This document shows positions 1-64,000 of a stretch of 64,000 nt of DNA, piece after piece. How positions within the stretch are numbered: the stretch's first letter is position 1; each line of letters starts with the position of its first letter. The stretch comes from Qipengyuania intermedia. Its GTDB lineage: Bacteria > Pseudomonadota > Alphaproteobacteria > Sphingomonadales > Sphingomonadaceae. The stretch lies in NCBI RefSeq assembly GCF_019711615.1, contig NZ_JAIGNS010000002.1, positions 297,501 through 361,500 on the forward strand, read 5' to 3'. Made by a program: the position numbers and the translations under genes. The notes beneath the pieces were generated by a model that had not been told where the DNA came from, made no database searches, and saw nothing but the letters and a program-made list of their open reading frames with translations.

Positions 1-2482
<2,482 letters not shown>

Positions 2483-2596
2483 AGGATCCATACCATCAAC
2501 GACAGCCCTGTGGGTTGTCCGCGAGGTGGAGGAAACTCTAGCCGGATAACGCCCAGTATCGTGCATCGATTTAAACCCATGTCCGCCTGCTTCATT

Positions 2597-2715
2597 GCTT
2601 GGTGACCTTAGCGTCTGTGACCCACCCGATCCCATCTCGAACTCGGCCGTGAAACCGGACAGCGCCGATGGTACTAGTGCTCAAGCACTGGAAGAGTAGG
2701 TCGTCGCCAGGCATT
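2597..2715 (+). rRNA. rrf: 5S ribosomal RNA
   Basis: About 119 nt downstream of 23S in the usual operon position. It has the conserved 5S core 'cccacccgatcccatctcgaactcgg' (2620-2645) and 'ccgatggtac' followed by 'agagtaggtcgtcgccagg'. The ends are set from the terminal helix pairing (gcttggtgac with gtcgccaggc) and may be off by one or two bases. Confidence 0.93.
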
Positions 2716-2755
2716 GCAGCCGGCGGACATTGGTAACAAACCCATTCACAGTTTC

Positions 2756-2792
2756 AAAAGCCGCTGCCGGTGTGAACCGAGCGGCGGTTTTT
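2756..2792 (+). terminator. possible hairpin terminator between 5S and tRNA-fMet
   Basis: A GCCGCT/AGCGGC stem (2760-2765 and 2780-2785) is followed by GG and a run of five T. It could end part of the rRNA transcription or act as a processing hairpin before the tRNA. The stem is short, so this is a modest prediction. Confidence 0.4.
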
Positions 2793-2830
2793 GTGTCTCT
2801 GGACACCATGTCTGGAAGACAACACGGTGC

Positions 2831-4591
<1,761 letters not shown>

Positions 4592-5000
4592 AGGCCATCT
4601 CTAATGAAATCTTGGTCGAGGCTCGGACTGCGAGGAGCGCCGTCTACGAGAAAGTGACTGGAGGGGACGTCGCCGCTTAGGGCACCAATTACACCGGTTT
4701 GGCTGATCGACTGATCATGGACGCTGCCTCCCGCTTCGCGAGGAACCGAATTATTATCTCGACTAAAACATCCAGTTCTGTCGAAGTGATCATTTCGGAG
4801 GCACTGTCGTTGAGTCCGTCGCCAGTGGCAGTTTGGTCTGCGGCTATGCGTTGGTGTTTCATGTTCCATGAGATGCACCAAGACGTTGCCGGTCCGGGGG
4901 GTAAGCAAACTACGCAATGTCCTCGATCGCTGTGCTGAGTTCATCGGCGAGGTGAAGCCGACTGGATTGCGATCTCGCTGAAAAACTGGTTCTCCAACCA
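4592..5000. other. 410-bp stretch with no convincing gene
   Basis: Between the orphan gene and the recombinase. On the minus strand a 138-codon frame starting TTG (5004) overlaps the end of the orphan gene and ends across the recombinase start at 4588. That tiling resembles translational coupling, but the predicted residues (many Arg, Ser, His and no recognisable fold) look non-coding. I see no RNA gene or clear terminator here. Confidence 0.4.
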
Positions 5001-6443
5001 TCAATCTTGCGGCTCCTGTGGGGAGGATCCTCGATTGGCCGAAGTGGATGGGGCCATTTTACGACGAAAGAAAACGGCGGGATCAATTCGGAGTATCTCG
5101 ATAGCTCGATCAATTTGGCCCTGCTCCACCTTCGCTAGAGTGTCCTTTACCAGCTTTTTAGCAGTGTTGTTTTCTGGAGCACTTAGCTGATCCGGCGCCG
5201 CCCTGTCGGCTTTGCATGCGATCCGAAGGGCTTCGGTCAGTCGAGCCAAGGATTTTTTGCCAAGCGACTGAAGATCGTGATTGAATTCGAACTCTGGCAG
5301 TTTCTTCTCGCTTAACAAGGCTTCGATACAGGCGTGAATGCGGGCGCGCTGTGTTAGCAAATTCATAGCGAGGAGCGCGGCACCCTCTGTTGCATCAACT
5401 CCAAAGCGCTCTCGAACGAAAGAGCGACGTGTCCAGCCAGCCCCGGACAGGTCCGTTGCAGTCATCGCCTGTAAAGGATCAATGGCTTTGAGGATTTCGC
5501 GTGCGGTGTGGCGGAAGTGTGCGTAGGTTAGACTGTGCTCGGGCAGTCGCTTCTGAATATCCTTGGCCATCGAGATCAAAACATGACTTGAGGCATCATC
5601 ATCGAGAAGGCCAGCGGTCTTTAAAAGCTCCTCTGCTTCATCGTCAGCGACATCGTTATCCGCGGGGAGTGTCAGGAGGCGACTGATTGCTTGAGTAGGC
5701 GCGATCAACGCTGCATGCGCAACCGAGCTCATTGTCGGCCAAATAGCTTGCCCGGTCCACGCTCGGCCCAAGGGGGCCTTCGCGCATTGAGCCAGCTGCG
5801 CCATCCGCACATGAGCAGTGGCGACGGACAGCAGCATCGTATGATTTTGGACGATCGGCCGCACGAAGGAGACCGCCTCACGGCCCTTCTGCTTTGCTAC
5901 CCTCAGCGCGTCTACTGGGTAACCACCAACCAGCGCCGCGTAGATTTCTCGGTTCCAGGAGCGAAGTCTGTTCAGATCGTCTCCATGGCTTTCGTGGCTG
6001 ACGGCCAGTTTGTTCTCGAACACGTCAATGATGCTGGGGTCCGCATTTCGCGATAGGAAACGCGCAGCGTACCCCGCGCAGGACACAGGACCGGGGTAAT
6101 TCGGCGGTGGGAAGACATAAGCTTGCTCAAAGTGAGCGGAGGGCAGGTTGGATAGATCGTAGCGATACGAATGTAGCGCCTCCTGCACCTGCTCTCCTGT
6201 CATGCGCCTAGTCCGAAGTTCATCGATGGCCGAGGAAAGAGTTTGTCCAGCTCCCCCGGATAGCAGATGTAGCGTGGCCTCGACAAAGAACTCGTTTTCA
6301 AGCCCTCGGCCCGTGACATTGAGGCGAGCGGCAAGCGCTGGATTGGGACCTACGGGAGTGGGTTTGGTATCTTTCTGCTTTCCCCATGTTGTTAACTTGG
6401 GCCTCTGTGAGACGGGTATTTTCAGTTTCGGATCATGTTTCAT
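5001..6443 (-). CDS. uncharacterised 480-residue island protein
   Basis: I do not recognise this family. The start chosen is ATG at 6443 (protein beginning MKHDPKLKIPV). An upstream non-ATG start at 6497 would put a perfect inverted repeat inside the coding sequence and has an unlikely leader. The protein is soluble, with no signal peptide or membrane segment. It has a Pro/Lys-rich N-terminus, then a mostly helical body rich in Ala and Leu, and a basic C-terminus ending in Ser/Pro-rich residues. It sits directly upstream of the recombinase in the same orientation, behind a cluster of hairpins (6468-6625). Candidate roles are replication initiation or recombination control of the mobile island, but that is inference from position only. 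Confidence 0.75.
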   Translation of the reverse strand: MKHDPKLKIPVSQRPKLTTWGKQKDTKPTPVGPNPALAARLNVTGRGLENEFFVEATLHLLSGGAGQTLSSAIDELRTRRMTGEQVQEALHSYRYDLSNLPSAHFEQAYVFPPPNYPGPVSCAGYAARFLSRNADPSIIDVFENKLAVSHESHGDDLNRLRSWNREIYAALVGGYPVDALRVAKQKGREAVSFVRPIVQNHTMLLSVATAHVRMAQLAQCAKAPLGRAWTGQAIWPTMSSVAHAALIAPTQAISRLLTLPADNDVADDEAEELLKTAGLLDDDASSHVLISMAKDIQKRLPEHSLTYAHFRHTAREILKAIDPLQAMTATDLSGAGWTRRSFVRERFGVDATEGAALLAMNLLTQRARIHACIEALLSEKKLPEFEFNHDLQSLGKKSLARLTEALRIACKADRAAPDQLSAPENNTAKKLVKDTLAKVEQGQIDRAIEILRIDPAVFFRRKMAPSTSANRGSSPQEPQD

Positions 6444-6467
6444 CGTGGCAGACCATAACGTGGATAG

Positions 6468-6625
6468 ACCTGCCGGTTGCACGGCAGGTAGACGCACCTG
6501 CGGTGCGTGAACTAATAAGGGATGATCCGGACTTGCTGCGCCGGGTCGACCATGGGGGCTGAGCGGGCCCCACCGTGTCTGCCATCCACGACCTAGTCGT
6601 GGTCAGGTCGATATATTTCGACCTG
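6468..6625. repeat. cluster of perfect inverted repeats upstream of the orphan gene
   Basis: Four perfect inverted repeats lie within 160 bp. They are ACCTGCCG-6-CGGCAGGT (6468-6489), ACGCACC-3-GGTGCGT (6492-6508), CCACGAC-3-GTCGTGG (6586-6602) and CAGGTCGA-6-TCGACCTG (6604-6625). A fifth, imperfect one (TGGGG...CCCCA, 6553-6572) lies between them. None is followed by a T-run, so they are not ordinary terminators. They occupy the 5' leader and promoter region of the gene that starts at 6443. They could be binding sites, a replication origin, a recombination-related structure or a structured leader. Confidence 0.7.
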
Positions 6626-6731
6626 CATAATCATGTGTCGCATCGGCCTCTTGCCACTCAGCCTGGATACGACAACGAGAACATTTATGGTACGTCGCCG
6701 ATCAACTGTCCAGCTGAATTTTGAAATGCGA

Positions 6732-6968
6732 TCAGGTTGGCGGCTGCCAAGGTTTCCAAGGCTTGATCTGCGCCCATACGAGGTAGGTCTCGATATCTGT
6801 CCTCTCCCAGCGCGGGCGAGGGAGGCCGGGAAGGCTCGCGGGAAATTGACCTTCTTTGATCCGGCGCTTGATCGTGCTTGCGCTCATTCGGGTGACCCGC
6901 TGGACCTCCTGGTAGAGTACCAGACCATCTTTGTCGGTTTTGATTTGATATGGATTTCCGTCGAGCAT
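6732..6968 (-). CDS. AlpA-family helix-turn-helix DNA-binding protein
   Basis: 78 residues. The segment LVLYQEVQRVTRMSASTIKR followed by a short wing and a W-x-x-x-D-I-E-x-Y pattern is the AlpA/MerR-like winged HTH seen in phage and island activators and excisionases. Here the family-typical 'R-x-x-S-x-S-T-I-x-R-x-x-x-x-G-x-F-P' region is about residues 26-43. In comparable islands such proteins activate integrase or act as recombination directionality factors. In this case it lies upstream of the orphan gene and recombinase on the same strand. Assignment to family is good; the specific role is inferred. Confidence 0.8.
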   Translation of the reverse strand: MLDGNPYQIKTDKDGLVLYQEVQRVTRMSASTIKRRIKEGQFPASLPGLPRPRWERTDIETYLVWAQIKPWKPWQPPT

Positions 6969-7145
6969 TCGTCGTCCTTTCTGAGATTGGACGGCCAGGC
7001 TAACTTATGGTTTGACACTCTTGGGGGGTAAGCAAACTTTGGGAGGTTAGGTCGGCAGGCAAGGTTCGTCTTGGCAGAAGGAAAAATCGGAATACAGAAT
7101 CATGAGTCGAGGGTGGCAAATTCGAATTAATCTCGCCACCCAACT

Positions 7146-8045
7146 TCACGTTAAATGGCGTTCTCGCGCAGCCAGCATTGCGATAGCCGCTCGATAAACC
7201 GCTTCGTGGTCAGATTGATTGATTTCGCAAAGTTCGAAGAAAGCTGTCATGAATGCACATTTGGACTGAATCGAAGAATTGTCAGCCTTCGCGAGGCACG
7301 GAACTATAGCGTTCTCACTCGGCGCATTTCGAGCCAGTCGCTGGATGCGAGCTACGCCCTCCGTTCCAGCGATATCCGAGACAGTTTCCTGCTTTGCAAA
7401 CTCTACTAGCCGCTGTGCGTAGAGGGCCATGGCCAGCTCATAGCCTGCGGGAGGGTTTTCCAGCGCCTCTAGTAAAGGGAGTTCCTTTAATAGACGGGCT
7501 GCTTGGATGCCCGGATCGATGTGGGCGACCTGCACTCGCGGCAGGCCGAGCGTATGGATTTCTCGAGGAAACGCACCTGAGCCATCGATGTTGGTTTCTA
7601 CTATTCGCACTTCGCCCAAAGAGCCAAAGTCATTTCGCATGTCCATAATCAGGCGCCCGGTTCCGGGGCTGTTCGTCGACGCCACCGCAAAGAAAATAAT
7701 TCGCGCACCCGATGCCCGCAAATCTGAGAAGACCTCAGCCAGAAACTGCGTCACTGCAGTACCGCTGGCGAAGAGGTTGGCGCCAAGGTCAAACAACACG
7801 ACATCTTTGCCCGTCAAATGACTGTCGATCCAAGTGGAAGCTCCGCCCGCTGGCTGGGCCCACGAAAGTGACAGGGCAGAACCTTGCCCACATCGCCGAA
7901 TGTACCCACTGTTCCCGTCGTCGACGTCTACCACCAACGTTTCGTTTCCTCCTGCCTCGCAAGTTGCGTTGAGGATGTCGGTAAAGGTCGTCTTGCCACT
8001 TCCACCCTTTTGCTGGCCTACCAAGCAGATTGTCTTCTTACGCAT
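7146..8045 (-). CDS. ParA/MinD-type partition ATPase
   Basis: 299 residues. The deviant Walker A motif KGGSGKTT has signature Lys13 and Lys18 (residues 13-20). It is followed by VVDVDDGNSG, and the ...VVLFDLGAN segment supplies a Walker B-like Asp. This fits the ParA/Soj/CobQ superfamily that positions plasmids or helps maintain integrative elements. The gene starts 11 bp after the end of the 121-residue gene upstream, so the two are probably cotranscribed. No ParB-like gene with a recognisable ParB domain is present, so the small partner could supply that role or this is a single-ATPase system. The Walker A third residue is Gly-Ser rather than the more common Gly-Val. Confidence 0.85.
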   Translation of the reverse strand: MRKKTICLVGQQKGGSGKTTFTDILNATCEAGGNETLVVDVDDGNSGYIRRCGQGSALSLSWAQPAGGASTWIDSHLTGKDVVLFDLGANLFASGTAVTQFLAEVFSDLRASGARIIFFAVASTNSPGTGRLIMDMRNDFGSLGEVRIVETNIDGSGAFPREIHTLGLPRVQVAHIDPGIQAARLLKELPLLEALENPPAGYELAMALYAQRLVEFAKQETVSDIAGTEGVARIQRLARNAPSENAIVPCLAKADNSSIQSKCAFMTAFFELCEINQSDHEAVYRAAIAMLAARERHLT

Positions 8046-8055
8046 ATCGTGTCTC

Positions 8056-8421
8056 TCACTTCAGGTTGCGGATGGGATCGACCCGTCGACCGAACGGGTT
8101 CTCAGGTGAGGCCATGTGCAGTGTGAGCTGTGGTTCCCCATTCTGGGATGCAGAACTGCTAGCAGTCTTGTGCTTTTTCCTTGCCCGCGGCTTGTGCGCG
8201 GACTCCTTGGTGGCGCGCTCGACCGCCCGCCGAACGGTATCGGCCTTGAAGGGATCTTCCTCGCAAAGGTCCCGTCCGATCATTTCCCAGGTCTTGCCGT
8301 TCCGGCGCGCTTCCGCGATCTCCGGCAGGTACTGAGTAATGAAACCCGCTTTGCTTTTATTTTGGCGCTGTGCGGGTTTGCGAAGCCTCTTCGCCACCTC
8401 ATCATTTTCGTTGGTATTCAC
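8056..8421 (-). CDS. small basic HTH-like protein upstream of parA
   Basis: 121 residues, starting from ATG at 8421. The centre (about residues 25-70) reads like a helix-turn-helix segment with YLPEIAEARRNGKTW and a following VRRAVERA helix. The rest is Lys/Arg-rich and then Ser-rich. It is 11 bp upstream of the ParA-like gene on the same strand. Small DNA-binding partners in this position are common on plasmids and integrative elements, where they act as partition adaptor or repressor. I cannot assign a family. Confidence 0.6.
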   Translation of the reverse strand: MNTNENDEVAKRLRKPAQRQNKSKAGFITQYLPEIAEARRNGKTWEMIGRDLCEEDPFKADTVRRAVERATKESAHKPRARKKHKTASSSASQNGEPQLTLHMASPENPFGRRVDPIRNLK

Positions 8422-8897
8422 TTAGCTGCTCCTCAGTGGAGCTTGAACCAAGACACGAGCAGACCCTTACGGTCATTGGCCGGACAACTTTGGTGCATCA
8501 AACAGACTTGCGTTCGCAGGCCGCTTTGGCGCCTTTGAACGCGTTGCTGGGTATGAAAGGCTCGAAGCAAGTGCTCGATTTGGCCGCAGGACATCGCCGA
8601 TGTCACTTAATATGACCGATGGAGTTCAAACCTACATCGAAGAGGCTTGGTGTCCGTGTCTGTCCTTCAACCCCTCATCTGCCCGAATCTTGGCCGCTCA
8701 CGCCCTCAAAGTGTCCCATACGCTACCGAACGCGGTCCTCAGAAGATCCGACCCATGCACTACTCAACGTCCGGTCGCAGCCCTGCGATCGTCCGAAAGG
8801 AAAGGGTTTTTTTGAAGCAGGATGGGTCATGCACTCACCGGCATGACCGACAAGGGATTGCTCGGCGGAGAGCCTTCTCGCACACAGGGACGCGACT
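8422..8897. other. divergent non-coding region between partition and mobilization genes (holds oriT)
   Basis: 476 bp with no credible gene. It separates the minus-strand parA pair from the plus-strand mobilization pair. The right end contains the oriT described separately. Short motifs such as ATGCACT occur twice (8755-8761 and 8829-8835), and GACCCAT near 8750 is complementary to ATGGGTC at 8822-8828. The left part probably holds promoters and possibly a centromere-like site, but I could not identify one. Confidence 0.5.
8817..8848 (-). other. oriT: predicted origin of transfer (oriT) with MOBP-type nic site
   Basis: Read on the minus strand, an 8-bp perfect inverted repeat GGTCATGC-8-GCATGACC (8848-8841 and 8832-8825) is followed directly by CATCCTGC (8824-8817). 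This matches the YATCCTG^Y nic consensus of RP4/Ti-type (MOBP) origins. An inverted repeat 5' of nic is the expected architecture. The mobilization genes start 50 bp away, as in many MOB regions. With nicking on this strand, the partition and recombinase side would enter the recipient first and the relaxase gene last. Confidence 0.75.
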
Positions 8898-9206
8898 GTG
8901 ACGGCGCGGGGACAGAAAGTCGGAAGAGGGAAGGGCAGTATAACCCTTCACTTGTCGAGTGAAAGGCTGCGTAAGCTGAAAGCACAGGCACTGGCAAGCC
9001 AGTTGAGTGTGTCGGCATACGTCGGCCTCATCATCGATGAAGCTGACTCCGAACAATGTCCGGCACTGGCGGCTTTGGGAGCTTTGGTCAGTCTTCACGC
9101 GACGGTCGAGAACTCGGGAAAAATCTCCGAGGACCAGCTCCGCGAACTTGAGAAGCTCGTCGATTCGCTGTCCGCTGCCGCTCGGCAAGAGGTTATTGAT
9201 CTGTGA
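8898..9206 (+). CDS. MobC-like relaxosome accessory protein
   Basis: 102 residues, from a GTG start (8898). The N-terminal half contains a ribbon-helix-helix-like segment, a strand GSITLHLSSERLRKLKAQA followed by ASQLSVSAYVGLII, typical of small relaxosome proteins that bind oriT. It overlaps the relaxase start by four bases (GTGA at 9203-9206), so the two are translationally coupled. Position beside oriT and the relaxase gene supports the role. The family match is by pattern only. Confidence 0.7.
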   Translation: MTARGQKVGRGKGSITLHLSSERLRKLKAQALASQLSVSAYVGLIIDEADSEQCPALAALGALVSLHATVENSGKISEDQLRELEKLVDSLSAAARQEVIDL

Positions 9207-11350
9207 TTGTCAAACTAATCCGTATGAATCGCAATCGAGCGAGTCGAACACTTGCAGCTGCTCAACGAGGACGCATCCGAGAAATGCGGCAGGCGGTGTT
9301 TGGTCTGACGAGATACATCGTCGATGCAGACCCATTCTCATTAATGGAAGTTGAGCACGATATCCTGTCGCTCTCCGATTACGCACTGGCCGCGCAGAGC
9401 GCCGCTGTCGAACCAGGGGAGAAGGTCGCGGCCCACGGATCCCGAAATCTCGTCTCGAACGACCTTGCGTCCTGGCAGGCGCAAATGCTTGCAGTGGCTG
9501 CGCGAGCACCGCGAGTTAAGTCTCCGGTCTTACATGTGATCCTTTCGCTCAAGCAGGACGAGAGCTGGACCGCGGAACAGCGCGAGGAAGCGCTGGACAT
9601 TGTTCTCGCAACGCTCGACCTGTCCAATTGCCCGGTCGTTTGGGCTGAACACTGCGATACGAACAACCCGCACCTTCATCTATCGATCATCAGAGTAAAT
9701 CCTCGAACCGGAAAGGTGGCCGGCAGCGATTGGCTTATTGAAGATCTCCACCAATCGGTAGCGTTGATAGAGGAACGCCAAGGCCGTGCAAAGGAGCCGG
9801 GCGCCCTCTATGTGGCGAAAAACGGGGCGGTCTACGATTCCGATACTGGTACTCTCGTCCGCGATGAGAACGGACGTTTCCAAGCCGGTTGGCACAAGAG
9901 TTTGGGGCGAAAGCGTTCTCGCGTTTCCGCGGAGATCAGGCAACGCCGTGTTGAGCTGATTGCGGCCGTCGATCGCTGCCGGACTTGGTCGGAGTTTCAC
10001 CAAGCCTGCGCCAGCTGCGACATGACCTATGACAAAAAGGGAAGCGGAGCACGAATTACTACATCGCACAGCTCCTGCAAAGCATCGGAAGTTCACCCCA
10101 AACTATCGCGTGTGAATCTGGAAAAACATTGGGGGCCCTTCGAGCCTGATATCCATCGTCTAGATCCGCAGTACGAAGCGTTTCGATACAACTTAGACAA
10201 GCAGCTTGCTGATTTGCGGAGTGCCAGAGACAAAGAGACCGAGAAACTTGCGACATGGGCAAACACGACCATAGCTACTCTTCAACTTAAGCGGCGTGAG
10301 GTGCTGCGCTCAGCAATTCGGCGGGAAACTCAAGAGGCAAGGAAATCGCTACAGTCCGCCTTCGCGGAAGCGATTAAGCAATGCACGAGTCAAAGACTGA
10401 CGCTGGAGAAATGGAAGGCGGCAGGTCAGCCACCTTATAAGCGGGTACCGATGCCGAGCCTGCTCTTACCATCAAACAGAGAAGGGGCGGAAAATGAGTG
10501 GGCTATCTCTGGCCGGTTTGCGACCCGAAGTGATGGCTGGTCCACTACCTATCTGGATGAACGCGGAGATGAGCTGTTCACAGACCACCGAATTGTAATC
10601 TTGGTCCACCGCGACGATCGGGTTGATGCTATCGATGAAGCACTTCGCATTGGAGCCGAGAGGTGGGGAAAGATCTCAGTCCAAGGCCCCGAAGCGTTCG
10701 TAAAGCTCGCCACCGAGCGTGCGTTCGCACTCGGTATACCGTTAGCGGGTCAGGAAGGGAGAGTTCCAACGGAAATAACGGAAAAAGATCCTAGGGCATC
10801 ATCGGAAAAAGCCGCTGTTCCCGAGCCGCTCTCTTCCTCTCAGATATACGATCAAGATGAGATCGAGCGGATCATTCGCTTTCTGCGAAGCCACCCCACA
10901 TTGGCCTTGCGTCGACGAAAGAAGCGCGGCGACACGGTCGAAACAGGGCGGAGAGGGCCGCTCGAGATCGTATTGCAGACGCCGAATTCTAAGGGAAAGG
11001 ACGCGCTCTTCCATCCAGATTCGCGCGTGCAAGCAGTTCTTGAGGAACTCCGGACTGAAACGCTCAACAGTATCCGGTCGATCGGTCCCGATACTGACTG
11101 CGCTCGTAGCCTTAAGCCAGCTACGAGCATACTTGAGGGACTGAGAGGCGATGACCGGCTCCAACGTGCTGCGAAAGTGATGCTCGGCGACAATGACTTT
11201 GAAGAGTTGCTCCGGCAAGTAAGAGAAAAGGCATTGAACCGAATCTCAAACCGAGGTGGGACGCACGGTCAGGGCGAGGCCGAGGCGGGATTGAGCGCAG
11301 TAGAAATGCAGTTCTTTTTGAACGGAAATGGGGGGCGGGGTGAGGACTGA
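9203..11350 (+). CDS. MOBP-like relaxase (MobA/VirD2-type)
   Basis: 715 residues from the coupled GTG start; an ATG seven codons later is an alternative. The N-terminal relaxase domain has a candidate nucleophile Tyr38 in the motif GLTRYIVD and a metal-binding motif III H150-x-D152...P-H157-L-H159-L. That order (Tyr first, then HxD...HxH) fits HUH relaxases of the MOBP class, which also fits the nic sequence upstream. The C-terminal half is long, charged and helical, without a recognisable helicase or primase domain. It would nick oriT on the minus strand and pilot the strand to a helper conjugation system. No type IV secretion genes are in the window, so the element appears mobilizable rather than self-transmissible. 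Confidence 0.85.
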   Translation: MIVKLIRMNRNRASRTLAAAQRGRIREMRQAVFGLTRYIVDADPFSLMEVEHDILSLSDYALAAQSAAVEPGEKVAAHGSRNLVSNDLASWQAQMLAVAARAPRVKSPVLHVILSLKQDESWTAEQREEALDIVLATLDLSNCPVVWAEHCDTNNPHLHLSIIRVNPRTGKVAGSDWLIEDLHQSVALIEERQGRAKEPGALYVAKNGAVYDSDTGTLVRDENGRFQAGWHKSLGRKRSRVSAEIRQRRVELIAAVDRCRTWSEFHQACASCDMTYDKKGSGARITTSHSSCKASEVHPKLSRVNLEKHWGPFEPDIHRLDPQYEAFRYNLDKQLADLRSARDKETEKLATWANTTIATLQLKRREVLRSAIRRETQEARKSLQSAFAEAIKQCTSQRLTLEKWKAAGQPPYKRVPMPSLLLPSNREGAENEWAISGRFATRSDGWSTTYLDERGDELFTDHRIVILVHRDDRVDAIDEALRIGAERWGKISVQGPEAFVKLATERAFALGIPLAGQEGRVPTEITEKDPRASSEKAAVPEPLSSSQIYDQDEIERIIRFLRSHPTLALRRRKKRGDTVETGRRGPLEIVLQTPNSKGKDALFHPDSRVQAVLEELRTETLNSIRSIGPDTDCARSLKPATSILEGLRGDDRLQRAAKVMLGDNDFEELLRQVREKALNRISNRGGTHGQGEAEAGLSAVEMQFFLNGNGGRGED

Positions 11351-11724
11351 TCTGCTCACGCTACGTGGATAGATGCAGTCACATCGCTTGGTTTGCGGCG
11401 GTACCGCGCTGAAGCAATACATCGTCGGCCACCCAAGACATTTTCCCACTTGAGCTAAGTCTTAGGTGGGGCCGATTGCGGACTATCAGGTTTTGTCCGA
11501 CTGGCCGAAAAAATACGACAACGCTACGCGCCAAAATGAGCTGAACAAGACCTTGGGACGGGGCTTTCGGAGACCTGCTTGAAAATACAGCCACGATATC
11601 CGAACGATCGAGATTGGAGGCGGGATATCGAGAGAAGCTGTTGCCTGCAAATCGAGGCTTTGGTGCATTTTACACACTTTGCCGCTCCGCAGTTTCCTCT
11701 GTTAGAAGAACAGCCGCAACTCGC
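11351..11724. other. 374-bp gene-poor junction region
   Basis: No credible complete gene. A 10-bp inverted repeat with two wobbles, CCCACTTGAG-6-CTTAGGTGGG (11445-11470), lies here without a T-run. A short open stretch after 11466 ends in a plausible but unidentified C-terminal peptide (ending GRGFRRPA, stop near 11580), which may be a gene remnant. This is a likely place for the right edge of the mobilizable island, but I found no copy of the tRNA 3' end that would mark an attachment repeat. Confidence 0.45.
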
Positions 11725-12750
11725 TCACGCTGTGCCCCTGACAACGAGCGTCGGCGGCATAACGATGCTTTCTGTCTCTTCGCCAGCAATTCGTCTCAGA
11801 AGCAATTGAACGATCGCACGGGCGCCACCTCCGATATCTTGCCGAATGGTCGTCAACGGTGGAGCGGTTTGCTGTGCAATTGGAAGATCATCGAAACCAA
11901 CGAGTTTCATCTCTTCCGGGACGTTCCTGCCAAGTTTGCGCAACTCTCCTAGGCAAGCCAAGGCAAGCAAGTCGGTCGCCGCGAAAAGGCCGTCGTAATT
12001 CTCGACTGCCTCTTTCATCAGGGCGGCGATTTCGGTTGTCATACCCGAAGTCGCGAGATGGGCAGGAAGCTCGGAAAGTGTCAGGCCGAAGGACTGGGCC
12101 ACTTGGCTAGCCCCGGAATATCGTGCCGCGAATTCCGGGGCGTTCGCATCCCCTACAAAAGCCATTCGCTTAGCGCCCGCAGCCACCAGTCTCTGCATGG
12201 CTAGCTTGCCGCCTAGCAAGTTATCCGATCCGACCACGCAATGGCGCTGTCCTTCGCGGTGCTGGCCCCAGACGACCATTGGCCGATATCCGTCTGCCAC
12301 CTCTTCAAGGTGGTTGAACTGATCCGACTGACCAACGACGATAACCCCGTCGATCATTCCAGAGCCGATAAAAGGGTCGAGCCAGTCTTCGTTGCTCGCC
12401 GGTACCACGCGGCGGAGCATCAGGTCGTAGCCTTTCTCTGTCAGCTCGTCGGCGAGGTGCCCGAGCAGGGTGAGGAAAAACGTGTCCGAGACCTGCTGCT
12501 TCTGTTCGTGTCCGAGCGGAATGATGACGCCGATCACGCCAGTTTTCTGACGCCGCAGGCGACTAGCCATCTGGTTCGGGCGGAACCCATGCTCGCGAGC
12601 GATGGCCTCGATTTTTTCACGCGTCTTATCATTGACGAGGCTGTTACCCGCCAGGGCTCGCGAAACAGTGCCCGGTGAGACACCGGCCAGTTTCGCAAGA
12701 TCGGTAATCGTGCGAACGGGTCGGTCGTCAGGTTTGCGGTCTACGGGCAT
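11725..12750 (-). CDS. LacI-family transcriptional regulator of the sucrose locus
   Basis: 341 residues. The N-terminal HTH (residues 14-34, TITDLAKLAGVSPGTVSRAL) is followed by the hinge helix (about 56-66) and a periplasmic-binding-protein-like ligand domain. It is 14 bp downstream of the MFS gene on the same strand, so it is probably cotranscribed and autoregulated. The LacI HTH reading head fits the two TTGCAAACGTTTGCAA palindromes at 14171-14209, which have the central CG typical of LacI/GalR operators. The inducer is probably sucrose or a product such as fructose; that is inferred from the neighbours. Confidence 0.92.
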   Translation of the reverse strand: MPVDRKPDDRPVRTITDLAKLAGVSPGTVSRALAGNSLVNDKTREKIEAIAREHGFRPNQMASRLRRQKTGVIGVIIPLGHEQKQQVSDTFFLTLLGHLADELTEKGYDLMLRRVVPASNEDWLDPFIGSGMIDGVIVVGQSDQFNHLEEVADGYRPMVVWGQHREGQRHCVVGSDNLLGGKLAMQRLVAAGAKRMAFVGDANAPEFAARYSGASQVAQSFGLTLSELPAHLATSGMTTEIAALMKEAVENYDGLFAATDLLALACLGELRKLGRNVPEEMKLVGFDDLPIAQQTAPPLTTIRQDIGGGARAIVQLLLRRIAGEETESIVMPPTLVVRGTA

Positions 12751-12764
12751 GTTAGCCTCCTAGC

Positions 12765-14099
12765 CTAGCCAGCCTGAGGCTGCATCACTTTTGGCACCGG
12801 ACGTCCTGCATCGACGAACATCGTGGCGATCGCCCCCAGGATCATCAAGCCTCCGCCAAGCAACAACACATTGCGCGGATCCCCGCCAAGCAGCGGCTCA
12901 TAGAACAGCGGCATGGTCAGTGTCTGGATCAGCATCGGGATGACGATGAACATGTTGAAAATGCCCATGTATATGCCGTTTCGTTCCGGCGGGATGGCGT
13001 CGGCGAGCATGACATAGGTATTGCCCATCATGCCTGCCCAGCCGATTCCGATACCCAGCATCAACATGAACAAGGCGGCCGTGGTCTCTACTCCTGGAAT
13101 CAGCAGCATGGCTATTCCCGACGCCGTGAGACAGAATGCATGCGTCAACCGTGCGCCCAGCTTCCTTACGACAGGGATCAGGAGCAGCGCTCCAAGGAAA
13201 GCGATAAAATTGTAAAGCGCACCAGCCTGCTGCGTCGTCAGGGTCGCATCGCGGAATGCCGCGCTCGAAGGATCGGACGTATCATAGAGCGACCGCCCGA
13301 CGGCGAATGTGATGTACTGCCAATAAGCAAACATCGCGTACCACTGGCACAGCATGGCGAGCGACAATTGACGCATGGCCTTGGGCATTTCGCGTATGGC
13401 ACTGACTATGTCTGCAAGAGTAGCGGCTGGCGTAAGGGGCCTGTCGGCCAGTGTCGCCTTTTCTTCATCGCTCATCGGCAATTCGGGGACGCGCCAGACG
13501 GACCAAGCGATAGTGCTGATCGACAGGATCGCACCGATGATGAAGGCGATCTTCACGACCACCGGGATACCGTTGGCATCCAGTACGTCTCGCGCCACGA
13601 AGCTCGTAAGCAGGGTGGGAGCAAGATAGGACAGGGTCTGCGCGAGGCCGGTGAAGGCACTTTGCGTAAGGAACCCTATCGAACGCTGGTCCGGTACGAG
13701 GCGGTCTGCGACGTATGCGCGGTAAGGCTCCATCGTGATGTTGTTACCCGCATCGAGGATCCACAGCAGACCGGCCGCCATCCAAAGCGTGCTGGAATAC
13801 GGCATCAGGAACAGGCTGAGCGAACAGATGATCGCGCCGATCAGGAAGTAGGGTGTGCGCCGGCCATACCGTGACGACGTCCGGTCGCTCATCGCGCCGA
13901 TTATCGGCTGCACCAACAATCCGGTCATCGGTCCCGCCAGCCATAGCAAAGGCATCGTCGCCTCTTCTGCGCCCAGGAAACCGTAGATCGGACCCATGTT
14001 TGCCTGCTGTAGCCCGAAACTGAACTGTAGGCCGAAGAAGCCGATGTTCATTTCGATGATTCGCAACAGCGAAAGCCGCGGTTTTGCGATGCTTTGCAT
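12765..14099 (-). CDS. MFS sugar permease, GPH/SUT-like (probable sucrose transporter)
   Basis: 444 residues from ATG at 14099; the open frame extends upstream, but that part covers the operators. About 12 hydrophobic segments. Between helices 2 and 3 it carries [16 protein letters not shown], the loop typical of GPH-cation symporters and plant-type sucrose carriers. Located in the inner membrane, it probably brings sucrose in by proton symport after passage through the TonB receptor. It is divergent from the receptor gene and shares its regulatory region. Substrate is inferred from the GH68 and fructokinase genes. Confidence 0.87.
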
Positions 14100-14170
14100 A
14101 CCTTCCAATCCTCTTCCCCGGCAGGTCTCGAGCCTGCTCCCATCCATCGACTGACACGAATCCAGCGATA

Positions 14171-14209
14171 TTGCAAACGTTTGCAAAAATGGGTTGCAAA
14201 CGTTTGCAA
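14171..14209. promoter_or_regulatory. two perfect LacI-type operators
   Basis: The 16-bp palindrome TTGCAAACGTTTGCAA occurs twice, at 14171-14186 and 14194-14209, with centres 23 bp apart. They lie between the divergent MFS and TonB-receptor genes, 72 bp and 70 bp from the two start codons. Their perfect symmetry with a central CG is typical of LacI/GalR operators. The 23-bp spacing, just over two helical turns, could allow two dimers to bind on a similar face. Confidence 0.9.
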
Positions 14210-14278
14210 TCGTCTTATGCCTTATAGCGAATCGTGGGCCGACAGAGCGTCGCGATCTTGGGATAAGGAGTGGATGCC

Positions 14279-16753
14279 ATGAAGTTTCGTGCAGTTCTGG
14301 CCGTGGGCGTTGCCCTCTCGGCCCTATCAACCACCGCCAATGCGCAGGACGCGGCGCCTGCCGCAGATGGCGATCCAGTTCTGGAAGATGAAGTCATCAT
14401 CGTGACCGGCGTGGCGCGGGCGCAGAACCGCCTCGAGAGTTCAGTTTCGCTGAGTGTGCTGGACTCCGAATCCATTGCAGATGTGAACCCACGCTCGGCT
14501 GCGGACCTGGTTCGCCAGATCCCGGGTATCCGCTCGGAAGCTTCGGGCGGTGAAGGCAATGCCAATATCGCCGTGCGCGGTATCCCGGTTTCAACCGGCG
14601 GTGCGCGATACATCCAACTCCAGGAAGACGGCCTGCCGGTTCTCGAGTTCGGCGACATCATCTTCGGCAACTCGGACAACTTCGTTCGCGCCGATCGCAA
14701 TGTCGGTCGCGTCGAGGCCGTTCGCGGCGGTTCGGCCTCCACCTTTGCTTCGAATTCGCCGGGCGGCATCATCAACTTCGTGTCAAAAACCGGTCAGAAG
14801 CAGGGCGGTTCGATCGTTGGATCGATCGGGCTAGGCCACGAGACTTATCGGATCGACTTCGACTACGGTGCGCCGCTTGGCGACGACACTTACTTTCATG
14901 TCGGCGGCTTCTATCGCACCGGCGAAGGCCCGCGCGATATCGGCTACAACGGCAGCAATGGGGGCCAGATCCGTGCGAACCTGACGCAGGAATTCGATGG
15001 TGGCTACATTCGCTTCTTCGGCAAGTATCTTGACGACAAGACCCCTACAATCCTGCCGCAGCCGGTGTTCGTCCGAGGCACCAACGCCGACCCCGACTAT
15101 CAGGCCATCGCCAACTTTGATCCGCGCGACGATGCCCTCTACAGCCGCTACATCAATACCGTGGCGACGCTTGACGGCAGCAACAATCCAGCCGTCTACG
15201 ACTTCCATGACGGGCTCTCGGTGAAATCGAAATCGTTCGGTGTCGAAGCGGAAATCGAGTTCGCCCCCGGATGGACTGCCACGAACCGCTTCCGTTACTC
15301 GGATAATTCGGGAGCTTTCCTGTCGCCGTTCCCGGCCAGCGCGGGGGATGCGCAGGATATCGCCGATGGCATCGGCGGTCCGGGTTCTTCGATCGTATTC
15401 GCGACTGGTCCGAACGCTGGGCAAACCGCCACAGCATCCTCAATCGGTGGCAACGGGCTGCTGACCAATATCGTGAACTTCAACACACGATTGAACGATC
15501 TCGGTCTGATCGCGAACGATCTTCGCATTTCGCGCGATTTCGATGTCGGCGGAGGGGCGCTGACCTTCACTGGCGGGTTCTACGCCAGCCGCCAGAATGT
15601 CGACACCGACTGGCTTTGGACTTCGCATGTGCAGACCGTGGAAGGTGACGGCAACGCCGTGCTGGTCGATATCGTCGACGCGAGCGGCAACACCGTCACG
15701 CAGAATGGCGTCGTCGGCTACAGCGCAAGCTTCTTCGGCAATTGCTGTCGCCGCAACTACGATGTGCGTTACGACACCTATGCGCCCTTTGCCTCATTGT
15801 CGTTCGAAAGCGGTGCGCTTACGCTCGATGCCAGCATTCGGTATGACTACGGTAGTGCGGACGGCTCGATCACCGGATCGGACAGCGGTTATGGCAGTGG
15901 TATAACCAGCTTCGATTTCGACAATGACGGCACGATCAGCCCCGCAGAAGCTTCGACGGCGGTACTGCCTCTCGGCAATTCACGTCCGGTCAATTACGAT
16001 TTCGATTACTTCAGCTTTTCGCTCGGCGCCAATTACCTTGTGACGGACGATCTTTCGGTCTTTGCGCGATACAGCCAGGGCGGGCGGCACACCGCTGACC
16101 GCAGCCTGTTCTCGCCGGCCGTTAGTACGCTGGATGGTAGCCTGCCGGGTGGCGACGACAGCGGCGTCATCGCCGAAGTCGACCAGCTTGAAGGCGGCGT
16201 GAAATACCAAGCTGGCGGGCTGCGGCTCTACGGTACGGTCTTCTATGCCGAAACCGCGGAAACCAATGTCGAGATTGCGCCGCTCGAACTGACCGATAAC
16301 CGTTACGAAGCAATCGGTGTCGAATTGGAAGGAAGCTATTTCTTTGGTCCGTTCTCAATCTCCGGCGGCGCCACCTACACAGATTCTGAAATCGTGGATG
16401 CGCTCAACGCGTCGGTCATCGGCAACACGCCCCGCAGGCAGGCCGATTTCGTCTATCAGGGCACCGCTCAGTACGAAGACGATTTCCTGACCGCCGGTAT
16501 CAATATGATCGGCACGACGGAAAGCTTCACCCAGGACAGCAACGAACTCGTCCTGCCGGCCTATACGCAGGTCAACGCTTTCCTGGCCGTGCGCCCGCTT
16601 GAGCGTCTGGAAGTGTCGCTCAATGCGAGCAACCTGTTCGACGCATTCGGCTACACCGAGGCCGAAGAAGGTTCGATTCCGGGTAACGGCATCGTGCGCG
16701 CAAGGTCGATCGCAGGCCGAACGGTTACGGCCTCGGTTCGCATCGATTTCTGA
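14279..16753 (+). CDS. TonB-dependent receptor (probable sucrose receptor)
   Basis: 824 residues from ATG at 14279, with AAGGAG 8 bp upstream. A signal peptide ends near ...TTANAQ. The TonB-box-like EDEVIIVTG follows, then a plug domain (about residues 45-170, with DLVRQIPGIR and NIAVRGIP) and a large beta-barrel ending in a terminal Phe, as in outer-membrane proteins. In proteobacterial sucrose loci such as the Xanthomonas sux locus a TonB receptor imports the sugar. The same combination here supports that role. It is transcribed away from the MFS gene under the LacI operators. Confidence 0.9.
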   Translation: MKFRAVLAVGVALSALSTTANAQDAAPAADGDPVLEDEVIIVTGVARAQNRLESSVSLSVLDSESIADVNPRSAADLVRQIPGIRSEASGGEGNANIAVRGIPVSTGGARYIQLQEDGLPVLEFGDIIFGNSDNFVRADRNVGRVEAVRGGSASTFASNSPGGIINFVSKTGQKQGGSIVGSIGLGHETYRIDFDYGAPLGDDTYFHVGGFYRTGEGPRDIGYNGSNGGQIRANLTQEFDGGYIRFFGKYLDDKTPTILPQPVFVRGTNADPDYQAIANFDPRDDALYSRYINTVATLDGSNNPAVYDFHDGLSVKSKSFGVEAEIEFAPGWTATNRFRYSDNSGAFLSPFPASAGDAQDIADGIGGPGSSIVFATGPNAGQTATASSIGGNGLLTNIVNFNTRLNDLGLIANDLRISRDFDVGGGALTFTGGFYASRQNVDTDWLWTSHVQTVEGDGNAVLVDIVDASGNTVTQNGVVGYSASFFGNCCRRNYDVRYDTYAPFASLSFESGALTLDASIRYDYGSADGSITGSDSGYGSGITSFDFDNDGTISPAEASTAVLPLGNSRPVNYDFDYFSFSLGANYLVTDDLSVFARYSQGGRHTADRSLFSPAVSTLDGSLPGGDDSGVIAEVDQLEGGVKYQAGGLRLYGTVFYAETAETNVEIAPLELTDNRYEAIGVELEGSYFFGPFSISGGATYTDSEIVDALNASVIGNTPRRQADFVYQGTAQYEDDFLTAGINMIGTTESFTQDSNELVLPAYTQVNAFLAVRPLERLEVSLNASNLFDAFGYTEAEEGSIPGNGIVRARSIAGRTVTASVRIDF

Positions 16754-16775
16754 TCCTCCCTACGATCAGATTGAC

Positions 16776-16815
16776 TGGCCGGCGAACCGATCCTCCCCGG
16801 TTCGCCGGCCAATTT
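16776..16815 (+). terminator. strong intercistronic hairpin after the receptor gene
   Basis: A 13-bp perfect stem TGGCCGGCGAACC/GGTTCGCCGGCCA (16776-16788 and 16799-16811) with a 10-nt loop is followed by ATTTCTT. It may be a partial terminator or an mRNA-stabilising structure. It would allow higher expression of the receptor than of the downstream enzyme genes. Confidence 0.65.
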
Positions 16816-16843
16816 CTTCCGACGACAATCCTAGGGTGAACTT

Positions 16844-17935
16844 GTGACCACTGCCTGGACCAGAACACACGTCGAAGCCGTAGCAAACCTGGAGGTTGCG
16901 CAGCTGCCGAAGCTGGCTGCGACCGAGGTCGTGCGACCCCGGCCGGAACTCTATTACTGGGACATGTGGCCGGTACAGGATCGTGATGGAAACATCGCCG
17001 ATGTCGCTGGGCGCGAGTTCTGGATGATCCTGACTGCCCCTGACAACGGCGATCCTGCAGGAAGGCATTTCAACGCCAAGATACACCTGCTTGAACGAAA
17101 AGATGCCAAGTGGGTCGATCTCGGTCCTCTCCTGCCCGACTTCGGCGGACCATATGAGCGGGAATGGTCTGGCTCCTCGATCTGGAATCAGGGGAAATAC
17201 GTGCTCTGGTTCACCGGGGCCGGACTGGCAGCGTCGCCGGGTGGCTACCAGCAGGCTTTGTTCGAAACCAAAGCCAATACGGACTCGAGCGGTCTGCCAA
17301 TCGGATGGAGTAGCCCGCAACCGATCCTGACAGAACTGACCTCGGACTACATCGCCGCCGATGCTCACGAAGGTGAGGCGGGACGTATCAAAGCCTATCG
17401 CGATCCTGCTTATTTCAGGGATCCGGCGGATGAGCGCGAATACTTGGTGTTTTCCGCATCGCGCCCAGCAGGCGAGAGCGAGTATACCGGCGCAATCGCA
17501 CTAGCCGAAAAGGTCGATGGAAAATGGACTTTGCTGCCACCCATCATCCATTCTGGCGGAGTGAACAACGAGTTGGAGCGCGCGCACATCGTCTTTCACA
17601 AGGGACGCTATCTTGCGTTCTGGGCCACCCAGTCGAGTACCTTCGCGCCGGAATTGCAGCATGCACCGACCGGGCTATACGGAATGTCCGCCCAGACCCT
17701 TCGTGGATCCTACACACCATTGAACGGGTCTGGACTGGTACTGGCCAACCCTGCTGGTCGCCCTACACAGGCCTATAGCTGGTCGGTGACAAAGGAATTG
17801 CTTGTATCCAGCTTCATCGAATGCGCAGATGACGAGTGTAGCGAATTCGCAGGCGCTCCAGCGCCTTTTTGTGCGCTGGCTATCGGACCTGAGGCCAAAG
17901 ATGCCCGGCCAGTTCGGATGGAGGCGGTAAGATGA
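16844..17935 (+). CDS. GH68 sucrose hydrolase/fructosyltransferase
   Basis: 363 residues from GTG. Five-bladed propeller GH68 motifs are visible: WDMWP with nucleophile Asp40, EWSGSS around residue 107, RDP with transition-state Asp187, and ELERAH with acid/base Glu245. There is no signal peptide, and the length is shorter than secreted levansucrases (about 420-470), so a cytoplasmic or periplasm-independent sucrose-splitting role is likely. It probably releases glucose and fructose from imported sucrose. The stop overlaps the fructokinase start (ATGA), tying the two steps together. Confidence 0.87.
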   Translation: MTTAWTRTHVEAVANLEVAQLPKLAATEVVRPRPELYYWDMWPVQDRDGNIADVAGREFWMILTAPDNGDPAGRHFNAKIHLLERKDAKWVDLGPLLPDFGGPYEREWSGSSIWNQGKYVLWFTGAGLAASPGGYQQALFETKANTDSSGLPIGWSSPQPILTELTSDYIAADAHEGEAGRIKAYRDPAYFRDPADEREYLVFSASRPAGESEYTGAIALAEKVDGKWTLLPPIIHSGGVNNELERAHIVFHKGRYLAFWATQSSTFAPELQHAPTGLYGMSAQTLRGSYTPLNGSGLVLANPAGRPTQAYSWSVTKELLVSSFIECADDECSEFAGAPAPFCALAIGPEAKDARPVRMEAVR

Positions 17936-18816
17936 GTGACGGTCTGCTTGGAGGGATTGAAGCGGGCGGCACCAAGTTCGTCCTTGCGGTAGGTGAAAGT
18001 TCAAACCGCGTACGCGCCACGCACACAATCCCGACCCGTGACCCGTCCGCAACCTTTGCGGAGGCGCGAGAATGGTTTGAGCAGCAGGGTAAGCTTTGCG
18101 CTATCGGCATTGCCAGCTTCGGGCCTGTCGAACTCGACAAGGCGTCACCCGCCTGGGGCCATATCCTCAAGACACCTAAACCCAACTGGTCTGACTGCGA
18201 CCTCGCAGGATTTTTCGGACGGGCTTTTTCCATCCCGATCGGATTTGAGACCGATGTAAACGGCGCGGCGCTTGCAGAGTATCACCACGGCGCCGGGAGG
18301 GGAGCGTCCTCGCTCACCTACGTTACGGTCGGAACTGGAATAGGAGGCGGGACCATCATAAATGGCCGCCTCGTGCACGGAGCAGGCCATCCGGAGCTGG
18401 GTCACATCTACCCGCGACGTGTCCCAGGCGATCAGGATTTTGCAGGGTTTTGCCCTTTTCATGGAGACTGCCTCGAAGGACTGGCGTGCGGCCCGGCGAT
18501 TCTTGCGCGCTGGGGATCGAGCCTTTCGAACCTATCCTCGAACCACGAAGCCCATGATCTTGTGGCGGGTTATCTCGCACAGATGTGTCACAGTATTTAT
18601 GCTTCAATGGCGACAGAGATAATCGTGCTGGGCGGAGGGGTCATGAAAACGCCGGGGCTACTGGACAAGGTCGTCAAACGGGCGGAGGAACTTGGGGCAG
18701 GTTATTTCCCCAGCCGAGAAAAGCACAAGATAGTGTCTCCGGCGCTCGGAGATAAGGCTGGCGTGACTGGAACTTTGCTGCTGGCAGAAGCAGCACTCCG
18801 AGGGCAACAGGGCTAG
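17932..18816 (+). CDS. ROK-family fructokinase
   Basis: 294 residues. It has an N-terminal phosphate-binding GGIEAGGTKF (residues 7-16), the catalytic-loop DVNGAALAE (about residues 107-115), GTGIGGG and a ROK zinc motif with H-x-E-x-G-H followed by C-P-F-H-G-D-C-L-E-G. These are features of ROK fructokinases of the Mak/ScrK kind. It would phosphorylate fructose released by the GH68 enzyme. It is coupled to that gene by a four-base overlap. Confidence 0.9.
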   Translation: MSDGLLGGIEAGGTKFVLAVGESSNRVRATHTIPTRDPSATFAEAREWFEQQGKLCAIGIASFGPVELDKASPAWGHILKTPKPNWSDCDLAGFFGRAFSIPIGFETDVNGAALAEYHHGAGRGASSLTYVTVGTGIGGGTIINGRLVHGAGHPELGHIYPRRVPGDQDFAGFCPFHGDCLEGLACGPAILARWGSSLSNLSSNHEAHDLVAGYLAQMCHSIYASMATEIIVLGGGVMKTPGLLDKVVKRAEELGAGYFPSREKHKIVSPALGDKAGVTGTLLLAEAALRGQQG

Positions 18817-19083
18817 CTTTGCACTCACACCATGTTGATCCCTTAGGTACCTAGGCAGGTACAGGTTTGGCAGCTTTCGGGAACCAATTTTGGTCGATCT
18901 AGCGTCCGGAATAGGGCGCGAAGCAGACGAAGATGACAGCGCAAAGCGCATGGCTACGAACTATGCGCTCATTCGAAGAATCCGAAGGTAACTTTGTTAA
19001 AAGGTGGCTGACGCCGGAAGGTGAAAATTCCACCTGAGGTGTGCAGACTTGCAGCCAGCTGCGCGCCGCCTCTGAGATTCCTC

Positions 19084-19617
19084 ATGTCATCGAAAAACAA
19101 GAACCGCGAGGTAGCCTACACTCGCGCCATCCAGATATGCCAGAATCTGGCCAGACTGACCGTCTACGAACTGATAGGCGGTCAGGTCCTCTTACCCAAA
19201 GAAGAGGAGGGCACGTCATCGCAACCAAGACCCCTGGTGTTGCTGCCAGTCGTAAACGAGGTATCGGCAAGTGCCGTCGAGGCTGTCGCCAAGATTGGGA
19301 CCACATTCGTCGCTGTGAAGTCGACGCTCGATGCTGAAGGCGACGAGCAGATCGAGTTTACGGTTCTCACGCCCAAAAACGGAAAGGCCGCGCGCCAAGG
19401 CAAACTGCGCGCGTGGTGCGATAGCGAGCATCGTATCTTTCTCTTGACTGATACCAATGACCGCGAGGAACCGGCTGTGTGTTTCCAGTTCGACAAGGGT
19501 CTCCGCAATGCACCGCAGCCGTGGACGGACCAAGCCGATCGCAGTCGCGGTCTGGAGCTGGCCAGGACGTTGCTCCTACCAGATGATGGGGAGGGTGCCG
19601 ATAACCGGCAGGGCTGA
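19084..19617 (+). CDS. uncharacterised protein (first gene of HUH/exonuclease cassette)
   Basis: 177 residues from ATG at 19084. An upstream GTG frame start at 19021 would add 21 residues with an unlikely sequence. It is a soluble protein with mixed alpha/beta character and no signal peptide. I do not recognise a domain. It precedes four more small plus-strand genes, and proteins of this kind are often seen in accessory DNA of sphingomonads. There is no obvious ribosome-binding site at the chosen ATG. Confidence 0.55.
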   Translation: MSSKNKNREVAYTRAIQICQNLARLTVYELIGGQVLLPKEEEGTSSQPRPLVLLPVVNEVSASAVEAVAKIGTTFVAVKSTLDAEGDEQIEFTVLTPKNGKAARQGKLRAWCDSEHRIFLLTDTNDREEPAVCFQFDKGLRNAPQPWTDQADRSRGLELARTLLLPDDGEGADNRQG

Positions 19618-19669
19618 GCCATCAAGAGAACAAGTGCTCGGCGGTAAGGCCGAGTAGAATATGAAATAA

Positions 19670-19706
19670 GGGGGGAGGGCGAGCTCGGCCAGAGCGGCCT
19701 CCCCCG
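19670..19706 (+). promoter_or_regulatory. GC-rich hairpin in the leader of the 19721 gene
   Basis: GGGGGAGG (19671-19678) pairs with CCTCCCCC (19698-19705), with an inner GCTC/GAGC stem. It lies 15 bp before the start codon and just before the GAAGGAAT ribosome-binding site, without a T-run. It could be a structured 5' leader that controls translation of the next gene, or the end of the previous transcript. Confidence 0.5.
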
Positions 19707-19720
19707 AAGGAATATCCGAC

Positions 19721-20251
19721 ATGACTATGATTAGCCTGCATCGCCCCCTCGAGGGCGAACCCGTGCTGCCGCCTATTACCTACAGGACCTTCAGGACGCA
19801 AAGCCGGTTCGGCGCGTTCCTGAGCGCAACCGGACTTTCGTGCGAGGGCGAAGATATGAGCGCTCGCACCAGGGAAGGCTTCTATGCCGACCAGGAAGCG
19901 GGCGTGGTGGTTACCGCCACATCCTGCGACAGGCCGCTGTTCTTCCCCGAATGCGAAACGCTTGCGCAGTTCCTGCAGATGGACCTTGTCTTGCTGCGGT
20001 TCGATCCGCTCCTGGGCGCGTCGTTCGATGTGCTGATGGCAGGCAGCCAGGGCTGGCTCTGCGATTTCCTCGCCTGGCGCCGCGATAGCGGCGACATGTG
20101 GCTGGTGCCCGCTCGGGCCTCGGGACCGTACTTCTGCCTGAATGAGAACGGGCTCGAAGCGTGCGAAGGCGCTCCCTTCGCCAATGGGTCGGAGCGCTAC
20201 GCCGGCATCATTCGCGCCATTGAGCGTCCCTCTTTCGACGGAGGGTTCTAA
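19721..20251 (+). CDS. uncharacterised protein
   Basis: 176 residues, beginning MTMISLHRPL, preceded by a GAAGGA ribosome-binding site. No signal peptide, membrane segment or known motif. It is acidic and rich in aromatic residues, with several Cys (about residues 46, 69, 77, 111, 145, 153). It ends 2 bp before the MobA/MobL-like gene, so the two are probably cotranscribed. Function unknown. Confidence 0.65.
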   Translation: MTMISLHRPLEGEPVLPPITYRTFRTQSRFGAFLSATGLSCEGEDMSARTREGFYADQEAGVVVTATSCDRPLFFPECETLAQFLQMDLVLLRFDPLLGASFDVLMAGSQGWLCDFLAWRRDSGDMWLVPARASGPYFCLNENGLEACEGAPFANGSERYAGIIRAIERPSFDGGF

Positions 20252-20253
20252 TC

Positions 20254-20880
20254 ATGGCCCAGATCACTTCCAACGATATCGACATTGGCGAGGATGCGTC
20301 TGAACCGCCGCAGACCAAACTGAGCGTGTTCATCCACCATCGGTGCGACGAGCATCCCGATTTCGAGTTCTCGCGCCATTGGTACAAGGAAGAGGCGAAC
20401 AGGGTCGGCGTAAAACCTTGGTTCAATAAGAAGCTTTTCCCTGGCAGCGATCAGCGGTTTGGGTGCGCGGCGAAATACGATCTGCTTCTCCCTCCGATGG
20501 CCCCGGGAGACCTCGGCCGGTTCGGGACCCTCGTTAATCGGTTCGATGACACGCTTCCGGATTATGAGCAGCACGCGATGATCCACGTGAAGATCATGCT
20601 CAATCCGGCCGAGGCCTGGCATGTCGGGTTCGAACGGGTTCGCAGCTACGCGCGTCATCACTTCGCGCATCGCTTCGCGACGGTCCTGATCGCACATGTC
20701 CCGGGGCTCGCTGGCCTCAAGGGGCAGGGCAATCACATCCATTGCGCGGTTCTCTCGCGCGAGATCACCATCAATGGCTTCGGCGGTGCGTGCACCGACT
20801 TGTGCAGCGATCGTGGATATGAAGCGGCGCTCGCTGCCTGGCGCGAACACAAGGAGAGCTGGGTGGATGAAGCAGCATGA
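20254..20880 (+). CDS. stand-alone MobA/MobL-like HUH-type protein
   Basis: 208 residues. The region from about residue 130 reads like the MobA/MobL relaxase fold: a helix rich in Arg and His, a strand ending in H148, and then N-H161-I-H163 followed by a strand. This matches the H...NxHxH pattern of HUH nucleases of mobilization proteins. The protein stops soon after, with no helicase or long C-terminal domain, so it is far smaller than a typical relaxase. A candidate nucleophile Tyr is near residue 45 (RHWYKEEANR), but it is not in the usual context. It could be a nuclease in a mobile-element or defence cassette. Assignment is by motif pattern only. Confidence 0.6.
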   Translation: MAQITSNDIDIGEDASEPPQTKLSVFIHHRCDEHPDFEFSRHWYKEEANRVGVKPWFNKKLFPGSDQRFGCAAKYDLLLPPMAPGDLGRFGTLVNRFDDTLPDYEQHAMIHVKIMLNPAEAWHVGFERVRSYARHHFAHRFATVLIAHVPGLAGLKGQGNHIHCAVLSREITINGFGGACTDLCSDRGYEAALAAWREHKESWVDEAA

Positions 20881-21380
20881 GCGACAAAGCAAAACCTGCC
20901 CCCTCAGCCTTCCTTGCGGAGCACCTGGCGCGCAAGGGACCGGAAGAACTCGACAAGTTGCAAGCCACCATTGACCTCGGTCGCCAGCTACTGGCGAGCG
21001 GGGAGGTCGAGCAATACGCGGAAGGGGAAAACCCGTTCGAACTGCCTCCATATCCTTGGGAGATCACCGAGGTTCAAAGAAATGCTCCAAGGCGTATCTT
21101 CCTTGGAACGGTGAGTGACCTGGCAACGGGCACCGGCCACACGGTCTACTTCGCGGCTGGCATCGCTCGGGATGAAGACGAGTTCCGTCGGCAGTTGGCA
21201 GCTCACATTGGACACACGTTTGCCAATGGAGCGGGTGTTAAGGCGGGACTTGTAGACTTTCCGCTATTCAAGACCTTCATCTCGCCGTCGCTTCGCCAGA
21301 CTCTCCAGAAGTTCGATGAAGGCAGGAATGCGCCAGCGGGGTTCTTCTACCTCGGTCAGTGGCATGAAAATCGCGCGTGA
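20877..21380 (+). CDS. uncharacterised protein coupled to the HUH-like gene
   Basis: 167 residues. Its start overlaps the previous stop by four bases (ATGA), which implies translational coupling with the HUH-like protein. It is soluble, with no recognised domain. The N-terminal third is acidic and helical, the middle is beta-rich and the C-terminal third contains a helix. A functional partnership with the neighbour is plausible but not shown. Confidence 0.65.
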   Translation: MSDKAKPAPSAFLAEHLARKGPEELDKLQATIDLGRQLLASGEVEQYAEGENPFELPPYPWEITEVQRNAPRRIFLGTVSDLATGTGHTVYFAAGIARDEDEFRRQLAAHIGHTFANGAGVKAGLVDFPLFKTFISPSLRQTLQKFDEGRNAPAGFFYLGQWHENRA

Positions 21381-21472
21381 CGGCTTGCTGCCTGCAGGCT
21401 CTCTGCCTGGTTCAGCAGGACCGGGCGAGGACGCCCACGCATTCCCGTGAGATAGGAAAGAGAACAATAGAA

Positions 21473-22033
21473 ATGAGGAACATCCTGAACCGAAGCGACC
21501 GGCGCATTGCGATCCTCGACGTCGAAGCATCGGCGCTGGAGGCGAGAAGCTATCCCATCGAAGTGGGGGTGGCGCTCGTTCGCGGACCTTCCGAGCCGAT
21601 TGGTGTCGGCGCTAAACTCATCCGGCCGACCAAGAAGTGGCTCGATACCGGCGTGTGGTCGAAATCGTCCGAAGCGGTACACGGCATTTCTCTCGAACGC
21701 TTGCAGCAAGACGGTCAATCTGTGGACGACGTTGCTGACTGGCTCAATGCTCTGCTCGGAAGCAATACAATCGTCGCTACGGATGCTCCCCGATACGATC
21801 AGGATTGGCTCGACACGCTATTCGCTGCTGCGGGTCGCGAGCAGAAGTTCAGGATATTCGACTTCCAGGTCCTCACGCGAGACTTCAGCGCTGACCAGCA
21901 TCGCCATCTAGCGTATCTGCTTGGGAAGCATGTTCCACCGCATCGTGCAGCTGAAGATGCCTTACGTTTGGCTTCCAAACTGATGGAGACGCACTTAGGG
22001 TTTCCGCCGCGCGAAGGTCCGTTGCCCCGGTGA
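21473..22033 (+). CDS. DEDDh-family 3'-5' exonuclease
   Basis: 186 residues from ATG at 21473. It shows Exo I LDVEAS (Asp and Glu), the IEVG strand, an H-G-I-S element, Exo II in ATDAPRYDQDWLD, and Exo III with HRAAEDA, that is H-x-A-x-x-D, typical of DEDDh exonucleases such as DnaQ-like and RNase T-like enzymes. It may trim DNA or RNA. It is the last recognisable enzyme of the five-gene cassette. A 55-residue frame overlaps its stop codon. Confidence 0.85.
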   Translation: MRNILNRSDRRIAILDVEASALEARSYPIEVGVALVRGPSEPIGVGAKLIRPTKKWLDTGVWSKSSEAVHGISLERLQQDGQSVDDVADWLNALLGSNTIVATDAPRYDQDWLDTLFAAAGREQKFRIFDFQVLTRDFSADQHRHLAYLLGKHVPPHRAAEDALRLASKLMETHLGFPPREGPLPR

Positions 22034-22200
22034 TGCTGATCGAGCCAGATGGTCGGTATGAACTTTGGGCGCGAGTAAAGCATCGAGCAGAAGATTGTTC
22101 GACCTCTCGGTCCAAATTCCCGCTCCAGTTCGTTTGTGTACTCACAGTCGAATGGCTGCTCGTGGCAACAAAGCTGCCGGTCGGCACTGCGCCCTCATAG
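22033..22200 (+). CDS. possible 55-residue small protein coupled to the exonuclease
   Basis: A frame beginning MLIEPDGRYELWARVK starts at 22033 and overlaps the exonuclease stop (TGATG). There is a hydrophobic patch near residues 32-52. It could be a coupled small protein or chance. No known family. Confidence 0.25.
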   Translation: MLIEPDGRYELWARVKHRAEDCSTSRSKFPLQFVCVLTVEWLLVATKLPVGTAPS

Positions 22201-22401
22201 CGGCCATAAAGTCAGGCGAGGACAAGCCTGAAAGCTGCCGTTCCAAAGTTTCGTCTGATTGAGGAAAATAAGCCTTCAATCGCAATAGGTCGAAAAATTT
22301 TCTTCGCGATGCGTTTTGGTCGCTGAAGTGAGGCGCATCAAATCCTCGTTAAGTTCGGCTTTGCCGTATCGTGACCGTGCACGAATTAAGTTGCTCCTTC
22401 A

Positions 22402-23988
22402 TTATGACTTTCGGATGAGCACCACCCCAGCAATCACAAGCGCGCCGCCAGCCAGAAGCCAGGATTGATCGACAAGCAACGCGCTAGCTATGATCAATGC
22501 GGCAGCTAGAGGGCCTTTCAAGGACTGACGCTCATTGCGAAGTCCAGCGAGCTGCTCGATACTGAGCGGATCGAGCTGAACCGGCACATATCCTGACTTT
22601 GCGATCGAGTTCGCAGTGGCAAGTATGTCGGGCAAGGACGCCGACAACCCCAGCAGCTGACCGCGAAGTCTCTTCAAACCCGACCGAGCGCTGCCGAGCG
22701 AGAACCGCTCGGCGAGAAGCTCCGTCATGATCGGCCGTGTCTCTTCGGCGATGTTGTAGTCCGGTGCCAGCGATCGGACGAAGCCCTCTGCAGTCAACAA
22801 GGTACGCAGAAGAATGGCCAGATCAGGTGGCAGAACCAGTCGATAATCCCGCAACAGATCGAAAACGCGGGAAAAAATCTGCGAGAACTCGATGCCAGAT
22901 AGCACGGTCCCCCTGAACTCTCCAATCAACTGATCCAGATCCACCGCGAGCGCATCGCGATCCACCTTCGGCTCCCCCGCCCATGCGAGCAGGACATCCG
23001 CGACATCGCTGGTTTCCTCACCAGCAATCGCAAGCACGAGGCGGACGATCTCGTCGCGCCTGGCCTTGGTGAGCGTCCCGACCGATCCGAAGTCGATGAA
23101 GCCGACATCCTGCTCGCCGATCAGGAAAACATTGCCGGGATGAGGGTCGCCGTGGAATTCGCCGTTCAGAATGATCATGCGCAGGACTGCGTTGGCATAG
23201 CACTTGGCGAACGCCGCCACCTCCGGATCGCCCGATGAGGCGCCCAGCGAAGACGCGGGCCTGCCGTACAGGCGTTCCTGAACGTTCACCCGCAGCCCGG
23301 TCAGTTCCCAATGGATGGCCGGGGTCCTGACGCCGATGGTTTCGAGATATGCGCCGATCCGCTCGCAGGCTCGGGATTCCGCAGCGAGGTCCATCTCCCA
23401 GGCAAGATTGCGGCCGAAGGTCCGCAGAAACTCGACTGGCCGGTAACGCGCGATGTCAGGCGAGCGTGCTTCCGCGATCTCGGCAAGACGCACAAGCAGG
23501 CGCACATCGGCTTCCATGCGCGCGGCGGTGCCCGGGCGGCGAACTTTCACGATGACCTCGCTACCGTCCCGTAGCTTGGCGGAATAGGTCTGTGCAATCG
23601 AGGCGGACGCCAGAGGCTGTTCGTCGAACTGCGCAAAGTCGGTCCGCCAGTCCTCACCCCAGCTTGAAGCAAGTACGGGCTCGATATCTGCGAAGCGCAC
23701 CGGCGACACCTGATCGTGCAGGGTTGAGAATGCAGTGATCCAGTGTTCGGTAAACAGATCGCTTCGGGTGGCGAGGAGCTGCCCCAGCTTTATGCCGACT
23801 GGCCCGATGTCACGGAGGAACGCGACAACTGCGGCCGGACGAAATTCGCGAGGATCGATGACATTGCTCGAAGAGGGAATAAATCCGAGGGCTCCGGCGA
23901 GAGTCTTCGCACCGTGCCTCATTAAGATTCGGCCAATCTCCGCGGCGCGAGCGATGCTGCTGATAGGCTTTTCCGGGGGCGATGCCAT
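22402..23988 (-). CDS. ABC1/UbiB-family atypical kinase
   Basis: 528 residues from ATG at 23988 (MASPPEKPISS), 4 bp after the MarR stop; an upstream frame is open but overlaps MarR. UbiB hallmarks are the KxGQ motif in GIKLGQLLATRSD, GDPHPGNVF and the following GFIDFGS, and two C-terminal membrane helices. The family is linked to ubiquinone biosynthesis and lipid handling through ATPase/kinase-like activity. Here the gene is next to a MarR regulator and a drug efflux operon, so a stress-related paralogue of the housekeeping ubiB is possible. Confidence 0.88.
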   Translation of the reverse strand: MASPPEKPISSIARAAEIGRILMRHGAKTLAGALGFIPSSSNVIDPREFRPAAVVAFLRDIGPVGIKLGQLLATRSDLFTEHWITAFSTLHDQVSPVRFADIEPVLASSWGEDWRTDFAQFDEQPLASASIAQTYSAKLRDGSEVIVKVRRPGTAARMEADVRLLVRLAEIAEARSPDIARYRPVEFLRTFGRNLAWEMDLAAESRACERIGAYLETIGVRTPAIHWELTGLRVNVQERLYGRPASSLGASSGDPEVAAFAKCYANAVLRMIILNGEFHGDPHPGNVFLIGEQDVGFIDFGSVGTLTKARRDEIVRLVLAIAGEETSDVADVLLAWAGEPKVDRDALAVDLDQLIGEFRGTVLSGIEFSQIFSRVFDLLRDYRLVLPPDLAILLRTLLTAEGFVRSLAPDYNIAEETRPIMTELLAERFSLGSARSGLKRLRGQLLGLSASLPDILATANSIAKSGYVPVQLDPLSIEQLAGLRNERQSLKGPLAAALIIASALLVDQSWLLAGGALVIAGVVLIRKS

Positions 23989-23992
23989 GATA

Positions 23993-24484
23993 TTACTCAG
24001 CCTCGGCCCGGAGTTGGTCCAGATTTTCCGATACCCTTGCAAGAATCTGCTGCAACGTTTGCTTCTCGTCGGCGGCAATGTCGCGCCAAAGCAGATCATG
24101 AAGCCTATCCGCGGAGCCTCTCAGTTCGGGCAGCATATCATCTAGCTGCTCCGTGAGGATGAGCTGCCACGCTCGCCGATCCGTCTCAGCTCGAAGCCTT
24201 TTCATCAGCCCGCGTGCGCAAAGACCTGCAACCGCCTGGCCGATGGTCGCCGATTCCAGTTCCAGTTTCTTGGCGATTTCAGCCTGCGTAAGGGCAGGAT
24301 CGCGAAGAAGTTGTCCGATGATCCTCCACTGTGTCTGATTGAGACCGATCCTGGCGACCCTCGCATCGTACATTCTGCGCGCGCCGCGACTGATCTCGTC
24401 CATAAGATAGAGAATGCGGTCATCATCGGTGATGACCTTCTGCCGACGCTGAGACCGTGACATGGTATCTGGTTTTTCATCCAT
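23993..24484 (-). CDS. MarR-family transcriptional regulator
   Basis: 163 residues from ATG at 24484. It has a winged helix with LTQAEIAKKLELESATIGQAVAGLCARGLMKR (about residues 65-96) and the D-R-R wing, as in MarR/EmrR proteins. It is divergent from the emrA-like gene and cotranscribed with the UbiB-like gene. It probably represses the efflux operon and itself. Candidate operator half-sites are listed at 24494-24612. The ligand is unknown. Confidence 0.9.
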   Translation of the reverse strand: MDEKPDTMSRSQRRQKVITDDDRILYLMDEISRGARRMYDARVARIGLNQTQWRIIGQLLRDPALTQAEIAKKLELESATIGQAVAGLCARGLMKRLRAETDRRAWQLILTEQLDDMLPELRGSADRLHDLLWRDIAADEKQTLQQILARVSENLDQLRAEAE

Positions 24485-24493
24485 AGGGCTGTG

Positions 24494-24612
24494 TAGTCGG
24501 ATAGCCTCGGATGCCCAAATGCAAACTGCTAAATGCCTTTACTATCTGACTCACGGCTCATAGGGCGCGAGACGCGTTCACCTTTTACTGAGGCTGCCGA
24601 AAGAGTCAGATG
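24494..24612. promoter_or_regulatory. divergent promoter region with repeated GAGTCAGATAG-like boxes
   Basis: Three related elements lie between marR and emrA: TAGTCGGATAG (24494-24504, forward), CTATCTGACTC (24542-24552, reverse) and GAGTCAGATG (24603-24612, forward). The last overlaps the emrA start codon at 24610. The first two form an imperfect inverted repeat with 9 of 11 positions matching. They are candidate MarR binding sites. No clear -35/-10 pair was assigned. Confidence 0.45.
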
Positions 24613-25737
24613 ACCGATAACTCCAACCAACCGGAGCAGGAGGGCACAACCCCAACGAAACCGCAATCGCGGCGTAGCTTGCGCATCGTGCTAATCATCG
24701 TTGGTCTTGCCGTGCTGCTTGGCGGGATCTGGTGGTACTACCGGCACGTAACCTACGGACAGTACATGCAGTCGACCGATAACGCCTATGTCGCTGCCGA
24801 CAGCGTCGTTATCTCTTCCAAGGTAGCGGGATACGTCGAAGAGGTCTTCGTAGGGGAGAACGAGCAAGTAGCTCGCGGCGGAGCCCTCGTACAACTGGAT
24901 CTGCGGGATTATCAGGCGCAAGCGCAGCAGGCGCGCGCACAGATCGCTGCGACCCTGGCCGGTGCCGACACAATCCGTTCTCAGGTATCCGAACAGGATG
25001 CAGCCATTCGCCAGGCGCGGGCCCAACTCGCCGCTGCGAGCGCGGCACTGGACCTCGCGAACGACCAGGTGGCGCGATATCGGCCCCTTGCCGCGACAGG
25101 AGCCGAACCGCGGGAAAAGCTAGACCAGTATGAGGCGCAGGCGCGGCAGGCGCGGGCCGAATTCGCCGCTGCGCAGGCGGCGGTGGCTGCCGCGACCGCT
25201 CGCCGGGGGACCCTGTTCGAGCAGATCAGCCAGACCCAGGCGCAGGCGGACGCTGCTCGCGCTCAGCTGGAAACAGCCGACCTTACGGTTGAATCGACCT
25301 TGCTGCGCGCCAGCAAGGCCGGCCGCGTCGGCGATCTCTCGGTCAGGGTGGGCCAGTTCGTGCAACCGGGTCAACGTTTGATGACGGTGGTTCCGGTGAG
25401 CGCGATCTACGTGACCGCGAACTTCAAAGAAACGCAGGTCGGCCTCATCCGGGCCGGCCAGAGCGTCAGGCTCGAAGTTGACGCCCTGCCAGACCTTGAG
25501 ATCGCGGGACGAGTGGACAGCATATCGCCGGGAACGGGCGCGGAATTTTCCATCCTCCCCCCCGAAAATGCCACCGGCAACTTTACCAAGATCGTTCAAC
25601 GGATACCCGTCCGCATCGCTATCGATGCTCCCCCTGAAGTGCGGCGTCTGCTCGTTCCCGGCATGTCGGTAGTGGCTACGGTCGACACTCGGAATGCTGC
25701 CGGCGAATTGGAAGAGATCTCGAGTCGGACTCAATGA
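24610..25737 (+). CDS. EmrA-like membrane fusion protein
   Basis: 375 residues. A short cytoplasmic N-terminus precedes a single transmembrane helix (about 25-45). Next comes a barrel-sandwich lipoyl half, a long coiled-coil hairpin (about residues 95-215, many Gln/Ala/Arg) and the second lipoyl half plus beta-barrel. This is the HlyD/EmrA pattern that links an inner-membrane MFS pump with an outer-membrane channel. The stop overlaps the emrB-like start (ATGA). Confidence 0.9.
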   Translation: MTDNSNQPEQEGTTPTKPQSRRSLRIVLIIVGLAVLLGGIWWYYRHVTYGQYMQSTDNAYVAADSVVISSKVAGYVEEVFVGENEQVARGGALVQLDLRDYQAQAQQARAQIAATLAGADTIRSQVSEQDAAIRQARAQLAAASAALDLANDQVARYRPLAATGAEPREKLDQYEAQARQARAEFAAAQAAVAAATARRGTLFEQISQTQAQADAARAQLETADLTVESTLLRASKAGRVGDLSVRVGQFVQPGQRLMTVVPVSAIYVTANFKETQVGLIRAGQSVRLEVDALPDLEIAGRVDSISPGTGAEFSILPPENATGNFTKIVQRIPVRIAIDAPPEVRRLLVPGMSVVATVDTRNAAGELEEISSRTQ

Positions 25738-27305
25738 CCGAGATACTGGCAGCGCAGGACACTTCGATCGGGCCGGCCGGGAGCCGAAAGAACGCAGACG
25801 TTACTGCCTGGGTCGCTGTGGCCGCGGGCGCGCTTGGCGCCATGCTCGCGACGCTGGACATATCAATCGTCAATTCCGCACTCCCCGTCATTCAGGGCGA
25901 GATCGGTGCCACAGGCGCCGAAGGCACCTGGATTGCTACGTCATTTCTCGTTGCTGAGATTGTCGTCATTCCGCTGAGCGCTTGGCTGGAACGGCTGTTC
26001 GGTCTGCGAACCCTCCTCATCATCGCGGTCAGCGCGTTTACCGCCTTTTCGGTGCTGTGCGGGATTGCAACCGACCTTACGACAATGATCATCGGCCGCA
26101 CGGGTCAGGGCTTCACGGGCGGCGTGCTCATTCCGACGGCAATGACCATCGTGGCCAAAAGGCTGCCGCCACATCAGCAGCCCATCGGAATGGCCCTGTT
26201 CGGCATGACAGTGATCCTCGGCCCCGTGATGGGGCCTTTGATCGGGGGTTGGCTGACCGAGAATCTGAGCTGGCACTATGCCTTCTTTGTCAATGTGCCG
26301 GTCTGCGGCCTGCTGCTGCTCCTGCTGTTCGTTGGCTTGCCCCACGAAAAGCCAAAGTGGGATTATCTCACTGACGCGGATTGGGCGGGCATTGTCGGGC
26401 TCATCTTGGGGCTGGGCGGACTTACGGTCGTCCTTGAGGAGGGCCACCGCGAGGAATGGTTTGAATCCTCTCTCATTCGCTGGCTCACAATCATCACAGT
26501 CGTCGGATTTGCCTCGCTGATCTACGGACAGGTGAAGGCACGCAAGCCAGTCTTGAAGTTGCAGCTCTTGTTCAATCGACAGTTCGCCAGCGTCGCGATC
26601 ATGGCGCTCGCCCTGGGTATGGTGATGTATGGTTCGACCTACGTCATCCCGCAGTTCCTCGCGATCATTTCTGATTATAACGCGCTTCAGACCGGGCTGG
26701 TGATCTTCTGGATGGGCGTCCCGGCCTTCCTGTTGATGCCTGTGCTTCCCTTGATGATCCGGAAGATCGACATTCGCATCGCCGTCGGCGCCGGCATGTT
26801 GCTGATGGCGGTCAGCTGCTTTGTCAGCACCAGCCTTACAGCAGAATCCGGTGGTGCCGTTTTTACCGAGAGCCAGCTCTTGCGCGGTGTCGGCATGATC
26901 CTTGCGATGATGTTCCTGAATCAGGCAACGGTGGCTTCGGTGGCCAAGGAAGACGCGGGCGATGCCTCGGGCATTTTCAACGCGGCCCGCAATCTTGGCG
27001 GATCATTCGCCCTCTCGGCCCTCGCTTCGTTCCAGGACCAGCGGATCTGGCATCATAGCCGGCGGATGGAAGAGACCCTGAATGCGAACAGCGTTTCGCT
27101 ACAGGACTATCTCGAAGGGCTGGCGCGAAACTTCGGCGGCATGGAGGGGGCGATGGCCGTCCTGAGCCGCACCCTCCAACGCGAGGCGTTCATAATGACC
27201 TACAATGACGTGTTCCTGGTTATGGGGATTCTGACCCTCGCGACGGTTCCGCTGGTCCTCTTCCTGAGGCCGCTTCCAAAAAATGTCTCCCTTTCGATGC
27301 ACTGA
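25734..27305 (+). CDS. EmrB/QacA-type (DHA2) drug efflux permease
   Basis: 523 residues with about 14 hydrophobic segments. The DHA2 signature region with LDISIVNSALPVIQG (about 42-56), G-R-x-x-Q-G and PVMGPLIGG (motif C, about 162-170) indicate a drug/H+ antiporter of the EmrB group. It is coupled to the EmrA-like gene and is followed by an outer-membrane factor, giving a complete tripartite exporter. Probable substrates are hydrophobic toxicants. Confidence 0.92.
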   Translation: MTEILAAQDTSIGPAGSRKNADVTAWVAVAAGALGAMLATLDISIVNSALPVIQGEIGATGAEGTWIATSFLVAEIVVIPLSAWLERLFGLRTLLIIAVSAFTAFSVLCGIATDLTTMIIGRTGQGFTGGVLIPTAMTIVAKRLPPHQQPIGMALFGMTVILGPVMGPLIGGWLTENLSWHYAFFVNVPVCGLLLLLLFVGLPHEKPKWDYLTDADWAGIVGLILGLGGLTVVLEEGHREEWFESSLIRWLTIITVVGFASLIYGQVKARKPVLKLQLLFNRQFASVAIMALALGMVMYGSTYVIPQFLAIISDYNALQTGLVIFWMGVPAFLLMPVLPLMIRKIDIRIAVGAGMLLMAVSCFVSTSLTAESGGAVFTESQLLRGVGMILAMMFLNQATVASVAKEDAGDASGIFNAARNLGGSFALSALASFQDQRIWHHSRRMEETLNANSVSLQDYLEGLARNFGGMEGAMAVLSRTLQREAFIMTYNDVFLVMGILTLATVPLVLFLRPLPKNVSLSMH

Positions 27306-27312
27306 GCCCTAT

Positions 27313-28776
27313 ATGATGCGCCGTTCGATACCATCGCTTCTCCTCATCGCCTTGCTGGCTGGCTGTACGGCTGGGCCGGACTACGCAGGCCCTCCGGAAA
27401 TATTGTCGGCGGATACGGGCCATCGGTTTGTCCGCGCTGGCGAGGATGTAGGCGTCATGGACCCGGCCCTTGCCGAATGGTGGGTGCTGCTCGACGATCC
27501 TGAACTGACCCGGCTGGTCGAAACTGCGTTGTCCGAAAATCCGTCGCTCCAGGCAGCGCAGGCGCGCATCGCGCAGGCCCGGGCATCGGTCAGGCAGGAT
27601 CGGGCCGGCAGAATGCCGACACTCGGAACCCAGGCCACCATTATTCAGGGCCAGCTTCCCGGCCTTGAAATTCAGGAGGGGGCACCCCCGTCCTCACAGC
27701 AACCCGATCCGGAGGCGGGAAGCGACGATGCCCTCAGCTTTTACAATGTTGGTCTCAATGCCAACTGGGAGCTGGAGTTCGCGGGCGGCTCCCGGAGGCG
27801 TATCGAGGCCGGCAACGCGCAGGCTGCGGCAACGGTCGCCAATGCGGAGGACGCAAAGGTTCAGCTGACCGCCGAGGTTGCCAATAACTACGTCAACTTG
27901 CGGGAGGCCCAGTTCCGCGCTGACCAATACCGGACGCAGATCAAGCTGCAGGAAGAAGTCCTGGCCCTAACTTATCAGCGGTATCAGCAAGGCGCGCTGC
28001 CGCTGTTCCCGGTGGGCAATGCGAACGCGGAGCTGGAGGTGCTCAAGTCCCAATTCGCCGAGGCGGAGGCCGATAAAGCCGTCCTGCTAGACGCGCTTGC
28101 GATCCTGTCGGGACGGATTCCTGGATCGACGGCCGAAGACCTTTCGACGCCGCGAGATATCCCTTTGCCCCCGGATGAGGTTACTGTCGGCGATCCGGCG
28201 AGTCTGATCGCGCGTCGGCCCGACATCAGGGCGGCTGAGCGCACTCTCGCCGCTGCAACGGCCAGGATCGGGGTGGCCGAAGCGGCAAGGTTCCCGAAGC
28301 TGTCCTTTATGGGGATTCTGGGCCTTGGCGGATCTTCCCCCGACGATATCTTCGATGTAGGCGAATTTTCGGCATTGGCGATACCCCGCCTGGAATGGAA
28401 CTTCCTCGATTTTGGAAGGGTCGACGCGTCGGTCGATCGCGCCGGGGCGGTCCGCGACGAAGCTGTCGCCAACTATCGTCAAACCGTCCTCGCGGCGCTA
28501 CGGGATGCCGAGCGCGCTCTGGCACGATTTGGCCAACAACGCGTCGCGCTGGCAGCCAGCGCGCAGATCAAGAGCCAGGCGGATAGCGCCGCCGATCTGA
28601 ACCGCCAACGTTTTGCCGCAGGAGCGATCTCGAAGGCTGACCTCAACCGGGCCCTGCGAGAACAGCAGCAGGCCTCAGCAGACCTCGTCCGGGCAAAAGG
28701 CGCCCTTACGCTGGCGTGGATCGCGCTGCAGAAGTCGCTGGGCCTTGGGTGGCAAGAGCCTGTTCGAGATCAATAG
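27313..28776 (+). CDS. NodT/OprM-like outer-membrane efflux lipoprotein
   Basis: 487 residues. The start is ATG at 27313 or the adjacent 27316. It has a signal sequence with lipobox LLAGC and a Pro-Asp-Tyr-x-x-P after the Cys as in NodT proteins. Two outer-membrane efflux (OEP) repeats follow, with long Ala/Gln-rich helices. It completes the EmrAB-type exporter. The last 71 bp overlap the convergent thioesterase gene. Confidence 0.9.
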   Translation: MMRRSIPSLLLIALLAGCTAGPDYAGPPEILSADTGHRFVRAGEDVGVMDPALAEWWVLLDDPELTRLVETALSENPSLQAAQARIAQARASVRQDRAGRMPTLGTQATIIQGQLPGLEIQEGAPPSSQQPDPEAGSDDALSFYNVGLNANWELEFAGGSRRRIEAGNAQAAATVANAEDAKVQLTAEVANNYVNLREAQFRADQYRTQIKLQEEVLALTYQRYQQGALPLFPVGNANAELEVLKSQFAEAEADKAVLLDALAILSGRIPGSTAEDLSTPRDIPLPPDEVTVGDPASLIARRPDIRAAERTLAAATARIGVAEAARFPKLSFMGILGLGGSSPDDIFDVGEFSALAIPRLEWNFLDFGRVDASVDRAGAVRDEAVANYRQTVLAALRDAERALARFGQQRVALAASAQIKSQADSAADLNRQRFAAGAISKADLNRALREQQQASADLVRAKGALTLAWIALQKSLGLGWQEPVRDQ

Positions 28777-29200
28777 TCCCGCCGCGATGATCAAGTGATC
28801 CGGTTGACGAGAAGTAGGCGCCCCTGCCGCTGGCGACCAACTTGCCGTCGGGCTCGAGAACCCGGGTTTCCGCCACCGAAATCTGTCGCCCGATCTTCAC
28901 GATCTGTCCGTGAGCAGTGAGAGGTCCTGAGGTTGCAGGACGGTGGTAATCGACATGCAGATCGGCCGTCGCTCTCGCCGCGACGCCCCCCGCAAGCAGA
29001 GTATAAAGCCCGGTGAGGTCGACCAGTGAAGCCAGGATCCCTCCATGCGCCGACCCAATCATAGGGTTCGACACGATCTCTTCGCGCCATGGCATGGTGA
29101 TCGCGATTCCCCGGTCGGAGCATGTCGCAATCTCAAGCCCAAGCCATCGGTGAAACGGCGCGATATGCAGCATTTCCTGCAAGCGCTCTCGATCGATCAT
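28706..29200 (-). CDS. PaaI-type hotdog thioesterase
   Basis: 164 residues. The hotdog core is about residues 30-135 with NPMIGSAHGGILASLVDL. In related thioesterases this HGG followed by a conserved Asp or Glu on the long helix forms the active site. It probably hydrolyses acyl-CoA thioesters. It is coupled to the preceding hydrolase by a four-base overlap and runs convergent to the efflux operon, overlapping it by 71 bp. Confidence 0.87.
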   Translation of the reverse strand: MIDRERLQEMLHIAPFHRWLGLEIATCSDRGIAITMPWREEIVSNPMIGSAHGGILASLVDLTGLYTLLAGGVAARATADLHVDYHRPATSGPLTAHGQIVKIGRQISVAETRVLEPDGKLVASGRGAYFSSTGSLDHRGGTIDLEQALATQGPATSAARSTPA

Positions 29201-30102
29201 AGCTCCCTTGTCCCCTGTGGCTGAGCCGTATCGCGAGAGTGATGGCGCCCTAGGAAATCGACGATAGCGGCGGAAAAGGCATCGTTCGCATCGCCCACGA
29301 CCATGTGCGTGGCATCGGCAATATCGGTGTATTCTGCATGGGGGGCGAGTTGTCGCAGATGCAAAACGGCCTCTTCGGAAATAAGATCGCTAGAGCCGCC
29401 TCGGATGAGGTGAAGCGGAAGCGTGAGATTCGCCGCAGCTTGGCTCAGCATTGCCGATTGACGTTCTTGGCTGTCTGGGTCGCCTTGTCTGGCTGACATT
29501 ATATTACGGATAAACACCGGGTCCCAGTGCCAATAGAAGCGCCCATCCGACTTCTGCCGCAGATAGTTTTTCAGACCATCGCTCGCGCCCCGCCTGGGAC
29601 GATGCGGCATGTAGCGAGCGATCACGTCGGCCGCCTCCTCTGGTGAGGCGAAGCCGCTATCGACATGCTCTTCCATGAAACCAACCACGCGCATCACACC
29701 GCTGGGCTCCATGCGCGGGGCAATGTCGACCAATGTGAGTGAAGCAAAGCTACCTGGAGCAAGCTCCCCTGCGGCAATCAGTCCAGCGAGCCCGCCCAGT
29801 GAAGCGCCGACCAGCGCTGGCTTCTGGTCCAGGCGCGACGCTGCAGCGACCAGATCCGCCGCGAAGTCGCGCATTTCATAAGCTCCGCATGGCGACCAAT
29901 CGCTGTCTCCGTGACCGCGCATGTCGAAGGCGATTGCGCGAAAGCCGGCTTGAGCCAGTTCGCTGACCACCCTTCTCCACGCGCGCCGTGTCTGCCCGCC
30001 GCCGTGCGCAAGAAGGACGGGTTTAGCGTAGGCATCCCCCTCAGCCTCGGCTGTAAGAGAAATCGCGCCTGCGCCCTCAATCGTAAAGGTTTCTCTCGCC
30101 AT
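29197..30102 (-). CDS. alpha/beta hydrolase
   Basis: 301 residues. The oxyanion region is HGGGQTRRAW (about residues 33-42), the nucleophile elbow is GASLGG (Ser near residue 100) and the likely catalytic His lies in DATHMVVGD (about residue 265). This is the standard alpha/beta hydrolase fold without signal peptide. It forms a two-gene unit with the thioesterase, suggesting processing of an ester or CoA-linked compound. Substrate unknown. Confidence 0.87.
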   Translation of the reverse strand: MARETFTIEGAGAISLTAEAEGDAYAKPVLLAHGGGQTRRAWRRVVSELAQAGFRAIAFDMRGHGDSDWSPCGAYEMRDFAADLVAAASRLDQKPALVGASLGGLAGLIAAGELAPGSFASLTLVDIAPRMEPSGVMRVVGFMEEHVDSGFASPEEAADVIARYMPHRPRRGASDGLKNYLRQKSDGRFYWHWDPVFIRNIMSARQGDPDSQERQSAMLSQAAANLTLPLHLIRGGSSDLISEEAVLHLRQLAPHAEYTDIADATHMVVGDANDAFSAAIVDFLGRHHSRDTAQPQGTREL

Positions 30103-30435
30103 CTCTGGATGGTAGGAAAGGCGCGCAAAATAGTAAACCGATTTAGTTTGTGGCTCTCGGCTCCGTGTTGGCTGTCCTGCAAGGCTAACGACGGCAAAGG
30201 TCTATACCAAGAGGGGTTTCTCCAGATCATTGTCTAATGCACCGGCTTGCGATTCGGTCAGCAGTCGCTGTCCGCTTAATCCGCTCAAAGATATAAAAGC
30301 TGCCTTTCCGCTTCCGGCCCCATAGCCGTCAGGCTGCTCTTGGCGAAAGCTGCCGGGCAGCAACGCGCCCCCATTTCGGCCGTTCCACTCCTTCCATGGG
30401 TGATCCACAAGCGGACAGCCATTGAGATCTTGCAC
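30103..30435. other. 333-bp non-coding stretch before the metal region
   Basis: No credible gene. The frame that reads on from the MerR remnant into this stretch has an implausible composition and looks like run-on after the remnant. It may hold the promoter of the alpha/beta hydrolase on the minus strand, but none was assigned. Confidence 0.4.
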
Positions 30436-30594
30436 AACGCTATGGTGCCCGAGGCATCCGATGACCTTGCATTCACCGATCTTGTCCGACTCGCAGGACC
30501 GTAACATCTGTCCCAGCTCGTCTCGTAAAGCCATTAGATCGGAGATTTTGCGCTCCACCTCGGCTAGTTGCTGCTGAACCAGTTGATCAACTTC
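30436..30594 (-). pseudogene. C-terminal remnant of a MerR-family metal regulator
   Basis: Reading EVDQLVQQQ...AEVERKISDLMALRDELGQM and then CESDKIGECKVIGCLGHH, this matches the dimerisation helix and Cys-containing metal loop of CadR/ZntR-type MerR proteins, as in the intact one at 43917-44315. The HTH half is missing. The frame begins immediately after the TAG stop of the membrane gene at 30595 and is in the same reading frame. A deletion or rearrangement appears to have removed its 5' part. Confidence 0.75.
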
Positions 30595-31098
30595 CTATCG
30601 CGCGGGTCCGGTTCCCATTCGCCGCGCGAACCACAAAGTCGCTGAAGGGACCACAATCCACATCAGCATGGGGACTAGGCCAATGTCGGTCCCCGGCAGC
30701 AGAGGCATGCTCTCGCTGTACGTCCATCCCCAATCGGCGCCGACCGCCAGGATTTCGACGAAAGCCGTTATTACGAGGCCGGTCGCAAGGTAGACGGCGA
30801 AGCGCCAAGCCTCAAAACGGGTCAACCACGGACATTGTCGATTGCCGATCGAGGCGACGAGATAAGCCGCAACCATTATGCCAGCGTCGCCGAACGAGGC
30901 CAGGCCGCAGCGACGTGCTGCCTCGGCAGGCGACAGACCTCCCGACTGGTAGAAAGGAAGCTGGAGCATCTCCCAGGCGAAAGCGATGAGAATTCCGAAT
31001 ATCGCGATCCAGAGGGCTGGATGAGCACCGCGCCATTCGCGCGATTTCTCAGAGATTGGGTTTTGATCCTGCATCGTCTTATCCGTTACTCGCGCCAT
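30595..31098 (-). CDS. four-helix membrane protein beside a Cu-ATPase (copy A)
   Basis: 167 residues from ATG at 31098; a later ATG (MQDQNPIS) is an alternative start. Four hydrophobic segments, with FAWEMLQLPFY after the first and a conserved Cys and Asp in the next loop. It is not a family I can name. It is a homologue of the protein at 47075-47575. The 5' 212 bp or so of the gene are identical in both copies, and the 3' half (before 30887) is clearly diverged. It follows the truncated ATPase just as copy B follows the complete one. Confidence 0.75.
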   Translation of the reverse strand: MARVTDKTMQDQNPISEKSREWRGAHPALWIAIFGILIAFAWEMLQLPFYQSGGLSPAEAARRCGLASFGDAGIMVAAYLVASIGNRQCPWLTRFEAWRFAVYLATGLVITAFVEILAVGADWGWTYSESMPLLPGTDIGLVPMLMWIVVPSATLWFARRMGTGPAR

Positions 31099-31644
31099 CT
31101 CCGTCCCGCCCTCACCGCTCAGGTATCGAATTTGGGAAGAGCGAGGCCGCGCAGGCGCAGGGCGTTGCCGATCACCGATACCGAAGACAGGCTCATCGCT
31201 GCGGCCGCGATCATCGGGTTCAAAAGCAACCCGGTCCATGGATAGAGGACACCTGCAGCGACCGGAATTCCGAGCGCATTATACGCAAAGGCAAAGAACA
31301 GGTTCTGCCTGATGTTGCGCATAGTGGCCCGAGACAGGACGAGCGCCTGAACAACGCCGACGAGGTCGCCGCGCACCAATGTCACGCCCGCGCTTTCGAT
31401 CGCGACATCGGTACCCGTTCCCATCGCGATGCCGACATGCGAAGCGGCAAGCGCGGGTGCGTCGTTTATGCCGTCGCCGGCCATAGCGACCCGGCGACCC
31501 TCGCTCTTCAACTGCTCGATCTTGCGATGTTTGTCCTCGGGCGAGACATTCGCTTCGACTTCGTCGATACCGACCTGGCTTGCTACCGCACGCGCGGTGG
31601 CTTCGCTGTCGCCGGTAAGCATCACGATCTTGATGCCGCGCTCA
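30887..31644. repeat. 758-bp perfect direct repeat, copy A
   Basis: Identical by eye to 47364-48121, at a constant offset of 16,477 bp. It covers the 5' part of the membrane-protein gene and the 3' part of the Cu-ATPase gene. Left of 30887 the copies remain homologous but diverged; right of 31644 they are unrelated. Confidence 0.93.
31119..31644 (-). pseudogene. 3' fragment of a Cu(+)-ATPase gene
   Basis: Encodes only the end of a heavy-metal P-type ATPase: the hinge motif [10 protein letters not shown] and the last two membrane helices, ending [12 protein letters not shown]. It is identical to the C-terminal 174 codons of the complete gene at 47596-49935. Identity stops sharply at 31644, so the phosphorylation DKTG and CPC motifs are missing. 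It is non-functional as a pump and is a product of duplication. Confidence 0.92.
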
Positions 31645-31772
31645 ATCCGCGTTACGTCGTCGCCTTTCCGGGCAATGGCGTCACCGAACGACTGGTGATC
31701 GATGCCAAGACGCGCCGAATCACCGTGGTCGATCGCAGGGCCGTCACGTCCCGATCCAAGACTAAGGGATAA
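31645..31772 (+). pseudogene. possible 3' remnant of an unidentified gene at the repeat junction
   Basis: Directly after the repeat edge an open plus-strand stretch encodes [20 protein letters not shown] and further residues, ending [12 protein letters not shown] before a stop at 31770. It looks like the natural C-terminus of a protein, cut at the junction, because it has strand-like alternation and ends in a basic tail. Family unknown. It may instead be chance coding potential. Confidence 0.35.
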
Positions 31773-31903
31773 TAGTCTGTTGGTCGCCGCAGCATTTCTA
31801 TGATCGGTTGGCTGCGGCGATCATCACAGACAATCGTCGTCGATTGCCTTTTCGGTTGGAGAGGGGATTTCTTGGAAAGGGCATCTCGGGGTATCAGCCT
31901 CGC

Positions 31904-32857
31904 ATGCATCACGCCGACTCCAATCCGCTCGCCCATGATCACAACTTCCTGAGCGCCTCGCACGACGCCCATGAGCGGCGCACGCGTTATGTCGTTGCCT
32001 TGACCGCCGCGATGATGGTGGTCGAAATCGTCGCTGGCCTGTGGACCGGATCGATGGCACTTCTCGCCGATGGTATCCACATGGCGACCCATGCAGGTGC
32101 CTTGGGCGTCGCGGCCTTCGCCTACTGGTTTGCCAGGCGCCATGCGAACAACCCGCGTTTCACATTCGGTACCGGCAAGGTAGGCGACCTGGCCGGCTTC
32201 GCGAGCGCGCTTGTCCTCGCCATCTTCGCCATCGGGATCGCGGTTGAATCGGCCCAAAGGTTCGTCAGTCCGCTCACGATTGCCTATACCGAGGCGATCT
32301 GGATCGCCGTGCTCGGCCTCGTGGTGAACCTCGCGAGTGCCTGGCTGCTTGGTGCCGATCATCACCATGGCCATGATCACGACCATCATCATCACCACGA
32401 CCATGCGCATGCCGACAACAATCTGCGCTCCGCCTATTTCCACGTGCTTGCCGATGCCCTGACCTCGGTCCTGGCTATCGTGGCCCTTCTCGCCGGCATG
32501 TACCTCGGCTGGGCATGGATGGACGCGGCAATGGGGCTGGTGGGTGCATTCGTGATCGGGCGCTGGTCATGGTCACTGCTGCGCGATACCGCTGCCGTGC
32601 TTGTCGACGCCGAAGCGGCCTCTCAACGGTACACAGAGGTGCGCGAGGCGCTCGAGGACCGGGACGCCGCGATCGGCGATCTGCACATCTGGCGGATCGG
32701 TCCCGGCAAGTATGCAGTCATCGCCTCGCTCATCGCCGATGATCCGCTCGCGCCCGACAATTATGCCAGCCGACTTTCAGAGCATGCAGAATATGTGCAC
32801 GTCACGATCGAAGTTCATCGCTGCGAGCATCCGCATCCCGAGCTTCGCGCGGCCTGA
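31904..32857 (+). CDS. DmeF/CzcD-type CDF metal exporter
   Basis: 317 residues from ATG at 31904. Six membrane helices carry the CDF metal-site pattern HMATH/HxxxD-like in helices II and V (ADGIHMATHAG and HVLADALTS). A His-rich loop of about 20 residues (near residue 150) lies between helices IV and V, followed by a cytoplasmic domain. The His/Asp-rich loop and HMATHAG region resemble DmeF, a Co/Ni/Zn exporter. It stands before the czc-type operon on the same strand. Confidence 0.9.
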   Translation: MHHADSNPLAHDHNFLSASHDAHERRTRYVVALTAAMMVVEIVAGLWTGSMALLADGIHMATHAGALGVAAFAYWFARRHANNPRFTFGTGKVGDLAGFASALVLAIFAIGIAVESAQRFVSPLTIAYTEAIWIAVLGLVVNLASAWLLGADHHHGHDHDHHHHHDHAHADNNLRSAYFHVLADALTSVLAIVALLAGMYLGWAWMDAAMGLVGAFVIGRWSWSLLRDTAAVLVDAEAASQRYTEVREALEDRDAAIGDLHIWRIGPGKYAVIASLIADDPLAPDNYASRLSEHAEYVHVTIEVHRCEHPHPELRAA

Positions 32858-32880
32858 TCGCGCCGTTCTTAAAGACCGAA

Positions 32881-32910
32881 ACAGTATTCGAGGAATGTTA
32901 TACTGTAACA
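32881..32910. promoter_or_regulatory. inverted repeat and -10-like box upstream of the czc operon
   Basis: ACAGTAT (32881-32887) and ATACTGT (32900-32906) form a perfect inverted repeat with a 12-bp spacer. A second, TGTTA-5-TAACA (32896-32910), overlaps it. TATACT at 32899-32904 resembles a -10 element. They lie about 75 bp before the first gene and could be the operator of a metal-responsive regulator. No -35 was assigned. Confidence 0.4.
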
Positions 32911-32979
32911 AAGACTTATACTTCATCGTGTTACGGGATTTGCAATCTTGATGCGGTTTGCTAGGAGCCGTTGGAATCC

Positions 32980-33354
32980 ATGACTACAAGCTATCGTCGC
33001 CTTGTCCTGCACCCTTTCGTCGTCCTGCTCATGCTGGTCGCGATGGTGTTCGTGACGGCGGCGGATGCTGCTGCTTGCGGTGCCGAAGTGGCGCCCGGAA
33101 GCACGCCCGTTCTGGCTTCGCTCGATAGCGCTTCTGCGTTATCCGCAGCCGCCGACGAAGTGCCGGGCGATCCGGATGCGCCGGCCGAGCAACACGGCGT
33201 GTGTGGACACGGCCATTGCCATCACGGGGCGAGCTTTGCCGGCACCGTGCAGAAGGATTCGGTCCCTCACTTGGTCGTGGTTCCCGATGCGCCTCCCGCC
33301 GAAGCGCTCGCTTCCGACATTACCGAGCGACTGAAGCGCCCCCCTCGCGCCTGA
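32980..33354 (+). CDS. CzcI-like periplasmic protein
   Basis: 124 residues from ATG at 32980, preceded by AGGAG. A hydrophobic signal peptide ends near ...AADAAA. A mature Cys/His cluster VCGHGHCHHG (about residues 75-84) suggests metal binding. It is the first gene of the czc-type operon, where small periplasmic CzcI-like proteins often occur. Naming rests on position and metal-binding residues. Confidence 0.6.
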   Translation: MTTSYRRLVLHPFVVLLMLVAMVFVTAADAAACGAEVAPGSTPVLASLDSASALSAAADEVPGDPDAPAEQHGVCGHGHCHHGASFAGTVQKDSVPHLVVVPDAPPAEALASDITERLKRPPRA

Positions 33355-33417
33355 CGACCGTCACCGCGCTGCATGCCGCAGCGCAGTTCGGATCGTCAGC
33401 AGAGGAATTTTCGAAAA

Positions 33418-34671
33418 ATGTCAGCCATTCATTGGCGAGGGGTCCTCCTTGGAGGGCTGTTCCTCGCCGCTCAAGCCACGACCGTGGCGGCGCAGGAGCG
33501 TGAGCTTCTGACGCTCGAAGCTGCGCTCGCTCGTGCGGGCATCGTCGACAGCGCAGATGAGCCCCCAGAAAATCCGCGCCTGATCGGACCGCGGGCCGAA
33601 GCCGACGCGGCGCGGGCCCTGGTCGACCAGGCGCGGCTGCGGCCCAACCCCGAAATTGCTTTCGAAGCCGAAAACATTGCCGGAAGCGGCGCATTTTCGG
33701 GATTGCAGGCCACCGAGTACACTTTGTCCCTGAGCCAGCGGCTCGAATTGGGCGGCAAACGAGGAGCGCGCGTCCGCGCCGCCCAGGCGGAGGCGCGCGT
33801 CGCGACCCTTTCAGGAGCGCTCTCGGTTGCTCAGCTCGGGCGATCGGTGCGCGAGCGCTATGTGGAAGCCGTCGCTGCGGCAGCCCGATTGGAACTCGCG
33901 CGGGACATAGTCGAGCGCAACCGCGAGCTTGCCAGGATCGCAGGGGTACTGGTCGATGTCGGGCGGGAGCCTCCCTTGCGTTCGCTTCGTGCCGAAGCGG
34001 CACTTGCGGAGGCGCTCGCGGAGCTTGAAGCGGCCCTGGCTGCCGACAGTGCGGCGAGGAATGCGCTGGCCGCGCTTTGGGGCGAGGCAGCACCTGCTGC
34101 GGACGTGCCTTCGGTGTTCCCCGAGATCGAACCTCCGGCAACGCTGCTCGCCTCGCCTTCGGCCTTACGTCTCCAGATCGCCCGTGCCGAACGCGAGGCT
34201 GCAGATGCCGCGATCGCCCGGGAACGCTCTTTAGGCATTCCGGATCCGGCGATATCCGCCGGTGTCCGACGGTTCGAGGAAAGCAGAGACCAGGCGTTCC
34301 TCGTAGGCGTTTCGATCCCGTTTCCGTTCAGTAATCGCAACCAAGGAAACATCGCTGCTGCCGAGGCGCGGCTTCGCGCCGCGACGGCACGGGAGGCGAT
34401 TGCCCGCACCGATTTCGAACTCGAAGTCACGCAGGCTCGCGGACAATTTCTGGCAGCCGAAGCGCGGGTCGAGACCCTCGCGGAGACGTCCTTGCCCCAA
34501 GCCGAGGAAGCCTTGCGCCTCGTTCGGATTGGCTACCGCAACGGCAGATTTCCGCTGATCGAAGTTCTGGCTGCGGCCGAAGCGCGCGACACCATCCGTG
34601 AAGCATTGATTCAAGCCCAGGAAGATCGTGGCCGCCTGGCGGCGACGCTGATCTGGCTCGGCGCACAATGA
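33418..34671 (+). CDS. czcC: CzcC-type outer-membrane factor
   Basis: 417 residues from ATG at 33418. A signal peptide (ends VAAQ) is followed by two OEP repeats with long helices. The motif TEYTLSLSQRLELGGKRGAR is typical of CzcC/CusC outer-membrane factors of heavy-metal RND pumps. The stop overlaps the czcB start. It forms the outer-membrane channel of the tripartite pump. Confidence 0.88.
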   Translation: MSAIHWRGVLLGGLFLAAQATTVAAQERELLTLEAALARAGIVDSADEPPENPRLIGPRAEADAARALVDQARLRPNPEIAFEAENIAGSGAFSGLQATEYTLSLSQRLELGGKRGARVRAAQAEARVATLSGALSVAQLGRSVRERYVEAVAAAARLELARDIVERNRELARIAGVLVDVGREPPLRSLRAEAALAEALAELEAALAADSAARNALAALWGEAAPAADVPSVFPEIEPPATLLASPSALRLQIARAEREAADAAIARERSLGIPDPAISAGVRRFEESRDQAFLVGVSIPFPFSNRNQGNIAAAEARLRAATAREAIARTDFELEVTQARGQFLAAEARVETLAETSLPQAEEALRLVRIGYRNGRFPLIEVLAAAEARDTIREALIQAQEDRGRLAATLIWLGAQ

Positions 34672-35831
34672 GGTATTTCCAAATGAACCGTAGACGTCTG
34701 GCCGTTTTTATCGGCGTGATCGTTTCAATCGCCGCTGCAGTGTTTATGCTGTGGCCAAGTGGCAGTGCCGACCAGCACATTGAGGAAACGAGCGAGGAGG
34801 CCGAGCTTCCCGAAGGGCTTGTCCTGCTTGGCGCCGAACAAATCGAAGCGTCCCAGATAGAGGTCGAAACCGTCGGTCAGGGATCGGCGGTCGAGCTGGT
34901 CTTTCCGGCCACCGTCGCGGCAAGCCCGACGGCAAGTGCCCGCATCGATGCCCGCGCAGCGGGCGTAGTCCGCAGTGTCGGCAAAACGCTGGGTGATTAC
35001 GTGAGGCAGGGAGAGACGATTGCCCGCATCGAGAGCGCCGACGCCGCTGCTCTTGCGGCGCAACTCAGCGCAGCGGGCGCGCGGGTCAACGAATTGTCTG
35101 CTGCCTACGATCGAGAGCGCCGCCTTTTCGAAGCCAATGTCACCGCGCGGCAGGATCTCGAGGCCGCCCGAGCCAATCTGCAGGTTGCTCAATCGGAACT
35201 TGCGCGTGCCCAAGCGGCAGTCTCGGCGGCGGGTGTTAGCGGCGACGGGCGCTCCCTCGCGGTTACGAGCCCGCTCGCGGGCCGAGTGACCTCGGCGCCT
35301 ATCGTTCTCGGGTCCTTCGTCGAGGCCGGAGAAGAACTCTACCAGGTCGTGAACCCGAGCGGCATGCAGGTCGAGGTTGCCCTCCCGTCGGCTGAAGCAA
35401 GCCGCATCCAGCCTGGCGACGAGGCCACGCTGGAAATCGCGGACAACCGGGAAGTGGGTGCGCGCGTGCGATCCGTCACTCCCTCGCTCGATCCCGAAAG
35501 CCGCAGCGCTACGGCGGTCCTGTCGCTGGCAAGGCCGATCCCCGGCCTGCAACCCGGTGCGTTCTTGCAGGCACGTATCCGCCCCTCGGGTGAGGTCGAT
35601 ACCGGCCGCATGTCGGTGCCGGAAAGTGCCGTCCAGACAATCGATGGCGCAGAGGTGGTCTTCGTTCGCACGCGCCGCGGGTTTCAAGCCCGTCGAGTGG
35701 TCACTGGTGCGCGTTCGGGAGGACGGGTGGTCATCGAGTCCGGTCTCGAAGCAAATTGGCGGATAGCCACCGCCAACGCCTTCTTGCTGAAGGCTGAACT
35801 CGAGAAGGAGGAGGCCGAGCATGGACACTGA
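34668..35831 (+). CDS. czcB: CzcB-type periplasmic adaptor
   Basis: 387 residues. One N-terminal membrane helix is followed by lipoyl and coiled-coil hairpin regions (about 95-190) and beta-barrel and membrane-proximal domains, as in CzcB-like membrane fusion proteins. Signatures include ARAAGVVRSVGKTLGDYVRQG. It joins the CzcA pump to the CzcC channel. Overlaps at both ends with its neighbours imply translational coupling. Confidence 0.9.
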   Translation: MRYFQMNRRRLAVFIGVIVSIAAAVFMLWPSGSADQHIEETSEEAELPEGLVLLGAEQIEASQIEVETVGQGSAVELVFPATVAASPTASARIDARAAGVVRSVGKTLGDYVRQGETIARIESADAAALAAQLSAAGARVNELSAAYDRERRLFEANVTARQDLEAARANLQVAQSELARAQAAVSAAGVSGDGRSLAVTSPLAGRVTSAPIVLGSFVEAGEELYQVVNPSGMQVEVALPSAEASRIQPGDEATLEIADNREVGARVRSVTPSLDPESRSATAVLSLARPIPGLQPGAFLQARIRPSGEVDTGRMSVPESAVQTIDGAEVVFVRTRRGFQARRVVTGARSGGRVVIESGLEANWRIATANAFLLKAELEKEEAEHGH

Positions 35832-38800
35832 TCACATGCAGGACGCGGATCGCCCCCACCGCCATGGCCTGATCGGCATGATCCTCGACGTCGCCGTGCG
35901 CTTTCGCTGGGCGATGGTCGTGCTGACCCTCGGTGTGGCAATCTTTGGCGTGGTGAATTTGCTCCGCCTGCCCATCGATGCTGTGCCCGATATCACCAAC
36001 GTACAGGTGCAGATCAACACCGAGGCACCAGCCCTTTCGCCCTCGCAAGTCGAGACGCAGGTCACCTATCCTGTCGAAACCGGGCTTGCTGGCATCGAGG
36101 GTCTGGAAATGACACGCTCGATATCGCGCAACGGGTTCAGCCAGGTGACCGCGATTTTCGAGGAAGGGACCGACATCTATTTCGCGCGTCAGCAGGTCAA
36201 CGAACGGCTGACGCCCATAAGCGCTTCGCTGCCCGAGGGTGCCGAACCGGTGATGGGACCCATCTCGACCGGCTTGGGCGAAGTGCTCATGTATACCATC
36301 GAGTACGAATATCCTGACGGCAAGGAAGCGCCGCGGGGCGGAGCGGTCGGATGGCAGTCCGACGGGAGCTTCGTGACCGAACGTGGCGACCGGCTCGACA
36401 GCGATGTTGCCAAGGCTGCCTATCTGCGAACCATTCAGGACTGGGTGGTTGCACCGCTCATGCGGTCGGTCGACGGTGTGGCAGGTGTCGACTCCATCGG
36501 CGGCTTCGAAAAGCAATATCTCGTCCAACCCGATCCCGCACGATTGACCGGTTACGGTTTGTCGTTCGACGAGGTGATCGACGCGCTGGAAGCGGCCAAT
36601 CTCGCCGAAGGGGCCAATTTCGTCGAACGGGCCGGTGAAGCCCTCCTCGCCCGGGTCGATGCGCGCCTCGGCAGCGTCGAGGATATCGAGCAGGCGGTCG
36701 TTTCCACCCGCGAGGGAGTGCCTATTCGCGTAGGGGACATCGCCACGGTCAGCATCGGCGGTGACCTTCGAACTGGCGCGGCGTCGCTGAATGGCGATGA
36801 AGCGGTCGTGGGCACCGTGCTCATGCGCGCGGGCGAGAATAGCCGCACCGTTTCGGCCCAGGCGGCCGAACGGCTTGAGGAAGTCCGCAGCTCCCTGCCG
36901 GAAGGAATTGTCGCGGAGATCGTCTACAACCGGTCTTCCCTGGTCGATGCGACGATCGCGACCGTCGAGAAGAACCTTGTCGAGGGCGCGCTTCTGGTCA
37001 TTGCGATCCTGTTCTTGCTGCTGGGCAACATCCGGGCAGCGATCATCGCGGCGCTGGTCATCCCCTTTTCCATGCTGATGGCATCGATCGGAATGAACCG
37101 GCTCGGCGTTTCGGGCAATCTCATGAGCCTGGGTGCGCTGGACTTCGGCCTGATCGTCGATGGTGCCGTCATCATCGTCGAGAACAGCGTCGCGAGGCTC
37201 GCGGCTCGACAGGAACACGAGGGCCGACTTCTTACACTTGGTGAGAGGTTGACGGAAACGCGGCTTGCCGCGCAGGAAATGATCAAGCCAACCGTGTACG
37301 GCCAGGCGATCATTCTTCTCGTCTTCGCACCGCTTCTCACCTTTACCGGCGTCGAAGGCAAAACCTTTTCACCCATGGCGATCACGGTCATGCTCGCGCT
37401 CGCCTCGGCGTTCGTGTTGTCGCTGACCTTCGTCCCGGCAATGATCGCCATCCTGCTCAACAAGAAGCTGACGGAAAAGGAGGTCAAGCCGATCCGGATC
37501 GCCAAGGAGCGATACGGACCGCTGGTCCGCAAGGCGATCACCCGCCCCTGGCCGGTCATCGGCATGGGCGTCGGCATCTTCGCCTTTGCGGCCTTCGTGT
37601 TCAGCTTCCTCGGGAGCGAGTTCACACCGCAATTGGACGAGCGCGACATCGCCGTGCAATCGCTGCGTATTCCTTCGACATCGCTCGAACGTTCGCTCGC
37701 GATGCAAAGGCGGGTAGAGGACCGGCTCGAGCAATTTCCGCAAGTCGAGCTTGTCTTTTCGCGGACGGGCACGGCGGAAGTGGCCAGTGACCCGATGCCG
37801 CCGAACGCTTCCGATGCGTACGTGATCCTCAAACCCCGTGAGGAATGGCCCGATCCCGACCTCGCCAAGGACGAGTTGGTCGCGCAAATGGAGAGCGTCC
37901 TCAGCAGTCTCGTCGGCAACCTTTACGAGTTCAGCCAACCGATCGAATTGCGGTTCAACGAATTGATCGCAGGCGTTCGCGGAGATGTTGCCGTCAAGAT
38001 CTACGGAGACGATCTCAGCGCCATGACCTCGGCGGCGAACGAGGTTGCGGGCGTGCTGCGCAATGTCGACGGCGCCGCGGACGTCAAGGTCCAGCAAGTG
38101 ACCGGGTTCCCCACCCTCGATATTGCCTTCGATCGGCCAGCGATTGCGCGTTACGGGCTGAAGGTCGAAGACGTTGCGCAATCGGTGGCGATCGCACTGG
38201 GCGGTCGGCCTGCGGGCCTCGTTTTCGAAGGCGATCGCCGCTTCGATGTGGTTGTGCGGTTGTCGGACGCGACCCGCGACGATTTCGACCAGCTCGGTGC
38301 TTTGCCGGTGCTGCTCCCGAACGGGGCAACCATACCGCTACGCTCGGTTGCCGAGTTCCGTGTGGTGGATGGTCTCGCGGAGGTTCGCCGGGAACAGGGA
38401 CGCAGACTGGTGATCGTTTCGTCCAACGTGCGAGAACGCGACCTCGGGTCTTTTGTAGAAGAGGCCCAGGAAAGGGTTGCGGCGCAGGTCGAACTGCCCG
38501 CTGCCGCGTTTATCGAGTGGGGCGGTCAATACCAGAACCTCCAGGCTGCCCAGGAAAGACTTCAGATAGTCATTCCTATCGCTTTCGCGGTCATTCTCTT
38601 GCTGCTTTACATGGCGGTTGGGGGCTGGGTGCCGGCGCTCGCCGTATTCAGCGCGATCCCGTTGGCCCTGGCAGGCGGGATTTTCTCCTTGGCTCTACGC
38701 GGGATGCCATTCTCGGTATCTGCGGCGGTAGGCTTTATCGCCCTGTCGGGTGTGGCGACCTTGAATGGCCTCGTGATGGTGACTGCGATCCGTCAGCGGC

Positions 38801-39132
38801 TCGACAGGGGCATGGCGCTCGATGACGCCATCGTCGATGGTGGATTGGCGCGCCTAAGGCCGGTTCTCATGACCGCGCTCGTTGCATCGCTCGGCTTCGT
38901 GCCGATGGCCATTGCGACCGGGACCGGCGCGGAAGTGCAACGTCCCTTGGCGACAGTCGTCATTGGAGGGTTGATCACCGCCACCGCGCTGACCCTTTTC
39001 GTCTTGCCCGCAATCTTGAAGCTGGTTTTCGGGACCAGAGAAGATGACCGGACCTGGCGACAGCGTTGGTGGGACAGGCTGCGGCGCAATGTGACAAGCG
39101 ATGAGCAGCGCGAGCTGAAGGACATCACATGA
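35821..39132 (+). CDS. czcA: CzcA-type HME-RND efflux pump
   Basis: 1103 residues with an N-terminal His-containing leader, about 12 membrane helices and two large periplasmic loops. The helix-IV motif ALDFGLIVDGAVIIVENS holds the Asp residues of the proton relay in CzcA-type pumps for divalent cations (Zn, Co, Cd), and differs from the GGIAIA...MVDAAV motif of the CusA copy at 51914. IDAVPDITNVQVQI after the first helix is typical. It would export divalent metals from periplasm or cytoplasm. Confidence 0.95.
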   Translation: MDTDHMQDADRPHRHGLIGMILDVAVRFRWAMVVLTLGVAIFGVVNLLRLPIDAVPDITNVQVQINTEAPALSPSQVETQVTYPVETGLAGIEGLEMTRSISRNGFSQVTAIFEEGTDIYFARQQVNERLTPISASLPEGAEPVMGPISTGLGEVLMYTIEYEYPDGKEAPRGGAVGWQSDGSFVTERGDRLDSDVAKAAYLRTIQDWVVAPLMRSVDGVAGVDSIGGFEKQYLVQPDPARLTGYGLSFDEVIDALEAANLAEGANFVERAGEALLARVDARLGSVEDIEQAVVSTREGVPIRVGDIATVSIGGDLRTGAASLNGDEAVVGTVLMRAGENSRTVSAQAAERLEEVRSSLPEGIVAEIVYNRSSLVDATIATVEKNLVEGALLVIAILFLLLGNIRAAIIAALVIPFSMLMASIGMNRLGVSGNLMSLGALDFGLIVDGAVIIVENSVARLAARQEHEGRLLTLGERLTETRLAAQEMIKPTVYGQAIILLVFAPLLTFTGVEGKTFSPMAITVMLALASAFVLSLTFVPAMIAILLNKKLTEKEVKPIRIAKERYGPLVRKAITRPWPVIGMGVGIFAFAAFVFSFLGSEFTPQLDERDIAVQSLRIPSTSLERSLAMQRRVEDRLEQFPQVELVFSRTGTAEVASDPMPPNASDAYVILKPREEWPDPDLAKDELVAQMESVLSSLVGNLYEFSQPIELRFNELIAGVRGDVAVKIYGDDLSAMTSAANEVAGVLRNVDGAADVKVQQVTGFPTLDIAFDRPAIARYGLKVEDVAQSVAIALGGRPAGLVFEGDRRFDVVVRLSDATRDDFDQLGALPVLLPNGATIPLRSVAEFRVVDGLAEVRREQGRRLVIVSSNVRERDLGSFVEEAQERVAAQVELPAAAFIEWGGQYQNLQAAQERLQIVIPIAFAVILLLLYMAVGGWVPALAVFSAIPLALAGGIFSLALRGMPFSVSAAVGFIALSGVATLNGLVMVTAIRQRLDRGMALDDAIVDGGLARLRPVLMTALVASLGFVPMAIATGTGAEVQRPLATVVIGGLITATALTLFVLPAILKLVFGTREDDRTWRQRWWDRLRRNVTSDEQRELKDIT

Positions 39133-39154
39133 CCGATCGGGAAAGGAGAATACG

Positions 39155-39526
39155 GTGCTGGCACTGAAGGAAAAGAACGGACTGCTCTGGATACGTGCCG
39201 GAGGCAGGCAGGGGGATGAAGCCTATGACCGCTTTGTTCCCCAATTCGAACATATCGCAGAGCGCGAGGCCGGTACCGTCCCGATGGTGATCGAGCTCGC
39301 GCCTGACTTTTCGGGTTGGAACTTCGGAGGTCTCTGGCGCGATCTCAAGTTCGACATCCGGCATAAGGATTGTTTCGGCCGGATCGCCATAATCGGCGAC
39401 AGCGAATGGGAAGAGTGGGGCACGAAATTGTCATCCTCACTCTTCCGCACCGAAATGAAGTTCTTCCGGCCAACACAGCGTAGTCATGCGGAAAGCTGGG
39501 TACAAACCGAGGAGGACGCAGCATGA
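39155..39526 (+). CDS. SpoIIAA/STAS-like protein
   Basis: 123 residues. The fold pattern (GLLWIRAGG.. strand, helix, VPMVIELAPDF strand, and FGRIAIIGDSEWEEW) resembles the SpoIIAA-like/STAS family of about 120 residues. Such proteins are sometimes found beside transporters, with unknown role. It sits 22 bp after czcA and overlaps the next CDF gene by four bases, so it is part of the operon. Function in metal resistance is inferred from position only. Confidence 0.7.
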   Translation: MLALKEKNGLLWIRAGGRQGDEAYDRFVPQFEHIAEREAGTVPMVIELAPDFSGWNFGGLWRDLKFDIRHKDCFGRIAIIGDSEWEEWGTKLSSSLFRTEMKFFRPTQRSHAESWVQTEEDAA

Positions 39527-40152
39527 GTGGCGGACATGAGGTCGATGTCGGGTCGCCTGAAAAGCGCAAGACCCTGTGGGTTGTCCTGTGGCTTAACGTG
39601 GCCATCGCGATCGGCTTTTTCGCGGTCGGGTATTTTGCCGATTCTAATGCGCTGTTGGCGAACGGCCTCGATAATTCATCCGATGCCATCGTTTATGCGC
39701 TCAGCCTGCTCGCGCTGACCCGCTCACGGACCTGGAAACGCGGGGCCGCACGTTTTTCCGGCATCATGCTGCTGATCTTCTCTGCTGGGGTTATCTTCGA
39801 TGCTTACCGACGGTTTGTGGAAGGGTCCGATCCGGGCGGGATATTGATGATGGCGATGGCGTTCATCGCGGGGATGGTCAATCTCTATTGCCTGCGCCTG
39901 CTGCAGAAGATGGAGAACAAGGACGTCAATATGCGGGCGGCGACCACCTTCAGCTTCAACGACTTTATCTCTAATGGCGGGATCATTATCGCCGGCATCA
40001 TTGTGATGCTGACCGGAACCAACTGGCCCGACCTCGTTGTGGGCATCGCGGTAGCTTGCATCGCTCTCTATGGCGGCATCGAGATTCTGCGCGACGCTCA
40101 CATGGATAGCCACGACGATGCGGGAACCAAACACGGCGAGAAGAGGAATTGA
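39523..40152 (+). CDS. short CDF-like cation transporter without cytoplasmic domain
   Basis: 209 residues with five to six membrane helices. The CDF-type features are a DNSSD helix II motif (ANGLDNSSDAIVYA) and FNDF in helix V (TTFSFNDFISNG). The usual cytoplasmic C-terminal domain is missing; the protein ends with a His/Asp-rich tail DAHMDSHDDAGTKHGEK. It is similar in size to the CDF-like protein at 44391. The in-frame sequence after its stop codon continues into a CzcD fragment. Confidence 0.75.
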   Translation: MSGGHEVDVGSPEKRKTLWVVLWLNVAIAIGFFAVGYFADSNALLANGLDNSSDAIVYALSLLALTRSRTWKRGAARFSGIMLLIFSAGVIFDAYRRFVEGSDPGGILMMAMAFIAGMVNLYCLRLLQKMENKDVNMRAATTFSFNDFISNGGIIIAGIIVMLTGTNWPDLVVGIAVACIALYGGIEILRDAHMDSHDDAGTKHGEKRN

Positions 40153-40656
40153 CCCTATTCGATCTTCCTGCACAATGTGTCCGATGCGCTGGCTTCGGCC
40201 GGTGTGATCGTGGCTGGCGTGCTCATTCTGCGATACGAACTTTATATCGCCGATCTGACCATCACGGTGGTCATTGGTGACTTTGTGATCTGGCAGGGCG
40301 TTACTTTGTTGCCTCGCACGGTGCGTCTCTTGATGGGCGCGGTGCCGGACGAAAGCGAGTTCGATCGCATTGTGAGCGACCTGCGTGACGCAGAAGGCGT
40401 GGCCGACGTCCATCACGTCCAAGTCTGGAGCATCAGCGAGCATTATCGCGCGCTTGAGGCGCATGTCGTTCCTGCCGAATCTTCGTTGCAGGCTTTCGAG
40501 GATGTGAAGGCGCGGGCTCGCGGTATGCTCGAGACGCGGCACGCCATCACCCATGCAACGTTCGAAGCCTGCCTCGCTGCCAACTGTGATCCGGTTATGG
40601 TCCCGGGCCATCAGGTCGAAAAGAACCAATGCCAAGACCATGATCACGACCATTGA
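40153..40656 (+). pseudogene. N-terminally truncated CzcD-like CDF fragment
   Basis: Directly after the stop of the preceding gene and in the same frame, codons read FLHNVSDALASAGVIVAG. That is helix V of a CDF exporter with the HxxxD metal motif. Helix VI, a cytoplasmic domain and a His-rich end (CQDHDHDH) follow. Helices I-IV are missing. It may be expressed from an internal GTG at 40177, but a functional exporter is unlikely without its N-terminal helices. Confidence 0.75.
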
Positions 40657-40747
40657 CAAGCGCGGCGATCAGGTCGGCCGCTGCAAGCAAGCAGTTTGGT
40701 AGCGCACGGCATGAACCGCCCTGCAACTCGTAAATGAGGACCGACGA

Positions 40748-42388
40748 ATGAAAGCTTCCGATCTTATGGTCGCCGCGCTCGAGGCAGAGGGTGTCGAGTA
40801 TGTTTTCGCCGTTCCAGGCGAAGAGAACCTGGATCTTCTGGAATCGCTGCGAACTTCCACCATCACGCTGGTTCTGGCCCGTCACGAACAGGGCGCTGGC
40901 TTCATGGCGGCAACTTATGGCCGCCTGACCGGCAAGGCAGGTGTGTGCCTGGCAACACTCGGGCCAGGTGCCACGAACCTGACCACACCGGCGGCCTATG
41001 CCGCGCTCGGAGCCTTCCCGCTCGTGATCATTACCGGGCAGAAACCGATCAAGACCTCGAAACAGGCCCAGTTCCAGATTGTCGACGTCGTTTCCCTGTT
41101 CACCCCGCTGTGCAAGGCATCGACCCAGATTGTGAACGGCAACCGCATCCCGTCGCTCGTTCGCGAGGGATTTCGCCTGGCGCAGGAAGAAAGGCCGGGC
41201 GCTGTGCTGCTCGAGCTGCCCGAAGACATTGCTGAAGAGCAAACGGTCGAACCTGTCATACCGCCGCATGACAGGCGCTATGCCGTAGCGGGTGACGCCG
41301 CTCTAGATGAGGCAGCGAGACGTATCCTCGCTGCACAGAGACCTCTGCTACTGATCGGAGCCGGAGCGAACCGCCGCCGCGCTTCGAAGGCGTTGCGCAA
41401 ATTCGTATCCGATACGGGCTTTCCCTTCTTTGACACCCAGATGGGCAAAGGCGTGGTCGATGAAGATAGCGAGCTCTATCTGGGCACCGCGGCGCTATCG
41501 TCGGGCGATTATGTTCACTGCGCAATCGAAAAGGCCGATCTGATCGTCAATATCGGTCACGACGTGGTGGAGAAGCCGCCCTTCTTCATGGAGCCGGGCG
41601 GGCAGACCGTCATCCATATCAATTACAAGGCAGCCGAAGTCGATCAGGTCTACTTCCCGCAGCTCGAGGTCATCGGCGACATCGCCGGATCGGTCGAGCG
41701 GCTGGGAAACCGTCTGGATGGCAAGCTGCAGTGCGATCGCAGCTATTACACTGTGCTGCACCACGAGATTGCTTCGCACATTTCCGAGACCAGCGATGAC
41801 GAACGTTTTCCGATGGTCCCCCAGCGCGTGGTTGCCGACGTACGCAGCGTAATGGCGCGCGATGATATCGTTGCGCTCGACAACGGTGTCTACAAGATCT
41901 GGTTCGCCAGAAACTACATTGCGAATGAACCGGGTACCATCCTTCTCGACAATGCATTGGCGACGATGGGCGCAGGCCTTCCATCGGCCATGATGGCGGC
42001 GATGCTGTCGCCGGGGCGCAGAGTGCTCGCGGTATGCGGCGATGGCGGGTTCATGATGAACTCGCAGGAACTGGAAACGGCCGTCAGGCTGGGCCTGAAC
42101 CTCGTCGTACTCGTCCTGAACGATGCAGCATACGGCATGATCCGCTGGAAGCAGGACCAGCTCGGCTTTCCGGACTACGGCCTAACCTTTTCCAATCCCG
42201 ACTTCGTCACCTACGCACAAAGCTATGGAGCGACCGGTCACCGGGTCGAGCGGAGCGCAGATCTTGTGGCGGTCCTGAACGCCGCATTCGAGGCGGGCGG
42301 CGTGCACCTTGTCGATCTGCCCGTCGACTACTCCGAAAACAAGAAGGTGCTGATCGACGAACTCGGCGCAAAGGTGTGCGAGCTATGA
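40748..42388 (+). CDS. ThDP-dependent acetolactate-synthase-like enzyme
   Basis: 546 residues. It has a glutamate-containing RHEQGAGFMAATYGRLTGK segment (about residues 43-62), GPGATN, and the ThDP-binding GDGGF...N-D motif near residues 435-465 (CGDGGFMMNSQE, LNDAAYG). The best family match is catabolic acetolactate synthase/AlsS-like ThDP enzymes. No regulatory subunit gene is adjacent. The gene is coupled by a four-base overlap with an aldehyde dehydrogenase. The reaction and link to metals are unknown. Confidence 0.85.
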   Translation: MKASDLMVAALEAEGVEYVFAVPGEENLDLLESLRTSTITLVLARHEQGAGFMAATYGRLTGKAGVCLATLGPGATNLTTPAAYAALGAFPLVIITGQKPIKTSKQAQFQIVDVVSLFTPLCKASTQIVNGNRIPSLVREGFRLAQEERPGAVLLELPEDIAEEQTVEPVIPPHDRRYAVAGDAALDEAARRILAAQRPLLLIGAGANRRRASKALRKFVSDTGFPFFDTQMGKGVVDEDSELYLGTAALSSGDYVHCAIEKADLIVNIGHDVVEKPPFFMEPGGQTVIHINYKAAEVDQVYFPQLEVIGDIAGSVERLGNRLDGKLQCDRSYYTVLHHEIASHISETSDDERFPMVPQRVVADVRSVMARDDIVALDNGVYKIWFARNYIANEPGTILLDNALATMGAGLPSAMMAAMLSPGRRVLAVCGDGGFMMNSQELETAVRLGLNLVVLVLNDAAYGMIRWKQDQLGFPDYGLTFSNPDFVTYAQSYGATGHRVERSADLVAVLNAAFEAGGVHLVDLPVDYSENKKVLIDELGAKVCEL

Positions 42389-43779
42389 AGACGATCGTTC
42401 ACAATCCGTTCGACCGCGAGCCGGTTGCAGAAGTGCCGCTTGTCGACTGGCCTCAAATCGATGAATGGCTGAGTGAAGCGCAGTTGCTCCACCGCGACCG
42501 CCATGGCTGGCTTGCCGTGCACGAGCGTGTCGCCATCCTCCGGCGGGCTGCGGATATCATGCGCGAACGAGCCGAGGATCTGGCTCTCCAGATCGTCAGG
42601 GAGGGCGGCAAACCGCTGGTCGATGCGCGCGTGGAAGCCGGTCGCGCGATCAACAGCGTCGACTTATGCGTTCAGGCGCTCAGCGATGGCGGCGGTCACG
42701 AGATCCCCATGGACCTGACAGAAGCGGGTGCGGGAAGGACGGCATATACCTTCCGCGAGCCGATCGGTCCTGTCGTGGCGATCTCGGCATTCAATCACCC
42801 GCTCAACCTGATCGTCCATCAGGTTGGACCGGCGGTAGCAGCCGGGTGCCCCGTTCTCATCAAGCCTGCGCTGGAAACGCCTCTGTCATGCCAGAGCTTC
42901 GTGAGCATTCTTCATGAAGCCGGCCTGCCCGAGGCCTGGTGCCGGTTCGCACCTTGCGGCAACGATATTGCCGAAAGAATGGTAACCGATCCGCGCACGG
43001 CGTTCTTCTCATTCATCGGTTCTGCGAAGATCGGCTGGATGCTTCGCTCGAAGCTGGCGCCGGGAACCCGCATTGCTCTCGAGCACGGCGGCGCGGCGCC
43101 GGTAATCGTGGACAGCGGCGTGGAGCGCGCAGCAGTGATCGCCTCGTTGCTCAAAGGCGGGTTCTATCATTCGGGTCAGGTCTGCGTTTCCGTGCAGCGC
43201 GTATTCGTCCCTGCTGCAGAATTGAAAGACTTCGCCAATGACCTAGGGCGAGCTGCCGAAAAGCTGGTCGTGGGCGATCCCGCCGATGCCGAAACCCAAT
43301 GCGGACCCCTGATCCGAACGGAGGAAGTCGACCGCGTCGAACGCTGGGTCGATGAAGCCATTGCAGCAGGCGGCACCCTGGTCTGCGGGGGAAGCCGACT
43401 GGGTGACACTCTTTTCTCCCCGACCGTCATTGTCGATCCTCCCGAAAGTGCCAAGGTATCCCAGGAAGAAATCTTCGGCCCCGTGATCTGCGTGTATGGC
43501 TATGACGATATCGACCTGGCTATCGAGCAGGCCAATGCCCTGCCTTACGCCTTTCAGGCCGCTGTATTCAGCGATCGGCTGTCAATCGCCAATCATTGCA
43601 TACAGTCTCTGGCGGGATCGGCTGTGATGGTGAACGACCATACGGCATTCCGCGTGGACTGGATGCCTTTTGCAGGGCTGCGCCGCTCCGGGCTTGGCGT
43701 CGGCGGGATCCCCTACACTATGGCGGATATGAGCATTGAAAAAATGGCCGTCTGGAACTGGCCTGCGGCGGCATCATAG
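42385..43779 (+). CDS. aldehyde dehydrogenase
   Basis: 464 residues from ATG at 42385; a longer open frame starting at 42034 overlaps the previous gene and is rejected. Features include the cofactor-binding FNHPLN region, active-site Glu233 in LEHGG and nucleophile Cys267 in SGQVCV. It has NAD(P)-dependent ALDH architecture, relatively short, close to lactaldehyde/phosphonoacetaldehyde-type enzymes. It is coupled with the ThDP enzyme, suggesting conversion of an aldehyde produced or consumed by it. Confidence 0.88.
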   Translation: MKTIVHNPFDREPVAEVPLVDWPQIDEWLSEAQLLHRDRHGWLAVHERVAILRRAADIMRERAEDLALQIVREGGKPLVDARVEAGRAINSVDLCVQALSDGGGHEIPMDLTEAGAGRTAYTFREPIGPVVAISAFNHPLNLIVHQVGPAVAAGCPVLIKPALETPLSCQSFVSILHEAGLPEAWCRFAPCGNDIAERMVTDPRTAFFSFIGSAKIGWMLRSKLAPGTRIALEHGGAAPVIVDSGVERAAVIASLLKGGFYHSGQVCVSVQRVFVPAAELKDFANDLGRAAEKLVVGDPADAETQCGPLIRTEEVDRVERWVDEAIAAGGTLVCGGSRLGDTLFSPTVIVDPPESAKVSQEEIFGPVICVYGYDDIDLAIEQANALPYAFQAAVFSDRLSIANHCIQSLAGSAVMVNDHTAFRVDWMPFAGLRRSGLGVGGIPYTMADMSIEKMAVWNWPAAAS

Positions 43780-43916
43780 CCCGTTCGACAGACCCGGGAT
43801 GGCGACACGGGCAGCTTCGCACTCGTCGGCCTTTCCCGAAGTTAAGTCTCTTATGGGCGGCCGACAAAAGCCGTGCATTGGCGAGCCTGACCGAACTGGC
43901 GCACGAGGCGCGGACA

Positions 43917-44315
43917 TCAAGGCTCGGCGGTACCCGCAAGTGCATCGATGATGCGGCAATCGCCTACAGTGTCTTGCTCGCAGGCAGCGATCATACGCCC
44001 AAGTTCCGTCCGCAACGCCTCCAGGCTCGCGATCTTGCGCTCGACCTCGCCGAGATGGCTTCTGGCCAGAGCGTCGATGCCCGCGCAGGACCGGTCGGCA
44101 TCATCGGAGAGATCGAGCAATTCCCTGATGCGTGCCATGGAGAAGCCGAGATCACGCGCGCGCCGTATGAAGTTAAGGCGCGCTTCCTCTGCTGGTCCAT
44201 AATCGCGATAATTGGCCCGCGTGCGTGGAGGGGCAGCGAGGATACCCTCACGCTCGTAGAAGCGGATTGTTTCGGATTTGACGCCGGTTATCCGGGCAAG
44301 TTGACCAATTCTCAT
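43917..44315 (-). CDS. MerR-family metal regulator (CadR/ZntR-like)
   Basis: 132 residues. It has an N-terminal MerR HTH (MRIGQLARITGVKSETIRFYEREGIL), then the dimerisation helix GEVERKIASLEALRTELGRM and a C-terminal metal loop with ACEQDTVGDCRI. The Cys spacing suits CadR/PbrR/ZntR types. It is divergent from a CDF-like gene, with an operator palindrome between them. It probably activates that gene in the presence of Cd, Zn or Pb; the metal is inferred. Confidence 0.9.
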   Translation of the reverse strand: MRIGQLARITGVKSETIRFYEREGILAAPPRTRANYRDYGPAEEARLNFIRRARDLGFSMARIRELLDLSDDADRSCAGIDALARSHLGEVERKIASLEALRTELGRMIAACEQDTVGDCRIIDALAGTAEP

Positions 44316-44333
44316 GACAAAGGCTCCTGCCGC

Positions 44334-44364
44334 TTGACCTTGTAGTTACTACAAGGTGCATAGG
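44334..44364 (+). promoter_or_regulatory. MerR-type operator/promoter for the CDF gene
   Basis: A -35 TTGACC (44334-44339) and a -10-like CATAGG (44359-44364) are separated by 19 bp, the long spacing typical of MerR-controlled promoters. Between them lies the perfect palindrome ACCTTGTAG-TTA-CTACAAGGT (44337-44357), the expected MerR-family binding site. Confidence 0.85.
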
Positions 44365-44390
44365 GCGGATCGACGCAAGGAGTCGAGTAA

Positions 44391-45008
44391 ATGGGAAAGA
44401 CCTGCTGCGGCCCCGATGAGGCCGGTGCAAACAACAACGATCCGACATGGCGGCGCATTCTGTGGATCGCACTGGGCCTTAATGCAATCATGTTCGGCGT
44501 GGAGATCGTGGCAGGCATTGCTGCGGATTCGCGCGCCTTGCAGGCCGACGCGCTCGACTTTCTCGGTGATGCGGCAAACTATGCTATCAGTCTCGGTGTA
44601 GCGGGGATGGCGCTCGTCTGGCGCGCGCGTGCGGCTCTCGTAAAGGCGGCGACCATGCTGGCTTTCGGCCTGTGGGTGCTCGGCTCGGCCATCTGGGGTT
44701 TCTTTGTCGGGGCGTCGCCCGACCCGGGAACGATGGGCGCCATCGGTTCTCTTGCTCTGGCGGTAAATCTCGCCGTCGCCGCGATGCTGTTCCGGTATCG
44801 CTCGGGCGATGCGAACATGCGCTCGGTGTGGATCTGTTCGCGCAACGACGCGATCGGTAATATCGCCGTGCTGGCGGCAGCGATTGGCGTTTTCGGCACC
44901 GGCCGTGCGTGGCCCGATCTGGTTGTGGCGAGCATCATGGCAGGACTGGCGGTGTGGGGAAGTGCCGAAGTCTCCAAACAGGCCCGTGGCGAACTGCGCT
45001 CTACCTAA
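44391..45008 (+). CDS. CDF-like cation transporter under MerR control
   Basis: 205 residues with a Cys-rich N-terminus (MGKTCCGPDEAG), then five to six membrane helices. It contains ADALDFLGDAANYAIS (HxxxD-like helix II, Asp-rich) and CSRNDAIGN (helix V). It lacks the cytoplasmic C-terminal domain. Its own MerR operator is 27 bp upstream. The two Cys near the N-terminus could bind the metal. It is a probable Cd/Zn exporter of a short CDF type. Confidence 0.8.
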   Translation: MGKTCCGPDEAGANNNDPTWRRILWIALGLNAIMFGVEIVAGIAADSRALQADALDFLGDAANYAISLGVAGMALVWRARAALVKAATMLAFGLWVLGSAIWGFFVGASPDPGTMGAIGSLALAVNLAVAAMLFRYRSGDANMRSVWICSRNDAIGNIAVLAAAIGVFGTGRAWPDLVVASIMAGLAVWGSAEVSKQARGELRST

Positions 45009-45069
45009 ACTCCAGAATATCCCCGCGATCGGGGGTTGGAGGAAATACATTTCCGTCTACACCCTGCTA

Positions 45070-45086
45070 TTGCGAATTAATTGCAA
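45070..45086. promoter_or_regulatory. candidate Fur-type box upstream of the iron permease
   Basis: TTGCGAATTAATTGCAA is a near-palindrome resembling the alphaproteobacterial Fur box TGCAAATTAATTTGCA. It lies 18 bp before the FTR1 start. Iron control of this gene would fit its product. The box is imperfect. Confidence 0.4.
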
Positions 45087-45104
45087 CAGATATAGAGACC
45101 CCTC

Positions 45105-47057
45105 ATGCATCGCATCGTCTCCGCCACCGTCCATCCGGCACTGCGGCTCATTCTGCTGGCGCTTGCGCTGTGTCTGTCCGTCACCGCGAACGCGGAAGAA
45201 CCCGACGTGCGAACCACCTGGCGTCTGCTCGATTATATCGCGGTCGACTACGCCTCCGCCGTTTCCGAGGGACGTGTTGCCGACGAATTCGAATATCGCG
45301 AAATGGTGGAGTTTTCCGATGTCGTGGCGCGGCAGATCGCTGCATTGCCGGATACTAAAGACAATCAAGCACTCATCCGCCGATCGGACCAGCTGCGAGC
45401 TCTGATCGCCAATAAGGAACCCGCCGAGCGAGTTGGGCGCTTAGCGCGCGCGCTGGCAGCCTCGTTGCTGACAGCCTACCCGGTTCCGCTTGCCCCTTCG
45501 CAAGCGCCCGACCTTGACCGCGCCCGCACTCTCTTCGCGCAGAACTGCGCCTCGTGTCACGGCGCCGCCGGAAGTGCGCCACCGGCCGCAATGCAGGCAC
45601 TTGATCCCCCGCCGATCGACTTCACCGATATCGACCGGGCGCGGCAGCGCAGTGCGTTCGGGCTTTACCAGGTCATCACGCAAGGGCTGGAAGGAACGTC
45701 CATGGCCAGCTTCGCATCGCTGTCCGACGAAGATCGCTGGGCGCTTGCATTCCATGCCGGCAGCATTGCTTTTGAAGATGTGGCCAAGGGCGAGCGTATT
45801 TGGCGGGAAGATGATGGCATACGCCAGCTTGTCCCCGATCTCGAGACGCTCGCCGCGCTCACACCGGAAAGTCTGGCCGAGCAGATCGGCGAGGACCGTG
45901 CGCTCGCCGTCATGGCCTATCTTCGCGCCAATCCCGATGCGGTGGGACAGGCAAATGACGCAGGTTCGCTCGCCTTCGTTCGCGATACGCTCGATCGCAG
46001 CCTGTCAGCTTATCGGGCTGGCAACCGAGAGGAAGCGCGGCAGCTTGCCCTGTCTGCCTATCTCGACGGGTTTGAACCCCTGGAGGCCCTCCTGGCAACG
46101 CGCGATGGCGGTTTGATGCGGGAGGTAGAACAGGCGCTCGGGCAATTCCGGGCCGGAATAGAGTCCGGTGCGAATCCATCCGAACTACAGCAACTAAGGG
46201 CTCGCATCGATAGTCTGCTGGCAAGAGCCGAGGAAGCGTTGGCTCCTGAGGCGGCCAGCGAAATCTCGACCTTTCTCGGGGCGTTCACCATTCTCCTGCG
46301 CGAGGGGATCGAAGCAATTCTGGTTGTGATCGCCATGATCGCCTTTGTGAAAAAGTCGCAGCGCTCCGAGGTATTGCCCTATATCCATGGTGGGTGGATC
46401 GCTGCTCTTTTCGCAGGTGTCGCCACCTGGGTCGTAGCAACCTACTTCGTAAGCATCAGCGGGGCGAGCCGCGAGATGACCGAAGGGATCGGCGCGCTGC
46501 TTGCGGCTGTCATTCTCGTATCGGTCGGGATCTGGATGCACGGCAAATCCCAGGCCGAGGAGTGGCGGCGCTATATCCAGGAAAAAATGGGCAAGGCGCT
46601 TTCGCGCGGATCGGCATGGTTTCTCTTTGGTCTTGCATTCGTGGTCGTCTACCGGGAAGCGTTCGAGACTATTCTGTTCTACGCTGCCCTGTGGAACCCG
46701 CAGAGCAGCGGCATCATATTGGCAGGTGCCTTGTCCGCAGTCGCGCTGCTAGCGTTCATCGCATGGGTTATGCTGCGCTACAGCCGCAAACTGCCGATCA
46801 CCCAGTTCTTCCGCTATAGTGCTATCCTGATTGCGATCCTTGCGGTCATTCTCGCGGGCAAGGGCGTGGGCGCTTTCCAGGAGGCCGGAGTTCTTTCCGC
46901 CACTTTCATTGCCGGCTTGCCGCGCCTCGCCGAACTCGGCTTCTTCCCGACTGTCGAGACGATCGGCGCGCAATTGCTCACGCTGCTCGCTCTGATTGCC
47001 GGATTTCGGATAAGTCGATCACCATCGGGACCGCAGCCGGCAGCTGTCGAGGGATAG
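45105..47057 (+). CDS. FTR1-family iron permease with N-terminal cytochrome c domain
   Basis: 650 residues. The signal peptide is followed by a periplasmic domain with one c-type heme motif CASCH (about residue 150). A seven-helix FTR1 permease (about 390-650) has the two REx-x-E metal motifs, REGIEAIL and YREAFETIL. It is a cytochrome c/FTR1 fusion of the kind proposed for ferrous-iron import with electron transfer, replacing a separate oxidase. It runs convergent to the minus-strand copper region with 17 bp between. Confidence 0.9.
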   Translation: MHRIVSATVHPALRLILLALALCLSVTANAEEPDVRTTWRLLDYIAVDYASAVSEGRVADEFEYREMVEFSDVVARQIAALPDTKDNQALIRRSDQLRALIANKEPAERVGRLARALAASLLTAYPVPLAPSQAPDLDRARTLFAQNCASCHGAAGSAPPAAMQALDPPPIDFTDIDRARQRSAFGLYQVITQGLEGTSMASFASLSDEDRWALAFHAGSIAFEDVAKGERIWREDDGIRQLVPDLETLAALTPESLAEQIGEDRALAVMAYLRANPDAVGQANDAGSLAFVRDTLDRSLSAYRAGNREEARQLALSAYLDGFEPLEALLATRDGGLMREVEQALGQFRAGIESGANPSELQQLRARIDSLLARAEEALAPEAASEISTFLGAFTILLREGIEAILVVIAMIAFVKKSQRSEVLPYIHGGWIAALFAGVATWVVATYFVSISGASREMTEGIGALLAAVILVSVGIWMHGKSQAEEWRRYIQEKMGKALSRGSAWFLFGLAFVVVYREAFETILFYAALWNPQSSGIILAGALSAVALLAFIAWVMLRYSRKLPITQFFRYSAILIAILAVILAGKGVGAFQEAGVLSATFIAGLPRLAELGFFPTVETIGAQLLTLLALIAGFRISRSPSGPQPAAVEG

Positions 47058-47074
47058 GTGATCCCGGTTTGCGA

Positions 47075-47575
47075 TCAGCGGGGTCCGGTGCCGAGACGGC
47101 GCGCGAGCCACAAGGAGGCTGTGGGAACCGCGACCCACATCGCGATCGGTATGAGACCGATTTTGGTTCCGGGCACAAGCGGCATGATTGCACTATAGGA
47201 CCACCCCCAGTCGGCACCGACAGCCAGCACTTCGACCATGGCAGTAATGGCCAGGCCGATTCCCAGGAACACGACAAAACGCGAGATCGGCCAGTCTACG
47301 AGCCACGGCGTTTTACCACTGCCGACAGAGGCGCCGAGATAAGCGGCCACCATGATCCCGGCATCGCCGAACGAGGCCAGGCCGCAGCGACGTGCTGCCT
47401 CGGCAGGCGACAGACCTCCCGACTGGTAGAAAGGAAGCTGGAGCATCTCCCAGGCGAAAGCGATGAGAATTCCGAATATCGCGATCCAGAGGGCTGGATG
47501 AGCACCGCGCCATTCGCGCGATTTCTCAGAGATTGGGTTTTGATCCTGCATCGTCTTATCCGTTACTCGCGCCAT
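47075..47575 (-). CDS. four-helix membrane protein beside a Cu-ATPase (copy B)
   Basis: 166 residues from ATG at 47575, 20 bp after the CopA stop; a later ATG at 47551 is an alternative. Four hydrophobic segments with FAWEMLQLPFY after the first, a conserved Cys and Asp (ARRCGLASFGDAG), and a GADWGW-like motif before the last. It is homologous to copy A (30595-31098). Its constant position next to copA-type genes suggests it supports copper export, but the mechanism is unknown. Confidence 0.78.
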   Translation of the reverse strand: MARVTDKTMQDQNPISEKSREWRGAHPALWIAIFGILIAFAWEMLQLPFYQSGGLSPAEAARRCGLASFGDAGIMVAAYLGASVGSGKTPWLVDWPISRFVVFLGIGLAITAMVEVLAVGADWGWSYSAIMPLVPGTKIGLIPIAMWVAVPTASLWLARRLGTGPR

Positions 47576-48121
47576 CTCCGTCCCGCCCTCACCGCTCAGG
47601 TATCGAATTTGGGAAGAGCGAGGCCGCGCAGGCGCAGGGCGTTGCCGATCACCGATACCGAAGACAGGCTCATCGCTGCGGCCGCGATCATCGGGTTCAA
47701 AAGCAACCCGGTCCATGGATAGAGGACACCTGCAGCGACCGGAATTCCGAGCGCATTATACGCAAAGGCAAAGAACAGGTTCTGCCTGATGTTGCGCATA
47801 GTGGCCCGAGACAGGACGAGCGCCTGAACAACGCCGACGAGGTCGCCGCGCACCAATGTCACGCCCGCGCTTTCGATCGCGACATCGGTACCCGTTCCCA
47901 TCGCGATGCCGACATGCGAAGCGGCAAGCGCGGGTGCGTCGTTTATGCCGTCGCCGGCCATAGCGACCCGGCGACCCTCGCTCTTCAACTGCTCGATCTT
48001 GCGATGTTTGTCCTCGGGCGAGACATTCGCTTCGACTTCGTCGATACCGACCTGGCTTGCTACCGCACGCGCGGTGGCTTCGCTGTCGCCGGTAAGCATC
48101 ACGATCTTGATGCCGCGCTCA
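47364..48121. repeat. 758-bp perfect direct repeat, copy B
   Basis: The second copy of the repeat at 30887-31644. It covers the start of the membrane gene and the last third of the complete Cu-ATPase gene. With copy A it flanks the dmeF-czc-CDF-ALS-FTR1 block, so recombination between the two would delete 16,477 bp or release it as a circle. Confidence 0.93.
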
Positions 48122-49935
48122 TGCAACGCGGCAATAGCGGTGCGGCTGGTTGCCTTGATCGGATCGGCGACCGCGATAAGGCCTGCCGGTGCCCCGTCCA
48201 CGGCCACGAACATCACCGTCTGTCCGAGGCTTCGGCCTTCGTCCGCCGTTGACCGCCAGCCTTCTTCGAGCGCCCCTATACGCTCCATCATCTTTTCATT
48301 CCCGATCGCGACCAGGCGCTTGTCGACATTTGCCTGGATACCTTCGCCGGTCACGGATTCGATATCGGAAGCGTCGAGAATGGCAGCGCCCCTGTTTTGA
48401 GCCCCTTCCACGATCGCGTGGGCGAGCGGATGCTCGCTTCCTCTCTCAACGGCAGCGACAAGGCTCAGCAATTCCTGCTCGTCGAAATTTGGCTGCGGTT
48501 TTACGTCGACAAGATCAGGCTTGCCCCGGGTCAGCGTTCCGGTCTTGTCGACGACCAGCGTATCGATCTTTTCCAGCGTTTCGAGCGCTTCGGCGTTCTT
48601 GATCAGGATCCCGTGCTGCGCGCCCTTGCCGGTACCGGTCATGATCGACATCGGCGTCGCCAGTCCGAGCGCGCAGGGACACGCGATGATCAGAACGGCG
48701 ACCGCGTTGACGAGCGCGTAGGCAAGGGCCGGTGCCGGTCCCCAGATGGCCCAGACGACAAAACTCACGATAGCGACAAGGACGACGATGGGTACGAACC
48801 ATCCGGTGACCTGGTCGGCGAGCCGCTGGATCGGTGCCCGGCTGCGCTGGGCCTCCGCGACCATCTGCACGATCTTCGAGAGCATGGTGTCCGCGCCGAC
48901 CTGCGTCGCGCGCATGGTGAAGCTGCCGGTCTGGTTTACGGTGCCCCCGATCACGGGATCGCCCGCGCTTTTCTTGACGGGAATGGGTTCGCCACTGATC
49001 ATGGATTCGTCGATGGCACTGCTTCCATCCTCGAGCGTGCCATCGACGGGGACCTTGTCGCCCGGACGCACGCGCAGCAGGTCCCCCGACGTCAATTCAT
49101 CGAGCGGTACTTCGCGCTCGTCCCCGCGACCGAAGATCTTCATCGCGGTCGGGGGTGCGAGTTCGAGAAGCGCTCGCAAGGCGCTCGATGTCGATCCGCG
49201 CGCCTTGAGCTCGAGCACCTGCCCGAGCAGCACGAGGGTCGTGATAACCGCTGCGGCCTCGTAATAGACGCCGACCCGGCCCGCATGATCGCGGAATGCC
49301 TCGGGAAAGATGTCCGGGGCGAGGGTTGCCACAAGGCTGAACAGATAGGCGATGGCGACGCCGAAGCCGATCAGGGTGAACATGTTGAGGTTCATGGTCC
49401 GGACCGATTGCAGCGCGCGGGTGAAGAAGGGCCAGCCGCCCCAAAGCACCACCGGAGTTGCCAGCAGGAGCTGCAGCCACTGCGCGATAGCGGGTTCGAT
49501 GACCTGATCGAACGGTCGCGACGGGATCATGTCGCCCATCGCATAGGCGAAGAGCGGCAGCGTGAAGAGCGCGCTCCACCAGAACCTTCGCCGCATGTCG
49601 ACGAGTTCGGGATCGGGGCCCTCGTTCAGAGTGACCGTTTCGGGTTCGAGGGCCATCCCGCATATCGGGCAAGAGCCCGGCCTCGGCTGCCGGATCTCCG
49701 GATGCATCGGACAGGTGTATATCGTACCTTCCGGGACATCCTCGACAGCATCGAGGTGCGCCTTCGAAAGATACATCTCCGGATCCGCGCGGAACTTGTC
49801 GAGGCAGCGCGAGGAGCAGAAGTAATGGTCGCCACCCTCGTGTCGATCGACGAAGCGGGCGCCGTCCATCTTCACGCTCATTCCGCAAACGGGGTCGGTC
49901 GCCATACCCTCGATTGCATTGTGCCCATCGCTCAT
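47596..49935 (-). CDS. copA: Cu(+)/Ag(+)-exporting P-type ATPase
   Basis: 779 residues. The N-terminus has a YHS-like module (DPVCGMSV...[11 protein letters not shown]) and a heavy-metal-binding HMBD ([22 protein letters not shown]). The membrane and catalytic regions follow: [12 protein letters not shown] with the CPC transport site, phosphorylation DKTGTLT, HP motif in GSEHPLA and GDGINDAP. The transport-site pattern suits monovalent copper or silver. The start is preceded by GGGGAG. It exports Cu(I) across the inner membrane and belongs to the long minus-strand copper series. Its last 174 codons are duplicated at 31119-31644. Confidence 0.95.
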
Positions 49936-49948
49936 CTGTCGTTCTCCC

Positions 49949-51490
49949 CTAATTGGCCATCACCACGAACTGCCCCATCATGCCTGCGTCCTCGTGCTCG
50001 AGGATATGGCAGTGATACATGTAGGGAGTGTCGGGATCGGTATTTTCTTCGAACCGCAACAGCAGCCTGACCTGTTCACGCGGGTTGACGATTACGGTGT
50101 CCTTGAAGCCCGCCTCTTCCGCCCGCGGAGGCCGACCGTCCCGGTCGAGCAAGCGGAACTGCACGTTATGAATATGAAAGGGATGGGCCATCATCGATGC
50201 GTTGGCGATTTCCCATATTTCCCACTGACCCACCGGTACGCGCTGATTGATGACGTCCATGTCCATGGTTTCGCCGTTAATCGACATGCCCCGGCCCATC
50301 ATGCCCATATCGAGCACGAAACGGCGGCTGCTAACGGCGAGTGAGGGGTCTGGCGCAGCAAGCGCGGCCAGAGTGGGCGGGAGCATTACTGGAGTTGACG
50401 CGCCTGAGGGGCGCATATCGAGGATCGAAAACGTGCGCCCCTGCCTCTCGCGATCGGCCCGGTTTCCCATCATTCCGCCGCCCATCATACCCCCGCCTTG
50501 CCCGCCCATCATGCCCATGGCGTTAGCAGGGCTGCTGGCAATCAGCCGGAGCGGGCGCCCTTCGGAAAGATCGACGATCACTTGTGCGCGTTCGCCTGGG
50601 GCAAGGGTAAGACTGCGAACCTCGCTTGGCGCGGCAAGCAGGCCGCCATCGCTTGCGATGAGTTGCATCGGACGATCACCTTCGAGCGAGAAGGTGTAGA
50701 ACCGCGCATTCGATCCATTGAGAAGCCGCAGGCGCAGCGGACCGGCGGCGGCCTCGAAAACGGCATTGGCCGTTCCGTTCACATAGATGCGCTCACCCAT
50801 CACCCCCATCATCCGCGAGTGCATATCGAGCGGGTAAACAAGGCGACCCGCGCCGTCGATCACGCGATCCTGCACGACGAGCGGTATGTCATCTACACCG
50901 TACCGGCTCGGCAGATCGAGGCGATCCTCTTCCTCGTCGCGCACGTAGATCGGGGCAGCAAGTCCGGCATAGACCTGTGGTCCGGCCCGGCGATGCAGAT
51001 GCGAATGATACCAGTATAACGAAGCGCGCTGGCGTATTTCAAAGGACGGGCTCCAGCGCTCACCGGGCCGTATGAGCTGGTGCGGCCCGCCATCCGCTGT
51101 GGCGGGAAGTTCGAAACCATGCCAGTGAACGGTCGCATCTTCGGCAAGCTTGTTGTCGATGTGAAAGCGAACCTGTTCGCCGCGGCGCATTTCGAGGGTC
51201 GGGCCGAGATAGGATGCGTCGATACCGATCGTCGGTGACGCCGTGCCGGGCACGAATTCTTTCTCGCCCGGTGTCAGGGACAGGCGAAAGACACGCTCGC
51301 CCCGTTCGATCGTTCCTGCTTGTAGCCGAGGTATGGCAAGAGGATTGCTTTCGCCTCCCTGATCGAGCGACATCCTGCTTTGCGTACCGCAACCCAGCAG
51401 CGGCAGCGCGGCGAAACCCGTCGCCGCGAGGCCGGCGCTCTTGATGAAGTCGCGGCGATCCTTAAAGTCGGGCCTGTCGATACCTGGCAT
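49949..51490 (-). CDS. Tat-exported multicopper oxidase
   Basis: 513 residues from ATG at 51490, with AGGTGA upstream. The twin-arginine signal [16 protein letters not shown] marks export by the Tat pathway, consistent with a folded copper enzyme. Copper-ligand motifs are [24 protein letters not shown] and [14 protein letters not shown] Met/Gly-rich insert (about residues 345-365) may bind extra copper. It probably oxidises Cu(I) to Cu(II) in the periplasm. It lies 13 bp upstream of copA. Confidence 0.93.
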
Positions 51491-51548
51491 ATTCACCTGT
51501 TTTTGCGTGGGAGGCACCGGCGCAACCGAGCGCCTCCCACCCACCGTC

Positions 51549-51935
51549 CTATCGCGGCGTTACCGAGGTAACGACGCTGCCTTCGGTTCCAGTACGAAAT
51601 TCAAAGGCTATTCCCTCACCGACACTGACCTGTTCGAGGATTTGCGCGTCGGCTTCGAAGGTCATGGTCATCGCGGGCCATCCGATACTTTCGACCGGAC
51701 CATGCTCGATGGTCACCGTGCCCGCCTCGGGATCGATGGCTGTAACCGTTCCCTCCGCGCTGGCGCTCTGCTCGCCGCCGGTCTCCTCCGCCATCGGCAT
51801 TTCGCCTGACATGGGCATGCTGTCCGAGTTCGCCATGTCGTCTGACATCATGGTCTCTGAGCTGTCGTCTGCAGCGTCGCAGGCTGCAAGCGCCAGCGGT
51901 GCCGCGAGCAGGATCATGTAGGTTGGGGTACGCAC
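51549..51935 (-). CDS. CusF-like periplasmic copper-binding lipoprotein
   Basis: 128 residues from GTG at 51935, chosen because AAGGAG stands 7 bp upstream. An ATG at 51917 would overlap cusA by four bases but lacks a positively charged signal start. A lipobox LAAC is followed by a Met/Asp/Ser-rich linker and a CusF OB-like domain with [16 protein letters not shown], which carries the His, Trp and Met ligands of CusF. It would bind Cu(I) or Ag(I) in the periplasm, anchored in the membrane. Confidence 0.88.
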
Positions 51936-54900
51936 TCTTCTTCTCCTTGAGGGTTGGCCGGTTTTTCCGGACGGGGGCGCCGCAACAACAGATAGGCGGC
52001 GGGAAGCAGGAACATGGACAGGAGCGGGGCGGTGATCATGCCGCCAACCATCGGCGCGGCGATGCGGCTCATGACTTCCGAGCCCGCGCCGGTGCCGATC
52101 AGGATCGGAAAGAGACCCGCAAGGATGACTGCGACGGTCATCGCCTTGGGCCGCACGCGCAGGAGCGCGCCTTCCCGGATGGCCTCGTCTACTTCTTCGG
52201 CGCTCAGATCACCGCGTCGCCGCTCCAGTGCGGCTTTCAGGTAAATCAGCATCACTACGCCGAATTCGGCGGAGACGCCGGCAAGCGCGATGAAACCGAC
52301 CGCAGTCGCCACCGACTGGTTGTAGCCCATCAGATAGAGCAACCAGTATCCGCCCGTCAGCGCGAAGGGCAGCGTGCCCATGATCAGCAAGGCTTCGTCC
52401 CAGCGCCGGAAAATGAGATAGAGCAGCAGGAAAATGATCGCAAGCGTCGCGGGAACCACGACCTTCAGTCGCTCATAGGCGCGCGTCAGATATTCGAACT
52501 GGCCCGCATAGGACAGGCTGACGCCGGCAGGAAGATCGACACCCGCGGCGACGACCTCCTGCAGATCGGCGACCACCGAAGTAAGATCGCGGCCCCGGAC
52601 GTCGACGTAGATGTAGCTGGTCAGTCGGCCCTGTTCGCTCTTGAGCATGGGCGGACCGTCGCTGACGGCGATACGGGCGACAGTGCCAAGCGTGATCTGT
52701 TGGCCGGACGGCGTCAGAACCGGCAAGGCCCTGAGTTCCTCGACGCTGTCCCTGATTTCGCGGGGATAGCGCACATTGATCGGATAGCGCGCCAGCCCCT
52801 CGACGGTCCGTGCGACATTGGCACCGCCAACTGCACCAGAGACGATCTGCTGGATGTCGGCAATGTTGAGCCCGTATCGCGCGGCCGCCATCCGGTCGAT
52901 ATCGACATCGACATAGCGACCGCCCGACAGGCGCTCCGCCAGGGCGGAACTCACGCCAGGCACGGTCTTGGCGATACGCTCCACATCGAGTGCAACGCGT
53001 TCGAGTTGATCGAGATCGTCGCCTGAAACCTTGACCCCGATCGGGCTCTTGATCCCGGTCGCGAGCATGTCGATCCGGTTGCGGATCGGCGGCACCCAGA
53101 CATTGGCGAGGCCCGGCACCTGAACGACCCGGTCAAGTTCCTCGACCAGCAGATCGGGCGTCATTCCCTCGCGCCACTCCTCGCGCGGCTTGAAGCGGAT
53201 CGTCGTTTCGAACATCGTCAGGGGAGCCGGATCCGTCGCTGTATCGGCGCGCCCCGCCTTGCCGAACACCGTTTCCACCTCGGGGACCGACTTGATCAGG
53301 CGATCGGTGCGCTGCAGCAGCGCCGAAGCCTCGCCGGGGGAAAGGCCGGGCAGCGCGCTCGGCATATAAAGCAAATCGCCTTCATCGAGCGGCGGGAGGA
53401 ACTCGCCGCCAAGCCGGGTGAAGGGGATCGCGGTGGTCAGGAAGATCAGCGCCGCGATCACCAGCGTTGCCTTTGGGCGCCGCATGACCCAGTCGAGCCC
53501 CGGACGATAGATTTTCGTCAGCCAGCGGTTGAGAAAATTGGAATCCTCCGAAGGGATCTTCCCACGGATCAGCCATCCCATCATTACCGGCACCAGCGTT
53601 ACCGACAGAATGGCCGCGGCCGCCATGGCATAGGTCTTGGTGAAAGCGAGCGGAGCGAACAACCGCCCTTCCTGCGCCTGCAGGGTGAAGACCGGTAGGA
53701 ACGACAGCGTAATGATCAGCAGACTGAAGAACAACGCCGGTCCCACTTCCTTCGATGCATCGGCGATGATCCGCCAGCGTTCCTTCACCGCGAGCGCGGT
53801 ATCGGGATTCTCGTGTTCCCATCGCTCGAGATGCTTGTGCGCGTTCTCAATCATGACGACGGCGGCATCGACCATCGCACCGACCGCGATGGCTATTCCA
53901 CCCAGCGACATGATGTTGGCATTGACGCCCTGGATGCGCATCACGATGAAGGCCGCGAGCACGCCCAAAGGCAGGGTGATGATGGCGACAAGTGCCGAAC
54001 GCGCGTGCCAGAGGAACAGCGCGCATACGAGCGCCACGACGATAAACTCTTCGATGAGCTTCGTGGTGAGGTTCTCTATAGACGCATCGATGAGCTGAGA
54101 GCGATCGTAGGTCGTGACGATCTCGACGCCTTCGGGAAGGCTTGCCTGCAAGTCGTCGAGTCTGAGTTCCACGGCTTGGATCGCGCTTCGCGCATCCGCG
54201 CCCTGGCGCAGAACGATGATGCCCCCGGCAACCTCGCCTTCGCCATTGAGCTCGGCGATGCCACGGCGCAGCTCGGGGCCTACCTGGATTGTCGCTACGT
54301 CGCCAAGCGTGACCGGAATGCCGCCGCTCGCAGTGCGTAGTGGAATCTGCCGAAAATCCTCGAGGTCGCCGAGATAGCCCGAGGCACGCACCATATATTC
54401 GGCTTCGCCCATCTCGACGATCGAGCCGCCCGCTTCCTGGTTGGCGGCCTGGATTGCGCTCACGATCTCGGCGTGAGTCACGCCGAGCGATGCCATCCGG
54501 TAAGGTTCCAGCACGACCTGGTATTGCTTGACCATTCCGCCGACGCTGGCGACCTCGGCAATGCCGGGAATCGTCTTGAGCTCGTAGCGCAGGAACCAGT
54601 CCTGCAGGCTGCGCAGTCCGGCAAGGTCGTGCCCGCCGGTCCGGTCGACGAGCGCATATTCGTAGATCCACCCCACACCGGTTGCATCGGGCCCAAGCGT
54701 GCTCGTGACGCCATCGGGCAGGCGGTTCTGCACCTGGTTGAGATATTCGAGCACGCGCGAGCGTGCCCAGTAGAGGTCGGTACCGTCCTCGAAGATGATA
54801 TAGACATAGCTGTCACCGAACATCGAATAGCCACGGACGGTTTTCGCCCCCGGCACCGAGAGCATGGTCGTTGCCAGGGGATAGGTGACCTGTTCCTCGA

Positions 54901-55081
54901 CGATCCGGGGGGCCTGACCCGGATAGTTTGACCGGACCACAACCTGCACATCGGACAGATCGGGCAACGCGTCGACCGGCGTCGTGCGCACCGCCCAGAA
55001 ACCGGCCAGCGTTACCGCGACGGCGGCGAGAACGATAAACAGGCGGTTGGCGATCGAGGCATCGATTATCCGAGCAATCAT
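51914..55081 (-). CDS. cusA: CusA-type Cu/Ag HME-RND efflux pump
   Basis: 1055 residues from ATG at 55081; the open frame continues upstream but lies over cusB. It has about 12 membrane helices. The helix-IV motif [23 protein letters not shown] and [23 protein letters not shown] after the first helix are typical of CusA/SilA. The start overlaps the cusB stop. It would export Cu(I)/Ag(I) together with the adjacent adaptor and outer-membrane channel. Confidence 0.95.
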
Positions 55082-56586
55082 TGTCCGGCCCTCGTGATAG
55101 ACTCGATCCGGGGGCCTGCATCCTGCTGGGTGAAGGTGAAGCGCACCCTGTCTCCCGTCTCGAGCCCGCGCATTTGCGCCGCGCTCTTCGTGCGGAAGGT
55201 CATGGTCATCGCGGGCCAATCGAGCCGGGGCACAGGACCATGCCGCAGCGTCACCGAACCATTGGCGATCGACTGGATCGTGCCGGTGGCACCGAAGGTC
55301 GCTGGTGCGTCCTCGCCGCCGGTGGAAGCGTCATCTGCCTGATCTATCGGACGGACGTCCAGTCCGGTGAGGCTTGCTTCGGAATCGAGCAGGAACTGAC
55401 CCGATGTCACGACCTGGTCGCCTGCCGACAGACCGGCCAGCACTTCGGTCCTTCCACCCGCTTCGCGGCCGATCCGGACCTCGGCGGGCATGAAACCGCC
55501 CTCGTCCTGCTTCACCATCACGATGGTTCGACGTCCGGTCCTGATAACCGCTTCGGACGGTACCAGCAGCGCGCGGCGTGTGTCCGGGGTCAGCGAGACC
55601 TGTGCGAACATGCCCGGCTTGAGGCGCCCGGATGCATTGGGCAGTTGCGCACGAACGGTGATCGTACGGCTTGCATCCTGCGCGCTCGGCAGGATAGCGA
55701 TGATGGGCCCGGAGAAGCGTTCCTCGGGGAATGCGGTCAGCGTCGCGCTGACAGGTTGCCCGACGCGGACAGTCGCCGCCTGCCTTTCAGGCACCGCGGC
55801 TTCGAGCCAGATCGGTGAGAAACCGGTTATCTCGGCGAGCGTCTGTCCGGCCATGACTGTCATTCCCGGACGCACGCCGAGCGATGTGATGGCACCTCCA
55901 ATCGGCGCGGTAACGGTGATCGTGGACTGCGGACGTCCATTGCGCCCTACCGATGAGATCAGGCCTGGAGGCATGCCCAAAAGGCGCATGCGTTCGCGCA
56001 TGGCCTGCGCAAGTTCTTCATCACCGCTGTTCAGGACGGCCAGATACTCCTGCTGCGCTCCGCCCCATTCGGGAACCAGGATATCCGCGAGCGGCGCGCC
56101 CCGTCCAACGACATCGTCGGGCGCGCGGCCGTAGGTTCTTTGTACATAGCCTCCGGCACGTGGCTGGACGATCGCGACGTCGCGTTCATTGTAGGCCAGA
56201 ACGCCTGTGACGGTTATTTCCGGCTCGAGGACGCCGTACTCGGCTTCAGTGGTGCGGATGCCGAAATTCTGCACCAGGCCGGGATCTATCCTGACGCCTG
56301 CAGTGGCCTCCTCGCCCGCGCACTTGGGCACCAGCTGCATATCCATGAAGGGCGACTTGCCCGGCTCGTCGAAGTGCTGCCCCGGCACCATCGGGTCGTA
56401 CCAGTAAAGGACCTCCTCGCATTCGGTCGCACTGCCGCCCGCGTCGCTTGCACCACCTTGGCCTTCGCCGAGCTGCGAGAGACCATAGCCGGCGGCAAGA
56501 CTGATGAGCGCGACCGTGCCTGCCATCATCCAGGATTTCTGGCGCGGCGACAGCCTGTCCCACGCGGCTCCCATTGCGGGTCTCAT
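55078..56586 (-). CDS. cusB: CusB-type adaptor fused to a CusF domain
   Basis: 502 residues from ATG at 56586, coupled to cusC by an ATGA overlap. A single membrane helix is followed by a heavy-metal-binding segment ([20 protein letters not shown], ending in MQLVPKC), then lipoyl/coiled-coil and beta-barrel domains. The C-terminal 75 or so residues form a CusF-like domain with [18 protein letters not shown]. The chaperone is thus fused to the adaptor in addition to the free CusF-like lipoprotein. Confidence 0.92.
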
Positions 56587-57818
56587 CGGCCATACTCCCC
56601 ATAAGTCAGTCGCAGGTTCGCGGCGGCCTCGACGGACGCCTCTTCGCGTTGCAGAATTTCCACCCGCAGCATGGCGAGCGTTTTGATGGCGTCGATGATG
56701 TCGAGCAGATCCGCGCGGCCTGCGGCAAAGCTCGCGCGTTCGAGGTCCACGCGGCTTTCGGCAAGAGGGAGCAGTTCGTCCGTCGCGCGCTGCCATTGTC
56801 GATAAGCGCTGCGCCATGCGGCGAGATCGGTCTCGAACTGGGCTTCGAGTTCACGGAGCCGGTCTGCTCTGGCCGACTGCGCCGCCGCCGCCTCGGCGTC
56901 GGCGGCGGCTACACGCGGGTTTTGGCGCCGGTCGGCGAAAATCGGGAGCGTGATCGAACCCATCACCGAGACGACATCGCCAAAGTCGGGATCGCGCCTT
57001 CCATAGCTCACATTGACGCCGAAATCCGGACGCCTTTCCGATCGGGCAAGATCACTTCGCGCTTCCGCTTGACGAACCTGCGCAAGCGCCACGACAAGTT
57101 CCGGATTGCTTTGCAAACTTGCCCGCAAACCTTCGGGATCGAGATCGGGCGAAGGCGTGGTTCCGGTCGCGATAGCGTTCGTCAGAGCGGTATAGCGCGA
57201 CAGCATGGCTTGCGCGGCCTCTCGGTCGGCTTCAATCCTGGTCCGCATATCTTCGACCTCGAGCACGGCACGGCGTATTTCGAGACTTTCGGCGGGTCTG
57301 GCCGAACCGGCGGCTACAGAACTGCGCGCGAGTGGCACGAGCCCCCCGATTTCAGCAAGTGCATCGTCGGCGACGGTCAGAGCCCGTTGGGCATAAGCCA
57401 ACGAAATCCATGCCATTCCTGCTCCCACGCGCACCCTGTAACTTGTTTGACGCAACTGTGCTGCGGCAAGGTCGATGTCGGCCTCCGCCATTCCGAACCG
57501 GGCCCGACGTTTCGCGAGATTGGGGATCTCCTGTTCGATACCGACTTGGATCTGCGTTGGGAGCTGGCGATTCAGCTCGAACGCAGCCGGCCCGCTTACC
57601 GGCAGGTTCTGGATGCTCGCGCGAAGCCGCGGATCGGGCAATTCATCGGCAGCGTCGGCGATCTCGCGCCGGGCGTCCAGTCTTAGCTCGCTTGTTCGAA
57701 CCTGGGGCTGGTCGCTCGTTGCTGCTCGCAAAGCTTCCTCATAGCCCACCGACTGGGCATTACTCGCCGGCGCGAGGGCCAGCAGGACCGGAAGCGCGGT
57801 CCAGCTTATTCGTTTCAT
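56583..57818 (-). CDS. cusC: CusC-type outer-membrane factor
   Basis: 411 residues. A signal peptide ends near ...APASNAQ and is followed by OEP-type helical repeats (GIEQEIPNLAKRRARFGMAEADIDLA). It is shorter than lipoprotein types and lacks a lipobox. It completes the CusCBA system. Its start is 115 bp downstream of the small periplasmic protein gene, so it is probably transcribed with it. Confidence 0.87.
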   Translation of the reverse strand: MKRISWTALPVLLALAPASNAQSVGYEEALRAATSDQPQVRTSELRLDARREIADAADELPDPRLRASIQNLPVSGPAAFELNRQLPTQIQVGIEQEIPNLAKRRARFGMAEADIDLAAAQLRQTSYRVRVGAGMAWISLAYAQRALTVADDALAEIGGLVPLARSSVAAGSARPAESLEIRRAVLEVEDMRTRIEADREAAQAMLSRYTALTNAIATGTTPSPDLDPEGLRASLQSNPELVVALAQVRQAEARSDLARSERRPDFGVNVSYGRRDPDFGDVVSVMGSITLPIFADRRQNPRVAAADAEAAAAQSARADRLRELEAQFETDLAAWRSAYRQWQRATDELLPLAESRVDLERASFAAGRADLLDIIDAIKTLAMLRVEILQREEASVEAAANLRLTYGEYGR

Positions 57819-57933
57819 GATCGTTCATCCGCAAAAGGAGCGCGTCAGACACGCGTTCCGGATCACCGGCCCGCGTCGAGCGCAGGCCGTTCATCCAGAG
57901 GCAGGAGCGCGCAGGCTTGAGCCTGCACACGGG

Positions 57934-58290
57934 TCATGCCGGAAGTTGCGGAGGTGGCGGCTCTGGCCCTAGTCCTGTGGCTGCGAGCGAATTGGAGACT
58001 AATCTGCTGAACTGAGAAGCCTGCGCCGGTATTTCACCGACCAGGGTCGCATCACCCCCTGGAACGAGGGGCGGGATGCAGCCGAATGCCACGAGACAAT
58101 CCAGCCGAAGGTTCTTGCAAGGCACGCCGTCATGATCGTCCATGGAAGCTGCGCCCGCCATCATCTCCATCTCGGCGCAGGCCGGTTTGCCTGCATCGAC
58201 CGCCTGAGGCAGGGCAGATGCATGCGCTGCCGACTGGACGAACAGCCCGCAGGCGATCAGTAGCAGTCCAAGGGTGCGCAAGACTCGCAT
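57934..58290 (-). CDS. small periplasmic protein upstream of cusCBA
   Basis: 118 residues from ATG at 58290. A hydrophobic signal (MRVLRTLGLLLIACGLFV) precedes a mature part with several Cys (KPACAEM, GVPCKN, LDCLVAFGC) and a Pro-rich C-terminus. Similar short Cys/Met proteins often precede cus or czc operons and may bind copper. The family is not certain. Confidence 0.6.
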   Translation of the reverse strand: MRVLRTLGLLLIACGLFVQSAAHASALPQAVDAGKPACAEMEMMAGAASMDDHDGVPCKNLRLDCLVAFGCIPPLVPGGDATLVGEIPAQASQFSRLVSNSLAATGLGPEPPPPQLPA

Positions 58291-58352
58291 AAAAAAGGCG
58301 TAAAGCTTTGAAGAGCGCAAGACAAGGACCTCGCATCGGGTGCGATGGTTCA

Positions 58353-59702
58353 TCACGACGCGTGCTGCCAGGCACCCATCGAGCCCAGATATATATCGAG
58401 CTTTTCGAATCCTTTGCTTTGCAGCCAGCCCGCTGCCACACTCGCACGCATGCCACTGGCACACATGACGGAATAGGCGCGTTCGCGATCGAGCTCGGCG
58501 AAGCGGGAATTGAGTTCGCCCACGTAGATGTGTTCCGATCCCTCGATCGCGCTGCTGCGCCGCTCATCGAGGTCACGCACGTCAAGCAAGGTCCAGTTGT
58601 CGCGCTTGCGCTCGAGACGATCCTGAACCTCGCTCGTCCCGATCATCGGAAGGTTCGCCATGTCCATTCCTTGCGCTGCAGCCGGGACGATACCGACATA
58701 GCCGCCGTCGATCGAGTCGAGCCCGATCCTCACAAGGTGTGTCATGGCCGAAGCCAGCTGGTCTTCCGCCGATCCGACGAGGGCGATTGTTTCACCCTCC
58801 CTGATGAACCAGCCCGCAAACGCCGAGATCATGCCGACCGGAAGGCATATCGAACCAGGCAGATGCCCGCTTGCGTATGCAAGCGGATCCCGTACGTCGA
58901 CGACATGATCGGGGTCGATTTCGCGAATGTCCGAGAGCATGAGACATTTTGGTCGCAAAATCCGTGGCGCAGGAGATGTTCCCTCGACATTCAGGCGCTC
59001 CATCAGCCTGAAATAGGGCGGTTGGTAATGATGCTCGGCGAGCTTGGCCTCGATAAATTCCTCGCGATGGGCGATCTGGAGCCGGGGATTGTTGCGACGT
59101 TCGTGGCCTATGGTCGAGAATTCCCGGTCCGCCATTCCCGAACCGCAGACCGAGCCTGCTCCATGCGCGGGGTAAATGATCGTCTGGTCACCCAGACCGC
59201 AAATCTTCTGCAGTGAATCGTACAGGAGGCCCGCGACCTCCCGCGCGCGCTCGGGATAGAAATCGGTGCGTCCGACGTCGCCAACGAAGAGCGCATCGCC
59301 GGTGAACACGCCGATCGGTCCTTCGGGAAAATCGTCGTCATGGAGGACGAAGGCGAGATGATCGTCGGTGTGACCGGGAGTTTCGAGCACCGAAATCCGC
59401 AACTTCCCGATCTCGAAAACGTCGCCCTCTCGCGCGGTGTCGGCGAAAACAATCTCGTCCGCAGGGTTTGGACCGTGCAGAACGCGGGCACCGGTCATTT
59501 TGGCCAATACCGGCGATCCCGTGATGAGATCCTCATTCCTGTGCGTTTCGAAGATATGCGTGATCTCCAGCCCTTCGGCGCGGGCACGCTCGACATAAAT
59601 CTCGCAGTCCCGGCGCGGATCGATGACCGCTGCCTTGCCCTGCGAACCAATCAGATAGGAAAGGTGGGAGAGGCCGGGGGTCTTTATCTTCTCGAGCAGC
59701 AT
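58353..59702 (-). CDS. MBL-fold/rhodanese fusion (persulfide-dioxygenase-like)
   Basis: 449 residues from ATG at 59702. The N-terminal metallo-beta-lactamase domain (about 1-230) keeps ETPGHTDDH, FTGDALFVGDVGRTD and YPAHGAGS. The first metal motif, however, is THRNEDLITG instead of the usual THxHADHxTG, so two His ligands are replaced. Two rhodanese domains follow: the first (about 260-340) lacks the Cys, and the second (about 350-449) has an active-site loop CASGMRAS with Cys. Related enzymes act on sulfane sulfur. The changed metal site makes activity uncertain. Confidence 0.87.
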   Translation of the reverse strand: MLLEKIKTPGLSHLSYLIGSQGKAAVIDPRRDCEIYVERARAEGLEITHIFETHRNEDLITGSPVLAKMTGARVLHGPNPADEIVFADTAREGDVFEIGKLRISVLETPGHTDDHLAFVLHDDDFPEGPIGVFTGDALFVGDVGRTDFYPERAREVAGLLYDSLQKICGLGDQTIIYPAHGAGSVCGSGMADREFSTIGHERRNNPRLQIAHREEFIEAKLAEHHYQPPYFRLMERLNVEGTSPAPRILRPKCLMLSDIREIDPDHVVDVRDPLAYASGHLPGSICLPVGMISAFAGWFIREGETIALVGSAEDQLASAMTHLVRIGLDSIDGGYVGIVPAAAQGMDMANLPMIGTSEVQDRLERKRDNWTLLDVRDLDERRSSAIEGSEHIYVGELNSRFAELDRERAYSVMCASGMRASVAAGWLQSKGFEKLDIYLGSMGAWQHAS

Positions 59703-59745
59703 GTTTTGCCTCGTTGTTGGAGTGTTTCCGTGAGACCGCGTCGAT

Positions 59746-60465
59746 CTAGTCGATCCCGAGTTCGGCTTTGAGTGCCGAGACATTCTCGAAGCGGTCTGCT
59801 TCTGGCCGGGCGATAGCGGGCTTGGCGTTGACCCAGGTGTTCTCACAGACGAATTCGAGCATGGCTGCCGCGAGGTCGGCGTGCCGGCAACGAAAGCAAC
59901 CCTCGGCAAGACGCTCGTCGGTAATGACGGCTTCACCCGTATAGGGTTCGTCGAGGAGCCAGCCCGGTCGCGCAGACGTCCAATTCAGGCCTTTCGCGCG
60001 CTCCAGAAGATCTTCCATGGCGCGCATCTGTTCGAGAATATTGTGCAAGGCTGGTCTTGCCGTGAGCTCGAACCATGCAGGAACGCTGGGCTGCGGCTCT
60101 ACAAACGCCGCCGATATCACGACGATCCGGGAAATGCGGGTCGTCGACATCGCTTCCACCAGCTTGCGGGTTCCCTCCGTATAAAGCGGAGGCGGATCGA
60201 TCGCCGTAGATGGACTAAACTCTATACCGAGTGCGGAAATAACAGCACGGCAACCTTCGAGCTCGCTGCTGAAGTCGTCATTGAGTACATCGCACTGGAG
60301 GTACTCGACGTTGTCGACCCGGTCCGATGGTTCGGGCAAGGTGTGCTCGAACGCTCGAACTTCGATGCCCTTGTGAACCGCATGGCGCAGTATTTCCGTG
60401 CCGGTCTTTCCTCCGGCACCGAAGACCGCAAGGGGGGCTGCATCGCTCACAGGCTCAGCTTCCAC
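59746..60465 (-). CDS. NAD(P)-binding SDR-like protein
   Basis: 239 residues from GTG at 60465. A Rossmann motif GAGGKTGTEIL (about residues 16-26) and the pattern of NAD(P)H-binding/NmrA-like atypical SDR proteins are clear, with VISALG and a conserved Arg-Pro-Gly-x-L stretch. A TATAAT on the minus strand (60477-60482) lies 12 bp before the start, suggesting a promoter with a short leader. Substrate unknown; it could be a redox sensor or quinone/thiol reductase partner. Confidence 0.82.
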   Translation of the reverse strand: MEAEPVSDAAPLAVFGAGGKTGTEILRHAVHKGIEVRAFEHTLPEPSDRVDNVEYLQCDVLNDDFSSELEGCRAVISALGIEFSPSTAIDPPPLYTEGTRKLVEAMSTTRISRIVVISAAFVEPQPSVPAWFELTARPALHNILEQMRAMEDLLERAKGLNWTSARPGWLLDEPYTGEAVITDERLAEGCFRCRHADLAAAMLEFVCENTWVNAKPAIARPEADRFENVSALKAELGID

Positions 60466-60558
60466 TGTAGCACCTCATTATAAATTCGGCCGCGCGTGCC
60501 GGGCCGAACATGATCATAGAGCGGGCACCGAGGCACGCTGGCGCCCGCTCGCTCGTGT

Positions 60559-61047
60559 TCACGCTTCGCTGTTGCCGCAGGTCGTGTACCCCCAGAACCC
60601 GAACTCGTCCTTCATCCGAGGTCCGGCGACGATGAGTTCCTGCATCTGCAGGCCCGCGTCTCCTTCGTCATCGAGAAGGCGCGTGCGGATACGAAGCTCA
60701 CCATTCGCATACTCACCCGAGGCGCTTGCTGTGACAGGGATCAGCTTGCCGTTGATCTTGATCGCCCCGCGACCGCTGTTGTCGTAGACGAACGACGGAA
60801 ACGCGACCTCGGTCAGGCGAAACTGACACGTGTTCTCGGCTCCCAGCGCGGCGAGGTCCGCCTCGCTCATCGTCTCGGGCAGCATGAGGCCGGGGCTGAG
60901 ATTGGCAAGAGCGCTCGCAGCACTCTCTATCGGCGCCGCCGTTGCCGGAGGATCGAGCTGTGCTTCGCGATCATTGCCGACCGCGGTATTGGTGTTGCAG
61001 GCCGCCAGCGGGAGGGCTGCAAGCGTCAGAATTGCGATCTTGTTCAT
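60559..61047 (-). CDS. uncharacterised lipoprotein
   Basis: 162 residues from ATG at 61047, coupled by a four-base overlap to the DUF305 gene. A signal with lipobox LPLAAC is followed by an Ala/Pro-rich linker and a beta-rich domain with two Cys (ENTCQFRLTE and YTTCGN) that could form a disulfide. It is outer- or inner-membrane anchored. No family recognised. Confidence 0.75.
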   Translation of the reverse strand: MNKIAILTLAALPLAACNTNTAVGNDREAQLDPPATAAPIESAASALANLSPGLMLPETMSEADLAALGAENTCQFRLTEVAFPSFVYDNSGRGAIKINGKLIPVTASASGEYANGELRIRTRLLDDEGDAGLQMQELIVAGPRMKDEFGFWGYTTCGNSEA

Positions 61048-61571
61048 TGCTGCATCTCCTCGGGCAGACGTTCCTCGGTGCGCGGACCGTTCTCCTCGAT
61101 ATCCTGGATGAGATATTTCATCTCGGCGATCTCGCGCCGCTGCGCGACGATGATGGCCTGCGCGAGTTCGCGAACCCGCGGATCCTTCAGGCTCGCTCTC
61201 TCGCTGGTCATGATCGCAATCGAGTGGTGCGGAATCATCGCGGCCATGTATTCGGTATCGTCCACCGTGGTCTGGCTGCGTACGAGCCATAGCGCGAGCG
61301 CGAAGACGACGGCTCCGACACCCAGGATGATGAAGTTCTTGGTCCGGTCCTTGTACATGCCCCACATGAAGAGAAGCATGACCACCATCATCATCGCGCC
61401 CATGACGAACATCATCCAGAAGCGCGTCTCGCTCCAGAAAACGTCGTCCATGTCGAAGCTGTTGGCATACATCAGGAAGAACATGATCACGGTCGAGGTC
61501 GATACCATGGCCATGAACCGCCAGTAGTTGCCGCCCCCTCCCTTATCCGAGTGGCATGTGCTTTCAGTCAT
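61044..61571 (-). CDS. membrane-anchored DUF305 protein
   Basis: 175 residues from ATG at 61571; the frame continues upstream but overlaps the ion-channel gene. Three membrane segments (about residues 17-90) with many Met residues are followed by a DUF305 domain with EYMAAMIPHHSIAIMTSERA and HxxA-type motifs. DUF305 proteins are linked to metals and often occur in copper loci; Met-rich helices fit that. It overlaps both neighbours by four bases. Confidence 0.85.
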   Translation of the reverse strand: MTESTCHSDKGGGGNYWRFMAMVSTSTVIMFFLMYANSFDMDDVFWSETRFWMMFVMGAMMMVVMLLFMWGMYKDRTKNFIILGVGAVVFALALWLVRSQTTVDDTEYMAAMIPHHSIAIMTSERASLKDPRVRELAQAIIVAQRREIAEMKYLIQDIEENGPRTEERLPEEMQQ

Positions 61572-61981
61572 GCGTTTTCTCCTTCCTTCATCATGGTCCA
61601 GAACAATTGTGCCGAGCAGCTGATGAGCGCGAAGCCGGTCAAGGCTTCGACGCCGGCAATGACGCGCAGGTGCTCGGTCGGGTAGATGTCGCCGAGCCCC
61701 AGCGTGGTCACGTTGATCAGCGAGAAATAGAAATAGTCCATCGCCCTCATCGCCGGCGTCTTGTCGAACCCGCCGAGGTCCAGTTCCGCGCCCAGCCAGA
61801 AACCGCCAGCGAAGAGCGTCGCGACAAGCAGGTGCGATGCCAGGACAAGAAGCGCGACCCCAAGCTTGGCGGAGAAACTTCCGGGTGCGTCGAGCACGCG
61901 ATGCCCGGCGCCGAGGATCGACAGATGCATGCCGACCGAGGCCAGGAAAAGTGCAATGGCGAGAATTAGTGCGGCGATCAT
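61568..61981 (-). CDS. ion-channel (Ion_trans_2-type) protein
   Basis: 137 residues from ATG at 61981. Two N-terminal membrane helices precede a pore helix with VTTLGLGDIYPT and a last helix. The order pore helix, filter, outer helix is that of potassium-channel-like proteins, but the filter reads TLGLGD rather than T-V-G-Y-G-D. It is coupled by four-base overlaps between the permease and the DUF305 gene. Confidence 0.8.
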   Translation of the reverse strand: MIAALILAIALFLASVGMHLSILGAGHRVLDAPGSFSAKLGVALLVLASHLLVATLFAGGFWLGAELDLGGFDKTPAMRAMDYFYFSLINVTTLGLGDIYPTEHLRVIAGVEALTGFALISCSAQLFWTMMKEGENA

Positions 61982-63327
61982 CGATGATCTCCATCGTGTG
62001 TGGCGGGCATTTCCCGCAGCGCAGGATTCCGACGGAGATAGAACCATTCGGCTCCGAACACTGCGGCAATACCTGCGACCGCATAGGCAACGACCGCAGG
62101 GTCGGTTTTGAGCTTGGCGAGGGCAAAAGCCGTCAGGACTACGCCGTCCGCCATGAGCGCCGACCAGAGGATCCAGGCACGCGCGCCTATCTCTTCCCGC
62201 AAACCGCGCAGCACGCCCCAATGCACGAGCATGTCCATTACGAGATAGAAGAACGCTCCGAGCGAGGCGATCCGCGAAAGATCGAACAGGACCGCGAGCG
62301 TGCCTGCGACAACAACGGTATAGACCAACATGTGACTGCGGATCGGTCCGCTCATGCCAAAATGGCTATGCGGGATCATCTTCATCTCGGTCAGCATGGT
62401 CAGCATACGCGAAACGGCGAAAACGCTGGCGATGACACCCGAGGTCGTGGCGGCGATGGCGATTGCCACTGTGAAATAGAAGCCAAGCTCTCCGAGCGCG
62501 GGACGCGCAGCCGCCGCAAGCGAATAATCGCGCGCCTCAGCTATTTCTGACGTGCTGAGGCTGGCACCGACCGCCGCCGCGACAAGCAGGTAGACGACCA
62601 CGCATATTGCGATCGAGATGATTATGGTTCGACCGACATTCCGGTGCGGATTGATGATTTCACCGCCACTGTTGGTGATGGTGGTGAAACCTTTGAAAGC
62701 AAGGATCGAGAAGGCGACCGACGCGAGCAGCGCGTCGAGGCCCGAAAGCACGACCGGCTCTGAGAAGGCACCGTCCGAAAATCCGCTGGCCCAGATCGCC
62801 GCAATCGCGAACAGGGCGATGCCGCCGATCTTGATCGCCGACATAATGAGCGAAAATCCGCTGACCGATTTGTTGCCGGCGGCATTCACGAAATAGGCGA
62901 AGACGATGAGCGCCAGTGCCGCGACGGAAACCAGAATGCCGCTGCTCTCGAGCCCAAAGGGCCGCAAGGCATAGGTCGCGAAGGTTCGAGCGACCAGGCT
63001 TTCGTTGATGACCATCGACAGCGCCATCAGGAGCGATGCCGAGGCTGCCACGACGCCTGGTCCGTAGGCTTTCTGAAGGATCATCGCGATGCCGCCCGAG
63101 GAGGGCCAGCGGTTCGACATCTTGATGTAGCTGTAGGCGGCGAGCGAAGTAACCAGCGCGCCGGCAATGAACGAAAGCGGAAATAGCGGTCCAGCCAGTT
63201 CGGCAATCTGGCCAGTCAGTGCGAAGATACCGGCGCCGATCATGACGCCGGTTCCCATCGCGACGCCGCCCAGCAATGTTATCGAGGCCGCACTCTCGTT
63301 ATGTTGATCGTCGCCATCTGTCTGCAA
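61978..63327 (-). CDS. APC-superfamily amino acid permease
   Basis: 449 residues from the ATG start at 63327, about 12 hydrophobic segments. The APC signature GVAMGTGVMIGAGIFALTG (about residues 19-37) and a helix-6-like region with FKGFTTITNSGGEIINP are typical of APC amino acid/cationic transporters. It is the first gene of a four-gene series with overlapping starts (permease, channel, DUF305, lipoprotein). Substrate unknown. Confidence 0.88.
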   Translation of the reverse strand: MQTDGDDQHNESAASITLLGGVAMGTGVMIGAGIFALTGQIAELAGPLFPLSFIAGALVTSLAAYSYIKMSNRWPSSGGIAMILQKAYGPGVVAASASLLMALSMVINESLVARTFATYALRPFGLESSGILVSVAALALIVFAYFVNAAGNKSVSGFSLIMSAIKIGGIALFAIAAIWASGFSDGAFSEPVVLSGLDALLASVAFSILAFKGFTTITNSGGEIINPHRNVGRTIIISIAICVVVYLLVAAAVGASLSTSEIAEARDYSLAAAARPALGELGFYFTVAIAIAATTSGVIASVFAVSRMLTMLTEMKMIPHSHFGMSGPIRSHMLVYTVVVAGTLAVLFDLSRIASLGAFFYLVMDMLVHWGVLRGLREEIGARAWILWSALMADGVVLTAFALAKLKTDPAVVAYAVAGIAAVFGAEWFYLRRNPALREMPATHDGDHR

Positions 63328-63609
63328 GTCTTTCCCCTGTCGATGTCCTCCCGTCCGAGAAACATCACGCCAGACAGTACGTTGCGTAGCGCCTCACCCC
63401 TCAAAAAAGTTTCGACATGGTGCGCGCCTGCCCCAGGGGGCGGTTTGGCAAGATAGGGAGTCCGCTTTTCGCGAGGCTTCTCTCAGCACAAGGTGCGTCG
63501 ATAGGAGGCGACGCGTATCGCCAGGGTGGCCCACTGTGAATTTTCTCTAGCAGGTCTCGCGAGAGGTAACTGGCCCTGTTCGACCAATCTGACGTGCCCA
63601 GCAGCCGGA
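63328..63609. other. 282-bp spacer between two minus-strand genes
   Basis: No credible gene. It holds the upstream region of the permease gene. CCCC- and GGGG-rich stretches are seen at about 63430-63445, but no clear promoter or terminator. Confidence 0.4.
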
Positions 63610-64000
63610 TTAAGCTCGACCGGGGGATCGATTGCGCAAATGTGCCTGCGCTTCGCGCACGTCGAGCTCACGCGTGCTGTTTCCGATACGTAACATCAGG
63701 CGCGCGGTACCTCCCTCTACGAGGTAGACAGGATCAGCGCTCCTTTCAGCAATGACCCGGCATACCGTCTTCTCTGTCATTTCGTGAAAACGGCAATGGA
63801 CCAAAGCGCACGCGTGACCGCCGAAACCATCCTTCACGAGGTCCATCACAAGGCGCTCGAACCCATCCCGATTGGCATGTTTGAGTGTCTGCATATCGGC
63901 TTCAATGCCAGTGATGTTCCCATCGTCTCCAACCCCGATAAGCAGTGTTCCGCCCTCATGGTTGAGAAAGCCGGCAACCGTTTTGAGTACGACCTGCTGG
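63610..64000 (-). CDS. AlbA_2/Schlafen-type DNA-binding protein (5' end outside window)
   Basis: About 130 codons are present. The frame continues past the window edge from codon 63999. The motif FLNHEGGTLLIGVGDDGNITG (64000 toward 63900), then a basic/acidic segment and VYRIAERS-like strand, match the AlbA_2 domain found in putative ATP-dependent helicases and Schlafen-like proteins. Such proteins are frequent in accessory and defence-associated DNA. The ORF ends with a basic tail soon after. What lies upstream is not visible. Confidence 0.78.
   Translation of the reverse strand, partial: QQVVLKTVAGFLNHEGGTLLIGVGDDGNITGIEADMQTLKHANRDGFERLVMDLVKDGFGGHACALVHCRFHEMTEKTVCRVIAERSADPVYLVEGGTARLMLRIGNSTRELDVREAQAHLRNRSPGRA

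Follow-up and report, generated by a model that had tools for sequence, protein, structure and literature searches.

A probable MOBP-type origin of transfer in a putative 71.2-kb integrative mobilizable element of a Sphingomonadaceae chromosome

Integrative mobilizable elements (IMEs) with a relaxase of their own have been little described in Alphaproteobacteria, and the island considered here is a MOBP candidate with relatives. The available part of a review counts no canonical IME among those described in Proteobacteria by 2017, and describes, in Burkholderia glumae, an IncP island that encodes a MobP relaxase as well as TraJ- and TraK-related proteins; relatives are reported in Alphaproteobacteria (PMC5704250). 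In Mesorhizobium, 24 IMEs were delineated in 2021, some at tRNA-Met genes and five with serine recombinases; their relaxases, in the portion of that account available, are MOBF with one MOBQ, and most have a traACD locus (PMC8627217). Because alphaproteobacterial IMEs of these kinds, some at tRNA-Met and some with serine recombinases, are described there, the novelty of the present island is narrowed. The VirD2 relaxase of the Helicobacter pylori island tfs4 was shown to cut at ATCCTG, according to the excerpted text of PMC3772185. Integrated elements with an oriT and a relaxase and no mating-pair system are termed iMOBs in the accessible part of PMC11389934, a class that the present island fits. 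MOBP1 relaxases are placed among the commonest of marine mobilizable elements in the available part of PMC11104534, and attP sites completing the target gene are called common in that of PMC12884075, which mentions TIGER, one of the island databases that may hold the present island. Among open-access literature, by titles and abstract beginnings, no sphingomonad MOBP IME at tRNA-Met was recognised.

The window is the whole 64,000-nucleotide stretch of DNA that was analysed. A hairpin and nic core within it are very probably the oriT of a 71.2-kb IME in a Sphingomonadaceae (GTDB sense) chromosome, with a putative cycle of excision and transfer, as judged from sequence comparison. The features, in window coordinates that are continued past the window end, are as follows.

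2831-2907, plus strand: tRNA-Met (cat) gene, the attB target, after 23S and 5S rRNA
2864-4591, minus strand: large serine recombinase (Resolvase, Recombinase and zinc ribbon), its last codons overlapping the tRNA gene
2896-2907, plus strand: attL core CCCCCGCAACCA, a 12-bp direct repeat that is the tRNA 3' end
2909-2919, plus strand: attP arm CGGTGTAACAC, with its inverted partner GTGTTACACCG at 74073-74083
5001-6497, minus strand: protein of 498 aa and unknown function; the G123 element has a relative
7146-8045, minus strand: 299-aa TraL-like ParA-type P-loop ATPase, with relatives at 5 of 11 wider loci; a further, weak relative is at locus L061
8056-8421, minus strand: protein of 121 aa at the position of TraK, oriented away from the relaxase operon, with relatives at 5 of 11 wider loci
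8817-8824, minus strand: nic core CATCCTGC, matching the MOBP consensus (C/T)ATCCTG(C/T) in the available part of PMC3772185
between G8818 and C8817, minus strand: cleavage point predicted from the motif
8825-8848, minus strand: inverted repeat abutting the nic core, with perfect 8-bp arms (8825-8832 and 8841-8848) and an 8-nt loop
8860-8881, minus strand: second conserved block GCGAGAAGG-N4-CCGCCGAGC, 5' of the repeat
8898-9206, plus strand: TraJ-like ribbon-helix-helix relaxosome accessory protein, 102 aa
9203-11350, plus strand: TraI-like MOBP relaxase, 715 aa, GTG start (PF03432, 3.8e-19; LPD7; TraI_middle; NF041893, 7.6e-48)
11469-64000, on to about 74,070: cargo, including a sucrose-type uptake and use block, RND and metal efflux, copper oxidase, FTR1 and others
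74095-74106, past the window end: attR, the second CCCCCGCAACCA copy

On the minus strand, positions 8848 to 8817 read GGTCATGC CGGTGAGT GCATGACC CATCCTGC with zero gap before the core, in exactly the letters and coordinates that the earlier note had given for a perfect repeat and gapless core. The combination GGTCATGC-N8-GCATGACC was found by pattern search at a single place in the 2.70-Mb genome (being symmetrical, it reads on both strands). YATCCTGY has 13 sites in the window, and only the one at 8817-8848 abuts a perfect 8-bp repeat; 0.2% of window positions score as well or better for a repeat, which gives an expectation of about 0.026 at the 13 sites. CATCCTGC at 8824-8817 fits YATCCTG^Y as proposed, and its combination with the abutting repeat is more than chance. 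The octamer alone carries little weight, and together with a repeat beside a relaxase operon it means more; (C/T)ATCCTG(C/T) with an inverted repeat immediately 5' is the arrangement of a MOBP-type oriT, and it is present at 8817-8848. The folding energy of the hairpin is unexceptional, as 27 of 200 shuffled sequences fold equally well (36 of 200 in another DNA fold). The block at 8860-8881, located by a search with its own letters and having partly invariant columns in a 12-locus alignment, is probably an accessory-protein site.

The relaxase scored 69.7 bits against PF03432 (MobA/VirD2; gathering score 24.6), and the sole NCBIfam model to match it at E 0.1 was the TraI/MobA(P) equivalog NF041893, at 163.7 bits against a curated cut-off of 250 and over profile positions 1-342 of 502. 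Both Tyr38 and the H-x-D...P-H-x-H motif reported for it earlier are present (H150-x-D152...P156-H157-x-H159), with D152 replaced by N in 8 of 12 family relaxases. H150, T153, H157 and H159 were found in all 13 aligned sequences (12 family relaxases and R751 TraI) and Y38 in all 12 family relaxases, R751 TraI having an aligner gap at that column, and the relaxase has the motif I tyrosine and motif III H-x-[D/N]-T...H-x-H of MOBP relaxases. When the relaxase model was searched against PDB folds, the five best matches were relaxases, headed by R1162 MobA (E 2.1e-4) and followed at rank 2 by 4ht4, which we take to be a relaxase; TM-scores were low (0.26-0.31 by query length), and the model is poorly confident around Tyr38. 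A PDB sequence search with the relaxase profile found nothing at E 0.01.

The 102-aa gene overlaps the relaxase gene by 4 bp. It had been described as MobC-like and, like the relaxase gene, as starting 50 bp away: the distance is right for the small gene, which starts at 8898, whereas the relaxase starts at 9203, 355 bp away. The small protein has no Pfam match at E 0.1 and resembles a TraJ-type ribbon-helix-helix accessory protein (TraJ comparison, E 1.1e-4) rather than a recognised MobC. Foldseek gave no significant match for it, ranking two relaxosome accessory proteins, PcfF and NikA, first (E 0.69) and seventh (E 2.5), and in a second fold comparison ten unrelated helical chains outranked CopG. 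The 121-aa protein matched R751 TraK at E 0.09, which is not significant, and the TraL-like alignment with R751 TraL reached E 9e-6, a score that ParA-type ATPases as a class would be expected to give. A counterpart of TraM was not identified.

An unpaired first base is a hallmark of initiator tRNA, and the tRNA-Met at 2831-2907 is read as the initiator from this feature. Two copies of CCCCCGCAACCA, identical over 12 bp and the only ones in 82.5 kb scanned, bound 71,199 bp, and in our reading GTGTTACACCG and CGGTGTAACAC would be the symmetrical arms expected of attP. The right end is given by an empty-site genome (G410) that is 99.5% identical to window positions 273-2907 and then has a different flank past the tRNA gene, corresponding to C2:371608 of the present genome, or window coordinate 74108; at attR this flank matches directly over no more than 38 bp, at 87%, and the further flank is 77-78% identical. 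Genome G403 was rejected as an empty-site genome and replaced by G410, its right flank not being near the island, and a right end beside the relaxase (about 11.4 kb) was rejected because there is no further tRNA copy in the window and the flank comparison gives 74.1 kb.

At E 1e-100 or better, the serine recombinase is present in 3 of 397 genomes, the present one included, in four copies (its own, one in G123 at 61% and two in G262 at 62%), all of which adjoin a tRNA-Met gene, as does a partial match in G444. A recombinase lies near the relaxase at 2 of the 11 wider relative loci, that of G123 and, as a more distant protein, that of G125, where it likewise borders the same tRNA sequence at a contig end. 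The island has the site-specific recombinase and att sites of a canonical IME. About 14 codons at the end of the recombinase frame overlap the oppositely oriented tRNA gene (window 2864-2907), and because of this the C-terminus of the protein would differ between the integrated and excised states. Genome G262 has two closely similar relaxase loci (L061 and L062) and two tRNA-Met recombinase loci (L097 and L099), about 50 kb apart in each case; a related island may be present there twice, although the stretches read near the relaxases contained no attR.

The VirB4 family PF03135 has one match in the whole genome, on contig C1 outside the island, and the coupling protein family PF02534 has none anywhere in it; thus, the description of the window as free of type IV secretion genes holds for these two families. 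The island has its own relaxase and oriT, as a canonical IME does, and lacks coupling protein and mating-pair genes as far as these two families show. A region of contig C1 (472000-491000, locus L095) with VirB4 and a VirB11-type ATPase looks like a chromosomal virB-type locus. Because the sole VirB4 lies outside the island and the genome has no PF02534 coupling protein, a helper is probably needed for transfer, and the island would have to borrow the channel and also the coupling protein, provided that none from a family other than PF02534 escaped the search.

The cargo, for which some labels rest on reading of translations, begins with the sucrose-type block at 11469-18928 (LacI regulator, MFS, TonB receptor, GH68 and ROK kinase), which has a 95% identical counterpart on contig C2 of G403 and 85-86% identical ones in G406 and G354, and which seems to have moved on its own. 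A palindrome around TTGCAAACGTTTGCAA at 14183-14220, just before the TonB receptor gene, is likely to be an operator of the LacI-family regulator (11725-12750). There is also a 300-bp direct repeat (30826-31125 and 47303-47602, 95% identical and 16.5 kb apart) whose copies share the starts of two similar membrane-protein genes.

An alternative, which appears unlikely yet is the best of the rivals, is that a real oriT sits in an island that has become an immobile relic or is a composite grown by accretion, its module no longer driving 71-kb transfer. The occurrence of the 11469-18928 block in G403 suggests that parts of the island moved separately, the internal 300-bp repeat shows rearrangement, and the genome has no PF02534 coupling protein; however, the recombinase, relaxase and accessory genes are all open, the relaxase keeps its catalytic residues, and the identity of the att copies over 12 bp and the symmetry of the attP arms argue against this reading.

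The oriT was compared across 19 distinct relaxase loci (the present one and 18 relatives), of which 12 came from a family-wide, five from an order-wide and two from a named-genome search. The family search, of 397 genomes with the present one, gave 12 matches in 11 genomes; the order-wide search, of 396 genomes, gave 10 with a match and five new loci; and the named genomes gave six loci, two of them new (S. melonis and S. parva) and four (Sphingomonas edaphi, Pacificimonas flava, Croceibacterium ferulae and S. oligoaromativorans) already counted as G145, G210, G125 and G123. An alignment query was needed for these genomes, no relative being found in them with the single relaxase sequence. Among 3521 plasmid records there were distant relatives of the relaxase, none of which covers 80% of the query in one place and all of which are below 60% identity.

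YATCCTGY abuts an inverted repeat at 17 of the 19 loci. All 12 family-search loci have CATCCTGC directly 3' of the repeat and upstream of the relaxase operon, the repeat being imperfect at three of them (two G-T pairs in G145, one mismatch each in G210 and G356); the repeat filter counts G-T pairs, and a stricter one (at most one mismatch and no G-T) misses the G145 locus. At all seven added loci the core is on the strand opposite to the relaxase gene, some 340-370 bp ahead of its start: the arrangement is present in G536 and G588 (arms identical to each other, one G-T pair), in S. melonis (one G-T pair) and S. parva, and in G635, where the core is CATCCTGT; G548 combines a perfect repeat with a core that differs by one base, CAACCTGC; and in G020 (locus L088) the core keeps its place beside a weak repeat, with 5 of 7 pairs. 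The core is nearly fixed, as CATCCTGC with one CATCCTGT and one CAACCTGC. The 8-nt loop of the present locus compares with 2-6 nt at the 17 other loci with a clear repeat. At locus L065, a repetitive stretch (about 8110-8655) that translates as repeated PYRTRRLGRSGD-type units adjoins the oriT of the G354 element.

The arms of the repeat covary. After two duplicate rows and locus L088 were dropped and the G548 variant was kept, 16 distinct arm pairs remained, and 90 of the 96 pairs at their six outer arm positions are Watson-Crick. When right arms were re-dealt among left arms, the maximum in 100,000 shuffles was 76 of 96 and none reached 90, a result that ignores relatedness and is not a probability; non-cognate arms gave a mean of 3.49 of six pairs, some of them all six. 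Arm position 3 takes all four Watson-Crick combinations (T-A, G-C, A-T and C-G), which would be hard to get without selection for pairing. Nineteen loci with 16 arm pairs and a near-fixed core constitute natural material on the co-evolution of relaxase and oriT specificity.

It is highly improbable that the repeat and CATCCTGC are mainly an operator at which the TraJ-like protein represses its own operon with no nicking. The accessory gene starts 50 bp downstream of the repeat, binding to repeats is common among ribbon-helix-helix proteins, and the accessory protein model resembles CopG and Arc, but CATCCTGC, a known MOBP nick motif, is kept abutting the repeat while the arms change, which an operator alone does not explain, and operator and nicking roles can coexist. 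A chance hairpin beside a chance octamer is scarcely credible: YATCCTGY does occur 13 times in the window, but 0.026 abutting repeats were expected at those sites, and the recurrence of the arrangement at 17 of 19 loci, with covariation, contradicts it.

The earlier note proposed that a mobilizable island of the chromosome has its MOBP-type oriT here; this is the best reading, and the 17 loci, the arm covariation, the IncP Tra1 gene order and the att sites support it. Its word "textbook" is slightly strong for the oriT, which has the MOBP-type arrangement but an unusually long loop among the loci compared and a relaxase below the NF041893 cut-off. That score, the non-significant TraK-like homology and the missing TraM counterpart weigh against reading the hairpin and core as the oriT of an IME, as do the occurrence of TraK-like and TraL-like genes at only 5 and of the recombinase at only 2 of 11 wider loci, the weak repeat of L088, the unexceptional folding energy of the hairpin, the low confidence and TM-scores of the relaxase model and the short direct match at attR.

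If the hairpin and core are the oriT of an IME, the large serine recombinase would excise the island between the two CCCCCGCAACCA copies and leave the tRNA-Met gene intact. The TraJ-like, TraK-like and TraL-like proteins would assemble at 8817-8881; the relaxase would bind the repeat, nick the minus strand at CATCCTG^C through Tyr38 and stay on the 5' end, a step predicted because of the motif, the conserved residues and the family. Once the circle had formed, the TraK/TraL-like and recombinase genes would lead the departing strand and the relaxase operon would come at its end, a polarity that is expected from the orientation, which is the same as in R751. The strand would exit through the coupling protein and type IV secretion system of a helper, and in the recipient the recombinase would integrate the circle at the same tRNA gene. 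A nick at 8818/8817 without excision would export the chromosome through the rRNA operon.

More tentatively, there may be a lineage of MOBP-relaxase IMEs in Sphingomonadaceae with a large serine recombinase specialised for the (initiator) tRNA-Met gene that follows an rRNA operon, an attP restoring the 3' end of that tRNA and an IncP-like relaxosome that evolves new hairpin arms on a CATCCTGC core. The oriT and island are of an ordinary kind; their comparative support is uncommonly strong, and the element is of use because its limits are mapped. With base-level coordinates for the nick site, the accessory block and both att sites, the mobility of an island rich in metal and sugar cargo is directly testable.

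Among described systems, compared here through the available parts of their accounts, pPDL2 of Sphingobium fuliginis is likewise a sphingomonad integrative mobilizable element at a tRNA 3' end, but it is a plasmid with phage-type integrases and a seryl-tRNA target, its oriT resembles that of pLB1, and RepB is considered its possible relaxase (PMC3516476). The H. pylori tfs4 island is similarly chromosomal and has a perfect repeat immediately before TATCCTGC, whereas its relaxase is called phylogenetically distinct from established families and it has vir genes of its own (virB10) (PMC3772185). The canonical IMEs NBU1 and NBU2 share an own MobP relaxase, a lack of T4SS genes and a tRNA 3'-end target, and differ in their tyrosine recombinases and Bacteroidetes hosts (PMC5704250). 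The Mesorhizobium IMEs are alphaproteobacterial, with their own relaxases, some at tRNA-Met and some with a serine recombinase; their MOBF or MOBQ relaxases, compared by description, contrast with the TraI-like MOBP relaxase here, and a shared recombinase is possible (PMC8627217). By its description, the B. glumae IncP island is alike as an island with its own MobP relaxase and TraJ/TraK-related proteins, and is set apart by TrbJ and TrbL (PMC5704250), neither of which was recognised in the present island, for which PF03135 and PF02534 were the secretion families searched. The IncP plasmids R751 and RP4 differ in that the present element is integrated in the chromosome and is without an identified TraM, TraG or TraF counterpart; R751 TraI is 22% identical to the relaxase over 267 aa, and the R751 repeat, 1 nt from CATCCTGC, has 19-nt arms with 17 pairs as against 8 bp here. 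Shared with their Tra1 core are the nick motif, a repeat next to the core, a TraI-type relaxase, a ParA/ArsA-type ATPase, and the gene order and divergence around the oriT (TraL-like, TraK-like, oriT, TraJ-like, TraI-like).
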